The translations under genes were made by a program, and so were the position numbers. Shown in pieces: positions 1-64,000 of a stretch of 64,000 nt of DNA. The stretch's first letter is position 1. Every line of letters begins with the position of its first letter. Under the pieces are notes generated by a model, which made no database searches, was not told the DNA's origin, and saw nothing but the letters and a program-made list of their open reading frames with translations. Source of the DNA: Flavobacterium cupriresistens (GTDB taxonomy: Bacteria; Bacteroidota; Bacteroidia; Flavobacteriales; Flavobacteriaceae); contig NZ_CP087134.1 in NCBI RefSeq assembly GCF_020911925.1, forward strand, positions 2,170,001 through 2,234,000. Reading direction: 5' to 3'.

Positions 1-280
1 ACAACAGTAACTTATGTTTGATTATGTATGAATAGAGTAATTTCATAGTTAGATTTAAAATTTTAGAAGTGTAAAAGTAGTGAATTGATAGATTCGCTAA
101 TCTTAATTTTGAGTATTAAAAAGCCAATTTTTTGTAAAATTATATATGCTTCATATAGTGGAATTTTAGATTTCTATTTTTTGAAAAAAGAGGGTAACAA
201 GACATGAATTTAATGAAGTAAGAATTGTTTTATAGATTTGTTGTGCCAGAGATAAAATTCTTTTTTGAATTTCGGAGACG

Positions 281-327
281 AATGCAATTGGTGTAATTTA
301 TACAAGTTTGTTTTTTAGAGCGTTAAA
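281..327 (+). repeat. upstream block shared with the paralogous gene, copy 1
   Basis: The stretch containing ACAAGTTTGTTTTTTAGAG and GTTAAAA closely matches 1470-1519. Both copies lie about 140-190 bases before homologous lipoprotein genes. The gene and its upstream region therefore appear to have been duplicated together. The block could hold a regulatory site or simply be a remnant of the duplication. Confidence 0.6.
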
Positions 328-425
328 AGATAAAATATACTTATTAAGATTTCGGTAGCTAAGATTAGTTTTTTTTTCTTTTAAAAACGATCGGTTTTTA
401 GTTCAAAACAATAATTTGTATGCAA

Positions 426-433
426 TACATTTG
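426..433 (+). promoter_or_regulatory. promoter -7 box TACATTTG
   Basis: This is a perfect match to the Bacteroidota -7 consensus TAnnTTTG, 31 bases before the ATG at 465. No good TTG is at the -33 position; a TTC at 402-404 is 21 bases upstream. Its position argues against a start at 420, which would precede the box. Confidence 0.55.
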
Positions 434-464
434 TAGTTATTATTACTCTTTTGATCTGTTAAAT

Positions 465-1301
465 ATGAAGAAAAATCTATCTCTTTTTTGTGCCTTAATG
501 TTAGTGTTAATCTCTTGCTCGGGGGAGGATTCCTCTTTAAATTCTTCAGACGTTTTAATGAAAAAAAAGGTCGTAACGAGTACCGGCCGAGATAATACAA
601 TCGAGATTTCGACAACTTATTATACTTATGAAGGTAAAAAGCTGGTAAAGGAAGTGGGAACAAATGATTCATTTTTTGATAACAGGCGAAATTATGATTA
701 TACGAAAAAGTATTATTATACAGGAAATTTAATTACTAAATGCGAAGAAATGAGCGGAACGGATTATCTGACGGTAACTGAATTAACCTATGTGAATGAT
801 AAATTGAAAACCATGCTTGTAAAAGTAGGATATCAAAATGGTGTGATAATTTATGCAACAAAAACTACCTGTACCCATAATGATGATGGGACGGTTTCTT
901 TTGTTAAAGTTAATATTGATCGAGAGACGAAAGTAGAAAGCGTTCTGGAAAATGGAAAGTGGATCTATGCTAATGGCAATATTATAAGAAAAGAAACTAC
1001 TGATAAATGGGGATCTAGATCTGAAGTTTATGAATACGATAGAAAGAATGGTATTTTTAGAAATGTTACAGGTGCTAATTTGTTAGTTGGTAATTTGATT
1101 TTTGGATATTCAGGTTTTGGTTACTCAGGCTTTGGTTATTCAAAGAATAATGAGTTAAAAATGACAGTAACAACAGCTAATTCAAATGCAACTTTTACGC
1201 ATTCTACTATTTACAATTATAATAAGGATAATTTTCCAACGTTTGGGAAATTTGAGGGTAATGACGAATCGACGTCTATAATAAGTCGTTATTTTTATTA
1301 A
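465..1301 (+). CDS. hypothetical lipoprotein with YD-like repeats
   Basis: A secreted lipoprotein of unknown function. The N-terminus is a lipoprotein signal, with Cys in LVLISCSG as the predicted lipidation site. I chose the ATG at 465 because it starts directly at the signal peptide (MKKNLSLF) and lies downstream of the TACATTTG box; an upstream ATG at 420 would add 15 unlikely residues. The body is rich in Tyr, Asn and Thr with YTYEGK and YEYDRKN segments, like the loose YD/RHS-type repeats of many Bacteroidota surface lipoproteins. Near the C-terminus FGYSG occurs three times in a row (1101-1142). The next gene is a paralogue with the same YTYEG, YEYD and GFG signatures in the same order. 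I do not recognise a named family. Confidence 0.75.
   Translation: MKKNLSLFCALMLVLISCSGEDSSLNSSDVLMKKKVVTSTGRDNTIEISTTYYTYEGKKLVKEVGTNDSFFDNRRNYDYTKKYYYTGNLITKCEEMSGTDYLTVTELTYVNDKLKTMLVKVGYQNGVIIYATKTTCTHNDDGTVSFVKVNIDRETKVESVLENGKWIYANGNIIRKETTDKWGSRSEVYEYDRKNGIFRNVTGANLLVGNLIFGYSGFGYSGFGYSKNNELKMTVTTANSNATFTHSTIYNYNKDNFPTFGKFEGNDESTSIISRYFY
1101..1142 (+). repeat. in-frame FGYSG triplication
   Basis: Three near-identical 15-base units (the last one incomplete) encode FGYSG-FGYSG-FGYS. The paralogue has only one related segment (SYPGFGNSNN), so this looks like a local expansion within the coding region. Confidence 0.7.
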
Positions 1302-1326
1302 TAAAGTAGGATTTATCAAACAATGT

Positions 1327-1356
1327 AGCCAGATGTATTTGCGTCTGGCTTTTTTT
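1327..1356 (+). terminator. intrinsic terminator
   Basis: The arms AGCCAGA and TCTGGCT enclose a short loop and are followed by seven T's, 25 bases after the stop of the first lipoprotein gene. Confidence 0.8.
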
Positions 1357-1469
1357 AGTTCTAAAATGCTGTTTTTTTTGAAAATAATAGCAGAGTATGA
1401 AACTTAAAAGTAAGAATATATTTCGGTTTAGCTGTTGGTGAATAAAACACTTATCCAAATTTTAAGAAG

Positions 1470-1519
1470 AATGGTAATTGGTATAATTTAGTACAAGTTT
1501 GTTTCTTAGAGAGTTAAAA
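1470..1519 (+). repeat. upstream block shared with the paralogous gene, copy 2
   Basis: Contains GGTATAATTTAGTACAAG and GTTTCTTAGAGAGTTAAAA and aligns with 281-327. It lies 137 bases before the start of the second lipoprotein gene. Confidence 0.6.
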
Positions 1520-1593
1520 AAACAAATGTAAAAAAGCAGGTTTTAAAACAAATAAATTAAGTTTTTTAGTACTAAAAAACATAACTGTTTTTT

Positions 1594-1625
1594 TTGATTA
1601 ATACTGATTTGTGCGTATATATTTG
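1594..1625 (+). promoter_or_regulatory. promoter, TTG-N21-TATATTTG
   Basis: TTG at 1594-1596 and a perfect TAnnTTTG box at 1618-1625 are 21 bases apart, within the 17-23 range known for flavobacterial promoters. The start codon follows 30 bases later. Confidence 0.6.
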
Positions 1626-1655
1626 CCGATAATTATTAATATATAACTTATTAAA

Positions 1656-2462
1656 GTGAAAAAACTTTTATTCTTATTTAGCGCTTTAACAATAGTGCTT
1701 ACTTCATGTGCAAATGATGATGATAATTCTTCGTCTGAGGAGAATTATATTTTGCCTAAAATATTTTCTGACGGTGATATTGATTTTCCAAATCATCAAA
1801 AGAGGAAAATAACAAACACATTTTCCGGGAATAAACTTGTAAGCAGTGTTGAAGAGAATTTTAAGACATTATATACTTACGAAGGAAATGCAATTGTAAA
1901 AGAAGAGTTGTTTCTTGTTTTTTCAGATAACTCAGAAAGAAAATTTAGCGAAGTTCTGCGTGTTTATGAAAATGGAAAATTAAAATCCTCTATAGAAAGG
2001 ATGGGATTTAATGCAAAAAAACCTAATGGTCAAGATGCTTACAGAGCAGAATATACACATGTCTCGGATAAGTTAATTGCTCTCGTGACTTATTCAATTA
2101 ATCTTAAAACGGAAGTAGAGACAAAAATGGATACTGTTGTTATGACCTTTAATGGAACAAATCTTATAAAGTATCAAAGTTTTGTATTAAACTCTACAAC
2201 GCCTATAGTTACAGAACTTTATGAATATGATACAAAAAACAGGCCGCACAAAAATGTTTTAGGTTTCAATTTTCTGAATGTCTCTTATCCGGGATTTGGA
2301 AATAGTAATAATGTTATAAAAAAAACTGTGACCAATGAACATATTAAAACACCAACAACCTTTTTGATTAATTTTACTTATAATGATAAAGGGTATCCAA
2401 CCAGAATCTTATCGTTGGGATTTGGTAATAAGGTGGAAGAAAATCATGAATACACCTACTAA
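1656..2462 (+). CDS. hypothetical lipoprotein, paralogue of preceding gene
   Basis: A secreted lipoprotein of unknown function. The start is GTG, giving MKKLLFLFSALTIVLTSCAN; Cys in VLTSCAN is the predicted lipidation site, followed by an acidic and Ser-rich tether (NDDDNSSSEEN). The rest resembles the upstream gene: LYTYEGNAIVKE near the first third, and YEYDTKNRPHKNVLG followed by a Gly-Phe-rich stretch near the end. It is slightly shorter and lacks the FGYSG expansion. It has its own promoter and terminator, so it is probably transcribed alone. The tandem arrangement and shared upstream block point to gene duplication. No enzymatic motif is visible. Confidence 0.75.
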   Translation: MKKLLFLFSALTIVLTSCANDDDNSSSEENYILPKIFSDGDIDFPNHQKRKITNTFSGNKLVSSVEENFKTLYTYEGNAIVKEELFLVFSDNSERKFSEVLRVYENGKLKSSIERMGFNAKKPNGQDAYRAEYTHVSDKLIALVTYSINLKTEVETKMDTVVMTFNGTNLIKYQSFVLNSTTPIVTELYEYDTKNRPHKNVLGFNFLNVSYPGFGNSNNVIKKTVTNEHIKTPTTFLINFTYNDKGYPTRILSLGFGNKVEENHEYTY

Positions 2463-2490
2463 GAACATAAAATCTTAAAACATTGCAAAA

Positions 2491-2518
2491 ACCAAATACT
2501 TCTGTATTTGGTTTTTTT
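2491..2518 (+). terminator. intrinsic terminator
   Basis: A perfect stem (ACCAAATAC, loop TTCT, GTATTTGGT) is followed by a T run, 28 bases after the stop of the second lipoprotein gene. Confidence 0.85.
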
Positions 2519-2559
2519 ATTGGTGAAAATTGGTGAAATTCGTGTTTTAATAAAATCCT

Positions 2560-3516
2560 ATGCAATTCAGAACCCAGATCCCAATTTCGCAAACAAACAA
2601 TCCAATCGACTATACTTCTAAAATTGTGTCTTTAGGTTCCTGTTTTGCAGTAAATATGGCAGAAAAACTGGATTATTTTAAGTTTGATAACAGTTGTAAT
2701 CCATTTGGGATTATTTTTAATCCTGTTTCGATTGATAGGATTATAAAAAGGGTTGCGGAGCAAGAATTGTTTACCGAAAAAGAGGTTTTCTTTCATAACG
2801 AACGCTGGCATTGTTTTGAAATACATTCCGATTTAAGCGCTTCAAATAAAGAAGAATTAATTGAAAACTTAAACCAAACTCTCCAAGCAACAAAGCAGCG
2901 ATTACAAGAAGCAACACACCTTATAATCACCTACGGCACTTCTTGGGTTTATCGCCATAACGAAAGCAACGAAATTGTTGCCAATTGTCACAAAGTGCCA
3001 CAAAAGCAATTTTCAAAAGAATTAGTGTCGGTTGAAGTGTTACAGCAAAGTATTCAAAATACAATCGATCTGGTTTTGACTTTAAATCCAAATATCAAAT
3101 TCATTTTTACCATTTCTCCGGTGCGCCACATCAAAGATGGTTTTGCAGAAAATCAATTAAGTAAATCGCATTTGTTTACGGCACTTTATGCGAATCTAAA
3201 ATCTAAAATCAACAATCTAAAATTAACCTATTTTCCTTCGTATGAAATTATGATGGATGAACTCCGTGATTATCGTTTTTATAACGAAGATATGTTACAT
3301 CCCAACCAGGTAGCAATTGATTATATCTGGGAGCGATTCAGTGAAAACTTCATTGCTGAAAAAAGTATTCCGATTATGAAAGAAGTTTCAGAAATTCAAA
3401 AAGGATTAACCCACAGAAGTTTCAATCCCGAATCAGAGCAACACCAGGCTTTTTTATTAAAATTGCGTCAAAAAATAACCGCTTTGGAGACGAAATTACG
3501 CCATATTAAGTTTTAA
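2560..3516 (+). CDS. GSCFA domain-containing protein
   Basis: The name-giving motif is visible near the N-terminus in the segment SLGSCFAVNMAEKL (around residues 26-39), followed by FNPFGI-type sequence typical of the GSCFA family. This family resembles SGNH/GDSL-like hydrolases: the Ser of GSCFA would be the nucleophile, and the C-terminal segment DMLHPN (around residue 248) resembles the D-x-x-H block. The biochemical role is unknown. No signal peptide is seen, so it is probably cytoplasmic. Near the end of the reading frame (3193-3225) the DNA carries the word TCTAAAATC repeated, encoding NLKSKINNLKL; the same word occurs in intergenic repeats elsewhere in the window. Confidence 0.85.
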   Translation: MQFRTQIPISQTNNPIDYTSKIVSLGSCFAVNMAEKLDYFKFDNSCNPFGIIFNPVSIDRIIKRVAEQELFTEKEVFFHNERWHCFEIHSDLSASNKEELIENLNQTLQATKQRLQEATHLIITYGTSWVYRHNESNEIVANCHKVPQKQFSKELVSVEVLQQSIQNTIDLVLTLNPNIKFIFTISPVRHIKDGFAENQLSKSHLFTALYANLKSKINNLKLTYFPSYEIMMDELRDYRFYNEDMLHPNQVAIDYIWERFSENFIAEKSIPIMKEVSEIQKGLTHRSFNPESEQHQAFLLKLRQKITALETKLRHIKF

Positions 3517-3677
3517 AACAGGGCTTTATTTTTTTAGAAGTAGTCTTGAAATAATTATTTATCACTGAAATTTTAAAATAATTGGCTGTAATTATGTAAA
3601 TTGTTGAAGTATAATTTTTACAATTTTGTATTTGAACAAATTCAGCTGCGCTATTACTTAACGTGTTTTATTGACGT

Positions 3678-6600
3678 ATGAATAAGAAACCCATTCATTT
3701 TCTAAAAAAAACACTTCGTGTACTTCTTTGGTGCATGGTTTCGGTTATTGTGTTAGCGTTACTTTTCACTATTCTAATTCAGATTCCGTCCGTTCAGAAT
3801 TATGCAAAAGATAAAGCGATTACGTATCTGCAGGAAAAGATCAAAACCAAAGTTTCGTTAGACCGAATCGCGATTAATTTTCCCAAAGAAGTAGTTCTGG
3901 AAGGTTTTTATTTTGAAGACCAAAACAAAGACACTTTATTGAGTGGTAAAAGTCTTGAACTCGATATTGACTTGTTTAAATTGGTTAGCAGCGAACTCGA
4001 AATAAATGCTATTGCTCTTAAAAACACAACTGCCAATATTTCAAGAAACAAAGAAGGCGTTTTTAATTTTGATTACATCTTAAAAGCTTTCGAATCAAAG
4101 GAGGAAAAACCCGCAGATCCAAACGCTAAACCTTTTAAAATAGCAGTTGTAAAAGTGAACCTGGATCATGTCAAATTGAATTTTAAAGACGATTTTTCTA
4201 AAAATGATGTCCATGTAAAACTGACTCATTTTGATGCCAAATTCAAGAAATTCGACTTAGACAAAATGGATTTTGATATTCCGAATATCAATTTAAACGG
4301 TTTTAAATTGGTGCTGAATCAGGATTTAGTAGAAAAAATCGCTGAAGTTTCTGTTAAGACGGTCGATACAATTTCAAAACGAAGCGATTTCAGTTTAAAA
4401 TTAGACAAAATCAGTTTATCTAAAATTGATGTTTTATACGATAATAAAGATTCGAAATTGGCTTCAGGATTGGTTTTGGGAAATCTGAATCTGAAAGTCA
4501 ATAAAATCGACATGAAAAAACAACTGTTAGATTTTGATACTTTTCAATTAAAAAACTTAAAAGGGAATCTGCAACTAGGAGTAAAAGACAAGCAAATAAA
4601 AACGCCTGATTTAGATACAACAGCTATTGCTCAGGCGGGCTGGAAAGTAAAACTTCAAAATATTGATGTAGAAAATGTTGCTTTTAAATTTGACGATATG
4701 CAGTCAAAACCCGTTTCGAAAGGAATTGATTACAGTCACCTTGATTTGAGTCGGTTTAATTTGAAAGCCGAGCAATTCTATTACACGACGGATACCATTT
4801 CGGGAAATATAAAAACGTTTACGGTAAACGAAAAGAGCGGTTTGCAACTTCAATCTTTCAAAACAGATTTCTTTTACGGTCCCAAGAATGCTTACTTGAA
4901 AAATCTATATGTAAAAACCCCGCAAACACTCTTAAAAGACGGGATAAAAGTACAATATCCGTCGATTGCAAAAGTGGCTAAGCATATCGAAACACTAAGT
5001 TTAGATGCCAATTTGAACCAATCAAAATTGGGCTTTAAAGACATTTTATTGTTTGTTCCGGATTTGCAAAAGCAGGAAATTTTCAGGAAAAACCCAAATG
5101 CGGTTTTGCTTTTGAATGCTCGTTTGAATGGAAAAGTAAATGACCTTACAATCAATCAATTTGATGTGAGCGGACTCGGAACAACCAAACTTTCACTTTC
5201 CGGAATAATCAAAGGAATGCCAAATACAGACAAAGCTTATTTCGATCTGAATATCAAAAAAATGGCAAGTTCTGCTAAAGATATAGCCTCCTTTGTGCCG
5301 AAAGGAACGATTCCGAAAAGTATTCAATTACCTTCTCAATTTAATGTGCAGGGAAAATTTAAAGGTTCTGTTCAAAATTTCAAAACCAATCTGACTTTAA
5401 ACAGTAGTTTCGGAAATGCAAAAGTGGATGCCCTATTTGATCAAAGGGTAAAGAAAGCAGAAAAATATGATGCTCAGGTTTATTTATTGGATTTTGACTT
5501 AGGCAGATTAATTAAAAATGACTCGGTTGGAAAAATTACGCTTAAAGCGAAAGTCAAAGGAAAAGGTTTAGATCCGAAAACAGCACAAGCCCATTTGGAC
5601 GGAATCGTTCAAAAAGCGGTGTACAATAAATATACCTATCGGGATTTAGCCTTAAATGGCGAAATAAAAAAAGGCTCTTTTGCTGTAAAAGCGGGAATGA
5701 AAGACCCTAATCTGAATTTTGAATTGGATGCAAGCGGAAGTACAAAAGAGCAATACCCATCGGGACAGATTAAATTGAACCTTGACATTGCCGATCTGGA
5801 AAAGCTAAATCTACACGCTGGCCCAATGAAACTAAGAGGAAACGTTGATGCTGATATCGCCAACAGTAATCCTGATTTTTTGAACGGAAAAGTTTTCTTG
5901 TCGAATATTCAAATCTTGCAGAATGCGACCCCAATTGTTTTAGACTCTATAAAAGTAATTGCTGTTGCAGATCAGAACCATAATAATATCAAAATCTCTT
6001 CTCAGTTTTTAAAAGCTGAAATGGATGGGAAATACAAATTGACAACGCTTTCAAATAGTCTAAAGAAATCACTTTCGAAATATATTGATTTACAAACGTC
6101 AAAGTCAAAAGCGGTTTTAGACGAACAAAATATAACATTTAATCTGAGTGTAGAAAATGACCCGATTCTGTTTCAATTAGTTCCAAATCTGACAAGTTTA
6201 GAGCCCATTAGAATTACCGGAAAATACAACAATGTCGTCGATTCATTAGAAGTAAAAGGAACTTTCCCGAGAATTGTATATGCAGAAAATACCATTTCTG
6301 ACGGGAGAATTAATATAGAAGCCAAAGAAAATGCTTTAGAATATCAAATTTCTGTGGCCTCAGTTGAAAGTACTTCTTTGAAAATTCCGTTTACAAGTTT
6401 AGTAGGAAAAGTAGAAAACAATGTGTTATCATATGCGCTGGAAGTAAAAGACGGGAAAGAAAAACAACAGTATTTTATTGCCGGAGAATTGCAGCATGAT
6501 GCCGATAAAAATGTACTGAAATTAGATGCCGATAACTTTGTTCTAAATTACGATAAGTGGAACATCGATCCTGAAAATGCAATAGAATTTGGAGGCAAAA

Positions 6601-8777
6601 GACTGTATGTGAACAAGTTTAATCTGGAGAATGCAGGGAATGAACTCAAAATACAATCCGAAGGAACTCAGGACAATGCACCGTTAAAAATGGAGTTTGT
6701 AAATTTCAAAATCGAGACGATTCTGAATATGGTCAAAAAAGAAGAATTATTGATGCAGGGCTTGATTAATGGTTCTGTTTTGGCTGATAATGTAATGACA
6801 AAACCAACTTTTACTTCGGACTTAAAAATTGATGCTTTTGCTTTTAAAGGAGAACCAGTTGGTGATATTACCGTAAAAGTGGACAATAAGACCGAAAACA
6901 CCCTAAATGCAAACGTAAATCTAAGCGGAGAAGGAAATGATGTGAATCTTACCGGTGATTATAAAATTGAAGAAGGCAGTTTTGATTTTGATGTAGTGCT
7001 TGATAAATTGTATTTAAAAAGCATTCAGGGGTTCAGTATGGGGAATATTAAAGACGGAACGGGGTTTTTATCAGGGAATTTCAAAATTACAGGAAATACA
7101 GCTGCACCAAGAGTTAACGGAGAATTGAATTTTAACGATACCGGCTTCAGAGTAACACAATTGAATTCGTATTTTAAAATAAATAAGGAGAAAATTGCTT
7201 TTAATAATGAATCCATTTCTTTTGACAGATTCTCTCTTTTTGATGAAAATGACAATGAACTTTTTGTAGACGGAAACATCCAATCGTTAAATTTTAGAGA
7301 CTTTAATTTTGATTTGCTTGTTCAGGCAGATGATTTTAGAGCCATACATTCGAAAGAAAAAGACAACGAATTGTTTTATGGAGATTTGTTTTTAAATTCA
7401 AAATTAAATATCAAAGGAGATTTGGACCATCCTGTTGTCAACGGAACAATCAAAATAAATAAAGAAACAAAATTTACGGTTGTTATGCCGCAATCAGATC
7501 CTTCTATTGCAGACAGAGAGGGAATTGTAGAGTTTGTCGACGAAGACAATAAGTATCTGAAACAAACAGTCGAATTGCAAAGTAAACTCGATCAGTCGAA
7601 GTTAAAAGGAATGGATGTTAGTGTTGCAGTTGCGATAGACAAGGAAGCAGAGTTTACTTTGATTATTGATAAAGGAAACGGTGATTACCTGAAATTAAAG
7701 GGAGAAGCAGAGCTTGTTGGTGGAATTGATCCATCGGGAAAAACAACGCTGACCGGAAAGTATGAGTTTACAGACGGATCTTACGAAATGAATTTTAATG
7801 GAATCCGACGAAAATTCGATATTAAGAAAGGAAGTTATATCGTCTGGAATGGCGAACCAACAATGGCAGACTTGAATATTACAGCCATTTATAAAGTTAA
7901 CACGGCACCAATTGATTTACTCGGAAATCAATTGTCAGGCAAATCGGCGGCAGAAAAAAACACCTATAAACAAAAGCTTCCGTTTCAGACTTTATTAAAG
8001 ATGAATGGAGAACTGATGAAACCCGAAATCTCTTTTGACATTGTATTGCCGGACGACAATTACGATGTCTCCTCAGATGTCGTTTCTCTTACGAAAACCA
8101 AATTGAAACAATTGCAACAAGATCCTGCGGAACTAAATAAACAGGTTTTTGCTCTTTTATTACTGAACCGGTTTGTGGGTGAAAACCCGTTTGCAAGCGA
8201 AAGTGGCGGTACAAATGCGGGAACATTAGCAAGACAAAGTGTGAGTAAAATTCTGTCTCAGCAGCTAAACGATCTTGCGGGAGAATTGATATCAGGAGTT
8301 CAATTAGAATTTGGTTTAGAATCGACAGAAGATTATACATCGGGAACAATGGAAAACAGAACAGATCTGAATGTGGCTGTTTCTAAAAAATTGCTCAATG
8401 ATCGATTGAAGGTTACTGTTGGAAGCAGTTTTGGCGTAGAAGGGCAGGAGCGGGCCAACGAAGAAAGTACCAACATAGCCGGAGACGTTGCCTTAGACTA
8501 TCAACTCACAAAAGACGGACGTTATATGGTTCGTGCGTATCGAAAAAACCAATATCAGGTTGCGGTTGAAGGCCAGGTGGTAGAAACAGGTGTCGCTTTT
8601 GTTATTACGATGAGTTATAATAAATTCCGTGAACTCTTTCACCGCACTGAAGCCGAAAAGCAATTGATAAAAGAAGAAAAAGTCCGTAAAGAGAAAAGGA
8701 AACAAAAAGAAAAAGAAGAAAAAGAAGAGAAGGAAAAAGAGAAAAACCAAATTGAAGGAAATGAGCAAAAAACATAG
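3678..8777 (+). CDS. tamB: TamB-like translocation/assembly module protein
   Basis: A very large (1699 aa) inner-membrane-anchored periplasmic protein of the TamB/AsmA-like superfamily, thought to bridge inner and outer membranes and to help outer membrane assembly or lipid transport with an Omp85 partner. It has a basic N-terminus and one membrane segment (about residues 12-34). A long series of beta-strand repeats follows (LNLNGFKLVL, NLNLKVNKID and similar). The conserved TamB C-terminal domain covers roughly residues 1250-1620, with GSYEMNFNGIRRKFDIKKGSYIVW-type sequence and the LLLNRF segment. The last 40 residues are an extreme Lys/Glu tail. It overlaps the next gene, an Omp85-family lipoprotein, by 17 bases, so the two are translationally coupled and almost certainly form one complex. 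Confidence 0.92.
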   Translation: MNKKPIHFLKKTLRVLLWCMVSVIVLALLFTILIQIPSVQNYAKDKAITYLQEKIKTKVSLDRIAINFPKEVVLEGFYFEDQNKDTLLSGKSLELDIDLFKLVSSELEINAIALKNTTANISRNKEGVFNFDYILKAFESKEEKPADPNAKPFKIAVVKVNLDHVKLNFKDDFSKNDVHVKLTHFDAKFKKFDLDKMDFDIPNINLNGFKLVLNQDLVEKIAEVSVKTVDTISKRSDFSLKLDKISLSKIDVLYDNKDSKLASGLVLGNLNLKVNKIDMKKQLLDFDTFQLKNLKGNLQLGVKDKQIKTPDLDTTAIAQAGWKVKLQNIDVENVAFKFDDMQSKPVSKGIDYSHLDLSRFNLKAEQFYYTTDTISGNIKTFTVNEKSGLQLQSFKTDFFYGPKNAYLKNLYVKTPQTLLKDGIKVQYPSIAKVAKHIETLSLDANLNQSKLGFKDILLFVPDLQKQEIFRKNPNAVLLLNARLNGKVNDLTINQFDVSGLGTTKLSLSGIIKGMPNTDKAYFDLNIKKMASSAKDIASFVPKGTIPKSIQLPSQFNVQGKFKGSVQNFKTNLTLNSSFGNAKVDALFDQRVKKAEKYDAQVYLLDFDLGRLIKNDSVGKITLKAKVKGKGLDPKTAQAHLDGIVQKAVYNKYTYRDLALNGEIKKGSFAVKAGMKDPNLNFELDASGSTKEQYPSGQIKLNLDIADLEKLNLHAGPMKLRGNVDADIANSNPDFLNGKVFLSNIQILQNATPIVLDSIKVIAVADQNHNNIKISSQFLKAEMDGKYKLTTLSNSLKKSLSKYIDLQTSKSKAVLDEQNITFNLSVENDPILFQLVPNLTSLEPIRITGKYNNVVDSLEVKGTFPRIVYAENTISDGRINIEAKENALEYQISVASVESTSLKIPFTSLVGKVENNVLSYALEVKDGKEKQQYFIAGELQHDADKNVLKLDADNFVLNYDKWNIDPENAIEFGGKRLYVNKFNLENAGNELKIQSEGTQDNAPLKMEFVNFKIETILNMVKKEELLMQGLINGSVLADNVMTKPTFTSDLKIDAFAFKGEPVGDITVKVDNKTENTLNANVNLSGEGNDVNLTGDYKIEEGSFDFDVVLDKLYLKSIQGFSMGNIKDGTGFLSGNFKITGNTAAPRVNGELNFNDTGFRVTQLNSYFKINKEKIAFNNESISFDRFSLFDENDNELFVDGNIQSLNFRDFNFDLLVQADDFRAIHSKEKDNELFYGDLFLNSKLNIKGDLDHPVVNGTIKINKETKFTVVMPQSDPSIADREGIVEFVDEDNKYLKQTVELQSKLDQSKLKGMDVSVAVAIDKEAEFTLIIDKGNGDYLKLKGEAELVGGIDPSGKTTLTGKYEFTDGSYEMNFNGIRRKFDIKKGSYIVWNGEPTMADLNITAIYKVNTAPIDLLGNQLSGKSAAEKNTYKQKLPFQTLLKMNGELMKPEISFDIVLPDDNYDVSSDVVSLTKTKLKQLQQDPAELNKQVFALLLLNRFVGENPFASESGGTNAGTLARQSVSKILSQQLNDLAGELISGVQLEFGLESTEDYTSGTMENRTDLNVAVSKKLLNDRLKVTVGSSFGVEGQERANEESTNIAGDVALDYQLTKDGRYMVRAYRKNQYQVAVEGQVVETGVAFVITMSYNKFRELFHRTEAEKQLIKEEKVRKEKRKQKEKEEKEEKEKEKNQIEGNEQKT

Positions 8778-11076
8778 CTATATAGAATCCTATTTTATGA
8801 GGTATTGTGTCGTGCTGTCCTTATTTTTTGTTTTTGGATGTAGCAACACAAAATACCTGCCCAAAGGTGATTTGCTGTATACAGGAGGCACTGTAACAGT
8901 AAAAGACACTATACTTAATAAGAAAGACAGAAAAGCGCTGGAGAGTGAATTAGAAACCTTGTTGCGCCCAAAGCCCAATAAACAAATACTAGGATTAAAA
9001 CCCAAATTATGGTTTTATAATATTGCCGGAGAACCCAAAAAGCAAAAAGGAATTAGATATTGGCTTCGAAATAAAGTAGGGGAAGCTCCCGTGCTTTTCA
9101 GCAAAGTCGATTTAGAGTATAATGCATCCGTTTTGCGAAATTTTGCAGAAAATCGCGGTTATTTTAAGACCAGAGTAAGTGCCGATTCTACTGTTAAGGA
9201 TAAAAGAGTAACGGCAGAATACATTGTTATTCCTAAAAAACAATATAAAATTAAGAGCGTTACTTTCCCTCAAGATTCATCGGAAATTGCAAAAGTGATC
9301 AGTAAAACAAGTAGAAGAAGTTTGTTGAAAGTGGGTAATCCGTATGATTTAGATATTATAAAAGCAGAACGAGAACGAATTGATGCACGATTAAAAGAAA
9401 AGGGATATTATTATTTTAATCCGGATTATATTTTGGCTCAGGTTGACAGCAGTAAAGGCGATCATGAGGTAAAAATTAAATTGAAAATTAAAGAAGAAAC
9501 CCCTGTAAAAGCAACTGTAGCGTACAAAATAGATAAGATATTGGTGTATCCGAATTATTCTTTATCCAACGATAGTGCCGTATATCGCAATAAAGATCGC
9601 AAACAATACAATGATTTTACGATTATTGATACTGCAGATACTTTTAAACCAAGGGTTTTTGACCGAACGATATATTTCAAAAAGGGGGATTTATACAACA
9701 GAAAGGATCATAATCTTACCTTAAACCGTTTTGTGAATTTGGGTACTTTTAATTTTGTGAAAAATGAATTCAAAGAATCAGACAGCATAAAAAACGCTTT
9801 AGATTCGTATTATTATCTGACGCTTTTGCCTAAAAAGTTTATTCGGGTTGAGGTTTTGGGCAAAACCAATTCAGCGAGTTATACCGGAACAGAGATTAAT
9901 GCCAATTGGAACAACAGGAATTTCTTTCGGGGAGCAGAATTGTTTACCGTATCGGTTTTTAGTGGTGCTGATTTCCAGCTTTCGGGACAAAACAGCGGAA
10001 AAAACATTTACAAACTCGGAGCAGAAACCAGTCTGACGTGGCCAAGATTTATTACACCGTTCCGCATTGAAGGAAACAGTGAATTTGTTCCCAGAACGAA
10101 AGCCACTTTGCGATACGAATATCAAAAAAGAACCCAATTGTATGCGCTGAATTCGTTTAATACTTCGTTCGGATATTTGTGGAAAGAAAACATTCGCAAA
10201 GAACATCAGTTCAATATAGTGGATATTACCTATGTAAGTCCAAATAATGTAACACCCGAATATTTAGAGGATATTGAAGAAGATGCGTCTTTGGGAAGAG
10301 TGATTGAAAAACAATTGATTTTTGGCCCAACCTACTCGTACACCTACACCAATACCATGCAAAAGCGTAAAAAGAATACGTTTTATTTTAATGGAGAATT
10401 AGATTTAGCAGGGAATATTACGGGATTGGTAACGGGAGCCAACATCAAAAAAAACGATACGATAAAAATATTTGATGTTCCGTTTAGTCAATACGTAAAA
10501 ATCAAAGCAGATTTAAGACATTATTTAAAGTTGGGTAAAGAAAGCGAACTGGCAAGCCGAATTATCCTTGGTGCCGGATTTGCGTACGGAAATTCAAACA
10601 CCCTGCCTACATCCAAACAATTTGTAGTAGGGGGAACTAATAGTATTCGTGCCTTTAGAGCAAGATCGTTAGGTCCCGGAAGTTATAAGGCAGAAGTGAC
10701 TTCAAGTGATTACGTGCCCGACCAATCCGCCGATTTAAAACTGGAATTTAATACTGAATATCGGGCGAAACTTTTTAGCATTGTCAGAGGTGCCGTTTTT
10801 GTAGACGCAGGAAATATTTGGCTTTTAAATGCTGATCCAAATCGACCTAATGCCGAGATTACTAAAGATTTTATGAAACAAATCGCAGTAGGAGCCGGAG
10901 CCGGATTACGTTTTGATTTATCGTTTTTAGTTTTAAGAACCGATTTGGCTTTTCCGCTAAGAATCCCATACCTGCCCGAAGGCCAAAGATGGGTAATCGA
11001 CGATATCAACTTTGGAAGTGGTTCCTGGAGAAAAGACAATCTGATTTTTAATATTGCTATAGGATATCCTTTTTAG
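8761..11076 (+). CDS. tamL: TamL, Omp85-family outer membrane lipoprotein
   Basis: An Omp85 (BamA/TamA) family outer membrane protein in its Bacteroidota lipoprotein form. The N-terminus ends in FFVFGCSN, where Cys is the predicted lipidation site. TamA-like segments follow (YLPKGDLLYTGG at the start of mature protein), then POTRA-like regions up to roughly residue 350. A C-terminal beta-barrel follows, with GGTNSIRAFRARSLGPG (the conserved Omp85 loop with its RxRxxGPG) and a terminal aromatic strand ending in GYPF. I chose the ATG at 8761; an in-frame TTG at 8752 would add only three residues. It overlaps tamB by 17 bases. By analogy with TamA-TamB it should act with the upstream product in moving lipids or assembling proteins at the outer membrane. 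Confidence 0.92.
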   Translation: MSKKHSYIESYFMRYCVVLSLFFVFGCSNTKYLPKGDLLYTGGTVTVKDTILNKKDRKALESELETLLRPKPNKQILGLKPKLWFYNIAGEPKKQKGIRYWLRNKVGEAPVLFSKVDLEYNASVLRNFAENRGYFKTRVSADSTVKDKRVTAEYIVIPKKQYKIKSVTFPQDSSEIAKVISKTSRRSLLKVGNPYDLDIIKAERERIDARLKEKGYYYFNPDYILAQVDSSKGDHEVKIKLKIKEETPVKATVAYKIDKILVYPNYSLSNDSAVYRNKDRKQYNDFTIIDTADTFKPRVFDRTIYFKKGDLYNRKDHNLTLNRFVNLGTFNFVKNEFKESDSIKNALDSYYYLTLLPKKFIRVEVLGKTNSASYTGTEINANWNNRNFFRGAELFTVSVFSGADFQLSGQNSGKNIYKLGAETSLTWPRFITPFRIEGNSEFVPRTKATLRYEYQKRTQLYALNSFNTSFGYLWKENIRKEHQFNIVDITYVSPNNVTPEYLEDIEEDASLGRVIEKQLIFGPTYSYTYTNTMQKRKKNTFYFNGELDLAGNITGLVTGANIKKNDTIKIFDVPFSQYVKIKADLRHYLKLGKESELASRIILGAGFAYGNSNTLPTSKQFVVGGTNSIRAFRARSLGPGSYKAEVTSSDYVPDQSADLKLEFNTEYRAKLFSIVRGAVFVDAGNIWLLNADPNRPNAEITKDFMKQIAVGAGAGLRFDLSFLVLRTDLAFPLRIPYLPEGQRWVIDDINFGSGSWRKDNLIFNIAIGYPF

Positions 11077-11085
11077 CATTTTCCC

Positions 11086-11480
11086 AACACGAATTACACG
11101 AATTAACACGAAGGTTGGAGTCTTTTAAATGGTGTTTTTCAAATTAAAAATCCGTGAAATTGAAGGAGCAAACACAAAGAATAATTAGTGCAAATTAGTG
11201 CAATTCGTGTTAAACCTTTTCTCAACACGAATTACACGAATTAACACGAAGGTTGGTGTCTTTTAAATGAATTTATCAAATTAAAATTTGTGTAATTGAC
11301 CACTATCCGCAAAGTGAGATTAGTGCAAATTAGTGCAATTCGTGTTAAACTTTTTTTACCACGAATTGTATGAATTAACACGAAGGTTGGAGCTTTAAAA
11401 TTGAATTTATCAAATTAAAATTTGTGGAATTGACCACTATCCGCAAAGATTGATTAGTGTGAATTAGTGAAATTCGTGTC
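11086..11480. repeat. three tandem palindromic intergenic repeats (CACGAATT family)
   Basis: Three related units (11086-11215, 11224-11350, 11358-11480) each begin with CACGAATTnnACGAATTAAC and end with the near-complement GTGCAATTCGTGTT. Each unit could therefore fold into a large hairpin. The interiors share CACGAAGGTTGGAG, and in the second and third units GACCACTATCCGCAAAG. No open frame is conserved. They fill the whole gap between tamL and the DUF4230 gene. Similar wording recurs at 39.2-39.5 kb. Confidence 0.85.
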
Positions 11481-11546
11481 AAAAAAAAATAGCAACAGAA
11501 AACTTCTTAAAAAAAAGAAGTAAATTCGTCTAACTAATTTAATCGA

Positions 11547-12176
11547 ATGCAAAACTTAATAAAGAGAATTTTAGCTGTAGCCGTAATCGTGGTCATTGTG
11601 ATTTTGGCTTTTAAATATTGTGGGTTTAAAAAAGAGGAGGACCCGGAAATCGGTTATAATACCAACTTGATCCAGCAGCAAATCTTAAATGTTGGGAAAT
11701 TGGTAGTCACCGAAGGTCATTTCTCAGAAGTCATCACATATAAAAACCAGCAGAAGTATTTGATGGACATGGTTTCTTTTGAGAAAAAAGCACTTATTGT
11801 AGTAAATGCCAATGTTACAGTAGCGTATGATTTACATCAAATGAAATACGATATCGACGAAAAAAATAAAACAATCACGATCCTGAATATTCCAAAAGAA
11901 GAAATTACAATCAATCCGGACATTCAGTTTTATGATGTGGAACAAAGTAAATTAAATCCGTTTACAGGAGACGATTACAATAAAATCAATAAATCGGTAA
12001 AAGCAAATCTGGCCAAGAAAATCGAAAAATCATCCTTAAAAACCAATGCTCAAAACAGATTGATTAGTGAATTATCAAAGATTTTAATTTTGACGAATTC
12101 AATGGGGTGGAAACTTCAATATAATGGGAAAACGATTGAATCGGATAAGGATTTTAATAAGGATTTGAAATTGTAA
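11547..12176 (+). CDS. DUF4230 domain-containing protein
   Basis: A single N-terminal membrane segment (about residues 7-25, rich in Val and Ile) is followed by a soluble domain matching DUF4230. Recognisable features are the LVVTEGHFSEV segment, a run of beta strands (KKALIVVNANVTVAYDLH), and the EITINPDIQFYDVEQSKLNPF block. The C-terminal third is helical. The function is unknown; family members occur widely in Bacteroidota and Firmicutes as membrane-anchored proteins. It stands alone, with a tandem repeat array on each side. Confidence 0.8.
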   Translation: MQNLIKRILAVAVIVVIVILAFKYCGFKKEEDPEIGYNTNLIQQQILNVGKLVVTEGHFSEVITYKNQQKYLMDMVSFEKKALIVVNANVTVAYDLHQMKYDIDEKNKTITILNIPKEEITINPDIQFYDVEQSKLNPFTGDDYNKINKSVKANLAKKIEKSSLKTNAQNRLISELSKILILTNSMGWKLQYNGKTIESDKDFNKDLKL

Positions 12177-12177
12177 T

Positions 12178-12586
12178 GGTTAGCGCCGCAAAGGCACAAA
12201 GCCGCAAAGTCTTTATTATGCCATAGATTAAAAGGATTAAAAAAAATTTTGCGATTTCGCGACTTTGCGAGATTATGTAACGGTTAGCGCCACAAAGGCT
12301 CAAAGTCGCAAAGTTTTTATTATGCCACAGATTAAAAGGATTAAAAAAACCTTTGCGATTTCGCTACTTTGCGAGATTATGTAGCGGTTAGCGCCACAAA
12401 GGCTCAAAGCCGCAAAGTTTTTATTTTGCCACAGATTAAAAGGATTAAAAAAAACTTTACGATTTCGCGACTTTGCGAGATTATGTAACGGTTAGCGCCA
12501 CAAAGGCTCAAAGCCGCAAAGTTTTTATTATACCACAATTAAAAGGATTAAAAAAAAACTTTGCGATTTCGCGACTTTGCGAGATT
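12178..12586. repeat. four tandem 104-bp intergenic repeats (GCGCCACAAAGGC family)
   Basis: Units begin at 12178, 12282, 12386 and 12490 with a constant 104-base period. Each starts with GGTTAGCGCC and AAAGGC, contains CCGCAAAG, then the words CACAGATTAAAAGG and ATTAAAAAAA, and ends with GCGATTTCGC and CTTTGCGAG. The CTTTGCGAG end can pair with the AAAG..GCAAAG start. The fourth unit runs into unrelated sequence near 12586. A further stretch (12590-12650) repeats CGCAGTAAAAA and AGCGCCTTAGCGG. No reading frame is kept. Confidence 0.88.
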
Positions 12587-12651
12587 AAAAAACCGCAGTA
12601 AAAACACGCAGTAAAAAAACTTAGTGCCTTAGCGCCTTAGCGGCAAAAAAC

Positions 12652-14409
12652 CTAAACAGCTTCCTTATCAAAAATCAAATCCAAACCGCCCGAAATCAAA
12701 TGCGCTACTTCTGTACGTTTTGTTTTCAACTGATCCAGGTGTACTAAAACTTCCTGTAAAAGCTGTGTTTCGTCTGAATCTTTCAAAAGCTCTGCAATTT
12801 CAACAGAAAGCAACCAATCGTTTGAATGGTTTTCTTTTAGTTTTTCAAATACAAATTTCAATTCTGCTTTAGAATTTTTATTTTCTCTAATGGTACGTAC
12901 TGTTTGATATAGTGCTTCTAAATCATCACGTTCGTCAGTCTGTACGGCTTTAATAGTGGTCGTTTTTGGAACATTATTGATTAAGTCAAAACTATTTACA
13001 TCAGCTGGGCCTGAAAATGCCGAAACCACTTTTTTACCAATTGCCATATCGTAATTACCCCATTCCGGACGGAATAGAACTTCCTCTCCATGGGTTACGG
13101 TACAATTTCTGAAACTGATTAAAATAATCTCTCCGTGCAGGTTTCTGGAGCCGGTGATGATTTCACCTTCAACAATAATATTGCCTTCAAATTCAAGTCT
13201 TACAGCTTCATTTTCAACGATGCTATAGGCTTGTAAATCTTTAGGGCTCATGTCTTCAATGGCTAAATTGAAGCCTTTTAGTTTTCCGATCGGGCTTCCA
13301 AATCCATCAGGATGGGTTAGCGTTCCGTGGCCTACTAATTCTTTTTCACGGTAAGACAAAGCCGTTTTTCCGGTTGCCTGAATGTAAACCGGTTTTCCTT
13401 CGTCTTCAATTACTTTGGTAAATACTCCAGAAATCTGTAGACCAGTACTCAATTCGATAGTCCCTAAAGCATTCGAATGGATTAGTTTATTGATTCCCGA
13501 AAGACCTCCCGTACGTAAAGCCATTTTATTGGCAAATTCCTCTAAAATCAAACTTAAATACGAGAAATTTGTGGTTACATACAACTGCGGTTGCAATTGT
13601 GTAATATCAAAATTCTGATTGGCAGCCGAGATATCATAAGGAATTTTCTTTACATTATCGGTCATACACCAAGCACTCTCTCCAATGGAAGAAAGTAATC
13701 CGGCGCCATATATTTTTGGATTTTCAACAGTGCCAATCAAACCATATTCAACCGTCCACCAATGCAGGTTTCTGATTTGGGCCATTTCAGATAATTCGCC
13801 CATATTGTTTTGTAAGTCGGCAACTGCTTTTTCTGCTTCGTCAATTTTTTCCTGCGGAGTATCTTCAGCTTCTTTCAAAATCGAAAGTAATCGAATCGCT
13901 TCGTACATCTGATAATCTTTGTGAGAAGAAATCGCTTTACAACCAATTTCTCCAAAACGACGCAGGTACTCCGCGTATTCCGGATTGGCAATAATAGGAG
14001 CGTGGCCGGCACCTTCGTGAATAATATCCGGTGCAGGAGTATATTCGATATGTTCTAATTGTCTGATATCCGATGCAATAACCAAAACGTTATAGGCTTG
14101 AAATTCCATAAAAGCGTTAGGCGGAATGAATCCGTCAACCGCAACGGCAGCCCAGCCAATTTCAGTCAGAATACGGTTCATACCATACATGCTTGGAATA
14201 GAATCTACTTCAATTCCAGTTTTTCTTAGTCCGTCTAAATACGAATGATGGGCAACTTTAGACAGATAATCTACATTTTTACGCATCACATAACGCCAAA
14301 CTGCCTGATTGATAGGTGTGTAATCGCTATAGTCCTGAGGTTTAATAAATTGCTTTAAGTGTTTAGGCAATCGCTCTAATAAAGGATTTGTTTCAATAGT
14401 TGGGTTCAT
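12652..14409 (-). CDS. aromatic amino acid hydroxylase (phenylalanine 4-monooxygenase type), long form
   Basis: A pterin-dependent non-haem iron hydroxylase that probably converts phenylalanine to tyrosine. The iron-binding triad is readable: His131 and His136 in HEGAGH, and Glu221 in WWTVEYGLIG. The catalytic domain occupies about residues 75-335. At 585 aa the protein is about twice the length of proteobacterial PhhA (about 300 aa). The extra C-terminal 250 residues begin with a beta-rich region (VRLEFEGNIIVEGEIITGSRNLHG) and end in a helical part. This long architecture is known in Bacteroidota, but I know no role for the extension. The minus-strand neighbour upstream is a truncated haemoglobin with its own promoter, so the gene is probably monocistronic. 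Substrate preference (Phe, Tyr or Trp) cannot be fixed from motifs alone. Confidence 0.88.
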   Translation of the reverse strand: MNPTIETNPLLERLPKHLKQFIKPQDYSDYTPINQAVWRYVMRKNVDYLSKVAHHSYLDGLRKTGIEVDSIPSMYGMNRILTEIGWAAVAVDGFIPPNAFMEFQAYNVLVIASDIRQLEHIEYTPAPDIIHEGAGHAPIIANPEYAEYLRRFGEIGCKAISSHKDYQMYEAIRLLSILKEAEDTPQEKIDEAEKAVADLQNNMGELSEMAQIRNLHWWTVEYGLIGTVENPKIYGAGLLSSIGESAWCMTDNVKKIPYDISAANQNFDITQLQPQLYVTTNFSYLSLILEEFANKMALRTGGLSGINKLIHSNALGTIELSTGLQISGVFTKVIEDEGKPVYIQATGKTALSYREKELVGHGTLTHPDGFGSPIGKLKGFNLAIEDMSPKDLQAYSIVENEAVRLEFEGNIIVEGEIITGSRNLHGEIILISFRNCTVTHGEEVLFRPEWGNYDMAIGKKVVSAFSGPADVNSFDLINNVPKTTTIKAVQTDERDDLEALYQTVRTIRENKNSKAELKFVFEKLKENHSNDWLLSVEIAELLKDSDETQLLQEVLVHLDQLKTKRTEVAHLISGGLDLIFDKEAV

Positions 14410-14595
14410 TTCGAAAACGTTGTAGTTTGAAATGTAAAATTACGAATTTACAGTGCGTTTTTTGGTATTCGTTACAACTTTTTGTACAAAATTATTTATT
14501 GCTGTTTTTTGTGAAAGTTCTCTCAACCAGGATGGGAGGAGAATTGGGTCTTTTTGGGAATGAAGAATCTGTATCTGTAGTTTTTTATCAGCCAC

Positions 14596-14646
14596 AAATT
14601 CACGAATCTTTTACTAAACTATAATTCGTGAATTTGTTTCGTTTGG
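14596..14646 (-). terminator. large hairpin downstream of truncated haemoglobin gene
   Basis: AAATTCACGAAT (14596-14607) pairs with ATTCGTGAATTT around a 16-base loop; flanking GCCAC and GTTTGGC can extend the stem. It starts 8 bases past the stop of the minus-strand gene ending at 14654. There is no clear U run, so it may be a weak terminator or another intergenic palindrome using the CACGAAT word. Confidence 0.5.
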
Positions 14647-14653
14647 CTGAAAT

Positions 14654-15046
14654 CTAATTTTTTTGCTGTGCTTCTAAATTCCTGAAGTATTCAATTTTGT
14701 AATTGAACATGTAAGCCATATTGGCGGCACGGACTTTTGCCTCTTCAGCTAATTTTCCGGCAAATAAAAAATCGACTGTTGTGGTGAAAATTTCCATCCA
14801 ACGGTCAAAATGTGCTTGATCTATAGGTAATTGTTTATGTGGCGGAAATGGACTTCCGGAATAGGTGTGTTCTTCTAATAAAATAGTTTGCCAAAAGGAA
14901 TACATTTTTTCCAGATGCTCCGGCCATCTTCCTAACATTTTTTGATTAAAAATAGGCCCAATTAAATCATCATCCTGCACTTTTGCATAAAAAGTATTTA
15001 CTAAAAGTTTAATATCGCCTAAGCTTGAAATATCTTGAGTTGCCAT
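14654..15046 (-). CDS. group III truncated haemoglobin
   Basis: A small haem-binding globin (130 aa) with the 2-on-2 fold. Group III features are visible: DIKLLVNTFYAKVQDDDLIGPIFN at the start, the W-containing E-helix region (MYSFWQTILL), and AHFDRWMEIF with the proximal His. The start at 15046 (MATQDISSLG) is preferred over an ATG 69 bases upstream. A promoter box at 15071-15078 lies between the two, and the extra residues would be unusual for the family. These globins are linked to oxygen or nitric oxide chemistry, but the physiological role is generally unclear. Confidence 0.88.
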   Translation of the reverse strand: MATQDISSLGDIKLLVNTFYAKVQDDDLIGPIFNQKMLGRWPEHLEKMYSFWQTILLEEHTYSGSPFPPHKQLPIDQAHFDRWMEIFTTTVDFLFAGKLAEEAKVRAANMAYMFNYKIEYFRNLEAQQKN

Positions 15047-15070
15047 GTTTATAAAAGTAAAATTCGCCTG

Positions 15071-15078
15071 CAAAAATA
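15071..15078 (-). promoter_or_regulatory. promoter -7 box TATTTTTG for truncated haemoglobin
   Basis: Read on the minus strand this is a perfect TAnnTTTG box, 24 bases before the start at 15046. No TTG at the right distance is seen. It lies in the gap between ilvA and the globin gene, suggesting separate transcription. Confidence 0.5.
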
Positions 15079-15127
15079 CAATATAACTAAGGGTTTGCTT
15101 TGTGATATTTATCATTTAACGTTGTTT

Positions 15128-16372
15128 TTAACCAATCAACTGTGTAAATAAATCCTGATTGTCATTCAAATATTGAAATTCAAAGCCATTTGCTGTCATA
15201 TTCCATTTGATGGACATAATATCTTTTTTGTTTTTTAATTCTAAACCAACAACAACAGACCCTACTTCACGGTTGTTTTTTTTGTGAAACTGGAAATAAG
15301 TGATATCATCATCCGGTCCAAGAATGTTATTTACAAACTCTTTTAAAGCACCGGGACGCTGTGGAAATTGAATCATGAAATAATGCATCAATCCTTCGTA
15401 AAGTAAAGAGCGTTCCTTTATTTCTGCCGTTCTTTCAATGTCGTTGTTACTTCCGCTCACCACGCAAACGACATTTTTGTTTTTTATTTTGTCTTTATAA
15501 AAATCTAAAGCTGCGATAGTCAAAGCCCCTGCAGGTTCAACAACCATAGCTTCTTCATTGTACAATCTTAAAATGGTAGTGCAGACTTTTCCTTCCGGGA
15601 CCAGAATGATATCGTCCAGATTTTTGCGGCAGATCTCAAAAGTCAGATCACCAACTTGTTTGACAGCGGCTCCGTCAACAAATTTATCAATCGTTTTTAA
15701 TGCAGTGTTTTTATCTTCCTTAATTGAATTTTTCATCGATGGAGCCCCCTGAGGTTCAACGCCTATAATTTTGGTATCAGGACTCAAATGTTTAAAAACT
15801 TCAGATAAACCGGAAGCCAATCCACCACCGCCAATCGGTACAAAGACATAATCTATCGGTTTTTTATAATGGTCGAGAATTTCCAGTCCAACCGTTCCCT
15901 GACCCGCAATCACTTTTAAGTCATCAAAAGGATGGATGAAGGTTTTGTGGTTTTCCAGTGCATCAGCTGTGGCAGAGGCGTAAGCATCATCAAAAGTATC
16001 GCCGATAAGAACAATTTCAACAAACGATTTTCCGAATAATTGTACTTGTTTTACTTTTTGCTTTGGTGTTGTTTTGGGCATGTAAATTTTGCCTTTTATA
16101 TGCAGTAAGTTACAGGAGTAAGCAACGCCCTGCGCATGATTTCCGGCACTGGCACATACAATTCCTGTTGCTTTTTCAGGATCGCTTAACGAAGAAATTT
16201 TGTTGTAAGCCCCTCTGATTTTGTACGACCGGACAATTTGTAAATCTTCTCTTTTTAATAAAATGGTAGCTTTAAATTCTTCTGAAAGATTCAAATTTTG
16301 AGTCAGTGGGGTAGCGGCAACTACATTTTCGAGTTGTTTTTTGGCGGCAAGTACTTCGTTAAATAGATCCAT
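15128..16372 (-). CDS. ilvA: threonine ammonia-lyase (threonine deaminase)
   Basis: A PLP enzyme that deaminates threonine to 2-oxobutanoate, the first committed step to isoleucine. Counting from the ATG at 16372, the PLP lysine is Lys51 in SYKIRGA. The phosphate-binding glycine loop is in VPIGGGGLASG. The C-terminal quarter (MIQFPQRPGALKEF onward) is a single ACT-like regulatory domain, so at 414 aa this is the shorter allosteric form compared with E. coli (514 aa, two such domains). An in-frame ATG at 16396 would add eight residues encoded inside an intergenic repeat, so I prefer 16372 (MDLFNEVLAAKK). Upstream lies an isoleucine-codon leader and attenuator, which supports a biosynthetic and not a catabolic role. 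A truncated copy of its first codons is present upstream. Confidence 0.95.
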   Translation of the reverse strand: MDLFNEVLAAKKQLENVVAATPLTQNLNLSEEFKATILLKREDLQIVRSYKIRGAYNKISSLSDPEKATGIVCASAGNHAQGVAYSCNLLHIKGKIYMPKTTPKQKVKQVQLFGKSFVEIVLIGDTFDDAYASATADALENHKTFIHPFDDLKVIAGQGTVGLEILDHYKKPIDYVFVPIGGGGLASGLSEVFKHLSPDTKIIGVEPQGAPSMKNSIKEDKNTALKTIDKFVDGAAVKQVGDLTFEICRKNLDDIILVPEGKVCTTILRLYNEEAMVVEPAGALTIAALDFYKDKIKNKNVVCVVSGSNNDIERTAEIKERSLLYEGLMHYFMIQFPQRPGALKEFVNNILGPDDDITYFQFHKKNNREVGSVVVGLELKNKKDIMSIKWNMTANGFEFQYLNDNQDLFTQLIG

Positions 16373-16390
16373 GTTTTTTGTTTTATTTTT

Positions 16391-16449
16391 TGCCACAGAT
16401 TAAAGTGATTAGAAAGATTTAATCTGTGCGAATCTGTGAAATCTGTGGC
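16391..16449. repeat. CACAGATT palindromic repeat, copy next to ilvA
   Basis: GCCACAGATTAAAGTGATTA at the left and GAAATCTGTGGC at the right are inverted arms, with AATCTGTG repeats between. It lies between the attenuator terminator and the ilvA start, and would be in the 5' leader of the full-length transcript. An almost identical copy is at 16757-16815. Confidence 0.8.
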
Positions 16450-16480
16450 AAAAATTAGCTGTATTTAAATTATTTAAAAT

Positions 16481-16507
16481 AAAAAAACCTCCCGATTTGG
16501 GAGGTTT
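16481..16507 (-). terminator. attenuator terminator of ilvA leader
   Basis: On the minus strand AAACCTCCC, loop AAATC and GGGAGGTTT are followed by a run of T's (complement of 16481-16487). It lies between the isoleucine-rich leader peptide and ilvA, so read-through must be controlled. Its 5' arm can pair instead with the antiterminator strand at 16542-16550. Confidence 0.88.
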
Positions 16508-16541
16508 CATAAAATTGTATTTGTTTACTTCTTTATATAAC

Positions 16542-16572
16542 ACCTCGCCATTATCGCTGAATAGCAATAATG
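16542..16572 (-). promoter_or_regulatory. ilvA attenuator: leader hairpin and antiterminator strand
   Basis: A perfect 10-bp hairpin (arms 16549-16558 and 16563-16572, 4-base loop) covers the last Ile codons and the stop of the leader peptide. Right after the stop, the minus-strand sequence TGGCGAGGT (16542-16550) can pair with ACCTCCCA of the terminator (16498-16505) as eight base pairs with one bulged C. The two structures overlap and so exclude each other. This is the geometry of ribosome-mediated attenuation. Confidence 0.8.
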
Positions 16573-16610
16573 TTAATAATAGCGATACTAATGTTATTTA
16601 AATTCGTCAT
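16551..16610 (-). CDS. isoleucine-rich leader peptide for ilvA
   Basis: A 19-codon frame reading MTNLNNISIAIINIIAIQR, with seven isoleucine codons (six ATT, one ATC) and one Leu. It starts 19 bases after a perfect TACATTTG promoter box and is followed by mutually exclusive hairpins and then ilvA. The inferred role is sensing charged tRNA-Ile. When isoleucine is scarce the ribosome stalls on the Ile codons, the leader hairpin cannot form, and the antiterminator allows ilvA transcription. With ample isoleucine the terminator forms. The reading is direct; the mechanism is inferred from the well-known ilv and his attenuators of other bacteria. Confidence 0.82.
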   Translation of the reverse strand: MTNLNNISIAIINIIAIQR

Positions 16611-16629
16611 TTTTTAATTGTCTGAAAAA

Positions 16630-16637
16630 CAAATGTA
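16630..16637 (-). promoter_or_regulatory. promoter -7 box TACATTTG for ilvA leader
   Basis: A perfect TAnnTTTG box on the minus strand, 19 bases before the leader peptide start. No clear TTG is found 17-23 bases further upstream. It implies a very short untranslated region before the leader peptide. Confidence 0.6.
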
Positions 16638-16687
16638 TTAATTATTTTTTTATCTGCGTGTACTGAATTGTAATTTTAGTTGTAAAT

Positions 16688-16738
16688 CTAGATTCTGTTC
16701 CAATAGGTAGCAGTAAGCACTTCATTAAATAGATCCAT
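16688..16738 (-). pseudogene. truncated duplicate of the ilvA 5' end
   Basis: The frame reads MDLFNEVLTATYWNRI and stops. The first eight residues are identical to the start of IlvA and the ninth and tenth are close (TA versus AA); homology then ends. It is part of a larger duplicated segment (16711-16887) that also carries the repeat and terminator found before ilvA. It is a remnant, not a functional gene, unless the 16-residue product is translated. Confidence 0.75.
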
Positions 16739-16756
16739 TTTTTTGTTTTATTTTTT

Positions 16757-16815
16757 ACCACAGATTAAAATGATTAGAAAGATTTAATCTGTGTGAATCT
16801 GTGAAATCTGTGGCA
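16757..16815. repeat. CACAGATT palindromic repeat, upstream duplicate
   Basis: Nearly identical to 16391-16449 (a few substitutions such as TGTGTGAAT for TGTGCGAAT). The arms CCACAGATT and AATCTGTGG face each other. It lies downstream of the DUF4136 gene and its terminator. Confidence 0.8.
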
Positions 16816-16845
16816 AAAATTAGCTGTATTTAAATTATTTAAAAT

Positions 16846-16873
16846 AAAAAAAACCTCCCGATTTGGGAGGTTT
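16846..16873 (-). terminator. terminator of DUF4136 gene, duplicate of the ilvA attenuator terminator
   Basis: AAACCTCCC, loop AAATC, GGGAGGTTT and a T run on the minus strand, identical in stem and loop to the ilvA attenuator. It follows the DUF4136 stop by 16 bases and here works as an ordinary terminator with no leader peptide before it. Confidence 0.88.
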
Positions 16874-16889
16874 CGTAAAATTGTATTTA

Positions 16890-17435
16890 TTATTTATTTA
16901 CTTTTTTAACCGGAGGATATTGAGCTAAAATTTTAGAAACAAACTCGGTTACTTTTTCGTCTTTTTTGTCCACGTTTTTAGTCAGCGTTCCAATACCTTC
17001 ACCTTGCCAGATCATTTCTTTCTTTTTGGCGTCGATCAAATCAATGTATAAAGTACCTTCTGTAGAAGTAGAAACTGTAGTTTGTCCTCCGTACATCATG
17101 TAAGGATTCCAACCCCAGCCCCAGCCGTAACCCCAGCCAGCACTAAATTGATTTACATTTACCTGTTCTCTTGCTTTAGTAAAAATGTTTACTAATACAT
17201 CCGGATTGTCGCTTTTAGTAAAACCTTTGGCTAGCATTTGCTCGTCTATGGCACGTAGTATACGTCTTTTATCCAAATCAGATATTTCAACCTTATCAAT
17301 TCCGGGCTTAAAAAAAGCATACGTTTTATAAGGCGTGAAATCTACGTTTTTATCATAATCAGAATAAACACTAACGGTACTGCAAGAGGTTAGTATTAAA
17401 AGCAGAAAAATCGGTACTAATTTGAATGTTTTCAT
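16890..17435 (-). CDS. DUF4136 domain-containing lipoprotein
   Basis: A secreted lipoprotein: the signal MKTFKLVPIFLLLILTSCST has a clear lipobox with Cys. The DUF4136 pattern is present: VYSDYDKNVDFTPYKTYAFF near the start, LDKRRILRAIDEQMLAKGF in the middle, and LYIDLIDAKKKEMIWQGEG towards the end. A Gly/Trp/Tyr-rich insertion (AGWGYGWGWGWNPYMMYGG, around residues 104-122) is typical of flavobacterial members. The function is unknown. It starts 47 bases after hutU ends in the same direction, so it may be co-transcribed with hutU, but no functional link is evident. Its 3' end and terminator belong to a duplicated segment shared with the ilvA leader. Confidence 0.85.
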   Translation of the reverse strand: MKTFKLVPIFLLLILTSCSTVSVYSDYDKNVDFTPYKTYAFFKPGIDKVEISDLDKRRILRAIDEQMLAKGFTKSDNPDVLVNIFTKAREQVNVNQFSAGWGYGWGWGWNPYMMYGGQTTVSTSTEGTLYIDLIDAKKKEMIWQGEGIGTLTKNVDKKDEKVTEFVSKILAQYPPVKKVNK

Positions 17436-17481
17436 ATTTATAAAATTTTAATGTTCTAATTTTAAAATAAGAAACTCTAGA

Positions 17482-19458
17482 TTAAAGCAGACTTTCGTCA
17501 ACAATATTAGGTAAAGTAACTTTTAATAAAGGCTGAACTTCCATGGCTCTTTTTATTGCAAAAATTGCCTCGTCATTTCGAGCCCAGCTTCGTCTTGAGA
17601 TTCCGTTGTTAACATCCCAAAAAAGCATTGATGCTAAACGTCTTGAAGCCTCTTTAGAACCATCAAGAACCATACCAAATCCACCATTTATAACCTCTCC
17701 CCAGCCAACTCCACCTCCATTGTGAATAGAAACCCAGGTTGCTCCTCTGAAACTGTCTCCAATCACATTTTGAATGGCCATATCAGCTGTAAAGCGCGAA
17801 CCGTCGTAGATATTTGAAGTCTCACGGTACGGAGAATCTGTTCCTGAAACGTCATGATGATCACGTCCTAAAACGACAGTACCGATTTCACCCTTAGCAA
17901 TTGCCTGATTAAATGCTTCTGCAATTTTAATACGACCTTCAGCATCTGCATATAGAATACGAGCCTGTGAACCTACAACCAGTTTGTTTTCCTGCGCTCC
18001 TTTAATCCATTTGATATTATCCTGCATTTGTTGCTGAATTTCATCCGGAGCAGTTTTAGCCATTTCTTCTAAAACCTCAGAAGCAATAGTATCTGTTTTT
18101 TGTAAATCTTCCGGTTTTCCAGAGGTACAAACCCATCTGAAAGGGCCAAATCCATAATCAAAACAAATTGGTCCCATAATATCCTGAACATAACTCGGGT
18201 ATTTAAAATCGATGTTGTTTTCAGCCATTACATCAGCACCGGCGCGGGAAGCTTCTAATAAGAAAGCATTTCCGTAATCAAAAAAGTAAGTTCCTTTTGC
18301 AGTGTGTTTGTTGATTGCTGCTGCGTGGCGGCGTAATGTTTCTTGTACTTTTTCTTTGAATAATTCAGGATTATTAGCCATCATATCGTTGGCTTCTTCA
18401 AATGAAATTCCAACCGGATAATAACCACCGGCCCATGGATTATGAAGCGAAGTCTGGTCAGAACCCAAATCGATTTTGATGTTTTCTTTATCGAAACACT
18501 CCCAAACGTCAACTACATTTCCTAAATAAGCAATAGAAACCACTTCTTTATTGGCTTTTGCCGTATGTACCCTTTTTACCAATTCTTCGGTTGAAGTTAC
18601 AATTTCATTGATCCAGCCTTGTTCGTGACGGATTTTAGTGATTTTAGGATTTACTTCGGCACAAACAGTAATACAGCCTGCAATATTTCCTGCTTTTGGC
18701 TGCGCGCCACTCATACCACCAAGACCCGATGTTACGAATAAATTGCCTTCCGGATTTTGTTTTATTTTTCTAAAACCATTTAAAACGGTAATGGTAGTTC
18801 CGTGTACAATTCCCTGTGGGCCAATGTACATATAACTTCCGGCCGTCATTTGTCCGTATTGTGAAACACCCAAGGCATTCATTTTCTCCCAATCGTCAGG
18901 TTTTGAGTAATTCGGAATTACCATTCCGTTTGTAACCACCACTCTTGGTGCTTCGGTATGCGAAGGGAATAAACCCATCGGATGTCCTGAATACATTGTT
19001 AAAGTTTGCTCGTCTGTCATTTCAGACAAGTACTGCATAGTCAATAAATATTGCGCCCAGTTCTGAAAAACAGCTCCGTTACCGCCATACGTAATTAACT
19101 CATGCGGGTGCTGCGCCACAGCATAATCCAGATTGTTCTGAATCATGTGCATAATCGCTTTTGCTTGTACTGATTTTCCCGGATACTCATCGATTGGTCG
19201 GGCGTACATTCTGTAATCCGGACGCAGACGATACATATAAATACGACCGTATGTTTCTAATTCTTCAGAGAATTCAGGAATTAATTCGGCGTGGTGTTTT
19301 GGATCAAAATAACGTAAAGCGTTCTTTAAAGCCAGTTTTTTTTCTTCAACAGAAAGAATTTCTTTTCGTTTTGGCGCATGGTTAATCGCTAAATCGTATT
19401 CTTTTTTTGAGGGTAATATAGAAGGAACTCCTTGTTGTATTTGTTCTTGAAAAGTCAT
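17482..19458 (-). CDS. hutU: urocanate hydratase
   Basis: An NAD+-dependent lyase converting urocanate to imidazolonepropionate, the second step of histidine degradation. Characteristic urocanase segments are visible: YGGNGAVFQNWAQYLLTMQYL and SGHPMGLFPSH in the N-terminal part, the glycine-rich TSGLGGMSGAQPKAG (NAD-binding region), GPFRWVCTSGKPEDL with the conserved Cys, and GRDHHDVSGTDSPYRETSNI near the C-terminus. At 658 aa it is about 100 residues longer than the Pseudomonas enzyme, as is usual for the Bacteroidota form. No hutH, hutI or hutG is adjacent, so the pathway genes must lie elsewhere if present. Confidence 0.95.
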   Translation of the reverse strand: MTFQEQIQQGVPSILPSKKEYDLAINHAPKRKEILSVEEKKLALKNALRYFDPKHHAELIPEFSEELETYGRIYMYRLRPDYRMYARPIDEYPGKSVQAKAIMHMIQNNLDYAVAQHPHELITYGGNGAVFQNWAQYLLTMQYLSEMTDEQTLTMYSGHPMGLFPSHTEAPRVVVTNGMVIPNYSKPDDWEKMNALGVSQYGQMTAGSYMYIGPQGIVHGTTITVLNGFRKIKQNPEGNLFVTSGLGGMSGAQPKAGNIAGCITVCAEVNPKITKIRHEQGWINEIVTSTEELVKRVHTAKANKEVVSIAYLGNVVDVWECFDKENIKIDLGSDQTSLHNPWAGGYYPVGISFEEANDMMANNPELFKEKVQETLRRHAAAINKHTAKGTYFFDYGNAFLLEASRAGADVMAENNIDFKYPSYVQDIMGPICFDYGFGPFRWVCTSGKPEDLQKTDTIASEVLEEMAKTAPDEIQQQMQDNIKWIKGAQENKLVVGSQARILYADAEGRIKIAEAFNQAIAKGEIGTVVLGRDHHDVSGTDSPYRETSNIYDGSRFTADMAIQNVIGDSFRGATWVSIHNGGGVGWGEVINGGFGMVLDGSKEASRRLASMLFWDVNNGISRRSWARNDEAIFAIKRAMEVQPLLKVTLPNIVDESLL

Positions 19459-19759
19459 TGTTTTTTGAGGTTCTAAGTTGCTAAGATTCGGAGTTGCTAA
19501 AGTCCTAATAAAGACTAATAAACAGCTCTCAATTTTTTAATTTACATATTTTAAATTAAAAAAAAAGCTAGGGATAACGAATATCCGACCTGTGATAGGA
19601 TTTGTGGATCTTAATCCTAAATTTCCGCAAGAGAATATCCATGTAATTATTTTAGATTGTTGATTTTAGATTGTTGATTTTAGATTGTTGATTTTAGATT
19701 GTTGATTGCTGATTTTTAATTATCAAATTGTCTAATTGACACATTTTCTAATTGTCACA
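19459..19759. other. intergenic region with 14-bp tandem repeat
   Basis: This gap between hutU and the DUF5522 gene has no convincing coding frame. It contains four perfect tandem copies of a 14-base unit at 19651-19706 and AT-rich filler with TCTAATTGACACATT-like repeats beyond. No promoter box of the TAnnTTTG type was found for hutU. Confidence 0.6.
19651..19706. repeat. tandem repeat, 4 x TTTAGATTGTTGAT
   Basis: Four exact copies of a 14-base unit in a row, followed by a partial degenerate copy. The word TTTAGATT is the complement of AATCTAAA, which is repeated at 3.2, 22.6 and 63.6 kb. Confidence 0.9.
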
Positions 19760-19942
19760 TTACCTCATTTTTTTAATTTCACCTGTTCGCTTGTCATATC
19801 CGTAGGGACAGTGGCGGCAGCCGCTTTTACAACAATAACCACGTTTTAGATGGTGTTTTTCCGTAAAGCATTTGTAACCTTCGGGTGTATAATAAAAATC
19901 TTCACCCTCGATTAATTTATTTTCATTACTTTGCTCTTTCAT
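19760..19942 (-). CDS. DUF5522 domain-containing protein
   Basis: A tiny (60 aa) cytoplasmic protein with a compact Cys/His cluster: GYCCKSGCRHCPYGY, preceded by GEDFYYTPEGYKCFTEKHHLKRG. This pattern matches DUF5522, presumed to bind a metal through the CC-x3-C-x2-C arrangement. The start at 19942 (MKEQSNENK) is preferred over an ATG six codons upstream. It is divergently arranged with the operon beginning at 20055. The function is unknown. Confidence 0.8.
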   Translation of the reverse strand: MKEQSNENKLIEGEDFYYTPEGYKCFTEKHHLKRGYCCKSGCRHCPYGYDKRTGEIKKMR

Positions 19943-20054
19943 AATCCTGTTTAGACGCAATGTTTATTTGTTTTTTTATTAAAGCCCTGTTACGATTATG
20001 GTTTTAATGAAAACAAACAATTTTGCCTTTACAAATTTATAAATTTTACAGCTA

Positions 20055-20396
20055 ATGTTTCTGATTGTTGCTAAATATTTAATTCCGAATGGATATCGCG
20101 GCATGGCTGTATTTCCATTCGTTATTGTTAAATATAATTTGGATAAAGGAAACAAGGTTTTTTTAAATCATGAAAAAATTCATTTGCGACAGCAATTAGA
20201 AATGCTTGTTATCCCTTTTTTTGTCTGGTATTTTTTAGAATATGTAGTACGCTTAATTCAATACAAAAACGCAGAAAGGGCTTATCGAAATATTAGTTTT
20301 GAAAGAGAAGCCTATGCCAACGAAACCGACTTGAATTATTTAAAAACCCGTTCCTTTTTTCAATTTTGGAACTACTTAACTTTAAAACAAAAATAG
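20055..20396 (+). CDS. HExxH-motif small membrane-associated protein
   Basis: A conserved hypothetical (113 aa). It contains a clear zinc-protease-like motif HEKIH (His39, Glu40, His43) immediately after FLN, then a hydrophobic stretch (LVIPFFVWYFLEYVV, about residues 51-65), and a downstream FEREAYANE segment whose Glu residues (83, 85, 90) could supply the third metal ligand as in gluzincins. It is much smaller than known peptidases, so it may be a minimal membrane-associated metallopeptidase or a degenerate fold. It is the first gene of a tight operon; the next gene begins 3 bases after its stop. Confidence 0.7.
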   Translation: MFLIVAKYLIPNGYRGMAVFPFVIVKYNLDKGNKVFLNHEKIHLRQQLEMLVIPFFVWYFLEYVVRLIQYKNAERAYRNISFEREAYANETDLNYLKTRSFFQFWNYLTLKQK

Positions 20397-20399
20397 ATT

Positions 20400-21296
20400 T
20401 TGAACCAACAAATTCATATCGATCTTCCCAATCATATTTCTTTGACGATAAAACGCGAAGACTTACTCCATCCGTTTGTTTCCGGAAATAAATTTAGAAA
20501 ATTAAAATACAATTTACTTCAGGCGAAAGCCGAGAATCAAGAAACAGTATTGACTTTTGGCGGTGCTTTTTCCAATCATATTGCTGCGGTTGCTTATGCC
20601 GGAAAAGAGCAGGGTTTCAAAACAATCGGAGTGATTCGTGGGGAAGAACTTTTGGATAAAATAGAAGAAAATCCAACTTTAAGATTTGCTCAGGAAAACG
20701 GAATGCAATTTGAATTTGTTTCCAGAGAAGATTACCGGCTTAAGAATGAAATTTCTTTCTTAGAAAATTTAAAACAAAAATTTGGTGACTTCTATCTGGT
20801 GCCCGAAGGTGGTACAAATGAATTGGCTGTAAAGGGCTGTGAAGAGATTTTAACCGCCGAAGATGCCGATTTTAATTACGTTTGTTGTGCCGTTGGAACA
20901 GGTGGAACAATTTCAGGATTGATAAATAGTGCCTTTCCAAATCAGAAAATTTTAGGGTTTCCAGCGTTAAAAGGTGACTTTTTAATGGATGAAATTCGTA
21001 TTTTTGTCAAAAATGAGAACTGGAGTTTGATTTCTGACTATCATTTTGGAGGATATGGCAAGATAAATTTGGAATTAGTTGAATTTATTAATGCTTTTTT
21101 TGAAGAAAATAAAGTGCCTTTAGATCCGGTTTATACAGGAAAGATGGTTTTTGGCGTTATAGATATGATCCATAAAAACTATTTTCCTGCGCATTCAAAA
21201 ATTTTACTCATTCACACCGGAGGACTACAGGGAATTGATGGAATGAATTTAAAGTTGAAGCAGAAAAAATTACCAATACTAAAAACGAATGTTTAA
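20400..21296 (+). CDS. ACC deaminase/D-cysteine desulfhydrase family PLP enzyme
   Basis: A fold-type II PLP enzyme of the 1-aminocyclopropane-1-carboxylate deaminase/D-cysteine desulfhydrase family. The expected PLP lysine is Lys31 in the SGNKFRKLKYNL motif. TFGGAFSNHIAAVAYAG supplies the substrate-carboxylate loop, and AVGTGGTISG the phosphate-binding loop. At 298 aa it is slightly shorter than true ACC deaminases (about 340 aa), which makes D-cysteine desulfhydrase or another amino acid lyase more likely. The start is TTG, 3 bases after the previous stop. The stop overlaps the start of the following glucosaminidase gene by 8 bases, so the three are co-translated. Confidence 0.85.
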   Translation: MNQQIHIDLPNHISLTIKREDLLHPFVSGNKFRKLKYNLLQAKAENQETVLTFGGAFSNHIAAVAYAGKEQGFKTIGVIRGEELLDKIEENPTLRFAQENGMQFEFVSREDYRLKNEISFLENLKQKFGDFYLVPEGGTNELAVKGCEEILTAEDADFNYVCCAVGTGGTISGLINSAFPNQKILGFPALKGDFLMDEIRIFVKNENWSLISDYHFGGYGKINLELVEFINAFFEENKVPLDPVYTGKMVFGVIDMIHKNYFPAHSKILLIHTGGLQGIDGMNLKLKQKKLPILKTNV

Positions 21297-22206
21297 GAAA
21301 ATAATAATACTCTTTCTAATTGCAGCGTTGGCAAGCTGTTCTTCCAGCAAACCTGCTATTGCAACAACTAAAAAAGCAGCAGCAATTCAGAAACCCAGAA
21401 CCGCTTCGACAAGAAAAACGGCTAATTCTAAACCAGTAGCCAAAAATCCTTCTAAAAATAATACAAGCGAAGTTATTCAGTCTACTTCAAAAACCGTTGT
21501 TACCAGTGATCTAATCAATAATTATGTGTTGCAATACAAGGATATTGCAGTAGGTAATATGCAGAAATATGGTATTCCTGCCAGTATTATTTTGGCACAA
21601 GGAATTTTAGAATCGGGTGCGGGAAGAGGCGATCTGGCTTTGGAAGCTAATAATCATTTTGGAATAAAATGCCATAAAGATTGGGTGGGAGATAGTGTTC
21701 GTCATGACGATGATTCGGCTCAGGAATGTTTCAGGAAATATACAGAAGCTTCAGAATCGTACCGGGATCATGCTTTATTTTTAGTTGGAAAAAACAGATA
21801 TGCTACCTTATTTACTTACGAAAAAGACGATTATAAAGCCTGGGCAAAAGGATTACGGGCAGCGGGTTACGCCACAGATCCTAATTATCCCGATAAATTA
21901 ATTAGTTATATCGAACGTTACAATCTGCATCAGTACGATTGTCAGGTTACCGGAAAAGCCTATACGCCTTATAATAAATCGGCTCCGGTGAGAACTTCTT
22001 CTACCAATACAAGTTCTAGTCCCAACTCTAATTCCAATTCCAATTCCAATTCCAATTCCAATGATCCTTCGTTATATGAAGTACAAAAAGGAGATACTTT
22101 GTATTCGATTTCCAAAAAATTCAATTTAATGGTGGAGGATTTGAAGCAGAAAAATAATCTTACTGATAATGCGCTTTCTATTGGACAGAAGTTGAGAGTT
22201 AGGTAG
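21289..22206 (+). CDS. LysM-containing N-acetylglucosaminidase lipoprotein
   Basis: A cell wall hydrolase. A lipoprotein signal (MFKKIIILFLIAALASCSSS) anchors it in the membrane. A basic linker is followed by a FlgJ/LytG-type glucosaminidase domain at about residues 80-215, with ILAQGILESGAGRGDLALEANNHFGIK, where Glu in LESG is the likely catalytic acid. After a low-complexity Ser/Asn linker, a single C-terminal LysM domain (about residues 258-305, YEVQKGDTLYSISKKFNL) binds peptidoglycan. The linker is encoded by a TTCCAA hexamer repeat (22026-22061), which may vary in length. Last gene of the operon begun at 20055. Confidence 0.9.
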   Translation: MFKKIIILFLIAALASCSSSKPAIATTKKAAAIQKPRTASTRKTANSKPVAKNPSKNNTSEVIQSTSKTVVTSDLINNYVLQYKDIAVGNMQKYGIPASIILAQGILESGAGRGDLALEANNHFGIKCHKDWVGDSVRHDDDSAQECFRKYTEASESYRDHALFLVGKNRYATLFTYEKDDYKAWAKGLRAAGYATDPNYPDKLISYIERYNLHQYDCQVTGKAYTPYNKSAPVRTSSTNTSSSPNSNSNSNSNSNSNDPSLYEVQKGDTLYSISKKFNLMVEDLKQKNNLTDNALSIGQKLRVR

Positions 22207-22212
22207 TTTTTT

Positions 22213-22243
22213 AGTCTCGGTCTCGGTCTCAGTCTCAGTGTCA
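22213..22243 (+). repeat. simple hexamer repeat TCTCGG/TCTCAG
   Basis: About five imperfect copies of a 6-base unit (TCTCGG, TCTCAG, TGTCAG) directly after the stop of the glucosaminidase gene. No coding or hairpin potential. Confidence 0.8.
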
Positions 22244-22297
22244 GTTTTCGGTTGGAGTGAATTGATTGTTAATTAATAATTCAGTAAAAATTTATCT

Positions 22298-22549
22298 TTG
22301 AAAAAGAAAATTTCGATTACAGTTTTTACTTTTGCTTTAATTTTAAGTTTAAGACTATTTTGTGGAGTTTATAATCATGATGAATTTGCGGAAAGTCATT
22401 TTTTTATAAAACATCGTCCAATTTGGAAATGGAAGTTTTATTCTCCTTTAGGAATGTCTGATATGAAAAGTGAGGAGCTTTCAGAAGAGGAACAAATCGA
22501 ACAAAAATATTTTGAGGAGTTTATAAAAGAACGAAGTTTAAGTTTATAA
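22298..22549 (+). CDS. small hypothetical exported protein
   Basis: A predicted 83-residue protein with a basic N-terminus and one hydrophobic segment (ISITVFTFALILSLRLF, about residues 5-21), either a signal peptide or an anchor. A short soluble tail follows, ending in an acidic helix (SEELSEEEQIEQKYFEEF). The only start that keeps the hydrophobic N-terminus is TTG at 22298; its TTG is also part of a perfect TATCTTTG promoter-like box (22293-22300). I do not recognise a family. Confidence 0.55.
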   Translation: MKKKISITVFTFALILSLRLFCGVYNHDEFAESHFFIKHRPIWKWKFYSPLGMSDMKSEELSEEEQIEQKYFEEFIKERSLSL

Positions 22550-22560
22550 AACATTCAAAA

Positions 22561-22593
22561 AAAAATCTAAAATCTAAATTCAGAAATCTAAAA
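22561..22593. repeat. TCTAAAATC-type short repeat before hemL
   Basis: The word AATCTAAA occurs three times in the 33 bases before the hemL start. It belongs with the same word at 3193-3225 and 63591-63670. Confidence 0.65.
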
Positions 22594-22594
22594 T

Positions 22595-23881
22595 ATGATT
22601 TATAAAAGAAGTAGTCAGCTTTTTGCTGAAGCAGAAAAAGTAATTCCCGGAGGAGTAAATTCACCAGTACGAGCTTTTAAAGCCGTTGGAGGGACTCCAA
22701 TTTTTGTAAAAAGTGCCAAAGGTGCTTATTTGTATGATGAAGACGGAAATAAATTAATTGATTACATTAATTCATGGGGGCCAATGATTTTAGGTCATGC
22801 CTATCAGCCTGTTGTGGATGCTGTAATCGAAAAAGCAAAGTTGGGAACTTCATTTGGAATGCCAACGGAATTGGAAACAGAAATCGCTGCTTTGGCCGTT
22901 TCTATGGTTCCGAATATTGATAAAATTCGTTTTGTAAACTCAGGAACAGAGGCGTGTATGAGTGCGATTCGTTTGGCTCGCGGTTTTACAAAAAGAGATA
23001 AAATTATAAAATTTGCAGGTTGTTACCACGGGCATTCTGATTCGTTTTTGATTCAGGCAGGAAGTGGTGCTGTAACTTTCGGATCTCCAAATAGCCCGGG
23101 GGTTACAGAAGGAACTGCAAAAGATACTTTGTTGGCAAAATACAATGATTTAGAGAATGTAAAGACTTTAATCGAAGCGAATAAAAACGAAATTGCGGCT
23201 ATTATTATCGAGCCAGTTGCCGGAAATATGGGCTGTATTCCTCCTCATGAAGGTTTTCTGCAAGGCTTAAGAGAACTGTGCACCGCAAACGGAATTCTAT
23301 TGATTTTTGATGAGGTTATGACGGGTTTCCGTTTGGCTCGTGGTGGTGTTCAGGAGTTGTTTAATGTTGATGCTGATATTGTCACTTTCGGAAAAGTAAT
23401 TGGTGGAGGTTTACCGGTTGGGGCTTTCGCTGCACGTGAAGAAATTATGAATTACTTAGCGCCACTTGGTCCGGTTTATCAGGCAGGAACATTGTCAGGG
23501 AATCCTTTGGCGATGGCTGCAGGATTGGCAATGTTACAATCCTTAAATAATGATCGTGCTATCTTTGATCGTTTGGAAGAAAAAACGGCCTATTTGGAAG
23601 CAGGAATTGATAAGGTTTTAAAAGCGAATAATGTTGTATTTACGATCAACAGAGTAGGTTCGATGATTTCGGTGCATTTTGATGCAGATCCCGTAACCGA
23701 TTTTCAAACGGCTGCAAAAGGAGATAACGAAACTTTCAAAAAGTTCTTCCATGGATTATTGCAGGAGGGTGTTTATATCGCACCATCTGCTTATGAAACC
23801 TGGTTTATTACAGATGCTTTAAGCTACGAGGATTTAGATTTTACAATTAACGCCATTGATAAGGTTTCAAAGACGTTCTAA
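22595..23881 (+). CDS. hemL: glutamate-1-semialdehyde 2,1-aminomutase
   Basis: A PLP-dependent enzyme moving the amino group of glutamate-1-semialdehyde to give 5-aminolevulinate, the haem precursor, in the C5 pathway. Signature segments: [20 protein letters not shown] at the N-terminus, [33 protein letters not shown], and the PLP lysine Lys267 in [17 protein letters not shown]. The 428 aa length is normal for the family. It stands alone, with a strong terminator 33 bases after the stop. No neighbouring haem genes. Confidence 0.97.
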
Positions 23882-23913
23882 ACCAAAGTATTAGAGATGA
23901 AATATACAATTAG

Positions 23914-23947
23914 GCCTGACTTTTTAAACTAAAGTCAGGCTTTTTTT
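23914..23947 (+). terminator. intrinsic terminator of hemL
   Basis: GCCTGACTTT pairs with AAAGTCAGGC, followed by seven T's. Confidence 0.9.
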
Positions 23948-24024
23948 ATGAGCCGTATTTTAATTTTTAACAGTTAATTAAAAGTTAAATTAAATATAAA
24001 TCCTTAAATATTAGCATCAAAAAT

Positions 24025-24032
24025 TATTTTTG
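24025..24032 (+). promoter_or_regulatory. promoter -7 box TATTTTTG
   Basis: A perfect TAnnTTTG box 30 bases before the ATG at 24063. It overlaps an earlier in-frame ATG at 24030, which is therefore unlikely to be the true start. Confidence 0.5.
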
Positions 24033-24062
24033 TTTATCAAATCACTATTAAATTTACCATTA

Positions 24063-26537
24063 ATGAAGAAATTTTACATTTTCGCTGCGACTACAGTTTT
24101 TTTACTGTTTCCTGTAAGCCAATTTGCACAATCTAAAAAAGAGAAATCTAAGAAGGGCGAAGCTGCAGTTGCCCCACCGGAAAAAAAGCCGGAATCAACT
24201 ATTAAAGAGTACAGTAAAGTCATTACTAAAGATGCCGTTTCTGATGAAGGGCTCTTTACAGTACATAAAGTGGATAAAAAATACTACTTCGAAATTCCGA
24301 ATAAATATTTGAATAAAGACATGCTTCTGGTGAGCAGATTGTCTAAGTTGCCTTCTAATTTGGGCGGAGGTTATGTAAACGCAGGTTCAGAAACAAATGA
24401 ACAACTAGTGGTTTGGCAACGTTTTCAGGATAAGATTTTAATCAAATCAAAGTCTTATAATTCAGTTGCAAACGACAGCTTGCCGATCAGTATTTCGGTT
24501 AAGGCGAACAATTACAACCCTACATTATTTGCTTTTGATATCGTTTCTTTTAGTAAAGATTCTGCTAATGTCGTTGTGGATGTTACTAAATTTTACAGTA
24601 CAGACGTAAAAGCGATTAGCGGAATATCTCCGGAAATGAGAGAGGTTTACAAAGTAAAAGGTTTGGACGAATCGAGAAGTTTTGTGAATACGATGAAAAG
24701 TTTCCCAATGAATATCGAGGTAGTTCAGGATATGACTTATAATGCTTCTAAGCCGTCAATGCTGGAAGAAACAGAATCGATTAGTGTTCAGATGAATCAA
24801 TCTATGATTTTGTTGCCGGAAGTTCCTATGAAGCCGAGGTTAGCAGATCCAAGAGTAGGATGGTTTACAATGAGCCAATACGATTATGGAAGTAATGAAT
24901 TAAAATCAGATCTTAAAACTTATATCCGTCGTTGGAGAATGGAACCGAAAGACCCTGAAGCGTATGCAAGAGGAGAATTGGTTGAGCCTGTAAAACCAAT
25001 TGTATATTACTTAGATCCGGCAACTCCGGTAAAACTTAGAAAGTATATTAAACAAGGAATTGAAGAATGGCAAAAACCATTTGAAACCGCTGGGTTTAAA
25101 AATGCTATTATTGCCAAAGATGCTCCAACAAAAGAGGAGGATCCTGATTTCAGCCCTGAAGATGTTCGCTATTCTGTAATTCGTTATGTGGCAAGTACAA
25201 CCAGAAATGCAGTAGGTCCAAGCGTTTCAGACCCTAGAACGGGAGAAATTATAGAGAGTGATGTTATTTGGTACCACAATCATTTACGTTCGTACAGAAA
25301 CAGATATTTACTTGAAACCGGAGCAGCAAACCCATCGGCAAGAACATTACAAACAAGTGATGAGGAAATGGGAGAAATGATGCGAATGGTTATTGCACAC
25401 GAAGTAGGTCATGCATTAGGTTTTCCACATAATATGGGAGCAAGTTGTGCTTACGATACAGAAAGCTACAGAAATGGAGATTTTACGCAGGAAAATGGTA
25501 TTGCAGCAAGTATAATGGATTATGCCCGTTACAACTATATCGCGCAGCCAGGTGATAAAAACATACGTTTTATTCGTAAAATGGGTGCTTACGATCATTA
25601 TGCCTTAAATTGGGGATACAGAGTAATTCCGAATGCAAAAACGACACAAGACGAATTACCTACATTAGATAAGTGGATTGTGGAAAAAGCAGGAAATCCA
25701 GTTTACAAATACGGGAAACAAAGCAGTTCATTTGACCCGACTTCTCAAACAGAAGATGTTGGTAATAATTCAATGAAAGCAAGTTCATACGGACTTAAAA
25801 ATTTGGAATATGTGGCAGCTCATTTAAACGAATGGACGAGTAATGTTACCAACAACTATGACGATTTAGATGAATTGTATAAAGAATTATTAGACGTTTG
25901 GAGCCGTTATGTAGGCCACGTGGTTACCAATGTTGGAGGTGTTTATGAGAATACTAAAAACCCAAATCAATCCGGAAATGTGTACGAGGTAGTTCCAAAA
26001 GCAAAACAAATAGAGGCGATGAATTGGCTTCAAACGAATGCTTTTGCTTCTCCAACATGGATTGTAAATGTAACGACGTTAAAAAATACAGATTTCGCAG
26101 GTTATACAGAAAGATTCAGAGGGATACAAGTGAGACAATTGAACAGTCTGCTTAGTTTAGGACGTATCGGAAGGCTAATGGATAACGAAATTCTGGGAGC
26201 TGATACGTACAAAGCCTTAGATTTGTTTAAAGATATTCGCAAAGGAATTTGGAAAGAAGCAGGTACAGCAGCTAATGTAACGATCTACAGAAGAAATTTA
26301 CAACGTGCTTTCATTGACCGAATGGGGTTTTTGATGACCGAAGAAATTAAGCCAACGGATCGATCTGCGACTTACTATAATGTGTCTCAGTCTGATGTTA
26401 GAGCTTTGGTTCGTGGTGAATTAAGTGCGTTAAGAAAAACACTTTCAGTAGCAAAAGCAACAGCTGTGAATACGGAAACAAAATACCACTATGAAGATTG
26501 TATCAAAAGAATAGATTTGATACTTAATCCGAAATAA
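24063..26537 (+). CDS. zinc-dependent metalloprotease (DUF5117/DUF5118 family)
   Basis: A large secreted metallopeptidase of the metzincin type common in Bacteroidota. From the ATG at 24063 (signal MKKFYIFAATTVFLLFPVSQFAQ) the zinc site HEVGHALGFPH lies at residues 446-456: His446, His450 and His456 ligands, Glu447 catalytic. A Met-turn-like SIMDYARYN follows about 30 residues later. The N-terminal part corresponds to the DUF5118/DUF5117 regions (IPNKYLNKDMLLVSRLS, VWQRFQDKILIKS) and the C-terminal part to the helical DUF4953-type region. The substrate is unknown. It has its own promoter box and a bidirectional terminator shared with the convergent small gene downstream. Confidence 0.9.
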   Translation: MKKFYIFAATTVFLLFPVSQFAQSKKEKSKKGEAAVAPPEKKPESTIKEYSKVITKDAVSDEGLFTVHKVDKKYYFEIPNKYLNKDMLLVSRLSKLPSNLGGGYVNAGSETNEQLVVWQRFQDKILIKSKSYNSVANDSLPISISVKANNYNPTLFAFDIVSFSKDSANVVVDVTKFYSTDVKAISGISPEMREVYKVKGLDESRSFVNTMKSFPMNIEVVQDMTYNASKPSMLEETESISVQMNQSMILLPEVPMKPRLADPRVGWFTMSQYDYGSNELKSDLKTYIRRWRMEPKDPEAYARGELVEPVKPIVYYLDPATPVKLRKYIKQGIEEWQKPFETAGFKNAIIAKDAPTKEEDPDFSPEDVRYSVIRYVASTTRNAVGPSVSDPRTGEIIESDVIWYHNHLRSYRNRYLLETGAANPSARTLQTSDEEMGEMMRMVIAHEVGHALGFPHNMGASCAYDTESYRNGDFTQENGIAASIMDYARYNYIAQPGDKNIRFIRKMGAYDHYALNWGYRVIPNAKTTQDELPTLDKWIVEKAGNPVYKYGKQSSSFDPTSQTEDVGNNSMKASSYGLKNLEYVAAHLNEWTSNVTNNYDDLDELYKELLDVWSRYVGHVVTNVGGVYENTKNPNQSGNVYEVVPKAKQIEAMNWLQTNAFASPTWIVNVTTLKNTDFAGYTERFRGIQVRQLNSLLSLGRIGRLMDNEILGADTYKALDLFKDIRKGIWKEAGTAANVTIYRRNLQRAFIDRMGFLMTEEIKPTDRSATYYNVSQSDVRALVRGELSALRKTLSVAKATAVNTETKYHYEDCIKRIDLILNPK

Positions 26538-26552
26538 AATAGGATACTAACG

Positions 26553-26584
26553 AAAAAAGAGGCTTTTAGGCCTCTTTTTTTTTG
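26553..26584. terminator. bidirectional intrinsic terminator
   Basis: AAAAAAGAGGC and GCCTCTTTTTT form a stem that has A and T runs on both sides. It lies between the convergent metalloprotease and Spy-like genes and can stop both. Confidence 0.88.
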
Positions 26585-27019
26585 TTATGGATTCTCTCTT
26601 CTTTCTTTTCTTTTTTCTTTAAATTTTTCCTTGTTGTCTTCCTGAATTGCTTTCCATTTGGTGTATTGGTCTGCTTTTAAGATCGATTTCATTTTGGCAT
26701 CATTGGCTTCGACTTCATCCGTCATTTGTTTTCTGAAAGCTGCTTTTTCCTCTGCAGTTGGTTTCATATTACTGTCTTTTTTCGCCTGACGTGCTTCTTT
26801 AAAACTTTGTGCTTTGGCACTTCTGTCAGCTAAAAGTTGTTTTACCTGAGTTTGTTGGCTGGCATCCAGATTCAGTTCCGATGTTAATTTTTTTAATTGT
26901 TTGTCATTGCGTTGTTCCGGTGTCAACTTCTCTCTTTGTGGCTTAGAAGTTTGATCTGCGTCTTGAGCAAAACTTACCATTCCAACGAATAGCAAAGCTG
27001 CGATAAGTAATTTTTTCAT
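26585..27019 (-). CDS. Spy/CpxP-like periplasmic protein (DUF4890-like)
   Basis: A small exported protein: signal peptide MKKLLIAALLFVGMVSFAQ, then a highly charged, all-helical body with LTPEQRNDKQLKKLTSEL and LNLDASQQTQVKQLL. These LTxxQ-like segments resemble Spy/CpxP periplasmic chaperones and the DUF4890 proteins common in Bacteroidota. The C-terminus is very basic (KEKFKEKRKERREN). Probably a periplasmic chaperone or metal/stress-responsive factor; no sensor-regulator pair is adjacent to support this. Confidence 0.65.
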   Translation of the reverse strand: MKKLLIAALLFVGMVSFAQDADQTSKPQREKLTPEQRNDKQLKKLTSELNLDASQQTQVKQLLADRSAKAQSFKEARQAKKDSNMKPTAEEKAAFRKQMTDEVEANDAKMKSILKADQYTKWKAIQEDNKEKFKEKRKERRENP

Positions 27020-27214
27020 AATTTGTTTTTTAAAGGTTATAGCAATTAGACTTTATAAAATTTATTAGGTTTAATGGCGTGTCAATAATTATGGATTATT
27101 TAACAGGTTAGGCTTCATTGTTTTATAAATGCGTCTTTTCTGTTTTTAAGAAAATTCGGAATTAATCATTAAATTTAAGAAATTTATAAATGCGAATAAA
27201 TAACAAATAAGTAT

Positions 27215-28234
27215 ATGGATTTAGGATCTTTGAGCGAAAATAAAGTAGCTTTCTTTTCAACGCAGCCTTACGATAAAACGTTCTTTAATAAATACAATGA
27301 GTCTGGTTTTGAATTGGATTTTTTTGAAACCCAACTCAATCCGCAAACGGCAACTTTAATTCAGGAGTGTGCTATCGTTTGTGTTTTTGTGAATGATATT
27401 GTCAATGAAGCCGTTATCAAACAATTGGCAGAAAAGAACGTAAAGATTATTGCTTTGCGCTGTGCCGGTTTTAATAACGTTGACTTAGAAGCAGCAAAAA
27501 AATACAATCTTAAGGTTTGTCGCGTTCCCGCTTATTCGCCACAAGCAGTTGCAGAGCATGCCATGGCAATGATTTTGACATTAAACAGAAAAACACACAA
27601 AGCTTATAATAGAGTTCGGGAACAGAATTTTTCCTTAAACGGATTGTTAGGCTTCGATTTGTTCGGAAAAACAATCGGAATTATAGGAACGGGAAATATT
27701 GGAAAAGCATTCGCTAAAATTGCCCTAGGATTCGGATGTAAAGTAGTGGCCTATGATATTATAACGGATCCGGAAATGGAAAAAGACGGTATTGTTTTTA
27801 CCGATTTGAAAACTATTTTTAAAGAGAGTGATATTATTTCACTGCATTGTCCGTTAAATGAACAAACGAAACATCTGATCAATAAAAACGCAATTACTTT
27901 GATGAAAAACCACGTGATGATCATCAATACCAGTAGAGGAGGATTGATTGAAACAGCCAGTGTTATTGAGGGTTTAAAAGAAGGTAAAATAGGTTATTTA
28001 GGGATCGATGTTTACGAGCAGGAAGAAAAGTTGTTTTTCAGAGATCTTTCCGCAGATATTATTCAGGACGATGCCATTCAGCGGTTAATGAGTTTTCCGA
28101 ATGTTTTGGTTACTGCGCATCAGGCTTTTTTTACTAACGAAGCATTGACACAGATTGCTTTAGTTACTTTTGATAATATTAAGTCATTATTGCTTGAAAA
28201 TGATATTAAAAACAAAGCTGCTTTACTGGTTTAA
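27215..28234 (+). CDS. ldhA: D-lactate dehydrogenase (D-isomer specific 2-hydroxyacid dehydrogenase)
   Basis: An NAD-dependent dehydrogenase interconverting pyruvate and D-lactate. The Rossmann motif is GIIGTGNIG (about residues 150-158). Catalytic residues of the family are visible: Arg in NTSRGGLIET, Glu in DVYEQEEKLFFRD and His in VTAHQAFFTNEA. The DVYEQEEKLFFRD segment closely resembles E. coli LdhA, favouring D-lactate over other 2-hydroxyacids. 339 aa matches the family (about 330). Single gene with no close operon partner. Confidence 0.88.
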   Translation: MDLGSLSENKVAFFSTQPYDKTFFNKYNESGFELDFFETQLNPQTATLIQECAIVCVFVNDIVNEAVIKQLAEKNVKIIALRCAGFNNVDLEAAKKYNLKVCRVPAYSPQAVAEHAMAMILTLNRKTHKAYNRVREQNFSLNGLLGFDLFGKTIGIIGTGNIGKAFAKIALGFGCKVVAYDIITDPEMEKDGIVFTDLKTIFKESDIISLHCPLNEQTKHLINKNAITLMKNHVMIINTSRGGLIETASVIEGLKEGKIGYLGIDVYEQEEKLFFRDLSADIIQDDAIQRLMSFPNVLVTAHQAFFTNEALTQIALVTFDNIKSLLLENDIKNKAALLV

Positions 28235-28287
28235 AACTGCGTTGTTAATTGATTTTAAGTAGAATGTTATAAATTTAAAATAGAGAT

Positions 28288-28890
28288 ATGAAAAATAAAA
28301 TTTTAATGGCCTGTGCAATTTTGGCCCTGTATTCTTGCCAGAATAAAGAAAAACCGGCAAAGGAAAATATCGTTAAAACAATTGCAGAAGATACCTTAAC
28401 AAAGACCGCTACAGGTTCTGCGGATGTAGGAGATGTTCCGGCTAAAGATGATAAAGCGGTCGAAATGATCAGAAAGCAACTTCTGGTCTTGTTGAAAAAT
28501 GATCTTAAAGCCATGACAAAAGACGATCGATTCTTTTATTACGAAGTTTTCGATTTAAATAATGATAAGAGAAACGAATATTTTGTTGGCTTTTCCAATC
28601 CCTACTTTTGCGGAAGCGGAGGTTGTTCCGGTTATATTCTGAACAATGACGGAAGTGTGCTAAATTCGTTTACGGTAACTAATTTTCCTATTCTTACAGC
28701 AGCAACTTCTTCAGAGAAATTTCAGGATCTTATTGTTAATAGTGGGAGTGGTGTTCATCTTGTGAAAATGAAAAACGGAAAATATCCTTCTAATCCTTCT
28801 GTTCAGGAAGTTTGGAAAGGAAAAACACCTCAAAATTCTCCGAAAATTTTGGATATTCAGTCAGGGAAATTGGAGAAGTATTCGTTTTAG
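28288..28890 (+). CDS. hypothetical lipoprotein
   Basis: Secreted lipoprotein of unknown function: MKNKILMACAILALYSCQN has a lipobox with Cys18. A Lys/Glu/Thr-rich tether follows, then a globular domain from about residue 60 with a Cys pair in NPYFCGSGGCSGYIL that may form a disulphide, and DLNNDKRNEYFVGF, which resembles a calcium-binding or FG-GAP-like loop. No close family is recognised. A palindrome follows 27 bases after the stop and may serve as terminator. Confidence 0.65.
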   Translation: MKNKILMACAILALYSCQNKEKPAKENIVKTIAEDTLTKTATGSADVGDVPAKDDKAVEMIRKQLLVLLKNDLKAMTKDDRFFYYEVFDLNNDKRNEYFVGFSNPYFCGSGGCSGYILNNDGSVLNSFTVTNFPILTAATSSEKFQDLIVNSGSGVHLVKMKNGKYPSNPSVQEVWKGKTPQNSPKILDIQSGKLEKYSF

Positions 28891-28917
28891 AAACTTAAAA
28901 AAATATATACATAAAAT

Positions 28918-28958
28918 AATTAAACCCGACAGGTTTTTAAAACCTGTCGGGTTTAATT
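28918..28958. repeat. 41-bp perfect palindrome, left flank of toxin-antitoxin pair
   Basis: Two 20-base arms around a single T, core AAACCCGACAGGTTTT facing AAAACCTGTCGGGTTT. It overlaps the last bases of the toxin gene and would terminate both converging genes. A near-identical copy lies at 29518-29552. Confidence 0.92.
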
Positions 28959-29259
28959 ATTTTAAAATTTTATTTAATGTTTTTGGGTTTTGACGACTAT
29001 CCCAAAAAGCTATTATAACCAATTCGTTCAGAGTTGTTTTATAAAAAATATTATAATGACCTAAAGTAGATGTTCGGATATCAGAACGGTTAGTTTGAAT
29101 AAAAGTTTCAGGGTTATTAGAAAGAAAATAAGTTCTGTCAGCAATTTCAGAAATTAGTCTTTTTGAGTAGGTTGTTGACTTATTTCTTTTTGTCCAATAA
29201 ATCAATATTTTTCTCCTTTGAAGAACGGCAGTACGAGTCCAAATTATTTCGAGAGCCAT
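28957..29259 (-). CDS. RelE/ParE-family toxin
   Basis: A 100-residue protein with the RelE/ParE pattern: IIWTRTAVLQRRKILIYWTKRNKSTTYSKRLISEI at the N-terminus, then TYFLSNNPETFIQT, RTSTLGHYNIFYKT (the core beta strand with Tyr) and LVIIAFWDSRQNP at the C-terminus. The W-D-x-R-Q-N-P ending is typical of flavobacterial ParE-like toxins. Members either cleave ribosome-bound mRNA (RelE) or poison gyrase (ParE); the sequence alone does not say which. The gene overlaps its partner by 16 bases, the upstream gene being the antitoxin. Confidence 0.82.
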   Translation of the reverse strand: MALEIIWTRTAVLQRRKILIYWTKRNKSTTYSKRLISEIADRTYFLSNNPETFIQTNRSDIRTSTLGHYNIFYKTTLNELVIIAFWDSRQNPKTLNKILK

Positions 29260-29477
29260 TCCAGATCTTCCTTATCCAAGTCTTCTTGTGATATCACTCT
29301 GCCATATTTCAGATCTTCTTCGCTTTCTTTGAGCATATCAATTTCATATTCCTCAAATTGATATACTTCAGAAGTATCTGCGGCTTTTAGAATACTTCTA
29401 ATCTTTTCCAATAAATTTACATCTTCGATGTTTTTTAGCTTGTCAAATATTTCAAGTTTAATCTCTAAGGTGTTCAT
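29244..29477 (-). CDS. antitoxin partner of RelE/ParE toxin
   Basis: A 77-residue acidic protein with an N-terminal helix (TLEIKLEIFDKLKNIEDVNLLEKIRSIL) and a Glu/Asp-rich tail (YEIDMLKESEEDLKYGRVISQEDLDKED). Antitoxin identity comes from position: it precedes and overlaps the toxin gene by 16 bases, and its size and charge fit the many small Bacteroidota antitoxins of this layout. No ribbon-helix-helix or HTH motif is obvious, so DNA binding is uncertain. Confidence 0.72.
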   Translation of the reverse strand: MNTLEIKLEIFDKLKNIEDVNLLEKIRSILKAADTSEVYQFEEYEIDMLKESEEDLKYGRVISQEDLDKEDLEWLSK

Positions 29478-29517
29478 TATGATATGTTTTGAGTAATCAA
29501 AGATATATAAAATTAAA

Positions 29518-29552
29518 CAAACCCGATAGGTTTTTAAAACCTGTCGGGTTTG
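29518..29552. repeat. palindrome, right flank of toxin-antitoxin pair
   Basis: AACCCGATAGGTTTT faces AAAACCTGTCGGGTT with one G-T wobble. Same core sequence as the palindrome at 28918-28958. It separates the lysS 3' end from the antitoxin gene and likely terminates lysS. Confidence 0.9.
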
Positions 29553-29578
29553 AATTTATATTTAAATCAGATAAAAAA

Positions 29579-31282
29579 TTATTCCACCAATTCAACCATT
29601 TTAAAATCACCTTCAACGGCAACTTTAGTCAAGCCATGTTTCGATAAACCTTTCATTGCAGAATCCCATTTTTTACCGCTTAGATTAGCTTTTATTTTTA
29701 ACTGTGTTAACTCAACTTTATTTTCGTTTCCTTTCAAAAGATCGATGATAAATTTTTCTTCGTCAGTCAATTCAATAGCGATTTGTTTTTTCTCCGGACG
29801 CATTTGCGGGAACAATAAAACTTCCTGAATAGACACATTATTAGTCAGGTACATCATCAAACGGTCCATTCCAATTCCCATTCCTGAAGTTGGAGGCATA
29901 CCATACTCAAGAGCTCTTAAGAAATCCTCATCGATAATTCCGTTTGCTTCGTCATCCCCTTTTTCAGACAAGCGCATTTGGTCTTCAAAACGCTCTCTTT
30001 GGTCAATTGGATCGTTCAATTCAGAATAAGCATTAGCTACTTCTTTACCACAAATCATTAACTCAAAACGCTCTGTCAATTCAGGATTGTCGCGGTGTTC
30101 TTTACAAAGCGGAGACATTTCTTTAGGGTAATCCGTAATGAAAGTGGGTTGAATATAATTTCCTTCACATTTTGCTCCAAAAATCTCATCAATCAATTTT
30201 CCTTTCCCCATTGTTTTATCAACGTCAATTCCCATTCCTTTAGCAGCTTCGTAAAGCTCCTCTTCCGATTTGCCTGAGATATCAAAACCGGTAAAATGTT
30301 TGATCGAATCCGTCATGGTTACACGAGCGTATGGAGCCTTAAAATTAATGGTGTGTTCTCCAAAAACGACATCAGAACTACCATTAACAGCAACAGCGCA
30401 ATGCTCCAGAAGATCTTCGGCAAAGTTCATCATCCAGTTGTAGTCTTTGTAGGCTACATATATTTCCATAGCGGTAAATTCCGGGTTATGCGTTCTGTCC
30501 ATTCCTTCGTTACGGAAGTTTTTAGAAAACTCATAAACACCTTCAAAACCACCAACAATCAATCTTTTTAAATACAATTCGTTGGCAATACGCATGTATA
30601 GCGGAATGTCAAGCGAATTATGGTGCGTAATAAACGGACGCGCCGCAGCACCACCCGCAATAGGTTGTAAAACCGGAGTCTCAACCTCAAGATAACCCGC
30701 ACCATTAAAAAAGTCACGCATGGCGTTAAACAATTTCGTACGTTTTATAAAAGTCTCTTTTACGTTTTGGTTTACCGTTAAATCTACATAACGCATTCTG
30801 TAACGCAATTCAGCATCGTTAAAAGCATCGTGTACATTTCCATCTTCATCCACTTTTGGTAAAGGAAGCGGGCGTAACGTTTTACTCAAAAAAGTAAATC
30901 CGTCAACACGAATACATTGTGCCCCAACTTTAGTCGTAAACAATTCCCCTTCAATACCAATAAAATCTCCTAAATCGGTCAATTTTTTAAAAACCGTATT
31001 GTACAAAGTTTTATCATCGCCTTCACACAAAACATCGCGATTTACGTACAATTGTATACGTCCTTCGCTATCCTGCAATTCAGCAAAACAAGCTTTCCCT
31101 TGATCTCTCACACTCATCAAACGTCCGGCAACGATCACCTTCTTACCTTCTTCAAACGACTCCTTTATTTGCTTTGAAGTATGATTTACAGGAAAAAGAT
31201 TAGCAGGATAAGGATTGATTCCTAAGTTGCGTAAGTTTTGAAGTTTCTCTCTTCGGATGATTTCTTGTTCAGATAAGGCCAT
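29579..31282 (-). CDS. lysS: lysyl-tRNA synthetase, class II
   Basis: Charges tRNA-Lys. Class II features are in order: an N-terminal OB-fold anticodon-binding domain (about residues 45-155, VAGRLMSVRDQGKACFAEL), motif 2 FRNEGMDRTHNPEFTAMEIY, and motif 3 GIGMDRLMMYLTN near residue 495. At 567 aa it is about 60 residues longer than E. coli LysS. The extra C-terminal stretch (FIIDLLKGNENKVELTQLKIK...KMVELVE) looks like a small winged-helix-type domain and is usual in Flavobacteriia. The promoter upstream is a perfect TTG-N19-TATCTTTG. Confidence 0.97.
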   Translation of the reverse strand: MALSEQEIIRREKLQNLRNLGINPYPANLFPVNHTSKQIKESFEEGKKVIVAGRLMSVRDQGKACFAELQDSEGRIQLYVNRDVLCEGDDKTLYNTVFKKLTDLGDFIGIEGELFTTKVGAQCIRVDGFTFLSKTLRPLPLPKVDEDGNVHDAFNDAELRYRMRYVDLTVNQNVKETFIKRTKLFNAMRDFFNGAGYLEVETPVLQPIAGGAAARPFITHHNSLDIPLYMRIANELYLKRLIVGGFEGVYEFSKNFRNEGMDRTHNPEFTAMEIYVAYKDYNWMMNFAEDLLEHCAVAVNGSSDVVFGEHTINFKAPYARVTMTDSIKHFTGFDISGKSEEELYEAAKGMGIDVDKTMGKGKLIDEIFGAKCEGNYIQPTFITDYPKEMSPLCKEHRDNPELTERFELMICGKEVANAYSELNDPIDQRERFEDQMRLSEKGDDEANGIIDEDFLRALEYGMPPTSGMGIGMDRLMMYLTNNVSIQEVLLFPQMRPEKKQIAIELTDEEKFIIDLLKGNENKVELTQLKIKANLSGKKWDSAMKGLSKHGLTKVAVEGDFKMVELVE

Positions 31283-31304
31283 TATATACTGTTTTTTAAG
31301 TGGG

Positions 31305-31334
31305 CAAAGATAGTCAATTTTGAAAAAATGACAA
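31305..31334 (-). promoter_or_regulatory. lysS promoter TTG-N19-TATCTTTG
   Basis: On the minus strand TTG (31332-31334) and TATCTTTG (31305-31312) are exactly 19 bases apart, the ideal flavobacterial spacing, and lie 22 bases before the lysS start. Confidence 0.8.
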
Positions 31335-31401
31335 TTTCAAAATTTGAAAATAATTCCAGTTTTTTCAGGAGCACAAAAAAAGGGTTTTTCAGCACCATTT
31401 G

Positions 31402-31470
31402 TCCCGCTATTCGCTATATCTTTTCCCGGTTAAAGAAACCGGAAAAAGGATGCCGCTGCTATCGGGGCTA
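31402..31470 (-). ncRNA. candidate structured RNA element (possibly Flavo-1-like)
   Basis: A non-coding, GC-richer island between lysS and the next gene. On the minus strand it runs AGCCCCGATAGCAGCGG ... GCGAATAGCGGGA with an internal hairpin (CCGGTTT, CTTT loop, AACCGG) extended by CTTTTT/GAAAAG, and CCCG/CGGG closing the outside. I recall this pattern (CCCCGAT..GCGGCATCC ... AGCGAATAGCGGGA) as recurring between genes in Bacteroidota, and it may be the Flavo-1 motif; that name is from memory and unverified. It lies upstream of the lysS promoter, so it is not part of the lysS leader. Strand is inferred. Confidence 0.5.
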
Positions 31471-31614
31471 AACCAGAAATTTAATTTTCAGAAGCCTTTC
31501 GAGCATTTCTACAAGAAGACTGTGAAAATTTAAAACATAAAATAAATCGAAGTAAATCAACTAAAAATCTCAGTATCTTAGCCACTCAGTACCTTAGCAT
31601 CTCTAAAAAAATAA

Positions 31615-32343
31615 ATGAAAAAATTACTAGCCCTTTTGCCCATAATTCTCCTTACAAGCTGTCAAATTACCGAAACGATAAACCTGAACTCAGACGGAAG
31701 CGGTACGATCGAAACCGTAGCAACTCGTGACGAACACAGTTATATGCAATTGGCTGGTGAGAATTATTCAAGAGAAGAAAGATTCCGGGATACCACTTAT
31801 GTTTTTCAGGAATACATCACAAAATATGCGGAGAATTTTGCAAAACTTCCTGCAGCTGAAAAAGCTGTTTTTAATCAGTACAAAGAGGTCAAAGTGCATC
31901 TCAAGGAAAGTTCCTTTGAGAAAGAAGTCAAAAATACATTTACGTATCATTTTAGCAAAGTAGAAGCTATTCCGGACTTACATAAAACAACAGAATATGC
32001 CGATGATTTGAAACATAATTATGCTTTAAGTGCTGAGGAACATTATTACCATGTCAGTTTTACTTTTGATGGTATCACTTTTAAAAGAGTTATAAAAATT
32101 ACAAATCCGGAAGAACTAAAGAAAAAACAGGAAGAAATTGAGAAATTTAAAAAGAAAACTTCTGGTTTTAAATTAGTACAAACCTATAATCTGGAGTATC
32201 ATTTTCCCCGGAAAATAAAAACGGTTTCTAATGAAAAGGCAATTGTCAGCCCTGATAAAAAGTCACTAAAACTGGTTTTGCAGCTTTCAGATTGTCTTCA
32301 AAATCCGGAAACTTCCAATCTGGAAGTGATTTTAGAGCAATAA
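31615..32343 (+). CDS. hypothetical lipoprotein, paralogue of the gene at 44617
   Basis: Lipoprotein signal MKKLLALLPIILLTSCQIT. The mature protein begins with TETINLNSDGSGTIETV, a beta-hairpin-like start shared with the protein at 44617 (TENIYVNDNGTGKFSVD). Both end with a matching block, EYHFPRKIKTVSNEKAIVSPDKKSL here versus KYHFPKKIKKVSNPDALFSEDRKTI. The middle is Lys/Glu-rich and helical. The function is unknown. It stands alone in a non-coding area upstream of the SusC/SusD-glycerophosphodiesterase locus. Confidence 0.72.
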   Translation: MKKLLALLPIILLTSCQITETINLNSDGSGTIETVATRDEHSYMQLAGENYSREERFRDTTYVFQEYITKYAENFAKLPAAEKAVFNQYKEVKVHLKESSFEKEVKNTFTYHFSKVEAIPDLHKTTEYADDLKHNYALSAEEHYYHVSFTFDGITFKRVIKITNPEELKKKQEEIEKFKKKTSGFKLVQTYNLEYHFPRKIKTVSNEKAIVSPDKKSLKLVLQLSDCLQNPETSNLEVILEQ

Positions 32344-32419
32344 GGTTAACCTAACCTATAAGATATAATTATTTTAGAACAGCCTGAAATTTTTAAGAAC
32401 ACAAAGATATTTCACCCAT

Positions 32420-32704
32420 TTAAATTTTAAGGATTTGATAATGTGGTAGAAATTTGTTTCTTAATTGCATTCTTTTATACAAGTAAAATCCAACTTTTCT
32501 CTTAGATGTTAAGTATAATTCTGGCGCGTTATGCTGCAATATTTTTTCTTCCATGTTCCAGCGAACTGAAGCGTCCGGAAAATCTATAGTGAAAGCATTT
32601 CCAACTTCTATGAAATGTTTTCTTTATTCTGTACTATTAGTAATGTTCAGCATTGCAATAGGATAAGCACAAACTTTTTCACAATGGAGTTCATTTTCTT
32701 TCAT
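32420..32704 (-). pseudogene. possible decayed gene, one in-frame stop
   Basis: From an ATG at 32704 the frame reads MKENELHCEKVCAYPIAML and onward to a TAA at 32624-32626, then stays open for 67 more codons with protein-like composition (VGNAFTIDFPDASVRWN, LTSKRKVGFYLYKRMQLRN) to a stop at 32420. The single stop in an otherwise plausible 95-codon frame suggests recent decay. I do not recognise the family. Confidence 0.3.
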
Positions 32705-32899
32705 AGACCCTATTCGATTTTATACTAATTATATATTTTTTGCAGAAAGTAAAGAATATCTCGGTTGAAGATGGTTTAGCCAAAATCGTTTTTAAATGGA
32801 GTGGTTGGATAGGAGGAGAAAGGCAGAAAAGAACAGCTTCTGATGACAACTGCTTAGCGCTATTTTTTTGTTGTAACAATAGAATTCGACACTCACGCG

Positions 32900-32949
32900 G
32901 CTTATTATTATTTGGAAATGACATGTTGTCTTAACAAATAATAATAAGC
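32900..32949. repeat. 15-bp perfect inverted repeat
   Basis: GCTTATTATTATTTG (32900-32914) is the exact reverse complement of 32935-32949, with a 20-base spacer. No T run follows. It may be an old element end, an operator or a hairpin. Confidence 0.8.
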
Positions 32950-33241
32950 TAATGATCGATTATAGTTTTATGGTATACAGTAATAAAGCAAATTAAGGGC
33001 GATACATAAATTGATGTAGTTTTAATTCGAAATACAGAAAGTGTATTTTAAAAACAAAAATTATGGAGAAAAAAGGAGCAGTATTTAAAAAAAAATCAAA
33101 ATAAAAAATCAAAAAATAGCCGCATTTTCGAGTTCTATACTTTGAACCGTCTAGCCAGAAAATTCTGAAACAAGGTATAAAAGTAAAAATTATCTCTTCT
33201 TCAGGATTAGATATCCAAAAATTAATATAAAAACCAATTTT

Positions 33242-36200
33242 ATGAATAACAAAATAAAGGTCACATTGTTGACCATGGCACTGTATTTTCTAAATTTAAC
33301 GTGTTATTCTCGAGTTATATGTTTGAATTATAGTGGTATAAGTGTTAAAGAAACCGAAGGGATTCTGAAAGAGAAAAGTGGGTACTCTTTTGTTTTTGAA
33401 TCAGATGATTTTGATACAAAAAGAAGGATTTCGATTGATGTAGTAAATCAACCGATTGATCAGATTAAGGAGAAAATTACAGGAATAATTACAGATAGTA
33501 AAGGGCTATTCATTGCCGGAGCAACTATAAAAAATAAGGAAACCAGTAAAACCACAATTTCTGATTCCGAAGGTAAATTTGATATAGAAGCTTCAATAGG
33601 GGATATACTCGAGATTTCCTGTATAAGTTATATCACCACATCAATTACAGTATCAGACAAAAACACGGTTAGTATTATACTTCAGGAAGACTCTAAAGTT
33701 CTGGACGAAGTAGTAGTTATTGGTTATGGAAAACAGTCAAAAACTAAGGTAATGGGAGCTTCGGTTCAAATAAAAACAGATGAACTGAATAAGGTCGCAG
33801 GAGCCAATTTTGCACAACAATTAAGTGGAAAAATGGCAGGAGTTCAAGTGAATGAAACATCAGGACAACCGGGATCCTCTTCAAAGATAATTATTCGCGG
33901 TACAGGCACATTAACTGCAGGCTCTAATCCTCTTATTGTTGTAGACGGTGTTCCTCTTTCTGAGGGAACAACATTAAACAGTATAAATTCTTATGATATT
34001 GAATCTATAAATGTGCTAAAGGATGCTGCTTCTGCCGCTATTTATGGCTCAAGGGGGGCAAATGGAGTTATTCTGGTTTCTACAAAAAAAGGAAAAAAAG
34101 GGGCTCCAACAATATCATTTGATTATTATACCGGTATCCAGAGACAGGCATCCAGAGTAGAATTAGTAAATGCAAATCAGGCGGCTCAATTTTTTAATGA
34201 AGCCCGGGATTGGGGGTATGTCTCTAAAAAACCAGCCACCCGAAGTGAAAATGATGACGAAGCCACAAGAATAGCAAAGGGAGCAGGCAAGCGTGAGCTT
34301 AGACTTAATTACCTGAAAAACCCCGGATTATCAGGACTAGCAAACACCAATTGGATGGATGAAGTTTTTAGAGATGCACTTATGAAGAATTACTCGCTCG
34401 GAATTTCCGGAGGAAATGAAAAATCAAATTACTACATTTCTACAAATTATTTCAAACAACAAGGAATCGTTATCGAAACAGATTATGAACGTTATACTTC
34501 TTCGATTCGGTTTAATACGGAACTATCCGATAAATTTAAATTTGGTATTAGCTTGAACCCTTCTTATTCGGTTCAGAATAAGTACGATCAGGATGATGGA
34601 TTTAACACCAACCCTGTTCTCTCACTTATTATTTCCTATCCGTTTTTTAGCCCTTATACTAAAGATGGTTCCTTAGCTATTGGCGACCAACTTGCCGCAA
34701 ATGCTCCTCAAGACGGTGCTTTGGCAGAAAATCCGGTTGCGATCATAAAGCTAAACTCAAATGTGGAGCGTTATTTCAGGCTGTTCGGAAATGCTTTTGT
34801 TACCTATGATATTAGTGATGGACTGCAATTTAAAACATTATTTGGTGGAGATTACAGAAATCCTTTAAAACAATTCTATAGTCCATCCTCAGTAGGGTAT
34901 TATCGAATGCCCGCTCCCAAGGCGCCTATAGCTTCTGAAACGGTTTCAATTGCAAAAAATATTATTACCGAGAATACATTAAATTATACTAAAAATTTTG
35001 GAGAGCATCAAATAGAACTATTGGCAGGATATACGTACCAAAGAGAAGAAGGAACCTCATCAGATATTACCGGTACAGGGATCTCAGATGATAATCTCCC
35101 AAATATTGCCGGAGCCAGTGCTTATAAAGTTTCCAGCTCAAAAGAGGCATGGGTGTTGATCTCCTATCTTGGCCGTGCTCAGTATTTTTATAAACAAAAG
35201 TATCAACTCACAGGGACTTTAAGACGTGATGGTTCCTCTCGTTTTGGTTCTAATTCAAAATGGGGTCTTTTCCCTTCGATAGCAGCAGGTTGGATAGTAA
35301 GTAAAGAAACTTTTTTCCCTGAAACGACGATTTTTACTTTTGCTAAAATACGCGCCAGTTGGGGGAAAACGGGAAATAATCAAATTGGGTCTTATGGGTC
35401 TATTGCGTTAGTAAATTCTCAAAATTATGTATACGGAAATGATTTAAGTCCCGGATTTACAACTACCAGTTCCCCTAATCCGGATTTATCATGGGAAAAC
35501 AGAGCGTCAACCAATCTGGGACTGGATTTAACCATTTATAGAAAGTTTAATTTCACGGCTGATTTTTATACATCTATTACCAGTGATTTACTTCTAAATG
35601 TGCCAGTACCGCAGCAATCAGGGTTTACAACTTCTACTCAAAATACCGGAGAATTAAAAAATTCGGGTATTGAAATTTCATTTGAAGGAAATGGAATTAA
35701 TCTGGGGCAAGTAAAATGGAATTTTGGAGGAAATATTACAACCAATAAAAGCGAAGTATTAAAATTGGGTAATAATCAGAATGAAATAATAACAGGTTAT
35801 CAAGGATCTTACAGAACAAAAGTCGGAGGCCCTATTGCAGAACTTTATGGATATAATATCTTGGGAGTCTATAAAACAAATGAACAAATTGCAGCAACAC
35901 CCCATATACCAGGTACTCTAACAGGGGACTACATTATGGAAGATAGTAATAAGGATGGAATTATTGACAACAAAGATAAAAAAGGCTTTGGAAGTTATGC
36001 TCCTAAGATTACCTATGGTTTTAATTCTTCTTTTGCTTATAAAGATTTTGAATTAAGCTTCTCTATAAACGGAATTCAGGGCAGAAAAAAACTCGCTAAA
36101 GAGACGGCTGTGTTTTTGGAATCCGGTGAAGGTTTTTCGATGCCAAGTACCTATTATTTTAAGAATAGGTATCATCCTGTTAATAATCCGAACGGTTTTT

Positions 36201-36517
36201 TGGGCCAACCCAACACGGGAAATTTTTCGTCAAACAGACAAGCAGCCAGAGGATCAAGCAACACTTTTACAAATGCAGATTATATAAGACTTCGAGACAT
36301 ACAAATAGCTTACAATTTACCTAAGACAACCATAAAAAAGATTGGTTTAACAAGGGCAAGAATTTACCTTTCGGGTAATAATCTCATAAACATTACGAAA
36401 TACAGAGGTTTTAATTCTGAAGCAGAAACAGACAATATTCTTGAAATGGGATTTAATAATAATCGTATTTATCCCAATACAAAATCTGTAATTTTTGGAA
36501 TTAATTTAACTTTTTAA
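33242..36517 (+). CDS. SusC/RagA-family TonB-linked outer membrane protein
   Basis: Outer membrane importer for oligomeric nutrients, working with the SusD-like lipoprotein encoded 11 bases downstream. Domains: N-terminal signal region; an STN-like segment (about residues 30-78, GILKEKSGYSFVFESDD and RRISIDVVNQPI) that breaks off early; a carboxypeptidase-regulatory-like domain (GIITDSKGLFIAGATI); the SusC signature VLDEVVVIGYGKQSKTKVMG; a plug with GVQVNETSGQPGSSSKIIIRGTGTL and LKDAASAAIYGSRGANGVIL; then a long beta-barrel ending in FGINLTF. 1091 aa is typical. The STN appears truncated, and no FecR/sigma pair is nearby. The glycerophosphodiesterase downstream suggests a phosphodiester-containing substrate. 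Confidence 0.93.
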   Translation: MNNKIKVTLLTMALYFLNLTCYSRVICLNYSGISVKETEGILKEKSGYSFVFESDDFDTKRRISIDVVNQPIDQIKEKITGIITDSKGLFIAGATIKNKETSKTTISDSEGKFDIEASIGDILEISCISYITTSITVSDKNTVSIILQEDSKVLDEVVVIGYGKQSKTKVMGASVQIKTDELNKVAGANFAQQLSGKMAGVQVNETSGQPGSSSKIIIRGTGTLTAGSNPLIVVDGVPLSEGTTLNSINSYDIESINVLKDAASAAIYGSRGANGVILVSTKKGKKGAPTISFDYYTGIQRQASRVELVNANQAAQFFNEARDWGYVSKKPATRSENDDEATRIAKGAGKRELRLNYLKNPGLSGLANTNWMDEVFRDALMKNYSLGISGGNEKSNYYISTNYFKQQGIVIETDYERYTSSIRFNTELSDKFKFGISLNPSYSVQNKYDQDDGFNTNPVLSLIISYPFFSPYTKDGSLAIGDQLAANAPQDGALAENPVAIIKLNSNVERYFRLFGNAFVTYDISDGLQFKTLFGGDYRNPLKQFYSPSSVGYYRMPAPKAPIASETVSIAKNIITENTLNYTKNFGEHQIELLAGYTYQREEGTSSDITGTGISDDNLPNIAGASAYKVSSSKEAWVLISYLGRAQYFYKQKYQLTGTLRRDGSSRFGSNSKWGLFPSIAAGWIVSKETFFPETTIFTFAKIRASWGKTGNNQIGSYGSIALVNSQNYVYGNDLSPGFTTTSSPNPDLSWENRASTNLGLDLTIYRKFNFTADFYTSITSDLLLNVPVPQQSGFTTSTQNTGELKNSGIEISFEGNGINLGQVKWNFGGNITTNKSEVLKLGNNQNEIITGYQGSYRTKVGGPIAELYGYNILGVYKTNEQIAATPHIPGTLTGDYIMEDSNKDGIIDNKDKKGFGSYAPKITYGFNSSFAYKDFELSFSINGIQGRKKLAKETAVFLESGEGFSMPSTYYFKNRYHPVNNPNGFLGQPNTGNFSSNRQAARGSSNTFTNADYIRLRDIQIAYNLPKTTIKKIGLTRARIYLSGNNLINITKYRGFNSEAETDNILEMGFNNNRIYPNTKSVIFGINLTF

Positions 36518-36528
36518 CCATAGCTATT

Positions 36529-37926
36529 ATGAAAAGAATAAAAATAATAAGTTTTTTCTGCCTGATGATGCAATTTTCCTGTACAGATGATTTATATCAG
36601 GATCCTATCACGTCAAAAGTGGCTACTAAATTTTATAGTACAGAAATCGAAATTGAAGAAGCCGTTAACGGTACTTATAATGGTTTGCAATTAAATGGCC
36701 TTTATGGACTAAATATGGTAGCTCTGGGAGAGATTCCTTCTGATGCGACTTATGATGAAGTTCCACTAAATGATGACGGTACGTTCGGCAAGTTGGATGA
36801 TTTTAGTGTTACAAGTATTGTCGGTTCAATAGGTGAAACCTGGAGAGATTCTTACAACGCAATTCAGTGCGCTAATGTGGTGTTAAACAGAATCGAAAAG
36901 ATTCCCTTTAAAGTTGCCGTTACTAAAGATAATCGAATAGGAGAAATGAAATTTATTCGCGCACTTTTGTATTTCAATTTGGTAAGATTGTATGGAGATG
37001 TGCCATTAGTTACTAAGGAAACAACAAATCCTAATAGTTATTTAGGGCAGGGAAGAGCATCTACTAAGGTTGTATATGAGCAAATTATAAAAGACCTTAC
37101 AGAAGCCGAAGTCCTTTTACCTGTAAAAGCCGCTAAACCGGGCAAAGTTATTAAAACTGCTGCACAAGGCTTATTGGGCAAAGTCTATTTGACGCTGCAT
37201 GATCTGCAAAAAGCTAAAATGTGGTTACTAAAAGTTAAAGATTCTAATAGTCATGATTTAGTGCCTATTGCAGATGTTTTTGATAGTAATAAGGAAACAA
37301 ATAAAGAAATACTATTTTCAGTTCAATTTGCTTCCGGTATAAATGGTAATAGTGAAGGAAGTAGTATGCATCAAATATTTAGCCCTTCAGGAGCAATATC
37401 GGGAGCAAAAGGACATAACCTTCCGACCAAAAATCTGTATAATGAGTATACAGCCGCAGATAGCCGTAAAGGCAAATACGTTACCACTACAGTATCAGGA
37501 GTTCCTTTTTCTCTAAAACTGACTAAAAGCAGTACAGTTCCTGCAGATGGAGGAAGTAATGTAGTCGTTATTCGTTATGCAGATATTATTTTAATGTTGG
37601 CGGAAATAGAAACGGAACAAGGTAATATTGCTGAGGCAGCAACTTACTTAAATTTAATACGAACTCGGGCAGGGCTTGCGAATATTTTTGCTGTAAATCA
37701 GGCGGATATGCGGAGTGCTGTTGATTTGGAACGAAAACTTGAATTAGTGGGAGAAGGAGACAGATGGTTTGATTTACTTCGCAAAGGCACGGCAATAACG
37801 GTAATGAATCAGTGGTTTAAAAGTGAGGGAATATTGATAACTATTGATAGCCATAATCTCTTAATGCCTATTCCTTTAACAGAGATAAACACGGATCCGG
37901 CTATCAAACAAAATCCGGGTTATTAA
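36529..37926 (+). CDS. RagB/SusD-family surface lipoprotein
   Basis: The substrate-binding lipoprotein that caps the SusC channel. Signal MKRIKIISFFCLMMQFSCTD has a lipobox Cys, followed by the SusD start (DLYQDPITSKVATKFYST). The TPR-like helical core holds EMKFIRALLYFNLVRLYGDVPLVTKE. The C-terminal SusD domain includes VIRYADIILMLAEIETEQGN, YLNLIRTRAGL, ERKLELVGEGDRWFDLLRKG and the ending LLMPIPLTEINTDPAIKQNPGY. 465 aa. Operon with the SusC gene upstream (11-base gap) and probably with the glycerophosphodiesterase 105 bases downstream. Confidence 0.93.
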   Translation: MKRIKIISFFCLMMQFSCTDDLYQDPITSKVATKFYSTEIEIEEAVNGTYNGLQLNGLYGLNMVALGEIPSDATYDEVPLNDDGTFGKLDDFSVTSIVGSIGETWRDSYNAIQCANVVLNRIEKIPFKVAVTKDNRIGEMKFIRALLYFNLVRLYGDVPLVTKETTNPNSYLGQGRASTKVVYEQIIKDLTEAEVLLPVKAAKPGKVIKTAAQGLLGKVYLTLHDLQKAKMWLLKVKDSNSHDLVPIADVFDSNKETNKEILFSVQFASGINGNSEGSSMHQIFSPSGAISGAKGHNLPTKNLYNEYTAADSRKGKYVTTTVSGVPFSLKLTKSSTVPADGGSNVVVIRYADIILMLAEIETEQGNIAEAATYLNLIRTRAGLANIFAVNQADMRSAVDLERKLELVGEGDRWFDLLRKGTAITVMNQWFKSEGILITIDSHNLLMPIPLTEINTDPAIKQNPGY

Positions 37927-38031
37927 GTTTTATTAAACACCAGGAAAGAAGCATGATAATTGTAAAAAGTGTCAAAATTATGTTTTTTTCTGATCATCAA
38001 ATTTATTTAAATCCAAATATAAAAGTACAAA

Positions 38032-38934
38032 ATGAAAAAAATACACATAGCCATAGTATTGCTGATACTATTCTCCAATATTATTCAGGCTCAAACCCAT
38101 GCCGATAAGCTCATTGGTATTTTAGAAGATTCCGGAAGCAAATATATTTTTGTGGCTGCGCATCGCGGAGATTGGAGGAATGCTCCCGAAAATTCTATAA
38201 AAGCGTTAAAAAAATCTATTGAGATGGGAGTCGACATAATGGAAACAGATGTCAGATTTACAAAAGACAGTGTTTTAGTATTAATGCACGATACGACCAT
38301 TGATCGTACCACCACCGGAAAAGGGAAATTATCCGATTATACCTATGCTGAATTACAGAAATTTTATCTTACTGGTGGTCTAAACAGAAAGACTTATGAA
38401 CGAATTCCGACTTTTGAAGAATTTATGCTTACGGCAAAAGGGAAGATACTGATAAACGTTGATAAGAGTTGGGAATATATAGATAAGATTGTTGACGTAT
38501 TAAAGAAAACGGGAACACTTCGTCAGGCATTAATCAAAGGAGAAGATTCTTATACTGAAGTGAATGCTAAGTATGGTTCACTGTTAAATGATATTTTTTA
38601 CATTCCCATTGTCAAAGAAGAACAAACGAACCTAAATGCTTTTGTTGATGAGTACCTCAATAAGACCCGTCCTATCGCCTTCGAGATACTATATTCTTTT
38701 GAAAAATCACCTATGTTTGAACAAATAAAAAAGATAAAACAAAGAGGAAGAAGAATTTGGGTAAACACCTTATGGGGCGAAATGTGTGCCGGTCATGAAG
38801 ATGAACGTGCTTTAGATTCCCCCAATGCAAATTGGGGATGGGTTATAGAGCATGGGGCAACAATGATACAAACCGACAGGCCGGCAGAATTATTAGAGTA
38901 TCTAAAAAGAAAAAGACTTCATACTTTAAATTAG
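38032..38934 (+). CDS. secreted glycerophosphodiester phosphodiesterase
   Basis: Hydrolyses glycerophosphodiesters to sn-glycerol 3-phosphate and an alcohol. Signal peptide MKKIHIAIVLLILFSNIIQAQ points to the periplasm. GDPD catalytic residues are all present: His44-Arg45 (AAHRGDW), Glu53-Asn54 (APENS), Glu71 and Asp73 (METDV), His86 (LMHDTTIDRTTTGKG). The C-terminal TDRPAELLEYL is the usual TIM-barrel end. 300 aa. It follows SusC and SusD in the same direction, so the importer probably brings in its substrate. A second, longer GDPD lies on the opposite strand 2 kb away. Confidence 0.92.
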   Translation: MKKIHIAIVLLILFSNIIQAQTHADKLIGILEDSGSKYIFVAAHRGDWRNAPENSIKALKKSIEMGVDIMETDVRFTKDSVLVLMHDTTIDRTTTGKGKLSDYTYAELQKFYLTGGLNRKTYERIPTFEEFMLTAKGKILINVDKSWEYIDKIVDVLKKTGTLRQALIKGEDSYTEVNAKYGSLLNDIFYIPIVKEEQTNLNAFVDEYLNKTRPIAFEILYSFEKSPMFEQIKKIKQRGRRIWVNTLWGEMCAGHEDERALDSPNANWGWVIEHGATMIQTDRPAELLEYLKRKRLHTLN

Positions 38935-38997
38935 CGGAATTCATGACGAAAAGATACTATCCCAAAAGCGTGTAAGTTGAAAAAATTGCCGATAATT

Positions 38998-39123
38998 TCA
39001 GGATAGTGTTTTTAATTCGATAACTCTTTTTTTAATTTGTTGGTAAATAAGTCGTTTGTATTCAGTGTTTTTTTGATCTTTTGCTACACGTGCTTGGTGA
39101 ACAGGCGAAGCAATTACAGTTTG
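38998..39123 (-). pseudogene. remnant of a gene 3' end
   Basis: A 41-codon open stretch on the minus strand (TVIASPVHQARVAKDQKN ... YKRLIYQQIKKRVIELK) ends in TGA at 38998-39000 and has no start codon or plausible N-terminus, since an in-frame stop precedes it at 39124-39126. Composition is protein-like. Just downstream (38955-38990) is ACTATCCCAAAAGCGTGTAA, which reminds me of insertion-sequence ends in Bacteroidota, but that is from memory. The family is unknown. Confidence 0.35.
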
Positions 39124-39223
39124 TCACTAATTATTTTTTTTGCCACTGATTTCAAGAAAGAGGGTTTACAACTTTGAGAAAGAGTCGCTAACTTTACAGG
39201 CCTATGAGCAAAGAAAGCCACAG

Positions 39224-39559
39224 ATTAAAGGATTAAAAGGATTTACAAAATCTGTGTAAATCCTTTTGATCAGTGGCAAAAAAAAATAATTCGTGTCAAT
39301 TGGTGAAATTCGTGGCAAAATGATGAAGAAGGCCATGAAAACGATGAGTCTAAATAACTTCTTTTTAATAACTTAAAAAGAATTAGATAGAATTAAAGTA
39401 TTAAAAGGATTTACAAAATCTGTGTAAATCCTTTTGATCAGTGGCAAAAAAATAATTCGTGCCAATTGGTGAAATTCGTGGCAAAATGATTAAGAAGGTT
39501 ATGAAAACGAGGAATCTAAACAGCTTGTTTTTAATAACTTAAAAAGAGTTAGATAGAAT
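39224..39559. repeat. 168/166-bp tandem duplication with hairpin and short frame
   Basis: Two copies (39224-39391 and 39392-39559) in direct orientation, differing by scattered substitutions and two A's in a poly-A run. Each has a strong hairpin (AAAAGGATTTACA, loop, TGTGTAAATCCTTTT), then CAGTGGC and GTGAAATTCGTGGC words of the same family as the 11-16 kb repeats. Each is followed by an 18-codon open frame (39320-39376 and 39486-39542) reading MMKKAMKTMSLNNFFLIT and MIKKVMKTRNLNSLFLIT. Confidence 0.85.
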
Positions 39560-39854
39560 TAAAACAAAAAGATTCACACAGATAGTATCGAATCATTTTT
39601 AATTCTTTAATCTGTGCTATTTTTTGCTCGTAGGTTTTAAGATTAGGAACTTTTTGTCAAAGTCCCGAACGCGCTTTCTTAAAATCTAGAATTACTACAG
39701 ATTTTATCTGATTAAAGCTTTTTTCTAATATTTTTGTCGTCATATCTTTGAAGAAAACCTCGTTTTTGGCTCTTTTTGAGCGATTTCGGGGTTTGTTTCT
39801 TGCAAGGTAATTTTGTAAAACGATAGTTTGTGTTATTGTGGATGTACCAAATTA

Positions 39855-40943
39855 TTAGTTGTGCAGTATTTTGTAAGAATAAATATTGCCTTTTGCGGTT
39901 ATTTTTAAAAACATCACATTGCTACCCGACCTAAGATCACTATAGTTTATTGTAATTTTGTTATAACCTAAATTTAGATTTTTAGCTTTAGAATACAATT
40001 CCTGACCGTGAATATTAAAAATTTGCACTTTAATTTCACTATTGCTTTTTGAATTAATTTCTATGTTAAAGTATGCTGTGGAAGGGTTTGGGGACACTTT
40101 AAATTCAAAATCATTATTTGTTTCTAAATCCTCTGTTTGTACTATCCCTAATTTGTTATCCTTAGCTTCAATAGTTTTAGGTGTGGACGCAACTTCTCTT
40201 TTTTCTTGTGTGTTATTTACTTTTTGTGGATATGAAAAATGAGTTTGGATATGATCTTTAAGTTCAGAATATTTAAATTCATGTATTTTAAGTATCCCCG
40301 GTATTTTAAATTTTCTATTATTAGAAGTAGAACCCAAGCGAATTTTAGCGGCAGTATTCTTCTGTAAAAATTCATTCATAGGAGAATTAGCATCGTTGAA
40401 CTTGTAATCCAGACCAAAGTAAGTTGCTGACAAATATTGAGTGCTAATTGGAATTGTAGTTTGCTTTATTTGTACTTCAATCCACATAAAGCGGGCTGTA
40501 AAAAAGTATCGTACTGTCCAGACTGCATCAACAGGAGTCTGCTCTTTTAGAGTAAATAACGGATCAAATAAAAGATAATCGTAATGAGTACCATTTTCAT
40601 GATATCTTCTAAGCATCATGGTTTGATTTTGATAGTAGATTTCTAAAGATCTCCCTTTACTGTTTTCAAAACTCAATAATTGATCCCCATTTTTTGGTGC
40701 TTCAAAATCACAAATGATTACTAGTCCATCATTATTTTGGGATAAATTATTTAATTGATTCGCAGTAATAATCTGTGAATTATGATCGGGTTCCGACGTG
40801 CTTGTAAATATATTATTCCCATAAGGTGCAAAATAGGAATAAGGCTCTGTCTGAGAAAAAGACATATTAAAATTTAGCACCAATAGTACGGATAAAAACT
40901 TTGTTTGTGCTATCGAAAAAGGATAAAGAGAAATATTTTTCAT
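39855..40943 (-). CDS. T9SS type A sorting domain-containing secreted protein
   Basis: A secreted protein with a C-terminal type IX secretion sorting domain: FKVSPNPSTAYFNIEINSKS followed by IKVQIFNIHGQELYSKAKNL and the basic tail AKGNIYSYKILHN are the classic A, B and D motifs (about residues 283-362). The first 25-30 residues act as signal peptide. The middle (about 60-240) is beta-rich and may be a carbohydrate- or ligand-binding jelly roll, but I cannot name it. Last gene of a minus-strand cluster (359-aa protein, GDPD, this protein) with 21-base and 12-base gaps. It is probably displayed on or released from the cell surface, perhaps binding the substrate of the GDPD. Confidence 0.8.
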   Translation of the reverse strand: MKNISLYPFSIAQTKFLSVLLVLNFNMSFSQTEPYSYFAPYGNNIFTSTSEPDHNSQIITANQLNNLSQNNDGLVIICDFEAPKNGDQLLSFENSKGRSLEIYYQNQTMMLRRYHENGTHYDYLLFDPLFTLKEQTPVDAVWTVRYFFTARFMWIEVQIKQTTIPISTQYLSATYFGLDYKFNDANSPMNEFLQKNTAAKIRLGSTSNNRKFKIPGILKIHEFKYSELKDHIQTHFSYPQKVNNTQEKREVASTPKTIEAKDNKLGIVQTEDLETNNDFEFKVSPNPSTAYFNIEINSKSNSEIKVQIFNIHGQELYSKAKNLNLGYNKITINYSDLRSGSNVMFLKITAKGNIYSYKILHN

Positions 40944-40964
40944 AACGTATAAATTTATATTTAA

Positions 40965-42647
40965 TCAAAAAATGGATTGTATTTGGGACCAGATATCAGG
41001 TCTGTCAGTTGTCAGGACGGATATATTAAAATAAGGGATACTCATTAAGTAGTAATGATCTCCTCTAACGTCAACACGAATATCTTTAATATTCCATTGT
41101 GCCCATCTGTCTACGTTACCTTTAGGTCCCATGGCCTCTTCAGTATAAGTTCCTGGTCTTAATCCAGTTACTTTATAAGTATACTCAAATAAGTTCTCAT
41201 ATAATTTACCTCCTCTTCTAAAAGAGGTATTGGTAATTTCGCTCTCGCTTTTAAAGTTGGTTTCAAAAGCCATAATTTTATTGCCGGCATTGCTATACCA
41301 GGTGTCAATAAATTGAGCTTTAGACTGGATATCGCCACCAGGTTGCAGAATAGGAAAATATAGGATTTTAGAAAGTAAATTAATATCGAAACCGGGTGGC
41401 ATAGCATCTACAATGTCTTGATAGGTATATACCACTTTGAATGCTACATATTGTAAGGCATTTTTAGTGTTGGCTTCTTCAATACATTTTCTTAATATTA
41501 ACATATAATCCTCTTTTTGCATTCTTTCTGCGTTTGTTGGATTCAGTTGAGGGTCATAATCACACCTTGCTATGCACTCTTTGGTATACATATCGTTTCG
41601 CGATTTGGCACCTTTAATATCAACGGTTAGTACTGTTTTGTTTGCAATCATTTCATCTAGTATGTCAGAAAAAGTTATGAAATTATTGTCACTGATAGTT
41701 CCATTGCGCTTTTTTAACTTTAATGTTTTTAATTCATTCAGGTTTTTATCATAAATATAATCCGTATCTGGTCCCGAATAGTTTGTAAGACGGTGTAAGT
41801 AATAGTCGTGACTTACAACGATTAAATTATCTTTAGTTCGCGTAATATCCGATTCTATAACTGTTGTGTACTTCAATGCGGCTTTTATAGCTTCAGGAGT
41901 ATTTTCAGGAGGACCATTACCTAAGTCGTATCCCCAATACCCTCTGTGTGCAGCAAATATGAAGTTAGATTTTTGCTCTAAATTGGGGGATTTAATTTTG
42001 CTCCAAATAGTGCAAATTGGATCACCGGAATTATCTAAATTGTAACAAAAATGATTGGAATCAAATTGTGCATTTCCTCCTGATGAATTAATAATGCCAA
42101 TTCCCGGCACTTTGATTTTAGAAAAAACTGCATTTGTTGTAAATACAAAAATCCTTAATTTAATTTTAGTTGACAAAAAATTATAAACGGATGTTTTTTG
42201 AGATTTACCATAACGGGATTTATCAATAGCCCATATGGCTCTTTTAATATCATTACTTGCCCAGTTATCTGGATAATTTGACAACCAACTGACGTCAGTA
42301 TTGGGTATTGTACTCTTTGCATAAGTATAGGGGACTCCCGCAAAATTAGCTGTGGAAGCACTAGTAGTTAGTAAATAGACTAAAACGCCTCTTTTATTAG
42401 GATCACTTTCATCATAAGTCCAAACTTCCATTTGAATAGTACCATTATTAGATGTTTCCCCTATTATTCCTCCGGTTAAATCTGCATGAGGATCAAAAAT
42501 ATTTAATAAACTTATTTCAGCTGTTGTATTTAAAACTTGGTTGGTCTGCCCCACAACTATGGTAACAGAGAAAAAAAACAGTAACTGACTTAAAAAGGCC
42601 AAGAATTTTATACCAAAATTTTTGGCGTAAAGATTTGTTTTATACAT
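40965..42647 (-). CDS. secreted glycerophosphodiester phosphodiesterase with N-terminal extension
   Basis: A second GDPD, 560 aa. Signal/anchor at about residues 10-33. An N-terminal region of about 190 residues follows (Asn/Thr-rich, with WTYDESDPNKRGVLVYLL), of unknown fold. The catalytic TIM barrel runs from about 228 to the end: His234-Arg235 (AAHRGYWG), Glu248-Asn249 (PPENTPEAI), Glu265 and Asp267 (VIESDITR), His280 (VSHDYYLHRL), and the closing TTDRPDIW. All catalytic residues are present. A GDPD with this long extension differs from the 300-aa enzyme across the gap. It sits in a minus-strand cluster with the T9SS protein and a coiled-coil protein. Confidence 0.88.
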   Translation of the reverse strand: MYKTNLYAKNFGIKFLAFLSQLLFFFSVTIVVGQTNQVLNTTAEISLLNIFDPHADLTGGIIGETSNNGTIQMEVWTYDESDPNKRGVLVYLLTTSASTANFAGVPYTYAKSTIPNTDVSWLSNYPDNWASNDIKRAIWAIDKSRYGKSQKTSVYNFLSTKIKLRIFVFTTNAVFSKIKVPGIGIINSSGGNAQFDSNHFCYNLDNSGDPICTIWSKIKSPNLEQKSNFIFAAHRGYWGYDLGNGPPENTPEAIKAALKYTTVIESDITRTKDNLIVVSHDYYLHRLTNYSGPDTDYIYDKNLNELKTLKLKKRNGTISDNNFITFSDILDEMIANKTVLTVDIKGAKSRNDMYTKECIARCDYDPQLNPTNAERMQKEDYMLILRKCIEEANTKNALQYVAFKVVYTYQDIVDAMPPGFDINLLSKILYFPILQPGGDIQSKAQFIDTWYSNAGNKIMAFETNFKSESEITNTSFRRGGKLYENLFEYTYKVTGLRPGTYTEEAMGPKGNVDRWAQWNIKDIRVDVRGDHYYLMSIPYFNISVLTTDRPDIWSQIQSIF

Positions 42648-42659
42648 CGTTTTAAGTTT

Positions 42660-43739
42660 TTAATTAGGTTTGATCTGCAAATTGTGAATGGATTTTTTTA
42701 ATGCTGTATAGTCTTCTTTGAGTTTATCCAATTCCTTTTGCTGGTTAATGGTATAAAGCATGAGTTCTTCTATTTTCTCTAAAAGTGTTACATTCATTTC
42801 ATGTAAATTATAACCGTTTTCGGATACAGATTTTTGAGAAGGCATATTGGGTAAATGTTTATTTACAGAAATAAACTCATCGATTTCTTTTAGTGTTTTT
42901 AATTCATAAGTATCGTTAAAAACATAATCGGCCCATGTTGTTTTAGGCCCAATTCCATAATCTTCACTCAAAATGCCATTATGAACAAATAAATCATAGG
43001 AACTTCTCATTGAAGTTTTAATATCGTTGGGTTGTACACCCCCAATATATACATTGTCACTAGTGTCTAAATACATATTTGAGCCTGTATTATTTGTTCC
43101 AATAAATAGACCGCTGTTTGAAAGAGTGCCAATCCATCCGGTACTATTTTTACCGGGACCCATCATAACTTGAACACCATTAACATCACTAACGAATCCT
43201 CCATTTGCATGAACTTTAAATTGAGGAGAATTAATCCCAATCCCAATATTAGTGCCGGGAAAAAAAACCTGATCATTGCTGTCACCTATATATACTTTAT
43301 TTCCTGTATTGGACGAAATTTTTAAGCCCTGTTCATCACCATTACTCTGTATATAAGAGGTCTCGCTATCAGCCCATGAAGTTAGATTGTCGTAACTTGC
43401 ATTCCATGTAGGATTTTGTATAACAGTCTTACCAAAAAGATGGAGTTCATTTCCGGAAGCGGGAATCTTGGTAAGATACATCAATAAATCAGCGTTGGTA
43501 GATCCTGGTCCTATAAACCAACTGAATGATCTTGGTGTATTGTGAGAATTGTCATTAGCATCAATAGTAGTTGTAAAATTGGCATCGTTGGTCCAGTTGT
43601 TAGTTCTGTCTGCTGTCAGTTCTGCAAAAGTCAATAACCGTGATTGGGCATAACTCCAATTAAAAGGCATGGATAATAGTACTAAAACCAGTAACGATTT
43701 GTTTGCATTTTCAATTAAAAATTTCATAGTTGTTTTCAT
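42660..43739 (-). CDS. secreted protein with beta-repeat body and C-terminal chaperone-like tail
   Basis: 359 aa. An N-terminal signal segment lies in the first 30 residues (SLLVLVLLSMPFNWSYAQ). The body is beta-rich with Gly/Asn-rich strands (NTNIGIGINSPQFKVHANGGFVSDV, MYLDTSDNVYIGG). The C-terminal part, TTWADYVFNDTYELKTLKEIDEFISVNKHLPNMPS followed by a coiled coil, resembles the tails of many Bacteroidota surface proteins with an S74-like intramolecular chaperone ending. The function is unknown. First gene of the minus-strand GDPD cluster. Confidence 0.65.
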   Translation of the reverse strand: MKTTMKFLIENANKSLLVLVLLSMPFNWSYAQSRLLTFAELTADRTNNWTNDANFTTTIDANDNSHNTPRSFSWFIGPGSTNADLLMYLTKIPASGNELHLFGKTVIQNPTWNASYDNLTSWADSETSYIQSNGDEQGLKISSNTGNKVYIGDSNDQVFFPGTNIGIGINSPQFKVHANGGFVSDVNGVQVMMGPGKNSTGWIGTLSNSGLFIGTNNTGSNMYLDTSDNVYIGGVQPNDIKTSMRSSYDLFVHNGILSEDYGIGPKTTWADYVFNDTYELKTLKEIDEFISVNKHLPNMPSQKSVSENGYNLHEMNVTLLEKIEELMLYTINQQKELDKLKEDYTALKKSIHNLQIKPN

Positions 43740-44616
43740 ATTTTGTAGATTTTAAAGGTTAATTTTTGGTGTATGTTTTTTGTTTGTGGCTGGTCAAACA
43801 CTATTAATCCATACGATTCAATCAGTTGTTACTCTGAGCTAGATTAGTAGAGCTTTGATTCCATATTGTTTCGGTATAATTACTTCTATTCCCGAAGATG
43901 AAATGCTTATTAATGAGAGTATATTTTTCTCTATAAGAAGGAAATTATATGTATTAAAATTGTTGGTTTATTTTATAAGTTTTCTTAGTAGAAAATTCAA
44001 ATTGAATGGCCCTTTAATTTTGTTAATTGTTAATGAAATAAAGAAACTAATTTTTCGTCTGGAGAGCGATGATACTTTGTAATTCCGATTTGGGATTGAC
44101 AAGCATATTTTGTCAGTTTTATTACTATATTTTCACGAGGCTCTTAAAGTCTGTATTTACATTGTTAACTTTTAAGCCACATTAAAAAAAAGTAAGAATA
44201 GAACTACAATTCAAAAGTAATGCATCTAGGAGTGATGCTTGTCTCTCGATTAATATTTGATTTTAGTGAATTTATATTTGAAAAAGCTTCTATAAGTATC
44301 AAAAGGTTGACATAGATTTATATATTTAAAAAAAAGCGCATAATGCTATACTTTTAGCAAAGAACAGCTATTCCGGATTTGTATTGTCTGGAGAAAATCA
44401 AAATATTTCAGTTTGAAATGCTTTGATAGTGAGGTTTGTAATGTTTTTTTTGTTGTTGGAATTCCGTTGCGAAACCCTCAAAAAAGGAGTGCAGGTTTTG
44501 GTTTTAAAGTAGAACTTGAATAATAACCTTTTGCTTTAAAATTGATGAAAAATCAAGAATTAAACGACTAATCAATTTAAATTAGACTTCGTATCTTTGA
44601 TAAAAAATATACCACA
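43740..44616. other. long intergenic region, no gene seen
   Basis: About 880 bases between divergent genes. A 75-codon open frame (43855-44082) has poor composition and no start context, and is not called. The only clear element is the TATCTTTG promoter box at 44592 for the plus-strand gene. The content is AT-rich and unremarkable. Confidence 0.55.
44592..44599 (+). promoter_or_regulatory. promoter -7 box TATCTTTG
   Basis: A perfect TAnnTTTG box 17 bases before the start of the lipoprotein gene at 44617. No TTG lies 17-23 bases upstream. Confidence 0.5.
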
Positions 44617-45369
44617 ATGAAATTATACAAATTACTTAGTTTTTCTTTTTTAGTAGCAACACTGACAAGCTGTACTTTCACAGAAAATATTTATGTAAAT
44701 GACAACGGAACCGGTAAGTTTTCAGTAGACCTGGACGGTTCTTCCTTAATGGCAATGGCGGGAGACCAAATCGGAAGTCAAATGGGAGCCGAGGCTAAAA
44801 AAGACATTGATTCTACTTTTACCTTCAAGCAGTTGTTTGAAGAAAAGAAAGACAGTATCGCTAAGCTTTCGCCGGAAATGCAGAAAGAGTTTAAAAAAAT
44901 AGAAAACTTTGTAGTTCACACCAAAATGAGTTCAGCAAAGAAAGAATTTTTAATGACTTTCTCAACCGATTTTAAAAATGTAAATGAATTGCAGGACATA
45001 TTACAAACGCTAAGTACGTTCCAAAAGTTAGATAAAAGCGGAGCTGCAGCTCCATTTGGAGGTGATTTTGGCAACAATAACAGTAAGTTAAGTTACACCT
45101 ATGACGGAAAGAAATTTACCCGTAAAGCCATAATTGACAAACAAAAATTGGTAGAAAAAGTAAAAGACAGTACCGCAGATATGTCTAAAATGATTTTTTC
45201 ATCATCGACCTATATTTTAAAATATCATTTCCCGAAAAAAATCAAAAAAGTATCTAATCCGGACGCCTTGTTTAGTGAAGATCGAAAAACAATTACAATT
45301 CAATACCCTTTTACGGATTATATGGAGAATCCTGACAAACTTAACTTTGACGTAGAGTTTGAAAAATAA
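44617..45369 (+). CDS. hypothetical lipoprotein, paralogue of the gene at 31615
   Basis: Lipoprotein signal MKLYKLLSFSFLVATLTSCTFT. Shares with the 31615 protein the start (TENIYVNDNGTGKFSVD), a Lys/Glu-rich middle and the block YHFPKKIKKVSNPDALFSEDRKTI near the end. A Gly/Ala patch (GAAAPFGGDFGNNNS) sits in the middle. Unknown function. It is followed 6 bases later by lipB, so the two are likely co-transcribed, although no functional tie to lipoate synthesis is evident. Confidence 0.72.
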   Translation: MKLYKLLSFSFLVATLTSCTFTENIYVNDNGTGKFSVDLDGSSLMAMAGDQIGSQMGAEAKKDIDSTFTFKQLFEEKKDSIAKLSPEMQKEFKKIENFVVHTKMSSAKKEFLMTFSTDFKNVNELQDILQTLSTFQKLDKSGAAAPFGGDFGNNNSKLSYTYDGKKFTRKAIIDKQKLVEKVKDSTADMSKMIFSSSTYILKYHFPKKIKKVSNPDALFSEDRKTITIQYPFTDYMENPDKLNFDVEFEK

Positions 45370-45375
45370 TTAAAA

Positions 45376-46074
45376 ATGAATAAAAAAATTCAACTTCAAG
45401 ATTTAGGAAGTAAAGACTATAAAGCGACCTGGGAATATCAAGAAGAACTTTTTAAAGATATTGTCGACTTAAAAATAAGAAACAGAAGAGAAGAACTCGA
45501 TTTAGCAACACCAAATTATTTGCTTTTTGTAGAGCATCCACATGTGTATACATTGGGTAAAAGTGGCGATTTTGAGAATTTGTTGTTAAACGAAAAGCAA
45601 CTGGAAGCAAAAGGAGCAACGTTTTACAAAATCAATCGCGGTGGTGATATCACCTATCACGGACCAGGGCAAATTGTAGGGTATCCGATTTTAGATTTGG
45701 AGAATTTCTTTACCGATATTCATAAATATTTACGTTTTCTGGAAGAATCTATTATTCTGACATTGGCCGAATATGGTTTAGAATGCGGACGCAGCGAAGG
45801 CGAAACCGGTGTTTGGCTAGGTGTTGGAACTCCGTTTGCCCGAAAAATTTGTGCCCTTGGTGTACGAGCTTCGCGCTGGGTAACCATGCACGGATTTGCC
45901 TTAAATGTAAACGTAGATTTAGGGTATTTTGATAATATTATTCCGTGTGGAATTCGTGGAAAAGGAGTTACCTCTTTAAACGTAGAATTAGGCGTAGAGC
46001 GTGTCGATGAAGAAGAAGTGAAAGCCAAAATCTTAAAACATCTGACTGCATTATTTGAAACCGAATTCATTTAA
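45376..46074 (+). CDS. lipB: octanoyl-[acyl-carrier protein]-protein N-octanoyltransferase
   Basis: Transfers octanoate from acyl carrier protein to lipoyl domains, the first step of lipoate synthesis. Family motifs: VEHPHVYTLGKSGD, NRGGDITYHGPGQIVGYPILDL (conserved RGGxxTxHGPGQ), and IIPCGIRGKGVTSL, where Cys and Lys are the known acyl-enzyme and general-base residues. 232 aa is normal. No lipA is adjacent. It lies 6 bases after the lipoprotein gene and 27 bases before the AraC-type regulator. Confidence 0.95.
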   Translation: MNKKIQLQDLGSKDYKATWEYQEELFKDIVDLKIRNRREELDLATPNYLLFVEHPHVYTLGKSGDFENLLLNEKQLEAKGATFYKINRGGDITYHGPGQIVGYPILDLENFFTDIHKYLRFLEESIILTLAEYGLECGRSEGETGVWLGVGTPFARKICALGVRASRWVTMHGFALNVNVDLGYFDNIIPCGIRGKGVTSLNVELGVERVDEEEVKAKILKHLTALFETEFI

Positions 46075-46101
46075 AAATAAACTATTTAAAAGAGAAAAAA
46101 C

Positions 46102-46923
46102 ATGGGGAATTCTGAAGAAAATAACAATTATAAAATTGCTGTTCCTTCAGAATTTCAAACTGTTTTTTCTCATTTTTATTTTGCAGAAAACAAAACCGAT
46201 TCTCCGGTAACGAAAACGCTAATACCCAGTTTTCAGACGATACTGGTATTTACCTTTGGTGCAAAAACCTCTTTAAAATCACAGCAAAACAATATCCTTG
46301 AAGCTGAAAAATGTCTTGTTTTAGGTCCGATAAAACAGGCTTTTGATTATACATTGGGATCAGGTTCTCAAATTCTGGTTGCCAATTTCAAAGAAGATGC
46401 TTTTTACAGATTCTTCGGAAAAGCCCTTGCAAAACATACCTTACCCGTACATCCGGATGACTTAATTTCGGACAATTGTTTTGCCGCTTTATGGGAAGAG
46501 TTGCAGCAAATTCCCGATACAAATGATCGTGTGGCTCATATATTGGCGTTTTGTAAGCCATACTTGAGAGAGCAAAATGCAATTGCGATGCTCTTGACTG
46601 ATTTTAAAGAGCAAGCCTTAAATCCGATTAAAACAATTGCATCCAAAACCAATCAAACAGAACGGAATATTCAGCTCAATCAAAAAAAGGCTTTCGGGTA
46701 TACCATCAAAGAAGCCAATCGTTACGAGCGTTTTCTAAAAGCCATTGAGCACATTCAGAAAGATGTAGAGACTACCGGAAAAGTAGACTGGCTTGCTATT
46801 GTGGAAGTATGCAGCTATTACGATCAAAGTCAGCTCATTCATGATTTTAAGTATTATATGAATATTTCGCCTACCAAATTTTTGAAATTCCAGAGCGATA
46901 TTTGTGGTTTTAAGACCCAATAA
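46102..46923 (+). CDS. AraC-family transcriptional regulator
   Basis: A 273-residue cytoplasmic protein. The N-terminal cupin-like sensing part (about residues 1-155) includes VFTFGAKTSL and LVANFKEDAFYRFFGKAL, the pattern of the AraC proteins with an N-terminal DUF6597 domain. The C-terminal HTH_18 domain (about 175-270) contains QTERNIQLNQKKAFGYTIKEANRYERFLKAI and YDQSQLIHDFKYYMNISPTKFL. The second helix-turn-helix is well kept. Target genes may include the flavodoxin-fold reductase downstream, which has its own promoter, but this is inferred from adjacency only. Confidence 0.82.
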   Translation: MGNSEENNNYKIAVPSEFQTVFSHFYFAENKTDSPVTKTLIPSFQTILVFTFGAKTSLKSQQNNILEAEKCLVLGPIKQAFDYTLGSGSQILVANFKEDAFYRFFGKALAKHTLPVHPDDLISDNCFAALWEELQQIPDTNDRVAHILAFCKPYLREQNAIAMLLTDFKEQALNPIKTIASKTNQTERNIQLNQKKAFGYTIKEANRYERFLKAIEHIQKDVETTGKVDWLAIVEVCSYYDQSQLIHDFKYYMNISPTKFLKFQSDICGFKTQ

Positions 46924-46958
46924 TTTTTTTTAGCATTTCGGATTTCGTTTTCTTACAA

Positions 46959-46987
46959 TTGGTATTCTATCTTCCGATCTACATTTG
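46959..46987 (+). promoter_or_regulatory. promoter TTG-N18-TACATTTG
   Basis: TTG at 46959-46961 and a perfect TACATTTG at 46980-46987, 18 bases apart. It rules against a start at 46990, which would lie at or before the transcription start, and supports 47017. Confidence 0.75.
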
Positions 46988-47016
46988 TCATGTTCAATCT
47001 TAAAAACATAGAAAAC

Positions 47017-47607
47017 ATGAAAAACTTAATCATTTACGCACATCCAAATTCAGACAGTTTAAGCCATTTTTTTAAACAAACGATTATCGAAAGCCTTCAG
47101 GAATCAGGTCAGGAGGTTGAAATTCGCGATTTAAATAAGATCGATTTTAACCCCGTTCTTTCTTTAGAAGACATGAAGGGTCAAAGAATGGGAAAAGTAG
47201 CCGCAGAAGTGCAAAAAGAGCAGGATTTTATAACTTGGGCGGATCAAATCATTTTTGTTTATCCGATTTGGTGGACAGGAATGCCCGCAATAATGAAAGG
47301 CTATATTGACCGTGTTTTTAGTTATGGATTTGCGTACCGATACGATCAGGGCGTTCAAAAAGGATTGTTTACAGGGAAGAAAGCGATCATTGTAAATTCG
47401 CATGGAAAATCAAAAGAAGAATATGAAGCCATTGGAATGGATAAAGCGCTGGCTTTAACTTCAGACACTGGGATTTTTACCTATTGTGGATTTGAAATTC
47501 AAGAGCATTTTTATTTTGATAAAGCCGATAAAGCTTCTTCGGAGAATAGTGTGGAATGGGGGAATCAGATTAAATCACTTTTAAAAGAAAATACAATGGT
47601 TGTTTAA
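47017..47607 (+). CDS. NAD(P)H-dependent flavodoxin-fold oxidoreductase
   Basis: An FMN/FAD-dependent quinone or nitro reductase of the KefF/MdaB/NQO type with a flavodoxin-like fold. Motifs: KNLIIYAHPNSDSLSHFFK (phosphate-binding first loop) and the conserved FVYPIWWTGMPAIMKGYIDRVFSYGFAYRY. The start at 47017 begins directly at the first beta strand; the ATG at 46990 overlaps the promoter. 196 aa. The upstream AraC regulator is a plausible controller. Confidence 0.88.
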   Translation: MKNLIIYAHPNSDSLSHFFKQTIIESLQESGQEVEIRDLNKIDFNPVLSLEDMKGQRMGKVAAEVQKEQDFITWADQIIFVYPIWWTGMPAIMKGYIDRVFSYGFAYRYDQGVQKGLFTGKKAIIVNSHGKSKEEYEAIGMDKALALTSDTGIFTYCGFEIQEHFYFDKADKASSENSVEWGNQIKSLLKENTMVV

Positions 47608-47716
47608 TTTGTTATATTTCTGTGCAATAGTAATTTAAGACAATTTTTTTAAATAATTAGAGTTATTTGTTTTAGATGTCCAAAGACAAATTAGTATTCT
47701 TAAAACCTAAAAAATC

Positions 47717-48304
47717 ATGCAAAGTGTAATTACCGATCTCTCGCGATTTATGGAATTTAATGAAGCGGAAAGTATTGCTTTTAGAAGTATACTTAAACTG
47801 AAAAAAGTGAAAAAAAATCAGCATCTTTTAGTCGAAGGGGAGGTTTGTAATTTTGGCGTTTTTGTAGCAGAAGGTTGTATTCGCTATTATTATCTGGTTG
47901 ATGGCGTAGAATCCACGGGGAATTTTTTCTTTGAGAATGATTGGTATTCCGATTTTGAAAGTTTTTTATACGGTAAACCCTCCAGAATAAATATTGAGGC
48001 CTTAGAAGATTGTGTATTTTATTTGGCCTACAAACATGATTTTGAAAAATTGGTAGCAGAATATCCGGTCTTTAATTCTTTTTTACGCGTCATGATGGAA
48101 AGAACGATAAAAGGGCTAACAGGACGAAATATGATGATGTCATTATTGTCTAATGAAGAGCGTTACCTGAAGTTTATTAAATATTGTCCAAAAGTAATGG
48201 AAAGAGTTTCGTTAAAACACATTGCCAGTTATTTGGGAATAAAACCCGAGAGTTTAAGCCGAATCAGAACCCGATTAACGATTAACAGTAAAATCTTAAC
48301 TTAA
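47717..48304 (+). CDS. Crp/Fnr-family transcriptional regulator
   Basis: 195 aa. An N-terminal cyclic-nucleotide-binding-like beta-roll (about residues 20-115) contains NQHLLVEGEVCNFGVFVAEGCIRYYYL and a C-terminal helix-turn-helix reads VSLKHIASYLGIKPESLSRIRTRL. No Cys cluster for an iron-sulphur centre is seen, so it is not an oxygen-sensing Fnr. The small size and layout match the many Bacteroidota Crp-like regulators with unknown effector. It lies upstream of the TonB-dependent receptor gene. Confidence 0.88.
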   Translation: MQSVITDLSRFMEFNEAESIAFRSILKLKKVKKNQHLLVEGEVCNFGVFVAEGCIRYYYLVDGVESTGNFFFENDWYSDFESFLYGKPSRINIEALEDCVFYLAYKHDFEKLVAEYPVFNSFLRVMMERTIKGLTGRNMMMSLLSNEERYLKFIKYCPKVMERVSLKHIASYLGIKPESLSRIRTRLTINSKILT

Positions 48305-48331
48305 GTCAATTTTTAAGAAATTTCACCGCTC

Positions 48332-48339
48332 TATTTTTG
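48332..48339 (+). promoter_or_regulatory. promoter -7 box TATTTTTG
   Basis: A perfect TAnnTTTG box 27 bases before the receptor start at 48367, with no clear TTG upstream. It implies separate transcription from the Crp-like gene. Confidence 0.5.
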
Positions 48340-48366
48340 CTTTAGTAACTGTAAAGCAAAATAAAA

Positions 48367-50742
48367 ATGAAACGTATATTCCTGATTATTTTTGGCCTTT
48401 TTGGCTTTATTTCCGAGGCTCAAACCGGAGCTGTAAAAGGAAAGATAATTGACAAACAATCTGAAAAACCTTTAGTCGGCGTTCTTGTTACCTTGGTCGG
48501 AAATGAGAGTATTGAGGCAGTGACAGATAACAACGGTAATTTTAGATTACTGAATATCCCTATTGGAAGACAGAATCTTACGATCAGTTTTACAGGTTAT
48601 GAAAACACTTCGGTTTCTGATCTGGATGTAACTACCGGAAAAGACAATCTGCTGACCATCTCGATGATTGAAAAGTTCAATGCATTGGATGAAATTGTTG
48701 TTACTTCCGGATCCAGCAAAGCCAAGGCGATCAATAAAATGGCACTTGTTTCAACCAAACAATTTACCACCGAAGAAGTAAACCGATATGCCGGAGGAAG
48801 AAGTGATGTCGCGCGTTTGGTGTCTAATTTTGCTGGAGTATCTACTGGAGATGACAGTCGAAACGATATCGTAGTGCGCGGGAACTCTCCATCGGGGATG
48901 TTGTGGAGGATAGAAGGAATGCCGGTTCCAAGTCCAAATCACTTTTCGACTTTGGGAACAACGGGAGGGCCTATTTCGGCATTAAATCCCAATCTTTTGG
49001 CTAATTCTGACTTTTTGACCTCGGCTTTTCCTGCTGAATACGGGAACGCAATAAGCGGCGTTTTTGACCTTAGTTTCCGAAAAGGAAATCCGGATGACTA
49101 TGAATATATGATTAGTGCAGGTGCCTACCCCGGTGTAGAATTTATGGCAGAGGGACCGTTGGGCAAAAAAGGAGGTTCGTTTGTTGCAGCTGCAAGATAT
49201 GGTTTTGTTGGGGTTTTAGGACTGGCGGGAACAGATGCTCAGCCTAATTATCGGGACATTAGTTTTAATGTGGATTTAGGGAAAAGTAAGATCGGAAACT
49301 TCTCTGTTTTTGGAATCTACGGCACTTCGGATATTAAATTTCTGGGAAGTAAAATTGATAAAGAAGACCCTTTCGCAGCGCAGGATGAAGATGCTTTTGT
49401 GAAGTCGGGATTTGCTTCTATAGGGTTAAAACATAATTTAGAGATTGGAACCCGATCTTATTTAAAGACAATTATCGGAGCTTCCAATGCTGAAAACTCC
49501 TATAGAAATGACCGGTATTATGGTTTTCAAACACCAAACGAAACTAAATTGTCTTTCACAGATATCAAAAATTCGGAAAACAGAATTACATTCTCAACCT
49601 TGTTCAATTCTAAAATAAATAAGAAAACAACATTCAGGGCAGGGTTACTTTTTGAACATTACACACTTGATGCTAAAATGGCTTCGCGTGACAGACAGCA
49701 GGATTCAGACGGAGATGGTTATCCTGATTTTGTTCAGGTTGTCGATAATAATGGTAGTTATAATATTATGCAACCCTTTGCTCAGGGTCAGTTTCGATTG
49801 ACTGAAAAACTGACTTTTAATGCGGGTGTTCATGGGCAGTATTTTTCGATTAATAAAGAGTTTGTTTTGGAGCCCAGAACAGCCTTGTCTTATGCGGTAA
49901 ATCCAAAAAACACCATTAGTTTCGGTTTTGGTATACATCATCAAAGTGTACCGGTTCCTGTTTTGTTTTTGAATGAATTTGTGGATGGAAACCCACTGCA
50001 GACCAATAAGAATTTGGATTTAGTAGAAAGCAAACATTATGTTTTAGGGTACGATGTTCGACTGGCTAAAAAATGGAGAGGAAAAGTAGAGGTATATTAC
50101 CAGGATATTAACAAAGCGGCCGTGCAATCCTTTCCAAGTAGTTATTCCTCCTTAACAGAAGGAGCGGATTTTGGTTATTCAATCGATAAAACTTCGCTGA
50201 TCAGTAAAGGAAAAGGATACAATCAAGGAATAGAATTTACAGTCGAAAAGTTCTTTAGCGAGGGGTATTACGCCTTGTTTACAACGTCATTTTTTGAAAG
50301 TAAATACAAAGGCAGTGATGGTATAGAGCGAAATTCGCCGTTTAATAATGGCTATGTAGTTAATCTTCTGGGAGGAAAAGAATTTAGAATCGGAAGGGAG
50401 AAGAAAAATGTCTTTTCAATTGATACTAAGTTTACAACGGCAGGAGGACGTTATTATACGCCTGTAGATTTGGCAGCTTCCAATGATGCAGGTTATGAAA
50501 TTAGGGATGATGCCAATGCCTTTAGTAAACAATACGATCCCTATTTGAGATTGGATATTAAGTTCGGAATTAAATTTAATAGTAAAAAGAAAAAGAGATT
50601 CCACCAGTTTTATATCGATTTTCAAAACGTAACCAATCACACCAACATTTTTACTAAAGAATACAATCGATTAACGAATAGTATCAATCAAAAAGACCAG
50701 ATTGGATTTTCACCGGATTTCGGTTATAAATTTCAATTTTAA
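48367..50742 (+). CDS. TonB-dependent receptor
   Basis: Outer membrane TonB-dependent transporter, 791 aa. Signal peptide MKRIFLIIFGLFGFISEAQ; a carboxypeptidase-regulatory-like domain (about 20-105, GAVKGKIIDKQSEKPLVGVLV and SFTGYEN); the TonB-box-like region ALDEIVVTSGSSKAKAIN; a plug with IVVRGNSPSGMLWRIEGMPV and EYGNAISGVFDLSFRKG; then a barrel ending in GFSPDFGYKFQF. It lacks the SusC signature, and no SusD is adjacent, so it more likely imports a metal complex or another small ligand. The Crp-like regulator upstream may control it. Confidence 0.9.
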   Translation: MKRIFLIIFGLFGFISEAQTGAVKGKIIDKQSEKPLVGVLVTLVGNESIEAVTDNNGNFRLLNIPIGRQNLTISFTGYENTSVSDLDVTTGKDNLLTISMIEKFNALDEIVVTSGSSKAKAINKMALVSTKQFTTEEVNRYAGGRSDVARLVSNFAGVSTGDDSRNDIVVRGNSPSGMLWRIEGMPVPSPNHFSTLGTTGGPISALNPNLLANSDFLTSAFPAEYGNAISGVFDLSFRKGNPDDYEYMISAGAYPGVEFMAEGPLGKKGGSFVAAARYGFVGVLGLAGTDAQPNYRDISFNVDLGKSKIGNFSVFGIYGTSDIKFLGSKIDKEDPFAAQDEDAFVKSGFASIGLKHNLEIGTRSYLKTIIGASNAENSYRNDRYYGFQTPNETKLSFTDIKNSENRITFSTLFNSKINKKTTFRAGLLFEHYTLDAKMASRDRQQDSDGDGYPDFVQVVDNNGSYNIMQPFAQGQFRLTEKLTFNAGVHGQYFSINKEFVLEPRTALSYAVNPKNTISFGFGIHHQSVPVPVLFLNEFVDGNPLQTNKNLDLVESKHYVLGYDVRLAKKWRGKVEVYYQDINKAAVQSFPSSYSSLTEGADFGYSIDKTSLISKGKGYNQGIEFTVEKFFSEGYYALFTTSFFESKYKGSDGIERNSPFNNGYVVNLLGGKEFRIGREKKNVFSIDTKFTTAGGRYYTPVDLAASNDAGYEIRDDANAFSKQYDPYLRLDIKFGIKFNSKKKKRFHQFYIDFQNVTNHTNIFTKEYNRLTNSINQKDQIGFSPDFGYKFQF

Positions 50743-50762
50743 GAATCTTAAAAGGAGTATAA

Positions 50763-50799
50763 AAAAGGAAGCAAAAGAGATGTTTTTTTGCTTCCTTTT
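50763..50799. terminator. intrinsic terminator between convergent genes
   Basis: AAAAGGAAGCAAAA pairs with TTTTGCTTCCTTTT around a short loop, 20 bases after the receptor stop. A and T runs on both sides allow termination in both directions. Confidence 0.85.
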
Positions 50800-50860
50800 G
50801 TTGTTTTGATTCAATATGGAATCTCGAAAAGTACTCGATTAATATCGCCTTTCAATATAA

Positions 50861-50960
50861 AAAAATCCGTTTATATCAGCGTTTTTGCCATTGCAAACCC
50901 TTATAATCCGCGTCCAATTCTACGCAATCTGTCGCAACTTAATTTCACACACGGATTAAA
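50861..50960. repeat. diverged intergenic palindromic repeat
   Basis: AAAAATCCGT at the left faces ACGGATTAAAA at the right, with AATCCGCGTC in the middle. It resembles a worn member of the intergenic repeat families seen at 11-17 and 39 kb. Confidence 0.45.
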
Positions 50961-51000
50961 AAAGCTGTAAAATTCTTTTCAATAAATTTTAAACAAGCAC

Positions 51001-52011
51001 TTATGCTTTTACGATTTCTACCCTGCGGTTCTTTGCTTTATTCTCTTCACTGTTGTTATCCGTGACAGGCTTATCAGCTCCCCAACCTTTGGTTTGTAAT
51101 CTTGTCGCATTTATTCCTTTAGAAGTTAATGCAGCTTTTACGGCATTTGCTCTGTCTTCAGAAAGTTTTTTATTGCGAGCGGCAATACCGCTGTTGTCAG
51201 TATGTCCTTCAATAGCGATTTTAAGGTTGGGATTATTCGTTAATAATTTTTGGATTTCATCAACAATCGGTATGGATTCTGTTTTTATTGTGGCTTTATC
51301 CGTGTCGAAATTTATGTAAAGCGCTATATGTCCTTTAGTATCAAGTTCGTTTTTTATAGCCTCTGCTTTGATAAGAGAAGCCGTCATTTTAAATGGTTTT
51401 GTTTCCAGAACCATCCATCCGGCAGAAACAGCATCATCACCAGGCGTAAGTTGTACCCAAATGTTTTTGTCGGCACGGCGAATCAGATAAGTTGTGGTAA
51501 CGGCACTTGCCATAAAACCATAACCATTCATATATTTTACACGGTTATTATCCGGAACGGTATGAGAGGAGTCCACCGGTACTTTCATTTGAGATACCTT
51601 TACACCATCAACACTTTTAATTAACTCTTCCAGATTTCGTGCTACTTCAAGATCGCTATACGATTTTCCTTCTTTGGCCTTAATTCGGGCATAGAAAATT
51701 TTCCCCTCCGGTTTTTCAAAATGGTCTTTTACCCAAAAATAAGCAACATCAAAGTCAGAAGTATTATCTTTTGGATTGCCTTCATAATTTTCAGGCAGAT
51801 TAAAATAAGGGAAAGCACCAAGAGGTTTGTCTGAAACAGGGATCGAATTAATGTCGAATTGATTAGCGGAAATTGCTGCAGCAGGTTTCTCAGCAGTTGG
51901 GGGCGATACCAGAGAATCTGCGGTATCGGTCAGATCATTCTGTTTTTTATTAGAATTGCATGCAAAGGTTATGCAGGCAATTAGGACTAAGGTTAAGGTT
52001 TTGATTTTCAT
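51001..52011 (-). CDS. OmpA-family peptidoglycan-binding lipoprotein
   Basis: Lipoprotein signal MKIKTLTLVLIACITFACNS (Cys lipidation), then a disordered tether and a central domain of unknown type (DNTSDFDVAYFWVKDHFEKPEG, KAKEGKSYSDLEVARNL). The C-terminal OmpA domain (about residues 230-335) reads YINFDTDKATIKTESIPIVDEI, IEGHTDNSGIAARNKKLSEDRANAVKAAL and KGWGADKPV, which bind peptidoglycan. The start at 52011 puts the signal directly at the N-terminus; an ATG eight codons upstream is less likely. Probably stabilises the outer membrane, facing the periplasm. Confidence 0.88.
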   Translation of the reverse strand: MKIKTLTLVLIACITFACNSNKKQNDLTDTADSLVSPPTAEKPAAAISANQFDINSIPVSDKPLGAFPYFNLPENYEGNPKDNTSDFDVAYFWVKDHFEKPEGKIFYARIKAKEGKSYSDLEVARNLEELIKSVDGVKVSQMKVPVDSSHTVPDNNRVKYMNGYGFMASAVTTTYLIRRADKNIWVQLTPGDDAVSAGWMVLETKPFKMTASLIKAEAIKNELDTKGHIALYINFDTDKATIKTESIPIVDEIQKLLTNNPNLKIAIEGHTDNSGIAARNKKLSEDRANAVKAALTSKGINATRLQTKGWGADKPVTDNNSEENKAKNRRVEIVKA

Positions 52012-52232
52012 ATTGGTTCGTTTTTTGAAAATCAAAGATAATAAAGTGAGGAGATTTTAACAAGAATACAAGTCTTGAAAATGTTGTTTTTTTATGTGTA
52101 ATTATTTAATAAAGTGGTGGTTATGGTTTTTATGATTTGCTATCTCTTTGTTTTTTGTAGGTCGTCTTACCGATGGTAGTGTTTTAGTGGTGCGTATACC
52201 TTAATAGTATTGGAATCACCAGGGACCTATTT

Positions 52233-52889
52233 TTAGAACAACTCCAATTGATCCGGTAGTAATCTAAAAGACATACGATGGTATTTGGTCGGGCCATATT
52301 TTTTAATGGCTTCGCGATGTTCTTTAGTAGGATAACCTTTGTTCTTTTTCCAATTGTACATCGGAAACTCTTCGTGAATTTGATTCATATATTCGTCACG
52401 ATACGTTTTAGCTAAAACGGAGGCAGCGGCAATACTTAAGAATTTAGAATCTCCTTTTATTATACTTTGATTTGGAATTGACTTTAATAAGGCTATTTCA
52501 GTTTTGGAGAATTGTTTTCCGAAAGTATTTTTTAAACCCAGTTTTGCATTCAAAGCACGATTACCATCTACAATAATAAATTCCGGGGTTTGATTTAATT
52601 TTAAGATACATTCCTGCATGCCTTTCATGGAAGCGTTCAGAATGTTTATTTCATCAATCTCTTTCGGATGTAAGTGTGTTACAGAAAAGCAAATGGCCTC
52701 CAGTTCTATAATCGGTTTTAGTTTCTCTCTGATTTTTTCGGATAACTGTTTACTATCATTTAAAATGGAATTGCAAAAATCAACAGGCAGAATTACGGCA
52801 GCTGCAGTTACAGGACCAGCCAAACAACCTCTTCCAGCTTCGTCTGTACCAGTTTCAAAAGTAAATCCGGAGAAATTTTTTTCAAGCAT
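52233..52889 (-). CDS. rnhB: ribonuclease HII
   Basis: Removes ribonucleotides from DNA and RNA primers. The RNase HII motif [20 protein letters not shown] holds the metal-binding Asp16 and Glu17 (counting from the ATG at 52889, [19 protein letters not shown]). Further conserved parts are IIVDGNRAL (third Asp) and [17 protein letters not shown] (fourth Asp). The C-terminus [13 protein letters not shown] is the usual end. 218 aa. An alternative ATG eight codons upstream would add an unlikely MSLKKKIK. Stands alone. Confidence 0.96.
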
Positions 52890-53249
52890 TTTGATCTTTT
52901 TTTTCAACGACAAATATTATAATTTTTTTTTATAGATTTTGTAAAATTAGCGTTCGGATTTCGTAAAAATATACAAAATGTAAGTGTTTGATTTTTAGTC
53001 ACGTATAGTTAAATGTTGACGATATAGCACCCTGTAGCATGTTTTTAAATTGTTAAGTTTTATTTTTTTATTAAATGAAATAATGTTAATATTTAAGGTT
53101 AAATCTTGTGAAAAGTGCGCATAAATACCTCTTTTTGTGGTCAATATTGATGTATTGTCAATTGATGTGTATAAGTTTTGTTAAAAATGTTTTGCTATTT
53201 TAAGAAATAATTAAGATGTTTGCGCCATACTAATTCAAAACAAATTAAA
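52890..53249. other. intergenic region before second SusC gene
   Basis: About 360 AT-rich bases with no coding frame of note. No perfect TAnnTTTG box with proper spacing was found before the SusC start. An in-frame TTG at 53220 extends the SusC frame but is not used. Confidence 0.5.
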
Positions 53250-56200
53250 ATGAAATTAAAATTACAATGGATTTTTACGCTATTAGTGGCGTTATCTATG
53301 CAGTTTTCTTTTGCACAAGAGCGAACTGTATCCGGAAAGGTGTCTGACCAAACAGGTGTCATTCCAGGAGTGAATGTTGTTGTTAAAGGAAGTAAGGTAA
53401 GTACTTATACTGATTTCGACGGAAGTTATTCAGTAAAAGCAAAAACAGGAGATGTTTTAGTTTTCTCATACGTAGGTTTGAGTAACAAACAAGTGACTGT
53501 TGGAACTTCAAATACTTTAAACGTTTCTTTAGAGTCAGAGGCTCAAGTAATGAACGAAGTTGTAGTTGTAGCTTACGGAAAAGCTAAAAAAGGAAGTTAT
53601 ACAGGATCTGTTTCTTCTATTAAAGCAGAGGCATTAGAAGATCGTGCTTTGACTAACGTTTTATCTGGTTTAGATGGTGCGACATCTGGAGTTCAGATTC
53701 AAAGTTCAGCTGGTCAGCCGGGATCGGCACCTCAGGTGAGAATTAGAGGTTTTAGTTCGATCAACGGATCAAACACACCTCTATATATTGTAGATGGTGT
53801 TCCTTTTGCTGGAGATATCAGTACAATTAACAGTACAGACGTTGAAAGTATGAGTATCTTAAAAGATGCTGCTTCTACTTCTTTGTACGGATCAAAAGCA
53901 GCAAATGGGGTGGTTATTATCACTACTAAGACAGGTAAATCTAAAAAAGATAAATTTACATTAAATCTTAGTACAGGTTTGTCGAACAGATCTATTCCGG
54001 AGTATAGTAGAGTAAACGCATACCAATATTATCCTTTGATGTGGGAAGCCGCCAGAAATGGACTGTTAACATCAGGGGGAACAACACTTGCGGCAGCTAA
54101 TCAAGATGCCTCTAACAGGATTTTTGATGATTTGATAGTAAATCCGTTTAACGTTCCTAATAATCAAATAGTAGGGGTGGATGGTAAATTAAATCCAAAT
54201 GCTCAATTGTTGTATCCTGGAGATTTAGATTGGGAAAAAGCAATTACCAGAGTAGGTGTTAGAAGAAATATTGATTTCTCTTATCAGGGAAGAAGTGAGA
54301 CTTCTAACTATTTTGTTTCTTTAAGCCACTTAAACGAGCAGGGGAATATTATAAATTCTGATTTTGAAAGAACTACCGCGCGTATTAATATTAATTCAAA
54401 ATTCAAAGAATGGTTTAAAACTGGTTTGAATTTGTCCGGAGCTTTAACAGACTCTAAACAGGCTGTTGAAGGAGTGGCTAATACGAATGCTTTCGTTAAC
54501 CCTTTTAGCGCAGTTAGATACATGGGGCCAATTTATCCAATATTTGACCATAATGCTGATGGCTCTTATACGTTAGATGAGAAAGGAGAAAGAGTGTATT
54601 CTACTTTAAGAGGAGCAAGTGCAGCAAATGGACGTAATATTGTATATGAAACATTATACAATCAGGATCGCGACGAGGCAATATCTTTAAATGCAAGAAC
54701 ATTTGCAGAATTTAGGCTTTCTAAAGATCTTAAGTTTACAACTAATTATGCTATTGATAAGCGTACGCTAAATAACTCATCATATCAAAACGGACTTATC
54801 GGTGATGCTGCACAATCAGGAGCGGCTGGTAGACAGAATACGGTTTTCACCGGAGTTACTTTCAATCAAATCTTTGATTATTCAAAATCTTTTGGGCAAC
54901 ACAATGTAACAGCAATGCTAGGGCATGAAAGTTTTGAGTACAGTACTTCATTTACATCTGGAGACAAAAAACAACAAAATGTTGGATTAAATACAGAATT
55001 GATTAATTTTGTAGGTGTTACAGATTTAACGTCTTACTCAAGAGGATATACTACAGAGGCTTATTTCTCAAGAGTAGGATATGACTATGATGGAAAATAT
55101 ATCGCATCTGCTTCATTCCGTAGAGATGGTTCTTCTAAATTTGCAAAAGACAATCGTTGGGGTAATTTCTGGTCTGTAGGTGGGGCATGGAATATCTCAA
55201 AAGAGAGTTTCTTAGTAAACAATTCATGGATTAATGAATTAAGAGTTAGAGCGTCTTATGGTGAAGTGGGTAACGATTCTCATATTAGCAATGACGGTCT
55301 TAATTTTTACATCAATCAACCGCTTTATTCTTTAGGTTTTGATAATATTAACGAAGGGGGGTTTATAGCTAACACTACTGGAGCACCAAATTTGCAATGG
55401 GAGAAGAATGCTCAGTCAGATGTTGCTGTTGAATTTTCGTTCTTTAAAAACAGATTTAGTGGTAGTGTTGAATACTACCACCGTAAAACAGATGGCCTTA
55501 TTTTCGAGAATCCACTACCATTATCACTTGGTTTAGATAATAGAGTTGAGAATATTGGATCTATGTATAATAATGGTATTGAGATTTCGTTAAACGGAAC
55601 TATAATCAAGACAGCTGATTTTTCTTGGGATCTTAATATTAATGCTTCTACGATTAATAATAAGATTACTTCTTTACCACAGAAAGAGATTATTTCTGGA
55701 ACAAAGAAATATTCAGTAGGAAGTTCAGCTTATGATTATTGGTTGAGAGATTGGTATGGGGTAGATTCTTCAGATGGATCTGCTTTGTATACTTTGGATC
55801 CAAATTTGAGCAGAACTGGAGCGACAGACGAAAGAATTGTTGATGGAAATAGAGTAACTACAAACCAGAATAAAGCGTTGTACCAGTACGCAGGTTCTGC
55901 TTTGCCTGATTTATTCGGTAGTTTTACAAACACTTTTAAGTACAAAGGATTAGAGTTAAGTGTCTTGTTTACGTATCAGTTGGGCGGAAAAACATATGAT
56001 ACCAATTATGCTTCTTTAATGCATACAGGTAGTGCGTTAGGATCGGCGCTGAGTACAGATATTTTAAACAGATGGCAGAAACCGGGAGATGTTACAGATG
56101 TTCCGAGATTAGATGCTGTAAGAAATTCGCAGTTTTCTGCTGCTTCAGACAGATGGTTGGTTGATTCAGATTATTTATCATGGAGACAAGCGACTTTAGC

Positions 56201-56390
56201 GTATAATTTACCTAAAAATTTAGTAGATAAATTAGGTTTGGATAATATGAGATTTTTTGTAAATGGGGAGAATTTAGTACTTTTTACTAAGAGAAAAGGG
56301 CTGGATCCTACGCAGAATTTTAATGGAACAACTCAAAACAGGTTTTCTCCTGCAAGAACTGTTTCATTAGGTCTTAACTTAAACTTTTAA
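53250..56390 (+). CDS. SusC/RagA-family TonB-linked outer membrane protein
   Basis: A second SusC-type importer, 1046 aa from the ATG at 53250, where a signal peptide (MKLKLQWIFTLLVALSMQFSFAQ) begins. A carboxypeptidase-regulatory-like domain follows at once (ERTVSGKVSDQTGVIPGVNVVVKG), with no STN. Then come the TonB-box region VMNEVVVVAYGKAKKGSYTGSV, a plug with GVQIQSSAGQPGSAPQVRIRGFSSING and LKDAASTSLYGSKAANGVVIITTK, and a barrel ending in SLGLNLNF. It forms an operon with the SusD-like gene 10 bases downstream. No glycan-degrading enzyme is adjacent, so the substrate is open (could be peptide or glycan). Confidence 0.93.
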   Translation: MKLKLQWIFTLLVALSMQFSFAQERTVSGKVSDQTGVIPGVNVVVKGSKVSTYTDFDGSYSVKAKTGDVLVFSYVGLSNKQVTVGTSNTLNVSLESEAQVMNEVVVVAYGKAKKGSYTGSVSSIKAEALEDRALTNVLSGLDGATSGVQIQSSAGQPGSAPQVRIRGFSSINGSNTPLYIVDGVPFAGDISTINSTDVESMSILKDAASTSLYGSKAANGVVIITTKTGKSKKDKFTLNLSTGLSNRSIPEYSRVNAYQYYPLMWEAARNGLLTSGGTTLAAANQDASNRIFDDLIVNPFNVPNNQIVGVDGKLNPNAQLLYPGDLDWEKAITRVGVRRNIDFSYQGRSETSNYFVSLSHLNEQGNIINSDFERTTARININSKFKEWFKTGLNLSGALTDSKQAVEGVANTNAFVNPFSAVRYMGPIYPIFDHNADGSYTLDEKGERVYSTLRGASAANGRNIVYETLYNQDRDEAISLNARTFAEFRLSKDLKFTTNYAIDKRTLNNSSYQNGLIGDAAQSGAAGRQNTVFTGVTFNQIFDYSKSFGQHNVTAMLGHESFEYSTSFTSGDKKQQNVGLNTELINFVGVTDLTSYSRGYTTEAYFSRVGYDYDGKYIASASFRRDGSSKFAKDNRWGNFWSVGGAWNISKESFLVNNSWINELRVRASYGEVGNDSHISNDGLNFYINQPLYSLGFDNINEGGFIANTTGAPNLQWEKNAQSDVAVEFSFFKNRFSGSVEYYHRKTDGLIFENPLPLSLGLDNRVENIGSMYNNGIEISLNGTIIKTADFSWDLNINASTINNKITSLPQKEIISGTKKYSVGSSAYDYWLRDWYGVDSSDGSALYTLDPNLSRTGATDERIVDGNRVTTNQNKALYQYAGSALPDLFGSFTNTFKYKGLELSVLFTYQLGGKTYDTNYASLMHTGSALGSALSTDILNRWQKPGDVTDVPRLDAVRNSQFSAASDRWLVDSDYLSWRQATLAYNLPKNLVDKLGLDNMRFFVNGENLVLFTKRKGLDPTQNFNGTTQNRFSPARTVSLGLNLNF

Positions 56391-56400
56391 TTAAAAAAAT

Positions 56401-57873
56401 ATGAAAATTAATATTTCAAAATATATAATAGCAGCTTTATCGATGGTGCTGTTAGGGTCATGTTCAAGTGATTTCCTGGATCAGGATCCAACCCAGTATG
56501 TAAATGAGAATGATGCTTTGAGTACAACACAAGCACTTTATGGTGCTGTAAACGGCTTACATCGCTCAATGTATATCAGATACGAAAGCCAGGGAGAAAC
56601 AGGTGCAGGAGGCGGTTTCATGCAATTAATGGACGTTGCCGGAGAGGATTTGGTCTATACATATAATAACACATGGTATCAGTCAGTTTATAACTGGCAA
56701 GGTATAGCTAATGAAAATGGAGGTGATACTAGATTTATTTATAGAACATTCTACAGATTGATTAGAAATGCAAATGCAATCATAAATAGTGCTGATGCAG
56801 CGAAAGGTGATCAGCGAGATAAAGATATTGTTAAGGGACAGGCACTTTTTTACAGAGCTTTTAGTCATTTTCAAGTGGTTCAGGTTTACGGTAAAAGATA
56901 TGTGAACGGTGTAGTGAACAGCGAGGCTGGTGTGCCAATTATTCTTAATGCAGTAGATAGAGTAGGAAGATCTTCTGTTGAGGATGTGTATAGACAAATA
57001 CATGCGGATCTTGACAAAGCTATTGTATTATTAAATGGTTATGGTCGACCAAATAACTCTCATTTAGACGTATCAGTTGCCTATGGTTTAAAAGCACGTA
57101 TAAATTTAGTTCAAGGGAACTGGGCTGCTGCTGCAGATTTTGCTGTTAAAGCAAGAGCTGGTAAATCTTTAATGGCTAGAGAGGAGTATACCAAAGGGTT
57201 TAATGATTATGAGAATAGAGAGTGGATATGGGGTAGCCATATTGTAGAGGTTCAAACTGAGGGATTTGCAAATTTCGGAGCTTATATGTCTCGTAATTAT
57301 AGCTCTACTGTAATTAGATCTTGTCCTAAAGCGATCAACAGTAAATTATACGCTCAGATTCCTGCTACAGATATTCGTGCGTCTTTATTTGACCCAACTG
57401 GAAATCATGCTGCATTAAATTTGGGAAGTAATTTTAGAAAAAAGGCGTTTACAAGTCAGAAATTCCTTTCTTTAAATTCTTCGGACAGTAGATGTGACGT
57501 GCCTTATATGCGTGTAGCTGAGATGTACTTAATTGAAGCTGAGGCAAAAGCAAAATTAGGACAGGCTGATGCTGCACAGATTTTATTTAATCTTGTAAAA
57601 GAAAGAAATCCTTCTTATGTATTGTCTACGAAAACAGGACAGGATTTAGTTGATGAAATTTGGTTCCAAAGAAGAATCGAATTATGGGGAGAAGGATTTA
57701 GATTCCTGGATTTAAAGAGAACTAATTCTGCTTTAGACAGAACCGGAGCGAATCATGTTTCGTCAATTACCGGAGGTCTTTTCGCTGTTCCTGCGGGAGA
57801 TAAAAGATGGCAATGGTTGATTCCAATCGCTGAGATCAATGCTAACCCATTAGTGAAACAAAACGAGAGATAA
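56401..57873 (+). CDS. RagB/SusD-family surface lipoprotein
   Basis: SusD-like partner of the upstream SusC. Signal MKINISKYIIAALSMVLLGSCSS with lipobox Cys, then DFLDQDPTQYVNENDALST. The helical core contains DIVKGQALFYRAFSHFQVVQVYGKRYV and the C-terminal SusD domain VPYMRVAEMYLIEAEAKAKLGQ, EIWFQRRIELWGEGFRFLDLKR and WQWLIPIAEINANPLVKQNER. 490 aa. A strong terminator follows. Confidence 0.93.
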   Translation: MKINISKYIIAALSMVLLGSCSSDFLDQDPTQYVNENDALSTTQALYGAVNGLHRSMYIRYESQGETGAGGGFMQLMDVAGEDLVYTYNNTWYQSVYNWQGIANENGGDTRFIYRTFYRLIRNANAIINSADAAKGDQRDKDIVKGQALFYRAFSHFQVVQVYGKRYVNGVVNSEAGVPIILNAVDRVGRSSVEDVYRQIHADLDKAIVLLNGYGRPNNSHLDVSVAYGLKARINLVQGNWAAAADFAVKARAGKSLMAREEYTKGFNDYENREWIWGSHIVEVQTEGFANFGAYMSRNYSSTVIRSCPKAINSKLYAQIPATDIRASLFDPTGNHAALNLGSNFRKKAFTSQKFLSLNSSDSRCDVPYMRVAEMYLIEAEAKAKLGQADAAQILFNLVKERNPSYVLSTKTGQDLVDEIWFQRRIELWGEGFRFLDLKRTNSALDRTGANHVSSITGGLFAVPAGDKRWQWLIPIAEINANPLVKQNER

Positions 57874-57897
57874 TCAATTTTTATAACTCATAATAAG

Positions 57898-57930
57898 AAC
57901 TGCCCAATTAATTTTGGGCAGTTTTTTTTT
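57898..57930 (+). terminator. intrinsic terminator of susCD pair
   Basis: AACTGCCCAA and TTGGGCAGTT form a stem with a short AT loop and a run of nine T's. Confidence 0.9.
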
Positions 57931-58199
57931 GCACAAAACGCAACGGTAAAATTTCTTTGTAGTAGTCGAGAGAAAAGTAGAAGGTTTTAAGTTTTAGTTC
58001 GCAAAGTTTGAAATAGCTGTTTTGTTTTTTTTTAGGGGTAGTTAATTTTGATTGTTTAACATTTAAGTGATTACGCATTTCACATTTCACATTTGACACT
58101 TTGGAATTTGGAATTTAAAAGTTTGGAATTTCTTTCGTGCTATTAGCTAATGTATTGCTATAATTTCAAGTGTTTTTTTATTTATACGGTTTAATCTTT

Positions 58200-58207
58200 T
58201 ACCTTTG
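58200..58207 (+). promoter_or_regulatory. promoter -7 box TACCTTTG
   Basis: A perfect TAnnTTTG box 43 bases before the porin start at 58251. No good TTG at the -33 distance. Confidence 0.45.
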
Positions 58208-58250
58208 CTCCACAAATTTTTGCCTAAATAATTATTTATAAAGTTATCAA

Positions 58251-60221
58251 ATGAGAATATTCTTTTTTCTATATCTAGTGGTAGTGCCAGCAGTGTTGTT
58301 TTCTCAGACCAAGCCTATTGCTAAAGACAATTTGGATATGAATACAAAATATTCAAGTATTACAGATACCGTAAAAAAGAAAAAAGCCAAGATTGCGACT
58401 ATAGATCAATATCAGATTATCACGATTGAGCATGATACAACTTATGCCGATACATCTTTAACGTTGAAAAATGCATACAAGCATAATTACCTTAGAAAAG
58501 ATAATTTTGGACTTTTGGCATTCTCTAATATTGGACAGACGTATAATACTTTGCAATACAGTTTGACAGATTTTTCACCCTATCCGGAATTTGGTTTTAA
58601 AGGGAAACATTTTAATTTTTTAGAGGCAAATCAAATTAAGTATTATTCAGTAGCAACACCTTTGACAGAATTGTTTTTTAACAGTACTATTAATAAAGGT
58701 CAGAACGTAGATTCATTTATCACACTAAACACCTCAAAAAATCTTAATTTCTCTATTGCATATAGAGGATTGCGTTCAGAAGGAAAGTACATAAATCAGT
58801 TGGCAAGTACAGGAAATTTTAGGTTTACAACCAGTTATTTTACAACCGATAAAAGATATGTTTTAAATGCACATTATACCTATCAGGATATTTTGAATGA
58901 AGAAAATGGAGGAATAACAACTCCTGCAGATTTTGAAAGTGGCGATCAAAATTTTAAGAACCGCCAAAGATTGCAAGTTTACTTACTTGATGCGGAATCT
59001 TTTTTGAAAGGAAAACGATTGTTTTTTGATCACGCTTTTAGGATTAACCCGAAAGAAGGAAATAATAATGCCTATCTGACGCATCAATTTAATTACGAAA
59101 ACAAATTTTACGAGTACAATCAGGCTACTGTTACCTCTACTGTTGATAATAAGCCTGTAAATAGATTTGGAGATTCTTATGTAACCAGTGGTATAAAAGA
59201 CCAGACCCGTTTTGAGAAATTGTACAATAAGGTTGGCCTTACCTATGAGAATTCGCTTTTAGGGAAATTCAATTTTTTTATTGACGACTACAGATCAAAT
59301 TACGAATACAACAGAGTTATACTTGATACAACCGGAGTTATTGTAGTTCCAAACAATCTTTACAGACAGATCAATAATGTTGGAGGACAGTACGAATATC
59401 AAAAAAACAAATGGAACGGCCGTTTTTTATATTCCAGATCAATCACCAATCAGTCGCTTTCTGATTTAGATGCCAAATTAAGATATGATCTAAATGAAAA
59501 GATCAAATTTGATTTCAGGTATCAGAATATTAATAAATTGCCTAATAATAATTACGACCTGTACCAAAGTAGTTTTATAAAATACAACTGGTCTAATAAT
59601 TTTAAAAACGAAAAAATAAATTCGCTTAGCGCTAATGTTTTTACACCATGGTTAAATGCCGAGGTTCAATATTCAGTTCTAAAAGATCATTTGTATTTTA
59701 AAGATGAGTCCAATGCTGTAGAAATTGCCGCTCAAACTCAGATAGTGAGACCGTATCAGTACGGTAATGCAATTAATTATTTGTCTGTAAAAGCAAGTCG
59801 TGAGTTTAAATTTGGACCGTTTGCTTTAGACAATACATTATTATATCAAAAAGTAGAACAATCGGATTTAATTTTAAATGTACCTGATTTTGTAACCAGA
59901 AATACATTTTACTATTCAGGTTATTTTTTCAAGAAAGCATTATTTATGCAAAGCGGAATTACATTTAATTATTTTACTGAATATTTCGGTAATAGCTATA
60001 ATCCTGTTATCGGTGAATTTTTTGTTCAACAAAATAAGAAGATTGGAAACTATGCCAACTTTGATTTTTTTGTGAACGCCAGAATTCGTCAGACGCGATT
60101 TTATTTTAAAGTAGAACACTTTAATGCTGCTTTTTCTCAGAGTAACTATTATTCAGCTCCTAATAATCCATATCGTGATTTAGCGATTCGATTTGGTTTA
60201 GTTTGGAATTTCTTCCAATAG
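58251..60221 (+). CDS. putative porin
   Basis: An outer membrane beta-barrel protein of the Bacteroidota putative porin family (PF14121 type), 656 aa. Signal peptide MRIFFFLYLVVVPAVLFSQ; then a Lys/Asp-rich linker (KKKKAKIATID), a conserved segment NFGLLAFSNIGQTYNTLQY, and a series of amphipathic strands ending in the aromatic terminus RFGLVWNFFQ. It likely forms a passive channel or structural barrel. No partner genes in the immediate surroundings. Confidence 0.8.
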   Translation: MRIFFFLYLVVVPAVLFSQTKPIAKDNLDMNTKYSSITDTVKKKKAKIATIDQYQIITIEHDTTYADTSLTLKNAYKHNYLRKDNFGLLAFSNIGQTYNTLQYSLTDFSPYPEFGFKGKHFNFLEANQIKYYSVATPLTELFFNSTINKGQNVDSFITLNTSKNLNFSIAYRGLRSEGKYINQLASTGNFRFTTSYFTTDKRYVLNAHYTYQDILNEENGGITTPADFESGDQNFKNRQRLQVYLLDAESFLKGKRLFFDHAFRINPKEGNNNAYLTHQFNYENKFYEYNQATVTSTVDNKPVNRFGDSYVTSGIKDQTRFEKLYNKVGLTYENSLLGKFNFFIDDYRSNYEYNRVILDTTGVIVVPNNLYRQINNVGGQYEYQKNKWNGRFLYSRSITNQSLSDLDAKLRYDLNEKIKFDFRYQNINKLPNNNYDLYQSSFIKYNWSNNFKNEKINSLSANVFTPWLNAEVQYSVLKDHLYFKDESNAVEIAAQTQIVRPYQYGNAINYLSVKASREFKFGPFALDNTLLYQKVEQSDLILNVPDFVTRNTFYYSGYFFKKALFMQSGITFNYFTEYFGNSYNPVIGEFFVQQNKKIGNYANFDFFVNARIRQTRFYFKVEHFNAAFSQSNYYSAPNNPYRDLAIRFGLVWNFFQ

Positions 60222-60271
60222 AATTTTAGACTCTTTATTAATTTTAAAACCAAATATTAAATTTAAATAAA

Positions 60272-61633
60272 ATGGACTTTTCAAAAAATATTTTAGAGAC
60301 AATTGGTAATACACCATTGGTAAAACTCAACAAAATTGTTGCTGAAATTGATGCGTTAGTATTGGCAAAAGTCGAAACTTTTAATCCGGGGAATTCTGTA
60401 AAAGACAGAATGGCCGTAAAGATGATTGAAGATGCTGAGGCCGATGGTCGCCTAAAACCAGGAGGAACCATTATTGAAGGAACTTCCGGAAATACCGGAA
60501 TGGGACTTGCTCTTGTAGCAATTATTAAAGGTTACAAATTAATCTGCGTGATCTCTGACAAACAGTCAAAAGAGAAAATGGATATTCTTCGTGCTGTTGG
60601 AGCAAAAGTGGTAGTTTGCCCTACAGACGTAGAACCTACGGACCCACGTTCTTATTACTCGGTTTCAAAGCGTTTAGCTGAAGAAACTCCTAATTCCTGG
60701 TATGTAAATCAATACGATAATATGTCAAATTCTTTGGCACATTATGAACAAACCGGACCTGAAATCTGGAAACAAACCGATGGTAAAATCACGCATTTTG
60801 TGGTTGGAGTAGGAACGGGTGGTACCATTTCAGGAGTGGGTAAATTTTTGAAAGAGAAAAATCCGAACATCAAAATTTGGGGAATTGATACCTATGGTTC
60901 TGTTTTTAAAAAATACCACGAAACTGGTATTTTTGATGAAAACGAAATCTACTCTTATATCACAGAAGGAATCGGTGAAGATATTTTGCCTAAAAATGTT
61001 GATTTTTCTCTAATCGACGGATTCACCAAAGTAACAGATAAAGACGCAGCTGTTTATACCCGAAAAATTGCTCTTGAAGAAGCTATTTTTGTCGGGAATT
61101 CTGCCGGAGCTTGTATAAAAGGATTGTTACAGCTTAAAGAACACTTTAAGCCGGATGATGTTGTTGTGGTACTTTTTCATGATTCAGGAAGTCGTTACGT
61201 AGGGAAAATGTTTAATGACGACTGGATGCGTGAACGTGGATTCTTAGAAGAAAATATAACAAAAGCAGAAGATGTAATCAAAGATCATATCGACAAACAA
61301 TTAATTGTTGTTCGTACAGAAGAATTGGTTTCACATGCTATCGAGCGTATGCGTAAGTACAAAATTTCGCAAATTCCAGTTGTAGATATTAATGGTTTTG
61401 TTGGTTCTGTTGATGAAACAGATTTGTTCAGAAGTTATGTGGCAGACAAAAATGTAGCCGAAAAACCAATAAAAGAAGTAATGGGAAAACCGTTCCCGAT
61501 TGTAAAATTAGGAACTCCAATTGAAGAAGTTTCACGATTATTTACCAAAGAAAACGATGCTGTCTTAGTGGATTTAGGAAATGGCAATCACCATATTATT
61601 ACCAAATACGATATTATTGGGTCTATAAAATAA
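60272..61633 (+). CDS. cystathionine beta-synthase-like PLP enzyme with CBS pair
   Basis: A fold-type II PLP enzyme with an N-terminal catalytic domain (about residues 1-320) and a C-terminal CBS domain pair (about 335-453). PLP Lys44 lies in NPGNSVKDRMA; EGTSGNTGMGLAL and VGTGGTISGVGKFL are the substrate and phosphate loops. Such proteins are annotated as cystathionine beta-synthase or O-acetylserine-dependent cysteine synthase. The CBS pair suggests adenosyl-ligand regulation, as known for the eukaryotic enzyme. It lacks a haem-binding N-terminal extension. Substrate preference cannot be decided from sequence alone. Confidence 0.9.
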   Translation: MDFSKNILETIGNTPLVKLNKIVAEIDALVLAKVETFNPGNSVKDRMAVKMIEDAEADGRLKPGGTIIEGTSGNTGMGLALVAIIKGYKLICVISDKQSKEKMDILRAVGAKVVVCPTDVEPTDPRSYYSVSKRLAEETPNSWYVNQYDNMSNSLAHYEQTGPEIWKQTDGKITHFVVGVGTGGTISGVGKFLKEKNPNIKIWGIDTYGSVFKKYHETGIFDENEIYSYITEGIGEDILPKNVDFSLIDGFTKVTDKDAAVYTRKIALEEAIFVGNSAGACIKGLLQLKEHFKPDDVVVVLFHDSGSRYVGKMFNDDWMRERGFLEENITKAEDVIKDHIDKQLIVVRTEELVSHAIERMRKYKISQIPVVDINGFVGSVDETDLFRSYVADKNVAEKPIKEVMGKPFPIVKLGTPIEEVSRLFTKENDAVLVDLGNGNHHIITKYDIIGSIK

Positions 61634-61654
61634 TAACCTAGTTCGTAACTTTGT

Positions 61655-61699
61655 AATCCATAGATCTAATTTGTAAAGATTAGATTTATGGATTTTTTT
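61655..61699 (+). terminator. intrinsic terminator of the CBS gene
   Basis: AATCCATA pairs with TATGGATT, and inner TCTAAT with ATTAGA, followed by a T run. It is 22 bases after the CBS stop and ends 14 bases before the next start. A TAACTTTG box at 61646-61653 lies just before the stem, so the exonuclease may have its own promoter, but that would put the hairpin in its leader. Confidence 0.75.
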
Positions 61700-61713
61700 A
61701 GTTTTAAAATAAA

Positions 61714-62202
61714 ATGAATATGAATTTTACTGCCATAGATTTTGAAACGGCAACTGCTTACCATCCTTGTTCTGTTGGAATTGTAACGGTACAAAACGGG
61801 ATAATTGTAGACGAGTTTGTCACTTTGATAAAACCTCCCAATAATGAATACAATCCGTTCACCATTCGTGTACATGGAATTTACCCGCGAGATACTGTAA
61901 ATGCAAAATCATTTTTGCAAGTCTATCCGGAAATCGAAAAAAGATTAAAAAATAGAGTAGTGGTAGCGCATAATGAAAGTTTCGATCGTAATGTTTTATT
62001 TAAGTCAATGGCGCTTTATGGCTTAGATTATGAAGAGCTCAATATTGCCCCACGTTGGGAATGCACAGTGAAAATGTATAAAGCAAAAGGAATAAAGCCG
62101 ACGAAATTAAGTGATTGTTGCCGGGAAATGAACATTCAGCTGAGCCATCACGAAGCACTTTCTGATGCACGAGCCTGTGCTAAATTATATCTGTTGAAAT
62201 AA
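61714..62202 (+). CDS. DEDDh-type 3'-5' exonuclease
   Basis: A small nuclease of the DnaQ/RNase T exonuclease superfamily (162 aa). The DEDDh residues are visible: Asp and Glu in FTAIDFETATA, Asp in VVAHNESFDRNVLF, and His and Asp in LSHHEALSDARACAKL. Such stand-alone domains are usually called DNA polymerase III epsilon-like exonucleases and act on DNA or RNA ends. No polymerase or partner gene is nearby. Confidence 0.9.
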   Translation: MNMNFTAIDFETATAYHPCSVGIVTVQNGIIVDEFVTLIKPPNNEYNPFTIRVHGIYPRDTVNAKSFLQVYPEIEKRLKNRVVVAHNESFDRNVLFKSMALYGLDYEELNIAPRWECTVKMYKAKGIKPTKLSDCCREMNIQLSHHEALSDARACAKLYLLK

Positions 62203-62209
62203 TTTAAGT

Positions 62210-62217
62210 TATATTTG
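62210..62217 (+). promoter_or_regulatory. promoter -7 box TATATTTG
   Basis: A perfect TAnnTTTG box starting 7 bases after the exonuclease stop, 63 bases before the DUF2851 start. A TTG at 62194-62196 is only 13 bases upstream, shorter than usual. Confidence 0.4.
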
Positions 62218-62280
62218 TAAGATTAGTACTAATTTTTATTTATTTTTAGGTTTGTTTATGAATTAATATAAAGCCTAAAA

Positions 62281-63552
62281 ATGAAAGAAGAATTTCTTCA
62301 TTACCTGTGGAAATTTAAGAAATTTGAAACCTTAAATTTAAAGACGACTCAAAATGAGCCTGTAACAATTATTAAGACAGGAGACTATTTGGGACTTTCG
62401 GGACCTGATTTTTTTAATGCTCAAATTATAATTGGAAAGCAAAAGTGGGCTGGGAATGTCGAAATTCATCTAAAATCATCCGATTGGTATGTGCACGGTC
62501 ATGAAAGCGATATTGCTTATGAAAATGTAATTTTGCATGTAGTTTGGGAGCACGATACCGCAATATTTCGGGTAGATAATACTGAAATTTCTGTTTTGGT
62601 ATTAAAGGATTATGTTTCGTTAGAAATACTAAATAATTATGAGCATTTAACTAAACCAAAGTCATGGATTCCCTGTGAAAGGGAAATTGCTCGGATTGAT
62701 GAATTTGTTTTCAAAAATTGGCTGGAACGTATTTTTTTTGAACGATTAGAACGCAAATCTGAACTTGTTTTTAGTTTGTTGAAGGAAAAAAATCAGGATT
62801 GGGAAGCCGTTCTATTCTGTTTACTGGCTAAAAATTTCGGTTTGAATATAAATGGAGATTCTTTTTTTCAAGTCGCGAAGTCAATTCCGTTTTCAATTGT
62901 CAGAAAAGAAGGTTTCGAAACAGAAAATCTGGAAGCTTTGTTTTTTGGAATTTCGGGTTTGCTGGATACGGAGAAAGAAGATGTTTATTTTACAGATTTA
63001 CAAATCAGATATTTTTATCTAATTAGTAAATACCAGTTACCGAAAGTGTACATTGATCCACTTCAGTTTTTTAAACTTCGTCCGGATAATTTTCCGACCA
63101 TTCGACTTTCGCAACTAGCGGCCTTATATAAAAAACATCAAAACTTATTCACTGCAATAATTGAAGTAAAATCGATCAAAAAGGTGTATGAATTGTTTGC
63201 TGTTTCCTCCACTTTGTACTGGCAGAATCATTACCAGTTCGATAAAGAAAGTCCTAAAAAAGTAAAAACAGTATCGAAATCATTCATAGATTTAATAATT
63301 CTAAATACAATAATTCCGCTACAATTTGCTTACGCAGAAAAGAGAGGGGAATTTATTTCAGAAGATTTAATTGATTTTATGAAGGAGGTCGCTCCCGAGA
63401 AAAATTCGATTATTGATAAGTTTGAATCCTTCGGAGTAGTATCAAACAGCGCTTTTGATACACAAGCGCTCTTGCAACTCAAAAAAGAATACTGCAATCA
63501 AAATGCCTGTTTAAAATGCGCAATCGGAATAGAATTATTAAAAGGCAATTAG
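62281..63552 (+). CDS. DUF2851 family protein
   Basis: A 423-residue cytoplasmic protein that matches the DUF2851 family: it begins MKEEFLHYLWKFKKFETLNL, has GPDFFNAQIIIGKQKWAGNVEIHLKSSDWYVHGHE near the start, and SELVFSLLKEKNQDWEAVLFCLLAKNFGLNING in the middle. A Cys cluster lies at the very end (YCNQNACLKCAIG), which may bind a metal. The function is unknown, although the family is widespread and conserved in Bacteroidota. The neighbours give no clue. Confidence 0.88.
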   Translation: MKEEFLHYLWKFKKFETLNLKTTQNEPVTIIKTGDYLGLSGPDFFNAQIIIGKQKWAGNVEIHLKSSDWYVHGHESDIAYENVILHVVWEHDTAIFRVDNTEISVLVLKDYVSLEILNNYEHLTKPKSWIPCEREIARIDEFVFKNWLERIFFERLERKSELVFSLLKEKNQDWEAVLFCLLAKNFGLNINGDSFFQVAKSIPFSIVRKEGFETENLEALFFGISGLLDTEKEDVYFTDLQIRYFYLISKYQLPKVYIDPLQFFKLRPDNFPTIRLSQLAALYKKHQNLFTAIIEVKSIKKVYELFAVSSTLYWQNHYQFDKESPKKVKTVSKSFIDLIILNTIIPLQFAYAEKRGEFISEDLIDFMKEVAPEKNSIIDKFESFGVVSNSAFDTQALLQLKKEYCNQNACLKCAIGIELLKGN

Positions 63553-63577
63553 AAAACAGGTTCGTTATATATTTTTG

Positions 63578-63585
63578 TACTTTTG
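63578..63585 (+). promoter_or_regulatory. promoter -7 box TACTTTTG
   Basis: A perfect TAnnTTTG box 91 bases before the PspC gene start, preceding a TCTAAAATC repeat stretch. Confidence 0.4.
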
Positions 63586-63590
63586 TCCAA

Positions 63591-63670
63591 AGTCTAGAAT
63601 CTAAGTTTTAAAATCTGAAGTCAGGAGTTTAGAATCTAAAATCTAAAGTCATCAATCTAAAATCTAAAAT
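63591..63670. repeat. TCTAAAATC short repeat stretch
   Basis: Multiple copies of AATCTAAA, TCTGAAGTC and TCTAAAGTC in 80 bases upstream of the PspC gene. The same word also occurs at 3193-3225, within a coding region, and at 22561-22593. Confidence 0.7.
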
Positions 63671-63676
63671 AAGCGC

Positions 63677-63904
63677 ATGTCAGCAATAGTAAAACTCAAA
63701 TTCTTTTTTGAAAAATATGGTTTTCATGTCTCTTCAAGATTGGCAGATAAATTGGGTATGCGGGTAACTAGCGTACGGTTATTTTTTATTTATATTTCAT
63801 TTGTGACTGTAGGCTTGGGTTTTGGAGTTTATTTAACTCTGGCCTTCTGGATAAGGCTAAAAGATTTAATTAGAGCAAAACGAACTTCCGTTTTTGATTT
63901 ATAA
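63677..63904 (+). CDS. PspC domain-containing small membrane protein
   Basis: A 75-residue protein with the PspC pattern: KLGMRVTSVRLFFIYISFVTVGLGFGVYLTLAFWIR contains one long or two short membrane segments (about residues 34-60). PspC proteins sense membrane or envelope stress in the phage-shock response, but the companion psp genes are not seen here. The C-terminus is short and basic (KDLIRAKRTSVFDL). It ends at a bidirectional terminator. Confidence 0.85.
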   Translation: MSAIVKLKFFFEKYGFHVSSRLADKLGMRVTSVRLFFIYISFVTVGLGFGVYLTLAFWIRLKDLIRAKRTSVFDL

Positions 63905-63910
63905 GCATAA

Positions 63911-63940
63911 AAAAACTCCAAATTTAATTTGGAGTTTTTT
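63911..63940. terminator. bidirectional intrinsic terminator
   Basis: AAACTCCAAATT pairs with AATTTGGAGTTT, with A and T runs on both sides. It serves the PspC gene and probably the converging partial gene at the window edge. Confidence 0.88.
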
Positions 63941-63961
63941 TATGAAATAGTATGCTGAAAA

Positions 63962-64000
63962 TTATTCTGTTTTATTCAGTTTTGATCTTTTCTTACTGTA
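63962..64000 (-). CDS. partial gene, C-terminus only
   Basis: On the minus strand the last 13 codons before the window edge read YSKKRSKLNKTE and stop at 63962-63964. The basic ending and the bidirectional terminator just beyond it suggest the real 3' end of a gene continuing outside the window. Identity cannot be given. Confidence 0.4.
   Translation of the reverse strand, partial: YSKKRSKLNKTE

Follow-up and report, generated by a model that had tools for sequence, protein, structure and literature searches.

The locus described here lies in a 64,000-nucleotide stretch of the Flavobacterium cupriresistens genome (NZ_CP087134.1, positions 2,170,001 to 2,234,000), hereafter the window, whose numbering is used throughout. 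It holds ilvA, a DUF4136 gene directly upstream, and between them the following elements, all read on the minus strand, the strand having been left unstated in the first-pass annotation of this DNA.

16700..16900, minus strand: diverged copy of the antiterminator 3' half, the terminator, the repeat and the first ilvA codons (self-comparison of the window)
16630..16637, minus strand: −7 promoter box TACATTTG of the type TAnnTTTG (from the sequence)
16551..16610, minus strand: leader peptide ORF MTNLNNISIAIINIIAIQR with its stop codon; 19 codons, seven of them for Ile (six ATT, one ATC)
16532..16602, minus strand: sequestor (1:2), 16602-16582 with 16548-16532, around a 10-bp hairpin at 16572-16549 (fold and pair counts)
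16501..16546, minus strand: antiterminator (2:3), GAGGT at 16546-16542 with ACCTC at 16505-16501, and inner helices (pairing probability and pair counts)
16481..16507, minus strand: intrinsic terminator (3:4), AAACCTCCC-AAATC-GGGAGGTTT and a T-run, with a 9-bp stem and a 5-nt loop
16375..16462, minus strand: inverted-repeat element of the CCACAGATT type, in the gap between terminator and ilvA
15128..16372, minus strand: ilvA, threonine ammonia-lyase of 414 aa, the enzyme that opens isoleucine synthesis, ATG at 16372 (NF006390, 630.7 bits; TIGR02079, 624.5 bits; both above cut-off)

The promoter box (16637-16630) and the 19-codon frame with seven Ile codons (16610-16551) that the first-pass annotation had placed upstream of ilvA are present, as is the intrinsic terminator ahead of the gene (16507-16481), which extends partly outside the interval 16498-16637 assigned to the attenuator. 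The 10-bp hairpin at 16572-16549, described as perfect, contains one G-U pair. It was also said to share bases with the antiterminator and so to exclude it. The mutual exclusion holds, but it rests on the outer helix 16602-16582/16548-16532, because the 10-bp hairpin stops two bases short of the antiterminator core at 16546-16542. The pairing of the antiterminator with the terminator stem is likewise retained, over a longer extent than described, with GAGGT/ACCTC and inner helices spanning 16546-16501.

The gap from terminator to ilvA measures 108 nt in the window, about 100 nt in many relatives and 6-30 nt in some, including relatives of the conservation set with 18-27 nt. Inverted repeats of the CCACAGATT type occur in several copies in the window (16375-16462, 16740-16827, 39217-39450 and 12314-12451). 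The diverged copy at 16700-16900 is about 84% like 16335-16535 and sits 5' of the leader promoter, behind the DUF4136 gene; relatives show no second CCTCCC..GGGAGG hairpin within 700 nt upstream of ilvA. Close 3' of ilvA, on the same strand, a bacterial-like globin gene (15115-14654) may be co-transcribed. The own genome searched with an ilvA query returned the gene itself and four distant matches of 23-32% identity. A T-box leader was rejected: the Rfam T-box model has no match that reaches threshold anywhere in the window, and none with E up to 1 in 16340-16920. No other Rfam family reaches threshold at the leader, Phe_leader (RF01859) and Thr_leader (RF00506) scoring 34.2 and 22.2 bits with a threshold of 55 each. 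Elsewhere in the window a Flavo-1 RNA (RF01705) lies at 31396-31473 on the minus strand (77.6 bits).

Conservation was assessed in the best 80 of 141 ilvA matches in Flavobacterium, a set biased to close relatives. Among the 79 of these loci with 700 nt upstream, 78 combine an Ile-rich leader, 18-20 codons long, with a CCTCC..GGAGG terminator that follows the start of the leader by about 100 nt; L033 is without leader, and L036, with 118 nt upstream only, stands outside the count. Every Ile leader found upstream of ilvA in relatives is accompanied by a stem of the CCTCC..GGAGG type, and differences in leader ORF length appear as alignment gaps of 3 or 6 nt. The Ile codons of 79 leaders are 484 ATT, 118 ATC and 4 ATA, compared to 634, 200 and 224 in the large ORFs of the window (ATA 224/1058), a count that needs careful reading because related leader sequences are not independent. 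In 78 of the 79 leaders, window included, a TAnnTTTG box precedes the ATG by 17-22 nt, the one miss (L043) having 18 nt upstream only; the box corresponds to the −7 consensus of sigma-A described in F. psychrophilum (PMC9723704). An upstream TTG promoter element of the −33 type is found in nine of the 79 only. Position −3 of the leader start is A in 59/79, reported as a positive translation signal in F. johnsoniae (PMC6847099). When the intergenic strand is shuffled with its dinucleotides kept, 6 of 2000 versions contain a comparably Ile-rich small ORF, a figure in which terminator, pairings and conservation are not yet counted. A chance ORF was rejected on shuffles and conservation, conservation being the stronger argument of the two.

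A first structure check on the A1 alignment (74 distinct, very similar sequences of the 79 leaders) gave double changes in 2 of 19 pairs; it was uninformative and was replaced by 64 more diverse leaders (A3), from which ilvD- and ilvE-type leaders, secondary matches and L143 were omitted. For transcripts cut off at the 5' arm of the terminator, the pairing probability of this arm with the post-leader strand averages 0.74 versus 0.40 in shuffles, and 58 of the 64 rows exceed the shuffle mean. In pair counts over the same rows, which are related sequences while control (a) ignores kinship, 86.2% of the antiterminator cells are paired versus 36-49% in slid controls, and eight pairs are changed on both sides. 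The covariation score is 0.138 (slid controls at most 0.075). Slid by +1, the antiterminator is matched on some measures, with also eight both-side changes and 22 pair types versus 20. The sequestor has 82.9% of its cells paired versus 35-51% when slid; both partners are changed in 16 pairs, and its covariation score is 0.277 (slid controls at most 0.139); further sequestor pair types are not above shuffles (324/500).

Synonymous recoding was applied to 58 of the 64 rows as a control for the sequestor. The antiterminator strand pairs with the leader ORF with a probability of 0.85 versus 0.66 in recodings, higher in 52/58 rows, and the folding energy lies below the recoded mean in 57/58 leaders; in 30 of the 58, at most 4 of 80 recodings are equally stable. 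For the window alone, 27/80 recodings match its sequestor pairing and 4/80 its stability. Sequestor, antiterminator and terminator are three competing pairings that exceed most controls and show compensatory changes. The locus has the Ile-codon ORF, the intrinsic terminator and the antiterminator using the terminator 5' arm that define a ribosome-mediated leader-peptide attenuator; a sequestor-type structure that a stalled ribosome would break is present as a prediction, in agreement with the model described below. In many leaders a short frame starting at TAATG (MARCYI..., 16552-16529 in the window) overlaps the leader stop codon; it is shifted in L015 and L085 and is likely a by-product of the conserved pairing.

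The effect of the ribosome was modelled by masking its footprint in the partition function, an equilibrium model, for 60 of the 64 leaders (L156, L171, L175 and L181 were omitted, as their ORF extends into the antiterminator strand). The mean modelled antiterminator probability is 0.78 with a ribosome at Ile codons 2-12, 0.33 with no ribosome and 0.11 with a ribosome at the stop codon. The stalled state is above both others in 60/60 leaders. The result depends on the footprint, Ile codons being above stop in 49/60 leaders with a reach of 6 nt, 56/60 with 9 nt and 60/60 with 12 nt. For the window leader the modelled values are about 0.81 stalled, 0.70 without ribosome and 0.18 at stop, while a ribosome stalled at Ile codon 17 yields 0.20; therefore, compared with relatives, the no-ribosome state seems less well held, and the Ile codons early in the ORF would matter most.

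We are confident, from the evidence above, that ilvA is controlled by a ribosome-mediated transcription attenuator sensing the supply of isoleucyl-tRNA. The parts, their conservation, the pairing with compensatory changes and the modelled exclusivity were computed here; from them we infer the transcription start, leader translation, stalling and the isoleucine response. RNA polymerase would start just downstream of TACATTTG, and a ribosome would at once begin the 19-codon leader. When isoleucine is plentiful the ribosome would get to the stop codon and mask the antiterminator strand, letting the terminator fold and end transcription before ilvA. When charged Ile-tRNA is short it would stall on the run of ATT and ATC codons and break the sequestor helix; the freed strand could then pair with the terminator 5' arm and polymerase would continue into ilvA. 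Without translation the sequestor would tend to keep the antiterminator strand, favouring termination. The check proposed with the first-pass annotation, conservation of Ile codons and pairings in relatives, did not refute its reading, as 78/79 relatives retain the Ile-rich leader and the pairings exceed shifted-partner controls in cells paired and covariation score. As far as sequences can tell, ribosome-mediated attenuation is supported.

Other uses of the same parts were weighed. The leader could be translated and the RNA rearrange with control exerted on ilvA translation or RNA stability and not on termination. Bacteroidota initiate without a Shine-Dalgarno sequence, in a way sensitive to structure around the start (PMC6847099), and in some relatives the terminator is merely 6-30 nt from the ilvA ATG. 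We nevertheless find this mode of control highly unlikely, for about 100 nt lie between the two in the window and many relatives, and no Ile leader was found without a CCTCC..GGAGG-type stem. It is extremely unlikely that the hairpin merely ends transcription of the DUF4136 gene, with the Ile-rich frame an accident of A+T-rich sequence: the DUF4136 gene does lie directly upstream, with a second copy of the terminator behind it in this strain, and L244 and L245 have a terminator close behind an upstream reading frame with no leader found, but a conserved Ile leader and promoter box precede the terminator in 78/79 relatives, such frames are rare in shuffles (6/2000), the pairings carry compensatory changes, and leaders of the same kind precede ilvN2, ilvB2, ilvD and ilvE elsewhere. 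We give almost no credence to a peptide acting in trans, as reported for a leader peptide of another system (PMC7298713), or to a relic leader out of use, since despite the second short frame overlapping the stop codon (TAATG) in many leaders the peptide is variable outside the Ile run, that frame is shifted in L015 and L085, and most rows keep the RNA pairings.

The attenuator proposed for ilvA belongs to a known kind. Ribosome-mediated attenuators are known for the ilv, thr, his, trp and phe operons of Proteobacteria, and the leader of ilvA resembles them in its run of regulatory codons and in the logic of sequestor, antiterminator and terminator. It differs in belonging to another phylum, in lacking a Shine-Dalgarno sequence, in having Ile codons only as regulatory codons and in preceding a single gene. 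To our knowledge Bacteroidota do not use Shine-Dalgarno initiation and their transcription-translation coupling has been little studied, and the ilvA leader offers a comparative case of ribosome-mediated attenuation in this phylum. The Rfam Phe_leader model (RF01859) matches it below threshold (34.2 vs 55 bits), and no Rfam model reaches threshold. Attenuation of amino-acid operons was already suggested in the same genus: for F. psychrophilum a paper reports strong clues that leader peptides act as attenuators upstream of operons for amino-acid biosynthesis, and its main text has no occurrence of 'ilv' or 'isoleucine' (PMC9723704). Small ORFs reminiscent of leader peptides are mentioned for Bacteroides (PMC7366714). 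The Bacteroid-trp RNA motif (RF01692, PMC2864571), also a structured RNA of Bacteroidetes and linked to trp by its name, is a different motif with no match at threshold in the window.

A lone ilvA with such a leader had been considered less familiar in a flavobacterium, a remark to be adjusted: many Flavobacterium genomes have this arrangement, while in other Flavobacteriaceae genera ilvC lies directly upstream of ilvA in 27 of the 28 best-scoring loci, an IlvC-like frame being visible in the 28th (L103). The R1 search detected a leader in 2/31 loci (L086; L104 with an E-value of 0.21), a low yield that is probably due to ilvA being the last gene of an operon in other genera. The Flavobacterium survey comprised 120 IlvA matches in 117 of 299 genomes and at least 150 leader matches listed. 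Among the matches listed, the leader lies within 250 nt of IlvA in 67/120, at 251-1100 nt in 16, at 2.6 kb in one and at 5.4-7.0 kb in eight, and the other 28 of the 120 have no leader nearby. Twenty of these 28 were fetched, and in 14 of them other ilv genes precede ilvA, as identified by blastp in 13 and by eye in L250. Ten of the 14 operons have one to three leaders detected at their front; L246, L250, L252 and L253 have none there, the contigs of L250, L252 and L253 being too short for a decision. Neither ilv gene nor leader was found upstream of the lone ilvA of L242, L243, L244, L245 and L247, and L249 has 148 nt upstream only.

The codons of the leaders tend to follow the branches of the pathway. 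IlvA works for isoleucine alone, while IlvD and IlvE contribute to every branched-chain amino acid. At least two Val codons are found in 4 of 129 leaders before ilvA, ilvN2 or ilvBN2-ilvA (0/79, 0/14, 3/15 and 1/21) and in 14/14 first leaders before ilvD or ilvE (13 from Flavobacterium, one from another genus). Ten further ilv-operon leaders, counted separately and one per locus, have at least two Val codons in six cases and one in four; the second and third leaders of L138 have none. Leaders are thus mostly Ile-only before ilvA and ilvN2 and contain Ile and Val before ilvD and ilvE, a trend and not a rule, which fits the product logic of these genes. The difference suggests that regulation tracks the pathway split.

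The leaders before ilvN2 (alone or with ilvA) or before ilvB2-ilvN2-ilvA (L134) have a second complete module after terminator 1, formed by an Ile leader of 16-22 codons and a terminator with arm CCTTTCTC, in 36/36 fetched loci. Gene identity was assigned by blastp, and by Pfam for two, and a single genome (G536) contributes three of the 36 loci. The second-module antiterminator pairs with a probability of 0.69 versus 0.38 in shuffles, higher in 36/36 rows. Its probability in the masking model is 0.29 at Ile codons, 0.03 with no ribosome and 0.00 at stop, Ile codons being above no ribosome in 34/36 and above stop in 36/36. This predicts the same order of states as in the first module, with a weaker antiterminator. 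No TAnnTTTG box is found between terminator 1 and leader 2 (0/36 loci); leader 2 therefore appears dependent on read-through of terminator 1. Three leaders are found ahead of an ilvE-first operon in L138 and L260. Loci with two or three serial attenuators are L123-L129, L131-L134, L138, L141, L144, L145, L147-L150, L154-L158, L160-L164, L167, L171-L177, L248, L254, L255 and L260. The serial attenuators precede ilvN2, ilvB2 or ilvE-first operons, and ilvA of the window has one module. In some loci an Ile attenuator precedes ilvN2, which encodes an acetolactate synthase small subunit, and neither ilvB nor ilvA was recognised in the sequence fetched; these are L123, L124, L126-L129, L131, L141, L154-L158, L160-L164, L171, L174 and L175.

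On balance we lean towards the hypothesis that Flavobacterium genes for isoleucine are placed under arrays of one to three attenuators for the same amino acid that act serially on one transcript. Read-through would be the product of the steps, giving a steep response to starvation. The codons would be split by branch, mostly Ile-only for ilvA and ilvN2 and Ile with Val where a first leader precedes ilvD or ilvE, and the lone ilvA of the window would derive by reduction from an ancestral leader-leader-ilvB2-ilvN2-ilvA operon. Such a reduction could have led from the order leader-leader-ilvB2-ilvN2-ilvA (L134) through leader-leader-ilvN2-ilvA (L133, L144) to leader-ilvA (L146 and the window), as read from gene orders and not from a tree. 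Tandem arrays would be a natural test of how serial repeats of one sensor shape the starvation response. No account of tandem leader-peptide attenuators for the same amino acid was found in the literature searched, most subscription papers lying outside it. The arrays of one signal with branch-biased codons are the newest part of this work and may surprise a specialist. Their closest parallel in the papers cited here is mgtCBR of Salmonella, with two serial leader ORFs on one mRNA, one of which senses an amino acid; there the signals are ATP and proline, the stem-loops are unlike intrinsic terminators and the arrangement is called singular, whereas the Flavobacterium arrays repeat one amino acid and have an intrinsic terminator in each module (PMC3641672). 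A second terminator in tandem is mentioned for the rimP leader in a text where 'bacteroid' and 'flavobacter' are absent (PMC2965389).

Attenuators of this type extend to ilvD. The own genome has a second one before this gene, at G000:C1:3666571-3666701 (L117, L184), with the leader MQISIIIISVIVVNVINTSASGMV containing Ile and Val. Another match in this genome, at G000:C1:1050095 (42.5 bits), was rejected: inspection by eye revealed no Ile leader, and it looks like an ordinary terminator region. A crude detector applied upstream of ilvD, in the best-scoring loci among 71 (family) and 86 (phylum) genomes with a match, finds a leader and a terminator in 15/30 family loci, own genome included, and in 13/29 phylum loci, two of the 13 coming from the same genus. 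The opposite strand, used as control, gives 0/30 and 0/29. Two or more leaders are found in three of the family loci and two of the phylum loci.
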